Shown here one piece after another: positions 1-20,238 of a stretch of 20,238 bases of DNA. Made by a program: the position numbers and the translations under genes. The notes under the pieces were generated by a model, which searched no databases, was not told where the DNA came from, and worked only from the letters and a program-made list of their open reading frames with translations. The first letter of the stretch is position 1. The number at the start of each line of letters is the position of its first letter. Origin of the DNA: Promethearchaeota archaeon (lineage in GTDB: Archaea; Asgardarchaeota; Lokiarchaeia; Sigynarchaeales; SOKP01); the NCBI GenBank assembly GCA_030620005.1, contig JAUXAJ010000058.1:1-20238 (forward strand). Direction: 5' to 3'.

Positions 1-938
1 CTAAACCTTGTTGTTCAAGAACTTTTTGCGATTCCCTAATAACCATGTTGCGTGCAGCTTCTATACCATATAACTTTTCAACTTCGTGAATGTGATTTGA
101 AATTGTTCGCGCAGTATCTACGCCTTCAATTTGAATTACCCCTTGCAGGTTTGTCCCTTCTGTTTTAATAACCCATTCCTTAAAATCACCATCTTCCGAG
201 GGTGTTAACAACCCTCGTTTAACGCCTCTGATTCCCTTTACAACTTTTTTCAAAATCTTCTCTCTTAGCTTTTGGAGACTCTGTAGATCTTCAATTCCAG
301 GGTAAATAATTATTGAATTGCCTTCACGCTTTATGGTACCTTTCTTTTTATATCTTTTTAAAATTTCTGGAATGGTCTCAATATCAATCCCCTTGTTTTC
401 ACAGATTTCAGGAATTAGGTTAACTACTAAGGTCCAATTAACGAAATCCAAGTTCACATCGTGAGTAATTTGCTCTATTCTAATTTGTTCAATGCGATTA
501 TGAATTTTGATGGCTTGTTCTTCGCTCTTGTTATAAGGATCTTCCAAATAAATTGTCATGTTTGGCGTGGAAGGGAAACGTCTTGCATCTACAATCTCAA
601 TAAGACGAGGTAAACCTTGGGTTACCGAAAATTCCTCAACTCCAGCGTAATGAAATGTTCGGAGAGTCATTTTTACACGAAAATTAGAGAAACCTAATTT
701 TCTGAGTGCCTGGCTCTCCGATAGATTGGGCTGCAACCGTTCCGACTGGTTCGAATGTTTCTACGATTGCATTGTTGTAATTTACGTAAATTTTATTGAG
801 AAGATATTCTAACTGTTCTTCTTCTAACTCTTCGTCTTTAACCTTATATCTAATTTTTTCAATTAAATCAGCTGGAATGCCATCGTTTTGCAATTCCTTT
901 AAGTATTCATCTAAAATTTTGGCTGTAACTTTTACCAT
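1..938 (-). CDS. rpoA2: RNA polymerase subunit A'' (C-terminal part of the largest subunit), partial, interrupted by a 31-nt insertion
   Basis: A'' carries the C-terminal third of the largest RNA polymerase subunit, including part of the bridge helix/trigger-loop side of the active centre. The first exon (938 to 702) gives 79 residues from an ATG at 938 and ends VGTVAAQSIGEPGTQ, a universal motif. Read straight on, it meets a stop at 686-684 after five foreign residues. The second part starts at 670 with MTLRTFHYAGVEEFSVTQGLPRL, the exact continuation of the motif, and stays open to base 1 (223 codons), so the C-terminus lies outside the window. Deleting 671-701 joins the two with no residue lost or gained. 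Without splicing, the ATG at 670 could start a separate C-terminal polypeptide, but no clear Shine-Dalgarno precedes it. It lies 352 bases downstream of rpoA1 on the same strand. Family assignment is secure; how the halves are joined is inferred. Confidence 0.96.
671..701 (-). other. Candidate 31-nt mini-intron in rpoA2
   Basis: The insertion separates codon CAG (Q of GEPGTQ) from ATG (M of MTLRTFH). Its 5' part is a perfect 8-bp hairpin, AAAATTAG (701-694) with CTAATTTT (687-680), around a 6-nt loop. Exon 1 GCAC (709-706) can pair with intron GTGT (678-675). Exon 1 CGGAGAG (720-714) can pair with exon 2 CTCTCCG (666-660). The resulting order (outer exon helix, 3' junction loop, 4-bp exon-intron helix, 5' junction loop, inner intron hairpin) is the topology of an archaeal bulge-helix-bulge intron, but the loops are larger than the canonical three bases. 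Because both intron and exon 2 begin with A, the excised segment could equally be 670-700. The length is not a multiple of three and the read-through frame hits a stop. Confidence 0.75.
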
Positions 939-1083
939 AACCTTTAACCTTAAAAATATTTTTCATGAATCTTTCAAAAATGATTAATCAAAAGTTAATA
1001 TGCATGATAGAAAAAAGAGAAAAAAAAATTCTCATATTCATATAATCACTTAAATCATTAAAAATTATAAATTTTATGGTTTT

Positions 1084-1233
1084 ATGGTTAGTGAATCATT
1101 TTTGAAAAAAGTGGAATTTTTTTTGAGAAATACTGAATTGGAAAAAATAACCGCAAAAAATGCTTTTTTTGAAATGGTTTTGAAGGTGATTTTTTGGCAA
1201 ATGAATAGAACACGTGTAACCAAATTATTCTAA
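1084..1233 (+). CDS. Possible 49-aa small protein, unrecognised
   Basis: An ATG at 1084 opens a 50-codon frame (MVSESFLKKVEFFLRNTE at the N-terminus, ending TRVTKLF) in the gap between rpoA1 and rpoA2, on the opposite strand to both. The composition is protein-like: amphipathic, Lys/Glu/Phe-rich, with a predicted helix. No family is recognised and no Shine-Dalgarno is seen; an AT-rich stretch around 1060-1075 could hold a TATA box. Its end overlaps the rpoA2-like remnant on the other strand. It could be chance in AT-rich DNA. The rest of the 939-1290 gap shows nothing else but A/T runs. Confidence 0.25.
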   Translation: MVSESFLKKVEFFLRNTELEKITAKNAFFEMVLKVIFWQMNRTRVTKLF

Positions 1234-1275
1234 TTGTTCTTCCAATATTTTTGCTATAACTTTAATTAAATTCAT
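1225..1275 (-). pseudogene. Short remnant resembling the start of rpoA2
   Basis: Sixteen bases after the rpoA1 stop, an ATG at 1275 reads MNLIKVIAKILEEQLE and then stops. The true rpoA2 N-terminus, about 290 bases further on, reads MVKVTAKILDEYLKEL. The two align over KVxAKILxExL, and the bases before each ATG (GGTTA) also agree. This looks like a decayed partial duplication of the rpoA2 start. A functional leader peptide cannot be excluded. Confidence 0.45.
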
Positions 1276-1290
1276 TAACCTTCGTTATTA

Positions 1291-4200
1291 TCATGATCCT
1301 TTTTCTTTTTTCCATTCCAAAAATCCATTAGTTATTTTTCCCCTCCATTTCGCTTTCTTTCCCGTAGATTCTTCGTATTCTTTCATCAATTTATCGTCAT
1401 CTTGGGATTTTTTTTCTGGTTTCTCTCCTGCTTTTTTCTTGACAATTTTTACCTTTGGAGAAGGCTTTTTTGTAGGTTTCTTTTCTGTTTCCTTCTTGAC
1501 AGTTTTTATCTTTGGAGAAGGCTCTTTTGTGGTTTTTGTTTTTACAACATTTTTCTCTACAGGAGTAGTTTTTATTTCTTTTCGAATTTTCTTTACATCA
1601 AGAGCTTTTGCCTTTAATAGTAAGACATCTAAATTTACTGCATCTCCATGGTCAGTTTTCATGGGGTCAATACCATCGTCGCCAAAACTAAATTGAACGA
1701 TATTTTTATCCGAGTTTCTTACAGTTCCATCGTTCTCAACTACCATATCTTGTAAGGCATTGACAAGGCGCCTCTGCATATAGCCGCTCGTTGAGGTGCG
1801 CACCGCTGTGTCAACCAGACCCTCTCTTCCACCCATGGCATGGAAAAAAAACTCCACGGGTTTTAACCCATTTCGATAGGATGACGATACAAAGCCTCTT
1901 GCCTTAGGAGATAAATCATTTATTTTAAAATGTGGTAAAGTTCTTTGAGCATAACCACGATTAATCCTCTCTCCTCTTATTGCCTGTTGACCTACGACAG
2001 CAGACATCTGACCTAAATTCAATATATTCCCTCGAGCTCCCGATTTAGTCATTATGACAGAATGCGCTTCGTCACCGATATAATCTGCTGCATTTTCTTC
2101 AGCGTTTTTGCGAGCATCTGCCAATTTTCCTCTTATTCTTAACTCTAAAGTCTCTCGCATGGAACGTCCTGGCGCTCTTTTTAAAACGCTTGTATCGTTA
2201 TCGTAATAAGCTTGTATGAGTTTGTGACACGTTTCATTAGCATCGTCTAAAATTTTCTGAATGACATCGTAAGCTTCCCCCTTGACATAAACTTCATCCA
2301 AGCCCATTGTCATCCCATTTTGGCGGATTACATATAAAAGCATTCTAGTGGAGTTGTCTAAAAATTTCCTACCTCTTGAATTGCCGTGATCTTTAACAAT
2401 TCTTTGCAGAATACTATTTGATTGCATTGCGCCATATGAATTTTCGTCAATTGTACCAGTAATTAACTGACCGTTTTTAATCATGACGTAAGCATCATAT
2501 TCACAATCTAATTCTTTACATACTTCACAGTTCTTACAGAACTTGGATTTTACTCTCAAATTTAAATCGTCTGGAAATAGCGTACTAAAGATTTGTTTTC
2601 CAGAATACATCGGCTCCGGATCAGTAATTTCCGGCTTCAATACGTTTATATCAAAATCGGGATTTACTTCAAAAATTCCTCCAGTATATAATAGTTTTAA
2701 CGTATCTTTTTTATTGTATATAGAATCCTTGCTAGTAAATTGAAAAACGCTTGAAATGAAATCTTGAATTCCTCCTAATATTGGTCCACCAAATCTAGGA
2801 GATAAAATATGCTCTTGAACTTTAAGTAACAATTCTGCTTCCGTGCGAGCTTCTTCACTCTGAGGAACGTGCAAATTCATTTCGTCCCCGTCGAAATCTG
2901 CATTATAAGGAGGGCAGACAGTAAGATTTAATCTAAATGTTTTCCCATCCATGATTTTAACTTCATGAGCCATTATAGACATTCTATGTAGCGAAGGTTG
3001 GCGATTAAATAAAACTAAATCTCCATTATTTAAATGACGCTCCACGGAAAAACCGGGTGCCAACATTTCAGCAATGATTTTTCTGTTTTTTACGTAACGA
3101 AGGTCAATCCTTCTACGATCGGTTCGAATTATGTAATTTGCACCAGGATGAATGAGTGGGCCATTTAACACCATTTGCTTCATTTCTTCAATGTTCCAAT
3201 CGTTAACATTTGTTGGAATGGTTAATATTTTGGCAATCGCTATTGGTACCCCTACATCATTTATGCTAATATATGGATTTGGAGTAATCACGCTCCTTGC
3301 TGAAAAATCAACCCTTTTACCACTCAGATTACTTCGAAATCTTCCTTCTTTACCTTTTAATCTTTGAGTTAAGGTCCTTAAAGCCCTACCAGATCGGTGT
3401 CTAGCAGGCGGAATTCCAGATACTTGATTATCAAAATAGGTAGTAATATGATATTGTAATAATTCCCATAAATCTTCAACAATTAGATGAGGTGCTCCTG
3501 CATCAATATTTTCTCTTAATCTTTGATTGATTCTTATAACATCAACTAGTTTATGAGTTAAATCGTCTTCGGAACGAATTCCGCTATCTAATGTGATTGA
3601 AGGTCTCGCACACACAGGAGGTATTGGCAAAACTGTAAAGATAACCCACTCTAAACGGGCATTTTCAGGAGAAATTCCTAATATTCTAAGATCACTGTCG
3701 TTCATTTTTTTAAGTCTTTCCAAAATCTCTATAGGTGTTATTCTACGAGAACCTTTTTTCTCCTCTTCTTCATAAAATGTAGTAGGTTTTTCGATAACAA
3801 TTTTCAATTTCTTTGCACCACAGAATGGGCAAATCTTGGTTTTTCTTGCTCGTTGAAATATCACTTTCGAAAGTTCTTCGTCTCCTTCAAAGTAAATAAT
3901 TTTTTGTTTCATTTGCTCTTTCTTAATATCCTCTTTTTCCTCGTTAGTGAGCATCAACATTGAACATTGTGGGCATATGGAACGCAATACTTTCAATACT
4001 TTTTTTGCGTATCCCACGTGAATAACTGGACGGGCCAACTCAATTTAGGCGAAAGGGACGAAAAGTCCCTAACAATGTCCGAAATGACCCATGCAATTGC
4101 TTACTAAATTACCGCAGGTCTGGCATCTCTGTCCAGGTTCTATCGTGCCCAAGCGCTGATCCATGAGACCCGAGGGAATGGGTAATCCATCTTCATCGTA

Positions 4201-4311
4201 TGTATCAGCAGTAATAATCCGCGCAGAAGACATTCTTCTAATTTCGTTCGGGCTTAATAACCCAAATTTTATCTTTTCTATTATTTTAGTTCGAGTATAA
4301 GTATGGCTCAT
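1291..4311 (-). CDS. rpoA1: RNA polymerase subunit A' (N-terminal part of the largest subunit), interrupted by a 30-nt insertion
   Basis: A' forms the clamp, zinc sites and catalytic Mg2+ site of archaeal RNA polymerase. Exon 1 (4311 to 4075, 79 codons, ATG preceded by GAGGT) contains the zinc motif CxxC-x6-CxGHFGH. It would stop two codons later at TAG 4071-4069. Exon 2 (4044 to 1291) resumes with [12 protein letters not shown] and holds a second CxxC...CxxC zinc pair, the RHRSGRALR and [16 protein letters not shown] blocks, and the catalytic [15 protein letters not shown] (bases about 2865-2906; near residue 459 of the spliced protein). The spliced product is 996 residues, longer than usual for A' because of a C-terminal tail of about 90 residues rich in Lys, Pro and Ser with PSPK repeats. 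Without splicing, TTG at 4038 is the only obvious start for the second half. Family call is certain; splicing is inferred. Confidence 0.97.
1435..1545 (-). repeat. Degenerate internal repeat coding the Lys/Pro-rich tail of A'
   Basis: Two imperfect copies of a unit encoding PSPK(I/V)K(T/I)VKK, each followed by a Lys/Glu/Pro run, lie in the 3' end of rpoA1. The nucleotide copies share blocks such as TTTGGAGAAGGCT on the plus strand (near 1453 and 1512). They form part of a basic, probably disordered extension after the conserved A' core. The last 30 or so residues ([20 protein letters not shown] onward) look less repetitive and may be a small folded or binding module. Confidence 0.6.
4045..4074 (-). 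other. Candidate 30-nt mini-intron in rpoA1
   Basis: The insertion lies between CAT (final H of GHFGH) and ATT (I of IELARP). It begins TGTTAG, giving an in-frame stop. A 6-bp GC-rich stem, AGGGAC (4070-4065) with GTCCCT (4059-4054), closes a 5-nt loop. Exon 1 CGGA (4081-4078) can pair with intron TTCG (4053-4050), and exon 1 GGGTC (4090-4086) with exon 2 GGCCC (4036-4032), again a relaxed bulge-helix-bulge order. A competing fold pairs TTAGG (4072-4068) with CCTAA (4049-4045). Protein continuity fixes the excised segment: other junctions near here give a stop codon, break the frame or lose the conserved His. It shares TTAGG near its 5' end and TTTCGnnTAA near its 3' end with the rpoA2 insertion. 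Confidence 0.78.
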
Positions 4312-4444
4312 AAAGTGAAAACCTCTACAATATTAAATTCACATTTCATGGGAGAAAACATCCTCTAATAATTTTAGGATCATGATTTTAGGATAATAAT
4401 AATGATCATGTAAAAAATAAGTAAATAAACTCTCCACAGTAAAC

Positions 4445-4478
4445 AAAACCAATTTAAAAATAAAAATTTTTTGGTTTT
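4445..4478 (-). terminator. Inverted repeat between the hypothetical gene and rpoA1
   Basis: AAAACCAA (4445-4452) and TTGGTTTT (4471-4478) form a perfect 8-bp inverted repeat around an 18-base A/T-only interior with T runs. It lies just after the stop of the upstream minus-strand gene and before the rpoA1 promoter region, so it could end that transcript. The remaining gap to 4312 is AT-rich, with GAGGT near 4325 as the rpoA1 ribosome binding site. Confidence 0.4.
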
Positions 4479-4497
4479 ATTCGTATTTTGTTTTCTC

Positions 4498-5139
4498 TTA
4501 AAAAAAAATTCGTTTTTTTTCTTTCTTTCTATACAGAATAAAAGGAGGATATCTTGCTAATGTATTTACAAACTTCTCTTCCCCATATTTCTTAAATATT
4601 TTCTTGAAGAAATTACTTTTAGTGATCATTCCATTCTTTAAAGCTTCCCATAAATAATTAAATTCGATATCGAAATGGTTAGTTAAGAACTCATCAAAGT
4701 TATATAATTTTTTAGACGACGAGATCGTATCTTCGAAGCAAATGAGTAAAAGTGGATATTTTTGCCTCATATAAAACTCTTCATTTACCTCAACAACTTC
4801 AAAATTTTCACATCTTTTGATGATTAAATTTAAAGCGTAATTGAAAATTTTATTTTTAATATCAAGAGACAAACTTAAATTCTCAAACATTATGTTAAAG
4901 ATTCGGTCAATTATTCTCTCTTTAACATTATCCAATAGTTCATTTGATAAAGAATGAGCGATTTTTCCTTGCTCTCGCTTAACAAAATTTATATAAATAT
5001 CGTCTATATACTTGTTAATAATGTCATTTGTGATCCCTATACTTAAATTTCTCTTTATGATCCTACAATATATCTCCAATAAAAAATTCGATACGCCTTC
5101 ACTAACACATTCCTCCAATTGAGGGTCAAGCCTGCCCAT
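4498..5139 (-). CDS. Hypothetical protein, 213 aa, unrecognised
   Basis: An ATG at 5139, preceded by AGGAT at suitable spacing, opens 213 residues. The protein is mostly predicted helix, rich in Lys, Asn, Ile and Phe, with no membrane segment, no signal peptide and no Cys/His cluster. It ends in a basic tail (RKKEKKRIFF). I recognise no family. It is upstream of rpoA1 on the same strand with a 186-base gap and an inverted repeat between them, so cotranscription is doubtful. In many archaea this position is occupied by rpoB, which is not in the window. Divergent from the gene at 5346; the 206 bases between are AT-rich with no clear site beyond possible TATA boxes. Confidence 0.75.
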   Translation of the reverse strand: MGRLDPQLEECVSEGVSNFLLEIYCRIIKRNLSIGITNDIINKYIDDIYINFVKREQGKIAHSLSNELLDNVKERIIDRIFNIMFENLSLSLDIKNKIFNYALNLIIKRCENFEVVEVNEEFYMRQKYPLLLICFEDTISSSKKLYNFDEFLTNHFDIEFNYLWEALKNGMITKSNFFKKIFKKYGEEKFVNTLARYPPFILYRKKEKKRIFF

Positions 5140-5345
5140 TATTATCCTACTTAAACTTATGATAGCTTAATGAATTAATAGCAATTCATAAATAAATATT
5201 TAATCATCTCAAATTCAAGATCTAGCCTAACCATAACACACTTTATTTATCTTTAACAATTTTTTGTTGTTGTTCTCTTATTGATTTAATTTTATAAAAT
5301 TTAAAAGAGTTTAATTTAATGGCTTTTTTACATAAATAAATAATA

Positions 5346-5945
5346 ATGAATAAATTAAATGCGGTTATTAAAAGTAAAGTATTCATTTTCTTTTTTCAAT
5401 TTTTAGTCTTAAGCACGTTCATTTATTCTTGTAACCATCATTTCAATTTTATTTTCGACGAGAGCATTTCCAAAGAACGGAAAGATATAATTCAATTTAT
5501 CGCTAATTTCATCATGTTCGAAACGACATCCAGCGCAATTTTTATTTACTTCATTTGGTTTAATAGCACGTTAATTCCAATTTTCATCTATAACGATTAT
5601 AAAAAGGCGTATTCAATGAACTTGACGACATTTTTCTTGCCAAATTTTTTTTTTTTTGTTTTTTTGTTCAAATATTCGCCCAATTATTTTAATTCTTATT
5701 TCCAGGTGTTGTTCACGCAAACCGTGCTGCTTGGTCTTTTTATCGTGGCAATATCGATTGGAATTTCAATTGTTCTAAAAAAGATGAAGAGACGCAATGT
5801 AGAAACTCTAAAAAAAAGTATAATGCTTTTTGCCAGTAATAACAAAAGCAAATGTTTGAATTGCGGAGTAGAATTTGATTCAATTCCTAAATATTGTTAT
5901 AATTGTTCAAAAGAATTAATAAAACGAGAAAACGATATTAGGTAA
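5346..5945 (+). CDS. Four-helix membrane protein with C-terminal zinc ribbon, 199 aa
   Basis: The ATG at 5346 opens a 199-residue protein. Hydrophobic segments lie at about residues 12-30, 58-80, 92-108 and 120-146, so it is probably a polytopic inner membrane protein with both ends in the cytoplasm. The C-terminus carries CxNCGxEFxxxPKYCYNCSKEL, a CxxC...CxxC zinc ribbon of the kind appended to many archaeal membrane proteins. A Lys/Arg-rich linker (KKMKRRN) joins the two parts. Function unknown. It ends 28 bases before the start chosen for the next ORF, so the two may be cotranscribed. Confidence 0.7.
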   Translation: MNKLNAVIKSKVFIFFFQFLVLSTFIYSCNHHFNFIFDESISKERKDIIQFIANFIMFETTSSAIFIYFIWFNSTLIPIFIYNDYKKAYSMNLTTFFLPNFFFFVFLFKYSPNYFNSYFQVLFTQTVLLGLFIVAISIGISIVLKKMKRRNVETLKKSIMLFASNNKSKCLNCGVEFDSIPKYCYNCSKELIKRENDIR

Positions 5946-5973
5946 AGAAAAGCTGATCTTTTTCGAGAAAGGT

Positions 5974-6345
5974 TTGTTGAGTGAATACCATTATCATGGA
6001 ATTGCTGCTTTTTCATGCTATAGACGTGTTTTTGAAGAAATAATTGATGAATTACTAGATTTAATTTCAGACCTTATGAATGAAGAGCAAAAAGAAGAAT
6101 TTAAGGCTGGTTTAGCTAAAGAAAAGGAGACTAAAATTGCCGAAAAAAAAATAAAATTCGTAAAAGATTTATTACCACCAATTTTAATAACAGAAGGATT
6201 GTATCCATTACAAATATTACATGAAGAGTTAAGTACAGGAATTCAAGGAAAAACAGATGATGAATGTCTTTTTAGTGCTGAAATTTTAAGAGAAACAATG
6301 TCTAATTTCATATATTTATTAATGGTAACAAAAAACAAAAAATAA
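5974..6345 (+). CDS. Hypothetical helical protein, about 123 aa
   Basis: The frame is open from 5923 to 6345. Protein-like sequence (KLIFFEKGLLSEYHYHGIAA) runs upstream of the first usable start, a TTG at 5974 (or 5977) behind GAGAAAGG. It is soluble, acidic and helical, with the segment FSCYRRVFEEIIDELLDLIS and a central Lys-rich stretch. I do not recognise the family. It lies 140 bases before the restriction-methylation gene on the same strand and might belong to the same island. The lack of an ATG near the true start of similarity leaves the N-terminus uncertain. Confidence 0.5.
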   Translation: MLSEYHYHGIAAFSCYRRVFEEIIDELLDLISDLMNEEQKEEFKAGLAKEKETKIAEKKIKFVKDLLPPILITEGLYPLQILHEELSTGIQGKTDDECLFSAEILRETMSNFIYLLMVTKNKK

Positions 6346-6485
6346 AAAAGAACAATTAAAAAAGACATTGTATCGTATTTTAGATAAACGAAAAAAGAAT
6401 TAATCTCTTTTTCTTCTTATTATTAGTTTAATAGAATAAAATAAAAAAAATAGGACTTATTTATTAATAGATTATAATTTGTTAA

Positions 6486-9400
6486 GTGATTCATGTGTTG
6501 ATTGATGAAAATTTCATAGTTAACGAAATAAAAAAAAAACTCGATGTTCAGTATTATAATAAAGTTATAGATGAAATAAAAGAAATTAAACCAGAATGGA
6601 TGTTGCAGCCTCAAAAACCAGAAAATTTAGTTGAGGATATTTTTAGGAAAATGTTAAAATTACTAAAAATTCCAGAAGATAAAATTGTTTCTCAACAAAG
6701 GGTGAAAATATTCGATGTTTTTAAGGATAAAAATCGATATCCTGATTTTAAATTAATCAAACACAGAAAAAGTGAAAAGGACTTATTGATTGAGCTTGAA
6801 CCGTATAATTCAGATATCTTAGAAGGTGTTAAACAAGCAAAAGAATGGATTCAAGATATAAGAATTGGAAATATCAGCCATGCTTTAGCGATTAATCTGA
6901 ATTGTTTTGTATTAATATATTTTGATGGTCATGATGTAAAAAAAAAAGAGTTGTCCATTAACCAAGCTTGTAGTTTCATTACCGAGGTTATTTTTGGGGA
7001 AAAGATAACTGTAAAAATAGAAGATATTAATAAAATTACTGAGCAGTTCTATAATCAATTTTATGCTTTAATTCATGGTGGAACCTACATTAGTACCAAA
7101 AAAGAGAGAATTACAATTTTAGACAAGGATGCAATTATTAACAATCTAATTTATGCTGAGCGATTAATTGAGGATGAAAAGGTTGAATTCATCTATACAA
7201 TATTTCATCGATTAATTTTTATCAAAATTTTAATAGATTGGGATTTATTTCCAAATATCTTTCCGTATCTAAGAAAAGTACCTGAACATTTAATGCATAC
7301 AGATCTAAACAACCTTTTTTTTAAAACACTCGCTGTTAAAAAAAAGAACAGAGTCAATTTGCCAAAAGAATACATGGACATTCCTTTTTTAAATGGCGGT
7401 CTTTTTAGAAAAACAGATATTGAAAAGAAATCTTCTGATTTAATGATAAAACCAAAATACCTTAAGAAAAACTTCGATTTTTTAGAAGAATACACTTTTC
7501 TTGATAATGGAGATGAGAACTCTTCAATCAATAGTGAGATACTAGGGTATATTTTCGAAAAAACAATTGAATTCAGGAAGGGGACTGGATCTTTTTATAC
7601 CCATAATATAATATGTGATTTCATGTGTGAAAATATATTATTTCCTCACTTTTTATCACGGATAAATGATTACTTAAGAAGCATTGGATATAAAGACGCA
7701 GAATTATTGGAAAACTGTGATGAAATTTACATGCTAAAAGAAAAATCTTTACTGAATATTTACGAGAAGATAATAAAAAACATAAAAGCATGTGATATAT
7801 GTGTTGGTTCTGGTGCATTTTTATTAGCCATGGGAAATTTACTTCTTGATATTCACAAACAAATCTTAACAATATTACATAAAAGAGTAAATGACACCGA
7901 AATAAAACAATTTATTGTGGAGCACAATTTATTTGGTGTTGATTTAATGGTTTCTGCTATTCAAATTTGTCAATTACGGTTATGGTTATGGATTTCAGAA
8001 AATTCAATAGAATTAAAACCTCTTCCTAATATTGAATATAATTTAAGAATTGGTAATACTTTACTTGGATCAGATACAACGATTAATATAAGTACAGTAA
8101 ATTATAAATTTATTAATAAAATAAACAATACTACTTTTTTGGATCTAAATAGTCCCGAATTAAAGCCAGTAATAACTGAATTAAATAAAGGAGCTATAAG
8201 CTTTAAATCCCTTAAGTTATTAAAAACAACATTAATTAATTTATATATATATAGTCACGATCAAAATACTGTATTATTAAAAGATCTAATTGATGGTCTT
8301 AATAAATTAATAATAGATGACGCTGATAGGATTTACTTAGATTACTTAAAAAATATAATTAAAAGCAAAAGATTCTCCAAAAATTTAACAATAGAATTCT
8401 TGAGGAGGTTTAAAGCATTTCATTGGTATTTGGAATTTCCTCAAATATTCCCAAGAGGATTTGATATTATTATAGGAAATCCTCCATATGTATCAACAAA
8501 ATTTATGGAGAAGATTTGGTTAGAACAAGACATACAAGCCCATACTAAAGAACTTAAGAAGAGAAAAAAAAGAATTAAAACACTTAAAACTCAAATTAAA
8601 ATAAAAGAGTACCAAGAGAGAATAGATAAATTACAAGATGAGATTGAAAAAAACCAGACTTTACTTAAAACTGAGTATTATGAAAAAGAAAAGTTATATA
8701 ATTCTATCTATAAGGACTTCTTAAAAAATAATTATAAGTGGACTTATAAGATCTATGATATTTTAGTACCGTTCTTCGAGAGAGGATTTAAACTACTAAA
8801 AAAAAACAAAAAAACATATCTTAGTTTCATTACTTCAAACAAGTTTTTAGCTACTGATTATGGCGAAATTATTCGAAAAGATCTTTTGAATAATTATAAA
8901 ATTGAACTATTAGTAGATATCTCCATGATAAAAGTATTTAAGGACGCATCAGTTTATCCGATCATTATCACTGTTAAAAATGCAAAACCATCTGCTGATT
9001 CATTGATAAATGTTGGTAGATATAAGGATATTAATGAGTTAGGGGGTGAGCTTGTGAAAATTGAACAAGAACGATATAATAAAAAAAAAACAAATTATTT
9101 AATCTATATGTCTTTATACAATGAATCCTTTGAGCTATTTGATAAATTAAATAATCATCCTAATTGTAGTGTTTTAGGAAAAGAATTTAAAAATCACTAT
9201 CGGGAATTCAATTTTACTAATTGGGGTCATTACGAAGCATTCGTAAAGCCGTTCAAAGGAAAAATATTGGGTGACGATTATTATTTGTATATTACAAATA
9301 ATGATTTTAGTCAGTTTCAAATCAATATTTCAGATCAACTTTATTTCCAAAAAAAAATACTTGCTAAGGACAATCCGAAAAAATTACAAATATCTGAAGA

Positions 9401-9983
9401 GAAGTGGAATATCTTTCGTGAAGAATTATTAATGATCAAAGAAGTAGCTTTAGATCTGATATGTAGCATAGGAAAAAATTATGCAAATATAGGAAAAATT
9501 TATGCTCTTAGATTAAAAAATGATTCTGAATTGTCTCATCTTTCGAATTATTATTTTCTTGCACTTTTCAACTCTAAACTCCTTGATTTTTACTTCAGAA
9601 TTGTATTTTGGAACACTCATTTAAGTGGAGGGTATTTAAATTATCACTTTAGTTATTTATCAATTTTACCTATTTTGAAAATTGAAAACACATCTAATGT
9701 ATATAAGAGAATTTTAGTCGTATCTAAGTGCCTTGAAAAGGAATTTGACGATTTAACTAAGTTATTGTTGGATCTCTTGATAATACATGCATATTTTCCT
9801 AACGAACTTAAGATAGATTCAAGTAAATTATTATTTCTTGATAATTTTTCGGGAAGTGAGTTAACCAAGAGAGAAGCAAATGGAATTATCGTGAAAGTAA
9901 AATCCATTGAAAAATATATCATGAAACTTTCTGAACACGATTACAATCAGATTATAATCAACGAAAGACAATTCAAATATTAA
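6486..9983 (+). CDS. Type IIG-like restriction endonuclease/N6-adenine DNA methyltransferase
   Basis: A single 1165-residue polypeptide with the layout of Eco57I/type IIG enzymes, which methylate and cut DNA with one protein. The N-terminus has a PD-(D/E)xK-like block: YPDFKL (residues 85-90) then IELEP (102-106). Next come GSFYTH (368-373), the variant of the usual YTP, then motif I ACDICVGSGAFL (about 435) for S-adenosylmethionine and catalytic motif IV GNPPY (664-668), typical of N6-adenine methylation. A strongly charged coiled coil (about 683-740) is inserted just after motif IV. The last 250 residues resemble a TaqI-type target-recognition domain (YYFLALFNSKLLDFYFR). The GTG at 6486 is chosen because it is the first start after a stop; no Shine-Dalgarno is seen. 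No separate specificity, BREX or phage-defence partner is present. AT content and codon use look higher in A/T than in the flanks, suggesting acquisition. Confidence 0.88.
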   Translation: MIHVLIDENFIVNEIKKKLDVQYYNKVIDEIKEIKPEWMLQPQKPENLVEDIFRKMLKLLKIPEDKIVSQQRVKIFDVFKDKNRYPDFKLIKHRKSEKDLLIELEPYNSDILEGVKQAKEWIQDIRIGNISHALAINLNCFVLIYFDGHDVKKKELSINQACSFITEVIFGEKITVKIEDINKITEQFYNQFYALIHGGTYISTKKERITILDKDAIINNLIYAERLIEDEKVEFIYTIFHRLIFIKILIDWDLFPNIFPYLRKVPEHLMHTDLNNLFFKTLAVKKKNRVNLPKEYMDIPFLNGGLFRKTDIEKKSSDLMIKPKYLKKNFDFLEEYTFLDNGDENSSINSEILGYIFEKTIEFRKGTGSFYTHNIICDFMCENILFPHFLSRINDYLRSIGYKDAELLENCDEIYMLKEKSLLNIYEKIIKNIKACDICVGSGAFLLAMGNLLLDIHKQILTILHKRVNDTEIKQFIVEHNLFGVDLMVSAIQICQLRLWLWISENSIELKPLPNIEYNLRIGNTLLGSDTTINISTVNYKFINKINNTTFLDLNSPELKPVITELNKGAISFKSLKLLKTTLINLYIYSHDQNTVLLKDLIDGLNKLIIDDADRIYLDYLKNIIKSKRFSKNLTIEFLRRFKAFHWYLEFPQIFPRGFDIIIGNPPYVSTKFMEKIWLEQDIQAHTKELKKRKKRIKTLKTQIKIKEYQERIDKLQDEIEKNQTLLKTEYYEKEKLYNSIYKDFLKNNYKWTYKIYDILVPFFERGFKLLKKNKKTYLSFITSNKFLATDYGEIIRKDLLNNYKIELLVDISMIKVFKDASVYPIIITVKNAKPSADSLINVGRYKDINELGGELVKIEQERYNKKKTNYLIYMSLYNESFELFDKLNNHPNCSVLGKEFKNHYREFNFTNWGHYEAFVKPFKGKILGDDYYLYITNNDFSQFQINISDQLYFQKKILAKDNPKKLQISEEKWNIFREELLMIKEVALDLICSIGKNYANIGKIYALRLKNDSELSHLSNYYFLALFNSKLLDFYFRIVFWNTHLSGGYLNYHFSYLSILPILKIENTSNVYKRILVVSKCLEKEFDDLTKLLLDLLIIHAYFPNELKIDSSKLLFLDNFSGSELTKREANGIIVKVKSIEKYIMKLSEHDYNQIIINERQFKY

Positions 9984-10001
9984 TATATTTATAAGATATA
10001 A

Positions 10002-10037
10002 TTATGGTAAAATATTTTATTATGGTAAAATACTTTA
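10002..10037. repeat. Tandem 18-bp repeat after the restriction-methylation gene
   Basis: Two head-to-tail copies of TTATGGTAAAATAYTTTA (10002-10019 and 10020-10037) differ by one base. They lie 19 bases after the restriction-methylation stop and about 90 before the next gene. They might be an operator for the downstream gene or a replication-slippage product. Confidence 0.7.
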
Positions 10038-10073
10038 TTACAAACTAATTTTTTTGTTTAAAAAAGAGTTCTT

Positions 10074-10098
10074 ACTTTTTTTAATCGTAAAAAAAAGT
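10074..10098 (+). promoter_or_regulatory. AT-only hairpin upstream of the first acyl-CoA synthetase-like gene
   Basis: ACTTTTTTT (10074-10082) and AAAAAAAGT (10090-10098) form a 9-bp inverted repeat around a 7-base loop. Its T run could end the upstream transcript, or the repeat could lie in the promoter of the gene starting at 10125. Nothing decides between these. Confidence 0.3.
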
Positions 10099-10124
10099 AT
10101 AAATGATAGAAAGGGATAACGACA

Positions 10125-11582
10125 ATGACTAAGGACGAGCAAGTCTCCTTTGATCTTTTATTTAATCCAAGAAATGCCGCCATATTCGAGGCTAAAAAAA
10201 ATGTTTCCTTTTTCATTGAAGGTTTTAAGAGACAAGGTTATAATTTAGACAATTTGTTTTTAATATCTCCTACAGGAGAAGATTTAGTGGGTCTGAAGTG
10301 TTTCAAATCTTTTAATGAAATACAAACTGATACGATTGATCTCTTGATATTATCTGTTAGAAGAGAACGACTTCTTCAATCTCTTGAAGATATCTTAGCA
10401 CAGAAGAAAATTAATTTCATTCACATATTTACAGCAGGAACAGGAGAATCCGACGATTTAGGAATGAAAATTGAAAGAGATTTAAAAAAATTCTTAGATA
10501 ACCACAAAAACATCAGAATTGTGGGTCCTAATTGCATGGGGTTATATTCTCCTCGTGGAAAAATAGCATATTACTCATCCTTTCCCACTGAGATTGGTAA
10601 TATTGGATTGATATTTCAATCAGGTGATTTACATTCGAAAATGGTTAAATTTGGTTCGAAATTGTATAATCTTAGGTTTTCAAGAGGTATAAGCGTTGGA
10701 AATTGCGTGGATTTACAAATTAGAGACTTTTTGAATGATTTTAACAATGATGATGATACTGATATAATTTGCGTGTATTTTGAAGGAGTATCTACTTTGC
10801 ATGAAAACGAGGGAAAAAAATTATTGAATACATTAAAATCCATGAAAAAACCAGTTTTATTCATGAGAGGTGGGAAAACTAATCGCGCACAAACAGCTGT
10901 CATGACTCACACTGGATCTTTAGGGACAAACAAGAAAATTTGGGACGCGATTTATAAACAAACTCCAATAATTGAAGTTCCATCTTGCTTGGACGACTTG
11001 ATTGACTATGCATATATATTCCATAACATTTTAAATAGGTTTAAAAAATTAAAAAAAGAAGTTTTTTATCCAGAAGGTAAGCGTGCTCTTGTTATTCTGT
11101 GGTCTGGAGGTTTTGGAATATTAGCTACAGATACATTAACAGAATTAGGAATAAAAATGCCTCTTTTCAAAGGTGAAAAGCTAGAACGGTTGAAAAAAGT
11201 TTATCCATCAAAGATTGGGTCGCTTTCAAATCCCTTGGATATGCCTTGGATAACATCTAGAAAAGAATTTTTGATCGTTTCTAAAGCCGCGATTAACGAA
11301 GATATTGATTTAGTAATAATAGAAACAGATTCTTGGAGCGATATGGAAGGTGAACATTTCAAGGGTTATTACAACAATTTAATGAAATTGAAAGAACACA
11401 TCGAAGATCTAAATAAGGTTTTTATTATTATATTGCATCAATATCCAAGCGTATCTCGAGAAAAATTTTACAAAATGCTGATAAACGACGATTTTATCGT
11501 GTATCCTTCGCTTCCAAGAGCCGCAAAGTCGTTTTTAGCGTTTCATGAATATGGAAAAAAGCTAAGAAAACATAAAAATTAA
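10125..11582 (+). CDS. Acyl-CoA synthetase (ADP-forming) alpha-subunit-like protein, paralogue 1
   Basis: The 485-residue protein matches the alpha subunit of archaeal ADP-forming acetyl/acyl-CoA synthetase (acyl-CoA + ADP + Pi giving acid + ATP + CoA) in length and order. It has a CoA-binding-like Rossmann domain (1-140), then IRIVGPNCMGLYSP, then a succinyl-CoA-ligase-like domain with MTHTGSLG. His262 there corresponds to the phosphorylated His257 of the Pyrococcus enzyme. A GGFGILATD motif and a C-terminal domain follow. The normal glycine-rich CoA loop (AVIGAS...G) is replaced by AAIFEAKKNVSFFIEG, so CoA binding is doubtful. The ATP-grasp beta subunit is not fused and not in the window. 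The start follows AAAGGGATAAC. A close paralogue follows 161 bases downstream. It may have a changed substrate or a non-catalytic role. Confidence 0.82.
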   Translation: MTKDEQVSFDLLFNPRNAAIFEAKKNVSFFIEGFKRQGYNLDNLFLISPTGEDLVGLKCFKSFNEIQTDTIDLLILSVRRERLLQSLEDILAQKKINFIHIFTAGTGESDDLGMKIERDLKKFLDNHKNIRIVGPNCMGLYSPRGKIAYYSSFPTEIGNIGLIFQSGDLHSKMVKFGSKLYNLRFSRGISVGNCVDLQIRDFLNDFNNDDDTDIICVYFEGVSTLHENEGKKLLNTLKSMKKPVLFMRGGKTNRAQTAVMTHTGSLGTNKKIWDAIYKQTPIIEVPSCLDDLIDYAYIFHNILNRFKKLKKEVFYPEGKRALVILWSGGFGILATDTLTELGIKMPLFKGEKLERLKKVYPSKIGSLSNPLDMPWITSRKEFLIVSKAAINEDIDLVIIETDSWSDMEGEHFKGYYNNLMKLKEHIEDLNKVFIIILHQYPSVSREKFYKMLINDDFIVYPSLPRAAKSFLAFHEYGKKLRKHKN

Positions 11583-11743
11583 TAAATAAATTGATTTCAA
11601 GTATTCAATTTCTTGTAGTGGTTTACTAGGTTATCGAATAATATTTTAGGTTATTTAAGCTTTTAAAAATCAATAAATTTTATAGTTTTTACTAAATTAT
11701 TACACTTAGTTTTTAAATTTTTAATAGATGAGAATGAGAATGA

Positions 11744-13213
11744 ATGATGACGATTGATTCCTTGGATCTATTATTTAAACCAAGAAATGTTGCTATTTTC
11801 GAAGCAAAAAAAAAGTTTTCCTACTTTATAGATGGATTTAAGTCGCAAGGATTTAATGTAAATAATCTATACCTTATATCTCCTTCAGAAAAAGAACTAT
11901 TAGGCTTGAAGTGTTATCAATCGTTTGATGATCTCCCAATTGATACGATAGACTTGTTAATATTAGCTGTTGGAAGAGTGAAAGTTGTTCAGACTTTAAA
12001 AGATATTTTGAATAAAAAGAAAATACACTTCATACACATATTTACCGCCGGGACAGGGGAATCAGACGAAGAAGGACTAAAAATCGAGAACCAGCTTAAG
12101 GATATAGTTGATAATAATCCCGTAAGATGTATCGGACCAAATTGCATGGGCTTGTATTGCCCAATGGGCCATAACGCATATCTTCCGATTTTTCCAAAGG
12201 AAAGTGGAAATATTGGATTGATTTACCATTCTGGAGATTTAACCACGAGAACCATAATGTATGGAAACATAAGGTATGGTCTCACGTTTTCTAAGGCTGT
12301 AAGCATGGGAAATTGTATTAGCTTGCAAGTTTCAGATTTTTTAGAATATTTTAGTCGTGATGATGAAACAGATATAATTTGCATTTATTTTGAAGGTTTT
12401 TCAAGAAATCAAGTGCAGCAAGGAAGAAAATTATACAACATTTTAAAAGAAATTCAGAAGCCAGTTTTAATTCTAAGGGGAGGCAAGACTAAACGAGCAC
12501 AAACGGCAGTTTTAACACATACGGGCTCTTTAGGAACAGACGAAAAGTTTTGGCACGCAATTTACAATCAAACGCCCATAATAGAAGTGGGAAGTTCCCT
12601 AGATGAAATGATCGATTATTTATTCATCTTCTACGATTTTTTCAAGAAAAATAAAAATTTATCTCTTGAACAACAAGTACAGTTTTACCCTAAAGGGAAA
12701 AATGTCCTGGTGATATTATGGTCGGGCGGCTTGGGAATCATTGATGTGGATAAATTAACAGAGTTAGGTCTTAATTTACCCCTGTATGAAGGTAAAACGA
12801 TAGAAAAGTTAATAGAAATTTATCCTCTTAAGATAGGAAGTTTATCAAATCCCTTAGATTTGCCTTGGATTTCGAGAGAAAAAGGATACCACGATTTGAT
12901 TAAAGCAGCAATCACAGAAAACATTGATCTTGTAATAATGCATACTGATGCCATGAGTGGTCGTCGTCGGGATAAAAAACGATTTGACATATTTTATGAC
13001 GGTCTAAAAGAATTAAAAGCACATATAGAATCTTTAAACAAGATTTTAATCATGATTTTGCCCGAATATCCCCTCAGAGATCGTGAGAGGTATTATAAAG
13101 AGCTTATTGGTGACGGGTTCATTGTTTATCCTGATCTTGATAGAGCTGCCAAATCGTTTTTAGCGCTACATGAATATGGAAAAAAATTAAAAAAAATTAC
13201 TTTCAAATCTTAA
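11744..13213 (+). CDS. Acyl-CoA synthetase (ADP-forming) alpha-subunit-like protein, paralogue 2
   Basis: The 489-residue protein is more than half identical by eye to its upstream neighbour and colinear with it over its whole length, a recent tandem duplication. It keeps RCIGPNCMGLYCP, THTGSLG (catalytic-type His259) and WSGGLGIIDVDKLTELG, and shares the damaged CoA loop (VAIFEAKKKFSYFIDG). Shared loss in both copies means the loop changed before the duplication. The final ALHEYGKKLKK matches the end of paralogue 1. The start is ATGATG at 11744/11747, after GATGAGAATGAGAATGA with no real Shine-Dalgarno. The 161 bases between the copies are AT-rich and could hold their own promoter. No beta subunit is nearby. 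Confidence 0.82.
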   Translation: MMTIDSLDLLFKPRNVAIFEAKKKFSYFIDGFKSQGFNVNNLYLISPSEKELLGLKCYQSFDDLPIDTIDLLILAVGRVKVVQTLKDILNKKKIHFIHIFTAGTGESDEEGLKIENQLKDIVDNNPVRCIGPNCMGLYCPMGHNAYLPIFPKESGNIGLIYHSGDLTTRTIMYGNIRYGLTFSKAVSMGNCISLQVSDFLEYFSRDDETDIICIYFEGFSRNQVQQGRKLYNILKEIQKPVLILRGGKTKRAQTAVLTHTGSLGTDEKFWHAIYNQTPIIEVGSSLDEMIDYLFIFYDFFKKNKNLSLEQQVQFYPKGKNVLVILWSGGLGIIDVDKLTELGLNLPLYEGKTIEKLIEIYPLKIGSLSNPLDLPWISREKGYHDLIKAAITENIDLVIMHTDAMSGRRRDKKRFDIFYDGLKELKAHIESLNKILIMILPEYPLRDRERYYKELIGDGFIVYPDLDRAAKSFLALHEYGKKLKKITFKS

Positions 13214-13232
13214 TTAAACATCGATATTTTTT

Positions 13233-13331
13233 CTAGTAGTTATTCATCATAATTTTTACAATATCGTTAATTTCAAGAAAGTTCGTGAAAGGGAGGTTCC
13301 GCGAATTTTTCAATATATCTACATCATACAC
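13233..13331 (-). pseudogene. Short coding-like fragment downstream of the small GTPase gene
   Basis: A minus-strand frame open from 13349 reads a convincingly protein-like stretch (YIIKGVYDVDILKNSRNLP and on to KIMMNNY) and stops at 13233. A GTG at 13331 could start a 32-residue peptide, behind AAGG. No family is recognised. It is 100 bases past the GTPase stop, in the same direction, so it is either a gene remnant or a very small protein. Confidence 0.35.
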
Positions 13332-13432
13332 GCCCTTAATAATATAACTTTAAAATCAAAGCAAGTATTTATCATGACAGGAAATAGAATTTGAAAATAT
13401 CGAGAGATGTAAATGGTTTTAAAGAAATGATT

Positions 13433-14005
13433 CTAAGGAACGCGGTCGTAATTTAATCCTTCTTTTTCTAAGATCGCTCTTGTTAATGCTTTAAAACTAT
13501 CCTTTATGTTAATGTTATTTTTAGAAGAAGTTTTAAAGAAGGAGAGAACCTCGTTTTTTTTCACGAACTTGTTAACGAGTAAATCTATTTTTTTTTCCTC
13601 GCTCTTTTTTACTAAATCGCTTTTGGCACCTATTACTATTTTGGGCGTACTACCGTGATTGTATTGCTTTAACTGCTCGTGCCACCAACCTAAATCTAAT
13701 AACGTTTGGAGATCATGTAAATCAAAAACTAAAAAGATTCCATTTGCGCCCCCGATGTAATAGTGAAACATGTTCTTAAAAGCAGGTTTGCCACCAAAAT
13801 CCCAAATTGAAAAGGTAACGAAGGTTTTCGCCCCATCCACGATTATAGGAATATTATGAGAATAAAAATTAACACCTATAGTTAACGAAGTATTAAAGTC
13901 AAATTTATTGAAACATAATCTTTTTACAATACACGTCTTCCCCACGCCACCTTGTCCGAGCAAGCAAAATTTGAAGATATAATATGCCTGTTTTCTTTTA
14001 GTCAT
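13433..14005 (-). CDS. Ras/Rab-like small GTPase
   Basis: A single-domain G protein of 190 residues from the ATG at 14005 (a TTG at 14014 is possible but less likely). Motifs in order: P-loop GQGGVGKT (17-24), switch I Thr in LTIGVNF, switch II WDFGGKPAF (DxxG), a FLVFDLHD strand, G4 as GAKSD in place of NKxD, and G5 TSSKN. The length and order fit the Ras superfamily. Small Rab/Arf-like GTPases are expanded in Asgard archaea and are candidates for membrane or signalling switches. There is no C-terminal Cys for prenylation and no N-terminal Gly for acylation, so membrane attachment is not evident. The G4 Asn, which reads the guanine base, is replaced by Ala, so nucleotide choice may be relaxed. 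Confidence 0.9.
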   Translation of the reverse strand: MTKRKQAYYIFKFCLLGQGGVGKTCIVKRLCFNKFDFNTSLTIGVNFYSHNIPIIVDGAKTFVTFSIWDFGGKPAFKNMFHYYIGGANGIFLVFDLHDLQTLLDLGWWHEQLKQYNHGSTPKIVIGAKSDLVKKSEEKKIDLLVNKFVKKNEVLSFFKTSSKNNINIKDSFKALTRAILEKEGLNYDRVP

Positions 14006-14164
14006 TCTAAACAAAAAAATATCACTTTTAGTGTCTTGATGAAATCATGTTTCTTTCTAGAAATAATTACTACTACCTAAATAAAAATCTATATATTGTC
14101 CAAATTTTCCCGAGAAATCAAGGAAAAAAAAGAATTAATGAATGAAATTTTTGTTAAGATCTTA

Positions 14165-14182
14165 AACCTTCAATAGAAGGTT
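14165..14182. repeat. Perfect 7-bp hairpin between the small GTPase and histone genes
   Basis: AACCTTC and GAAGGTT flank a 4-base loop (AATA). It lies in the 530-base gap between divergent genes. The gap also holds a possible 25-aa minus-strand ORF (14386 to 14309) and the histone promoter; nothing else is recognised there. The hairpin may be a terminator for an unseen small transcript or a protein site. Confidence 0.4.
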
Positions 14183-14414
14183 CAAAAATTAAATGTCTTC
14201 AATTATTGATACAAAAATTACGGTCAATCATTTAACTATCGTTTCCATTTTGGTGTTTTGGCTAATAGAATCCAAGGTTACATGAGGTTTTAAATGTGAT
14301 ATATAGTTTTATATGTCCAAAAGATCGCAAAACTTGATCCGATCCTCATCTTCAATTTCACTACTAAAAATTTTCAAAAAATACATTGAATATTTTTTTT
14401 GTCGACTAAAAATG

Positions 14415-14465
14415 AACGATCAAATCACTTGGATTATTAACGATCAAACAACACATTTAAATATA
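14415..14465 (+). promoter_or_regulatory. Histone gene promoter with two direct repeats and TATA box
   Basis: TTTAAATATA (14456-14465) is a good archaeal TATA box about 80 bases before the histone ATG, which implies a leader of roughly 50-60 bases. Just upstream are two perfect copies of AACGATCAAA (14415-14424 and 14439-14448), 24 bases apart. The second sits where BRE or an activator/repressor would bind. Confidence 0.5.
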
Positions 14466-14528
14466 AGGCATACTAAATAAAATATAGATAATTAAATTAT
14501 TATCAAAAAATATAAAAAACAAATTTGT

Positions 14529-14533
14529 GGAGG
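14529..14533 (+). promoter_or_regulatory. Strong Shine-Dalgarno of the histone gene
   Basis: GGAGG lies 11 bases before the ATG at 14545. An out-of-frame ATG at 14535 lies between them, but the histone similarity begins at 14545. Confidence 0.7.
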
Positions 14534-14544
14534 AATGATAAATT

Positions 14545-14751
14545 ATGGCCGCATTCGCATGGAGCCCATTACGGGCCCTAATGAAAAAAGCCGGAGCAGA
14601 AATAGTTAGCAGAGCTGCTGTTGACAAATTAATGGATTGGTTAGAAGAATACGCTAAGCAGCTGACTGTTTGTGCGTTAGACATTGCTAAACACTCCGGC
14701 AGGAAAAAAGTAACTCAAGGCGATATGAGAATTGCTATAAGCATGATCTAA
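14545..14751 (+). CDS. Archaeal histone
   Basis: The 68-residue protein is a single histone fold of the HMfB type, which dimerises and wraps DNA. It aligns from SPLRALMKKAGAEIVSRAA (alpha-1 and loop 1) through a long central helix to AKHSGRKKVTQGDMRIAI (loop 2 and alpha-3). The conserved RK/KK T-x-x-D pattern near the C-terminus, which contacts DNA and forms the intramolecular salt bridge, is present as GRKKVTQGD. There are no eukaryote-like tails. It is preceded by a strong ribosome binding site and followed by a clear terminator, as expected for an abundant monocistronic protein. Confidence 0.95.
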   Translation: MAAFAWSPLRALMKKAGAEIVSRAAVDKLMDWLEEYAKQLTVCALDIAKHSGRKKVTQGDMRIAISMI

Positions 14752-14760
14752 GCAATTTTC

Positions 14761-14802
14761 AGCCAGCATGTTTGGCTAAATAAATTCTTATTTTTTTTTT
14801 TT
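14761..14802 (+). terminator. Histone gene terminator
   Basis: AGCCA (14761-14765) and TGGCT (14773-14777) form a short stem 10 bases after the stop. It is followed by AT-rich sequence and a run of twelve T (14791-14802). The T run alone is a good archaeal termination signal. Confidence 0.7.
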
Positions 14803-14827
14803 ACAATCTTTATTTAATAAAATTAAA

Positions 14828-14920
14828 TCATAAAATTAATAGATATTGAAGATTTGTGTCATTTTTTAATTTTTCATTGTATTCAGATTTTCTTTTTTTA
14901 TATTCTTCTAAAATTGCCAT
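14828..14920 (-). CDS. Possible 30-aa small protein
   Basis: An ATG at 14920 opens MAILEEYKKRKSEYNEKLKN followed by ten more residues. It is charged and helical, and overlaps the end of the short ORF upstream in another frame. It may be a decayed tail of a longer gene. Family unknown. Confidence 0.25.
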   Translation of the reverse strand: MAILEEYKKRKSEYNEKLKNDTNLQYLLIL

Positions 14921-15029
14921 GCGTCCTTAAATAGATATTCACTAAAATCACAATAAGATTCTCCCAAATTCTTTAATTCTCTTCCCAATTCTAATAATGC
15001 AGATACTTCACCCTTAAGGGAAAATATCA
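14908..15029 (-). pseudogene. Short coding-like fragment (about 40 aa)
   Basis: A minus-strand frame from TTG 15029 (open from 15040) reads a plausible helical segment (KGEVSALLELGRELKNLGES) and stops at 14908. Its protein-like pattern and the second short ORF continuing in another frame suggest the frameshifted remains of one gene. It lies just downstream of the nucleotidyltransferase-like gene. Confidence 0.35.
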
Positions 15030-15082
15030 AATAGGAACGCTAGCTAAAATATAATGGTATTATATATTGTATTTAAGAAGGA

Positions 15083-15673
15083 TTAATCGGTTCTATTTTT
15101 TTCGGTTCTATTTTTTTCAATTTCTTCAAACAAACTACTATAATTTAAATGAGTATGATACCCAGAACTTTTTAGTTTATCAACATAATATCTACCATTT
15201 TTTTTAAAATTTTCAAAAATAGCTTCATAGAATTCAATTTGCTTGTCTCTAAGATTGCGAAACATTTCTTTAATCTTCTCAAGCGAAATGTAATGTAGCT
15301 TTTTTTCTGTGGTAAATTTATATTCTTTCAATAATTTCAAGAATTTACTAAATTCTAACAAGAGGTTATTTTCTATTCTCTTCTCGAGTTCAGGTTCAGG
15401 GTTTTTTTCTTTCTCTTGCTCTAATTCCATTTCCCTTTTAATCACGTAACCAAATTCTGAATATAAAACCCTTATAGTTGGCTCAACAATGCCACCATTT
15501 AAATAATGTTGGTCAAAACTATAATTAATATGCCCCATTTCAGTTTGTATGGCACGGAATAAATCATTTACCACTTCTTTGCCTACTTTATCCGTCCATA
15601 ATACTATATCTATATCCTTTTTTCCATTTATTGAACCAACAATGTTAATTTCAAATATCTCTTTTCTTTTAAT
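15083..15673 (-). CDS. Minimal nucleotidyltransferase-like protein, probable ATT start
   Basis: The frame open from 15673 gives 196 residues. Near its N-terminus is NIVGSINGKKDIDIVLW, which fits the hG(G/S)...DhDh metal-binding motif of minimal (MNT-type) nucleotidyltransferases. These transfer nucleotides to protein or RNA and are often paired with HEPN toxins. The rest is helical and charged, ending in a duplicated KNRTE. The first standard start, GTG at 15574, would delete this motif. An in-frame TAA at 15676-15674 immediately precedes ATT at 15673, and AGGTGAG lies 7-8 bases upstream, so translation from ATT is likely. A mutated start in a dying gene is the alternative. No HEPN partner is recognised. 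Confidence 0.5.
   Translation of the reverse strand: MKRKEIFEINIVGSINGKKDIDIVLWTDKVGKEVVNDLFRAIQTEMGHINYSFDQHYLNGGIVEPTIRVLYSEFGYVIKREMELEQEKEKNPEPELEKRIENNLLLEFSKFLKLLKEYKFTTEKKLHYISLEKIKEMFRNLRDKQIEFYEAIFENFKKNGRYYVDKLKSSGYHTHLNYSSLFEEIEKNRTEKNRTD
15087..15116. repeat. In-frame 15-bp tandem duplication
   Basis: TCGGTTCTATTTTTT occurs twice head to tail, adding five codons (KNRTE) to the C-terminus of the nucleotidyltransferase-like gene. Likely replication slippage. Confidence 0.7.
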
Positions 15674-15704
15674 TTATCTCACCTATAATTAATATGTAAA
15701 AAAT

Positions 15705-15833
15705 TCAATTACTTTTAGAGATTTCACCAGTAGGAGTTATAGATGAAAGATCAATTTCAACAACTTTATTGGATTCTAAATCAGTTATAATTGATTCTTG
15801 TTTTTCTTTTGAATTTTCTTCTTCTCCCAACAT
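15705..15833 (-). CDS. Possible 42-aa small acidic protein
   Basis: An ATG at 15833 opens a 42-residue acidic peptide (MLGEEENSKEKQESIITDLE start, ending TGEISKSN). It lies 31 bases upstream of the nucleotidyltransferase-like gene on the same strand, so the two may form an operon. No family is recognised. Divergent from the winged-helix gene at 15965. Confidence 0.35.
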   Translation of the reverse strand: MLGEEENSKEKQESIITDLESNKVVEIDLSSITPTGEISKSN

Positions 15834-15876
15834 AATAATAATAAATCGAATTCTTCTTTTTTAAGAGTATATATAA

Positions 15877-15908
15877 TTAATTTACATTTGATTTAATTTA
15901 CATTTGAT
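15877..15908. repeat. Perfect tandem 16-bp repeat in a divergent promoter region
   Basis: TTAATTTACATTTGAT occurs twice with no gap (15877-15892, 15893-15908). It is 56 bases before a winged-helix gene and 44 bases from the divergent small ORF start. This is a natural place for an operator bound by the winged-helix protein itself. Confidence 0.75.
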
Positions 15909-15964
15909 CGTTTATATAAAATTTTATTAATATCAGTTAAAACACTTTAAACATTTTATTAATA

Positions 15965-16216
15965 ATGAAAGAATGTGAAGACTTAAATTCCTCAGAAATA
16001 GCAGTTTTAACTATTTGTTGCGATGTTTGCGATAATAGTCCCCATTGTCATGTATCTCGTGAAAAAATAACAAAAAAAGTTCAATTAAGAAAACCCATAA
16101 AGATTCTTAAAAAACTTATTTCTAACGGCTTCATTGTAAAACATCCTACAAGTGGTTCTATGACTTATGCAATAACGAAAAAAGGTATAGATTGTATTAA
16201 TAGATTTAGAATATAA
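15965..16216 (+). CDS. Winged-helix DNA-binding protein, 83 aa
   Basis: A compact winged helix-turn-helix domain: helix 1 (SSEIAVLTICC), a recognition segment VSREKITKKVQLRKPIKILKKLISNGFI, and a wing (KHPTSGSMTYAITKKGI). The LxxLxxxGFI...YxITxKG pattern is typical of small archaeal transcription regulators, often in mobile or accessory regions. Four Cys residues in CCDVCDNSPHC might bind metal. The start is ATG 15965. It probably controls its own or the divergent transcript through the tandem repeat just upstream. Confidence 0.75.
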   Translation: MKECEDLNSSEIAVLTICCDVCDNSPHCHVSREKITKKVQLRKPIKILKKLISNGFIVKHPTSGSMTYAITKKGIDCINRFRI

Positions 16217-16255
16217 TCATTATTTAACCAAACAGAATATTACGAATGGGGAAGA

Positions 16256-16291
16256 TTTATATACATGAATTATTTAATAAATATTAGGATG
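16256..16291 (+). promoter_or_regulatory. Promoter and ribosome binding site of the second winged-helix gene
   Basis: TTTATATA near 16257-16264 fits a TATA box about 36 bases before ATG 16299. AGGATGA near 16286 can serve as a Shine-Dalgarno. The gene thus seems to have its own promoter despite the short gap after the first winged-helix gene. Confidence 0.45.
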
Positions 16292-16298
16292 ATTAAAA

Positions 16299-16610
16299 AT
16301 GTTGGAAATAGCTAATCAAGTTAGAAGGAAAAAAGCTTGGGAAAATAAAATGCAAGTTTATGAAATAATTGATAAGAATACTAGATTAAACAATTCAGGA
16401 CTAACGATTTATGACCTCACTAAAATACTTAATTGGAGTAGTGGGAAAGTAGAACATTACATAAAAAAGTTAATGAAGGATAGCTTCATAAAGAATTCTG
16501 ATAGAACCGTAAATGGAAGAGCTAGAAAAGAATATAGTTCAAAATCCGTAAAAGAATTAATCAATTGGGATGAAATGAAATCCAAGCCAGAAGATTATAA
16601 TTTTAAATAA
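16299..16610 (+). CDS. Winged-helix protein, 103 aa
   Basis: A small basic protein with a winged-helix pattern: VYEIIDKNTRL, then LTIYDLTKILNWSSGKVEHYIKKLMKDSFI as the helix-turn-helix, then a wing and a basic stretch (TVNGRARKEY) and an acidic C-terminus. Probably a DNA-binding regulator. It is read in the same direction as the preceding winged-helix gene, 82 bases away. The two are not obviously paralogues. Confidence 0.7.
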   Translation: MLEIANQVRRKKAWENKMQVYEIIDKNTRLNNSGLTIYDLTKILNWSSGKVEHYIKKLMKDSFIKNSDRTVNGRARKEYSSKSVKELINWDEMKSKPEDYNFK

Positions 16611-16719
16611 GATATTTTCAATAAAAAAAAAGTCTAATCAAGATCCTCTGAATCAATAATCTCTTTCACTTTATTTCTAATAAGCTCAATGCTGAAGCAA
16701 AAAGCTGATTTAAAAGAAT

Positions 16720-16980
16720 TTAATTGGAAAAATCTTCCAAATATAATATATATGGTCTTTTATCATTAATCCTCTCAATTCTCTTATCATCGAGACCTTT
16801 CTCGATATCATCAAGATTTTCAGCTAAAAACCAATTCTCACCGTACAAATCTACAAAACTACCGCTTAAACTCCTTTTATCTTGATAATAATAGGCAACA
16901 GCTGGGCGATCGATAATTTCATGGTCCCACCACGCTTTCAATCGTTCTTTAGCTTCTTTAACATCTTCTTTTAAATCCAT
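16720..16980 (-). pseudogene. N-terminal fragment of a uroporphyrinogen-decarboxylase-family protein
   Basis: From ATG 16980 (a GTG at 16989 is also possible) the frame encodes KERLKAWWDHEIIDRPAVAY and then YGENWFLAENLDDIEKGLD. This is the characteristic N-terminus of archaeal/anaerobe URO-D superfamily proteins (HemE/MtaA-like, normally about 350 residues). It stops after 86 residues at 16720. In a shifted frame, about 30 coding-like residues run on to 16637. The rest of the barrel is missing, so this is a truncated gene. Family assignment is from the N-terminal pattern only. Confidence 0.5.
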
Positions 16981-17084
16981 GAAAAACACACGAGAATAAT
17001 TTTTAAATTAATTCGTAGAAAGAATGTATTTTTTATAATTTTTGTTTTATAAAATTAAATTTCAATTATTTAAAAATTTTAAAT

Positions 17085-17254
17085 TTAATGGACCCTGCCC
17101 ACATTTATTAGCTGCTTTGGCCATTCACCTTTAGTGGTTACCACAGGATTGCCTGATGGAAATTAGAAAGAAAAAAAACATGCCTTCCACATGGCTCCAA
17201 TATTTTTATAGAGTCTTTTACGGCATCCTCAACATCTTATTTAGTCCCACGGGC
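17085..17254 (-). pseudogene. C-terminal fragment of a uroporphyrinogen-decarboxylase-family protein, with stop and frameshift
   Basis: Directly after the transporter stop the minus strand reads RGTK, a stop, then DVEDAVKDSIKILEPCGRHVF. A frameshift follows, then GNPVVTTKGEWPKQLINVGRVH and a stop. GTPxDV...V...I.ILgpGGrhvF is the usual C-terminal signature of URO-D-family proteins, and here the Pro is lost and a stop intervenes. Together with the N-terminal fragment on the same strand downstream, this suggests two tandem URO-D genes collapsed by deletion, leaving the tail of one and the head of the next. Confidence 0.5.
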
Positions 17255-18151
17255 TTACGAATTAATTCGTTCTAGGTTAGCTTGTATTTTAGAGAGTAAA
17301 AATGTGCTAATAATAATGAGCGAAAGACCGAAAACCATTGATAACGCAGAAAACACGCTTGAAGGGACGGATAGAAATACGATAAAATACGCAATTAAAG
17401 GCATTACTTGTATGGGAACACCCGTTAATGGTGCTAAAATATTTACTTGACCATATTTTAAAGAGACTTGTCCCTTAATAGTGCCAATTACCAAGATCAT
17501 GATAAGAATTATCACAACGACAATGGCAAAAAAAACTTCTTCTTCTATTATAACTCCATCAACGATGTGTGTAAGAACCGTTGTGCCAGGGCTTGCCCAT
17601 ACAGTATTTAAAGATAATATTAACCCTGCTTCGATTGCTATTAACACTCCTTTAAATTTTTCTTTTCTTTTCTGTAGCATTTCAAAAACAATTGCAATGG
17701 AAATGATAATGGCTGTAAAAACAATAATTCTTATCATGAAACCTGAATCTAAAATATTGAAAACTGATACATCAACAGAGAGTCCACTTATGCCTAGCGT
17801 AAAAACTCCAACAATCATGAGAAAAATTCCGATTATTTCTTCCTTTTTTAAATCTTCATTCAAGAGTCTTGTAGAACCTAATGCTAAAACTATTAAACCA
17901 GATGCCATCAGACCAGGTACTAATGCAGGACCAATAAAGACGATCGCCAGCATGTAAAAAATTATACCCCCAATAATAACCTGCAGTAAAAAACCTAACA
18001 TCCATAAAGGACTTTTAACCAAACTTATCATGAAATTTGAATCATTCACGTGTTTATTAATTACTTTTTTTTGCAAGAGAACGCCAATATTTACAACGAT
18101 TCCTGCCAATATTGCTGAGAGCACTCCTAAAAAATAAGAAAAATCAACCAT
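17255..18151 (-). CDS. NIPA-like/DMT superfamily membrane transporter
   Basis: The 298-residue hydrophobic protein has nine or so membrane segments. The N-terminal pattern LGVLSAILAGIVVNIGVLLQKK resembles NIPA magnesium transporters and related drug/metabolite transporter-superfamily proteins, followed by the typical GLMASGLIVLALGSTRLLNEDLKKEEIIGI loop-helix. Weak two-fold internal repetition is expected for the fold. The substrate cannot be read from sequence; Mg2+ is the family-based guess. The ATG at 18151 has no clear Shine-Dalgarno. The 345 bases upstream hold a GC-rich hairpin cluster that could be its leader. The gene ends exactly at the URO-D remnant. Confidence 0.75.
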   Translation of the reverse strand: MVDFSYFLGVLSAILAGIVVNIGVLLQKKVINKHVNDSNFMISLVKSPLWMLGFLLQVIIGGIIFYMLAIVFIGPALVPGLMASGLIVLALGSTRLLNEDLKKEEIIGIFLMIVGVFTLGISGLSVDVSVFNILDSGFMIRIIVFTAIIISIAIVFEMLQKRKEKFKGVLIAIEAGLILSLNTVWASPGTTVLTHIVDGVIIEEEVFFAIVVVIILIMILVIGTIKGQVSLKYGQVNILAPLTGVPIQVMPLIAYFIVFLSVPSSVFSALSMVFGLSLIIISTFLLSKIQANLERINS

Positions 18152-18263
18152 TTTGAGTTAGCACTTTTAGTATTTTTTTAAGTTGTAGAACAATTTTCTA
18201 AAATGATTACATCATTAATAGTAATTCTTCTTTTGTTATTTTTTATCCATGTTTTTGGTCCGT

Positions 18264-18372
18264 CCACAGCTTACGCATGAAATTAAGTTAGACAAGCGTG
18301 GAAATTTTTTTAACTTGAGATTGCCCGATGGTTGCGTCCTCGGGTATTAACTGGTGGAAGGTGTGCCACCAG
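18264..18372. ncRNA. GC-rich cluster of three hairpins; possible structured RNA or leader
   Basis: Within the 345-base gap 18152-18496, a GC-rich island in AT-rich surroundings contains three stems. First, CCAC-A-GCTT (18264-18272) pairs with AAGCGTGG (18294-18301), leaving one bulged base. Second, CCCGA (18324-18328) pairs with TCGGG (18340-18344). Third, a perfect 7-bp CTGGTGG (18351-18357) pairs with CCACCAG (18366-18372). It does not fit tRNA, 5S rRNA, RNase P or SRP RNA as far as I can tell. On the minus strand it would be the 3' end of the upstream gene or the leader of the transporter. The strand is undetermined. Confidence 0.35.
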
Positions 18373-18496
18373 GTGGTTCGTGATTATTACTTTAATTTAC
18401 AATTCTTTCTGCCCTTCTGCCCTTACCTCGATATTTTCAGAAGAATTCGCGCTCATCCTTCCGATTTTGCCTCGCATCCTATTAAAAATTCTTCAC

Positions 18497-19921
18497 TCAT
18501 TTTTGAATGCATTCATTTCTATGGTTTTCTAAAAATTTTTTATAAGAGCACATTTTATCTAGTGCTTTAGCAGTTAATTCGATTGATTCGAATACAGGTA
18601 TTTTCAATTTAAAAAGCTGATTCTTGAAAAGCAGTTTCTGCGCGTAATCACTTGTTTGATCAACAATTTTATAAGCGATACAGATTAGAGGTTTTTTCAT
18701 TTCATAGTATGCTTTTTTGATAGTATTAAGAAATGTGCGGTTATAGTCGTATGTCTTAATAAAGACAACTGCTGAAATATTTGGATCTGAATCTAGTGTT
18801 ATTAAAGTTTTATAAAAAATTTCTGGATTAGCACCACTTGCTCCTAAATCTAAAGGGTTTCTTAGAATAGTATTGACATCGGGAACAAATTCTTTAAACT
18901 TCTCGATTGTATTTTCAGCGAGTTTAGGGACTTTTAAATCATATTGCTCAAAAACATCAGTTGTTTCAACAGAAGCTCCACCTCCCATGGTAGTTATAGC
19001 AAAGTTTCGATTAAGTGGTAATGTTAAATGTTGGAAGGCCATTGCTAAGTTAATTAATTCGTGAGAATTTCTAACTAAACAAGCGCCTGTTTGTTTTGCT
19101 ACTGCGTTCCAAATCTTTAAAGATCCCGCCAAACCTCCAGTGTGAGACATTATGGCTTCCCTAGAAGCTTTTCCGCTTCCAACCTTCCACAGAATAACAG
19201 GCTTTCCTGCCAACGACAACTTTTTGACAATTTCAAAAAATTTTCTACCAATCTCAATACTTTTAATATTTTCTATGTATAACGCTACGATTTTAGTTTC
19301 TTCGTCAGTTAGAAAAAAGGTGAGAAAATCCACAAAATTTAAATCAATCGAATTGCCAATGGAAATGACTTTACTTGGATAAGTTCCATAAATAGAAAGG
19401 CCCATTGCCGTAATATATATGGCAAGACCACCAGATTGGAAGATCATGCCCAAATTTCCGGACTTTGCTTCTAAAAGCCTTAGAGAAAAACCTAACTTAG
19501 CTTTAGGTGAAAATATTCCAAGACAATTGGGACCGATTATTCTAACATTATATTTTTTAACAATGTCAAGAAGTTTTTGTTCTAAATCATCATTTCCTAT
19601 TTCAGAGAATCCAGAAGTGAAAATCGTGACGAAAGGAATTTTTTTCTTTCCACACTCTTCTAAAAGCGCAGGTGTTAATCTAGCTGGAACAGCAAGAATA
19701 ACATAATCAATAGGCTCTTTTTCAGGAACCTCCAATATAGACCCATATATTTTATATCCCTGGAGTTCTTTACCTTTTAAACGAGGATTAAAAAGATATA
19801 TCGGTCGATCAAAACCAATATTCTTTAAGCAGTGAAAAAAATATCCCCCTCCGAAGAGTTTTTCGTTTACACCAATGATTCCAACCGCTCTTGGGTTAAA
19901 TAATTTCTGAAAATCTGTCAT
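18497..19921 (-). CDS. Acyl-CoA synthetase (ADP-forming) alpha-subunit-like protein, paralogue 3
   Basis: The 474-residue protein runs from ATG 19921 and has the same architecture as the tandem pair on the plus strand, but is more distant from them and closer to the classical enzyme. The CoA-binding domain keeps a glycine-containing loop (VGIIGVNEKLFGGGYF). The linker reads VRIIGPNCLGIFSP. The ligase domain has MSHTGGLAGS with His260 at the phospho-His position, then TTMGGGASVETTD and NPLDLG. It likely binds CoA and, with an ATP-grasp beta subunit encoded elsewhere, makes or uses acyl-CoA. It follows a small GTPase gene on the same strand by 65 bases. An AT-rich TATA-like stretch (TTTATTTAATA) in that gap suggests its own promoter. 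Confidence 0.85.
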   Translation of the reverse strand: MTDFQKLFNPRAVGIIGVNEKLFGGGYFFHCLKNIGFDRPIYLFNPRLKGKELQGYKIYGSILEVPEKEPIDYVILAVPARLTPALLEECGKKKIPFVTIFTSGFSEIGNDDLEQKLLDIVKKYNVRIIGPNCLGIFSPKAKLGFSLRLLEAKSGNLGMIFQSGGLAIYITAMGLSIYGTYPSKVISIGNSIDLNFVDFLTFFLTDEETKIVALYIENIKSIEIGRKFFEIVKKLSLAGKPVILWKVGSGKASREAIMSHTGGLAGSLKIWNAVAKQTGACLVRNSHELINLAMAFQHLTLPLNRNFAITTMGGGASVETTDVFEQYDLKVPKLAENTIEKFKEFVPDVNTILRNPLDLGASGANPEIFYKTLITLDSDPNISAVVFIKTYDYNRTFLNTIKKAYYEMKKPLICIAYKIVDQTSDYAQKLLFKNQLFKLKIPVFESIELTAKALDKMCSYKKFLENHRNECIQK

Positions 19922-19986
19922 GGTATAGATTTAAAATAATTATATTCTATATTAAATAAAACCGATCAAATAGATGAATCAAGAGT

Positions 19987-20238
19987 CTATTCCATTTTTT
20001 TAGTTTGTTTTGCATATCTTTCTAAAAGAATTTCAGTCATGACTTGAAATGCTTTTTCAACATTCTCTCCCGTTTTTGAGGAAACTTCAAGAAAAGCAGA
20101 GAGATTATACTTCCTACTCCTCTGAATTCCTTCTTCTCTTGGAACTGCTCGAAATTCTTCTAAATCAATTTTCGAACCCATTAAAATGATTGGAATGTCT
20201 CCTGCATGTTCCCTAATAATATGTGTCCAGTCAGGTAA
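19987..20238 (-). CDS. Ras-like small GTPase, C-terminal part
   Basis: The frame enters from the right edge and gives the last 83 residues. LPDWTHIIREHAGDIPIILM leads into GSKIDL (G4, N replaced by S in NKxD), then the G5 motif VSSKTGENVEKAF and a helical C-terminus ending KQTKKME. This is the second half of a Ras/Rab-like G domain. The P-loop and switches are outside the window. No C-terminal prenylation Cys is present. Confidence 0.85.
   Translation of the reverse strand, partial: LPDWTHIIREHAGDIPIILMGSKIDLEEFRAVPREEGIQRSRKYNLSAFLEVSSKTGENVEKAFQVMTEILLERYAKQTKKME

Follow-up and report, generated by a model that had tools for sequence, protein, structure and literature searches.

The window, by which we mean the whole 20,238-nt stretch of DNA analyzed here, encodes the A' and A'' subunits of RNA polymerase on its minus strand. 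The rpoA' gene raises the question of how an uninterrupted subunit can be made when 30 bases with stop codons lie in its zinc-clamp region. We conclude that this insert is very probably an mRNA intron that would be removed by the tRNA-splicing endonuclease, one of a family of ~30-nt mini-introns with bulge-helix-bulge (BHB) borders in conserved genes of Asgard archaea. The closest rpoA' genes come from Lokiarchaeota MAGs (~80% identity), and the window looks Lokiarchaeal.

Results

A 30-nt insert with two stop codons breaks rpoA'

On the minus strand rpoA' reads ...MGHFGH, C-stop-GLFVPFA-stop, IELARP..., and the insert, TGTTAGG...CGCCTAA, occupies exactly positions 4074-4045 between GHFGH and IELARP, as the first-pass annotation of this DNA had stated (Table 1). 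That annotation had also recognized the in-frame TAG but overlooked the second in-frame stop, the TAA at the end of the insert. The 6-bp GC stem that it described is present as AGGGAC/GTCCCT (4070-4065 with 4059-4054). Its claim that excision restores the family sequence held as well: removal of the 30 nt gives GGA CAT ATT GAG (GHIE), with TTCGGACAT joined to ATTGAG at the predicted spliced junction, and the halves of the protein match the PF04997 profile at positions 2-73 (N-terminal part, 80 aa) and 75-312 (C-terminal part).

Table 1. Features of the window; ^ marks a predicted cut or an insertion site.
Feature	Position	Strand	Detail
rpoA'' exon 2	2..672	-	AAATGACTCTCC..., runs off the window
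rpoA'' putative BHB mini-intron, 31 nt	673..703	-	GGCACTC ^ AAATGACT; site EPGTQ^MTLRT
rpoA'' exon 1	704..938	-	to ...EPGT plus C of the Gln codon
rpoA' exon 2	1291..4044	-	ORF listed from TTG 4038; TIGR02390 over cut-off
rpoA' outer exon-exon helix, exon-2 arm	4026..4043	-	MFE fold
rpoA' 3-nt bulge 2, AA^A	4044..4046	-	predicted 3' cut between 4045 and 4044
rpoA' putative BHB mini-intron, 30 nt	4045..4074	-	between GGACAT and ATTGAG
rpoA' intron in-frame stops	TAG 4071-4069, TAA 4047-4045	-
rpoA' central helix, 3' strand, intron, GCCU	4047..4050	-
rpoA' inner hairpin	4051..4073	-	9-bp arm, 7/9 pairs, loop UUUUC 4064-4060
rpoA' 3-nt bulge 1, AT^T	4074..4076	-	predicted 5' cut between 4075 and 4074
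rpoA' exon 1	4075..4311	-	ORF 4311-4069 runs into the intron, ends GHFGHC-stop
rpoA' central helix, 5' strand, exon 1, GGAC	4077..4080	-	pairs with GCCU 4050-4047
rpoA' outer exon-exon helix, exon-1 arm	4079..4096	-	pairs with 4043-4026 (MFE fold)
Large DNA methyltransferase, akin to BREX PglX and Alw26I-type	6486-9983	+	below NCBIfam cut-offs
ORF with succinyl-CoA-ligase-like and CoA-binding domains	10125-11582	+	profile match
Look-alike ORFs of the 10125-11582 ORF	11744-13213; 18497-19921	+; -	judged by eye; 10125 and 11744 ORFs adjacent
Ras-family small GTPase	13433-14014	-	profile match
GTPase-like ORF, C-terminal part	19987-20238	-	candidate

The insert can be parsed as a BHB intron

We applied the rule, given in passages of PMC2738675, that the cut in a BHB separates bulge residues 2 and 3. 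The rpoA' insert parses as GGAC-AT^T-GTTAGGGAC-TTTTC-GTCCCTTTC-GCCT-AA^A, with the cuts in the canonical register (AT^T ... AA^A). Its central helix forms three of four pairs, with an A x C mismatch, versus four of four in the other four genomes that carry an intron at this site; with its inner helix at 7/9, the window rpoA' intron is among the less regular of the 34 introns described here.

The expectation of the first-pass annotation that the insert and its flanks would fold as a BHB was borne out in part. The exon-intron-exon RNA folded better than 200 of 200 shuffled sequences (z -3.6; 71-73 nt were folded per insert), but the unconstrained MFE fold contained no exon-intron pairs and the central helix was not formed, which is the weakest point of the structure case. 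In the MFE fold, the outer and central helices compete for two bases, which end the exon-1 arm of the former and begin the latter.

A 31-nt hairpin in rpoA'' is a second putative intron

About 3.3 kb downstream of the rpoA' break, a 31-nt hairpin parts EPGTQ from MTLRTFHYAG in rpoA''. It parses as GCAC-TC^A-GAAAATTAG-GTTTCT-CTAATTTTC-GTGT-AA^A, in which the central helix GCAC/GUGU pairs at 4/4, the 9-bp inner helix GAAAATTAG/CTAATTTTC pairs at 9/9 and the bulges are TC^A and AA^A. Excision gives ACT CAA ATG ACT (TQMT), with GGCACTC joined to AAATGAC at the predicted spliced junction. The fold was better than 200/200 shuffles (z -6.3); this and the rpoA' fold surpass their shuffles mostly owing to additional base pairing between the two exons. 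R1, a covariance model built from 16 introns, found the rpoA'' intron without its being in the training set (670-709, E 0.0058), and gave 38.5 bits to the window rpoA' intron, which was in that set. The rpoA'' intron is structurally cleaner than the one in rpoA'. Both the rpoA'' intron (703-673) and the wider family had been overlooked by the first-pass annotation.

rpoA' introns recur at identical bases in relatives

Among 32 loci read at the GHFGH^IE site (site 1), one (L001, genome G001) has an insert, likewise of 30 nt and with 4/4 central pairs, of different sequence at the identical base. Once later genomes were added, the site was occupied in five (the window, G001, G031, G032 and G042). 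Because the site recurs at the identical base with different sequences in relatives, the rpoA' insert is not due to chance. The alignment of relatives at this codon, which had been proposed as a check, thus shows different inserts that keep the BHB pairs: 89.2% of cells are paired in the five-member set, versus 32-49% in slid registers, and 9/13 BHB pairs have changed on both sides, i.e. by compensatory changes.

We searched 83 genomes of the Lokiarchaeal class with PF04997. The domain was found in 76; in six of these (G001, G030, G031, G032, G042 and G051) it contains stops or frame splits, and in a seventh, G082, it is spread over two contigs. A phylum-wide search, in which 48 low scorers were searched again and viewed with the exception of G154, matched in 207/227 genomes and added the carriers G182, G195 and G208. 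In total, we count 12 introns in rpoA', distributed over six sites, and two in rpoA'', each at its own site (window and G002). Among the window and L001-L096, surveyed with one query protein per gene and with distant loci partly covered, short rpoA' and rpoA'' inserts occurred only in Asgard records. An A'' match with an internal stop was obtained in 13 genomes. Upon re-alignment of ten, two (L138 and L155) had a C-terminal stop and the others had no stop in the coding part; the remaining three are G032, G067 and G070. A phylum survey with PF04998 was unusable because this profile spans the A'/A'' boundary, where natural stops confound it.

In G042 (L092), sites 1 and 2 of rpoA' are both occupied, and the two mini-introns are separated by 4 nt of exon. 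The central helix of the second has 3/4 pairs in the unspliced sequence and, by inspection, 4/4 after removal of the first, which suggests that the neighboring introns would be spliced in order. In the protein database, seven A' N-termini encoded on other contigs (P0005, P0026, P0029-P0031, P0033 and P0040) break off or gain residues at rpoA' site 3 (DEDG^...), which suggests that metagenomes contain additional carriers.

Longer inserts are also found in these genes. L090 has inserts between 2884-4382 and 6285-7885, and inserts of ~1.4-1.6 kb in rpoA'/rpoA'' also occur in L041, L064, L164, L171 and L173. The L090 rpoA'' insert follows EPGTQM and matches intein-splicing and LAGLIDADG domains.

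EF-2 and two further genes carry mini-introns

EF-2 (TIGR00490) was matched in 82/83 class genomes, in one over the family cut-off, and a number of the matches listed contain an internal stop and ~30 extra bases. We fetched 20 loci with a stop or split, 17 of which contain introns: 18 introns at five sites, namely TDSD^DEEQERGITI (nine), TD^SDEE (two), ITAH^IDHGKTT (three), DTPGH^VD (three) and HIDHG^KTT (one). These sites fall within or next to conserved GTPase motifs. The predicted junction in G037-like strains is GATTCAGAT joined to GACGAG, and G037 has an EF-2 intron of the same sequence as G042 and G052. In G028 EF-2, one of 13 registers pairs (4/4 and 8/9); that register ends in AA^ and is among the three that restore the protein. 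The three loci without introns showed a TAG substitution (L199), a C-terminal stop (L200) and no insert (L201). In L199, an EF-2 paralogue of G072, a single in-frame TAG replaces a codon, which may be an error, recoding or decay.

Introns were also found in a cis-prenyltransferase gene of G048 (HIGLIIDG^NRRWAKKRN; E 0.072 in the genome scan, and E 0.0014 with R1 not trained on it) and, in a scan of parts of G001, in an aldolase gene (L105; GAVGV^DMGRNIF). The spliced cis-prenyltransferase (PF01255) and aldolase (PF01791) match their families over the whole profile. No internal stop was found in the RpoB domain PF00562, matched in 76/83 class genomes, or among the CBF5 matches listed (83/83 class genomes, 80 over the cut-off). 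In G082 the CBF5 match (C151:7238-8226) falls into two parts separated by 23 nt at about profile position 70, and this gap could be a mini-intron in cbf5. In 48 non-Asgard genomes chosen by record title, 41 of which had EF-2 over the cut-off, no strong match contained a stop; two weak matches to other GTPases did.

Of the thousands of candidates that a first look raised in each genome, the R1 scan scored 80. It gave 26 matches at E <= 1 in 22/83 class genomes, 17 of which were accepted as introns. The nine weak matches not accepted on inspection were in G071, G062, G038, G050, G015, G026 (twice) and G034, with a second one in G001. When R1 was searched against the EF-2 introns of G028, G009, G010 and G082, the aldolase intron and the rpoA' introns of G182, G195 and G030, none was found at E <= 1.

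A loose scan of the window and L001-L116 for ORF-restoring BHB hairpins gave 4163 candidates and was swamped by noise from GC-rich genomes; a strict filter left 12 rows, three of which we judged credible (window rpoA'', L018 and L090). A permissive rescan covering 668,718 bases from G001 and G042 produced 155 matches, whose peptides we judged by eye. Four were inspected closely: L105 was accepted (aldolase), L264 and L112 were rejected, and L255 falls in a zinc-ribbon-like ORF. Real introns may be hidden among the remaining matches. The L255 hairpin (G042:C4, position 3279, reverse strand) is a candidate intron of 30 nt with a UUUUC loop like that in the window.

The introns share a covarying structure

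The collection comprises 34 introns, which occupy 15 sites across five genes (rpoA', rpoA'', EF-2, cis-prenyltransferase and aldolase) in the window and 25 Asgard genomes, 21 of them in the 83-genome class and four (G002, G182, G195 and G208) outside it. All carriers with a named source are metagenome-assembled. The length is 30 nt in 24/34, and the others are 29, 31 (four introns), 32, 33, 35, 50 and 65 nt. The 3' end is AA^ in 30/34; it is AG in G030, in G034 and in EF-2 of G082, and AT at site 1 of G032. The central helix has 4/4 pairs in 27 introns and 3/4 in seven, and the inner helix has at least 7/9 symmetric pairs in 29/34; five or six inner pairs, some via bulges, are formed in the second introns of G042 and G032 and in G030, G182 and G195. 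Exon-exon pairs appear in 26/29 MFE folds, being absent for both introns of G042 and the second of G032. One loop sequence, AUUUC, is found at six of the sites (rpoA' sites 2 and 3, G208, G182, G002 rpoA'' and G048). Its presence at these unrelated sites, in and outside the Lokiarchaeal class, may reflect shared ancestry or a shared recognition factor.

Removal of the intron leaves an open frame that encodes the expected protein in 32/34 flanks as printed. The two G042 introns adjoin closely, and the frame is restored after removal of both. In G208 the canonical register gives Asp for Glu (PIDSG versus PIESG in L016). More than one register restores the frame in G042 second, G030 and G208, for which we chose the canonical one.

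In an alignment of 16 introns, 92.3% of 208 cells are paired, versus 35-40% when the register is slid by 1-3 columns, and changes on both sides occur at 13/13 pairs. Since EF-2 contributes eight of the rows, six at a single site, the alignment represents fewer than 16 independent events. The covariation score is 0.98, versus at most 0.18 in slid registers, and 0/500 shuffles scored as high.

Splicing accounts for the inserts better than the alternatives

We infer that the pre-mRNA is cleaved and ligated and that the spliced protein is used. In the proposed structure the two exons pair to form the outer helix, the central helix joins four bases close to the end of exon 1 with the intron's 3' end, and the intron itself closes a ~9-bp hairpin, so that a 3-nt bulge flanks the central helix on each side. 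The splicing endonuclease for tRNA would cleave each bulge past its second base, and a ligase for RNA, which we presume to be RtcB, would join GGACAU to AUUGAG to yield an uninterrupted A' subunit. The downstream rpoA'' would be spliced in the same way. Two PF01974 genes for the splicing endonuclease are present in 8/8 relatives searched, seven carriers and the intron-free G003. In G001, the ORFs taken as these genes encode 198 and 206 aa, sizes that suit the heterotetramer type. A His is present in the known active-site region of one of them but not of the other. The heterotetramer type is linked to broader specificity in parts of PMC12397907 and to the cbf5 intron in parts of PMC2738675. The compensatory changes at site 1, the canonical register and the two endonuclease genes of the eight relatives together support the tRNA splicing endonuclease reading put forward in the first-pass annotation.

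That annotation had also considered two translational solutions, both of which fare worse. Bypass, in which the ribosome leaves at CAT and lands past the hairpin, is exemplified by phage T4 gene 60 and the yeast mitochondrial byps, and a hairpin and a stop do lie just after the take-off point. Bypass elements, however, have matched take-off and landing codons. In the five site-1 carriers the take-off codon CAT or CAC faces a pre-landing TAA (four genomes) or TAT (one), and since bypass needs neither the conserved exon-intron and exon-exon pairing nor the same design at 15 sites in five genes, we regard it as very improbable. Production of two polypeptides from two ORFs, the second starting at TTG 4038 or similar, has precedent in the split archaeal A'/A'' itself, and gene callers yield such pieces (P0002 and P0024). 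Yet none of the other site-1 carriers keeps the TTG: the third codon reads CTG, CTA and TTA in three of the four and, in G042, is interrupted by the second intron; close sisters have an intact ORF, and it is the BHB register that is conserved instead. Two separate polypeptides are accordingly just as hard to credit.

An assembly or sequencing artefact, or a pseudogene, has a negligible probability, even though the named source records are metagenome assemblies: separate assemblies have inserts at identical bases whose differing sequences keep the structure, G037, G042 and G052 share one EF-2 intron, the truncated protein P0002, which ends just past GHFGHI, has 106 member sequences (at the protein level), and the coding sequence around the inserts has no other break in the loci that we read. 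Other kinds of intervening sequence do not match these features either. The rpoA' insert, 30 nt with two stops, is no intein, and its location in rpoA' sets it apart from the cbf5 intron proper. Group I and II introns have a catalytic core of a few hundred nt; all 34 introns are 29-65 nt, and the window has no Rfam match. Removal by the tRNA-splicing endonuclease is thus the reading that we retain below.

Intron gain, loss and movement

Carriers adjoin intron-free sisters (G001/G049, G031/G033, G042/G038 and G051/G047) in a maximum-likelihood tree of 61 A'+A'' sequences, from which G032 was left out as too incomplete. The identity of rpoA' exons drops near the insertion and recovers with distance. 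Among 32 pairs with at least 90% downstream identity, six of the seven largest drops are those of five carrier/non-carrier pairs (-0.09 to -0.16), two of which share G033, and one carrier/carrier pair (-0.10); the seventh is the intron-free pair G003/G037 (-0.10). Transfer is favored because the low-identity bins extend >100 nt upstream. Carrier flanks are alike only modestly (p 0.02 versus carrier/non-carrier and 0.005 versus intron-free pairs, which are not independent).

The EF-2 drop test, into which 22/34 loci entered and 12 were dropped, comprised 21 pairs. G032/G033 has a clear drop (-0.13; 0.70 in the worst bin versus 0.97), and the other pairs (-0.05 to +0.04) lie inside the intron-free range (-0.05 to +0.04). 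The identical EF-2 intron of G037, G042 and G052, at gene identities of 0.76-0.89, speaks for recent transfer. The upstream flanks name no donor: the intron-free G038 is as close to G037 (0.97) as the carrier G042 is.

The flanks may also be shaped by pairing. The mean duplex energy of the outer exon-exon helix is -16.1 in site-1 carriers (n=5) versus -9.6 in others (n=50; p 0.0008), and three intron-free genomes pair their exons better than any site-1 carrier. Given this stronger pairing at site 1, selection on the exons for the outer helix may explain part of the flank divergence.

The main rival to movement, which leaves splicing untouched, is that the introns are old and inherited and that their patchiness arose from repeated loss. 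Passages of PMC2738675 report loss of the cbf5 intron, and most EF-2 carrier/non-carrier pairs have no clear local drop. After precise loss, however, the flanks should match between genomes no less well than the remainder of the gene does, whereas 5/5 carrier/non-carrier rpoA' pairs drop by 0.09-0.16 and only 1/26 intron-free pairs reaches 0.09. Loss by recombination with an intron-free donor would also give flank divergence. Taken together, we consider repeated loss rather unlikely and lean, with some reserve, toward horizontal gain. For the fuller proposal that these ORF-less BHB mini-introns of ~30 nt form a mobile family, which would spread horizontally with short exon tracts into conserved Asgard codons and be rendered harmless by host tRNA splicing, we find our judgment evenly balanced.

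Discussion

The crenarchaeal cbf5 pre-mRNA intron, reportedly described by Watanabe in 2002, is the closest known system. According to the relevant passages of Yokobori 2009 (PMC2738675), it has a BHB at its borders, is processed by a hetero-oligomeric endonuclease and is confined to one gene in two crenarchaeal orders. The parts of that study on cleavage and distribution describe features common to the Asgard set, namely BHB borders, a cut between bulge residues 2 and 3, and presence or absence between related species; the Asgard set differs from what they describe in comprising five genes and 15 sites, in being mostly 30 nt long and in its horizontal-looking pattern. Parts of PMC7714728, from 2020, name crenarchaeal cbf5 as the one additional archaeal BHB intron then reported beyond tRNA and rRNA and present the BHB in the HVO_1309 5'UTR as an mRNA substrate of Haloferax EndA. 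As described there, HVO_1309 would be the same type of substrate, but its BHB lies in a 5' UTR and the mini-introns lie inside coding sequence.

Introns in tRNA are abundant in the Asgard groups Atabeyarchaeia and Freyarchaeia, where they occur in 92-95% of tRNA genes of three genomes, according to passages of PMC11291895, which cover tRNA introns only. Presumably the same enzymes and BHB logic serve both, but the mini-introns lie in mRNA and their removal restores a frame.

Many 16S rRNA introns of Thermoproteales carry, or derive from, ORFs for homing endonucleases. Homing is a theme of the parts of PMC4496867 on these introns; as portrayed there, they too lie in highly conserved sequence, but the mini-introns are too small to encode anything. 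The passages of PMC12918454 that bear on this subject deal with rRNA. Inteins of A' and A'' occupy the same conserved region, and the rpoA'' insert of G031 follows EPGTQM, beside the site of the window intron; inteins, however, are ~1.5 kb, in-frame and spliced as protein, whereas the mini-introns contain stops and would act as RNA. In open-licence PMC literature, which excludes preprints and subscription papers, we found no report of such introns in Asgard mRNAs.

By these results, the annotation of some core Asgard genes is fragmented, and the tRNA endonuclease probably splices mRNAs much more widely than thought. Intron gain and loss in conserved genes can be traced between sister species, and the motif rule can be used to look for more introns in existing genomes. 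Whether a minimal, protein-spliced intron, i.e. one removed by protein enzymes, can invade essential genes and move becomes testable. In Asgard archaea, the archaea closest to eukaryotes, the mini-introns suggest a little-noticed, perhaps moving class of mRNA introns.
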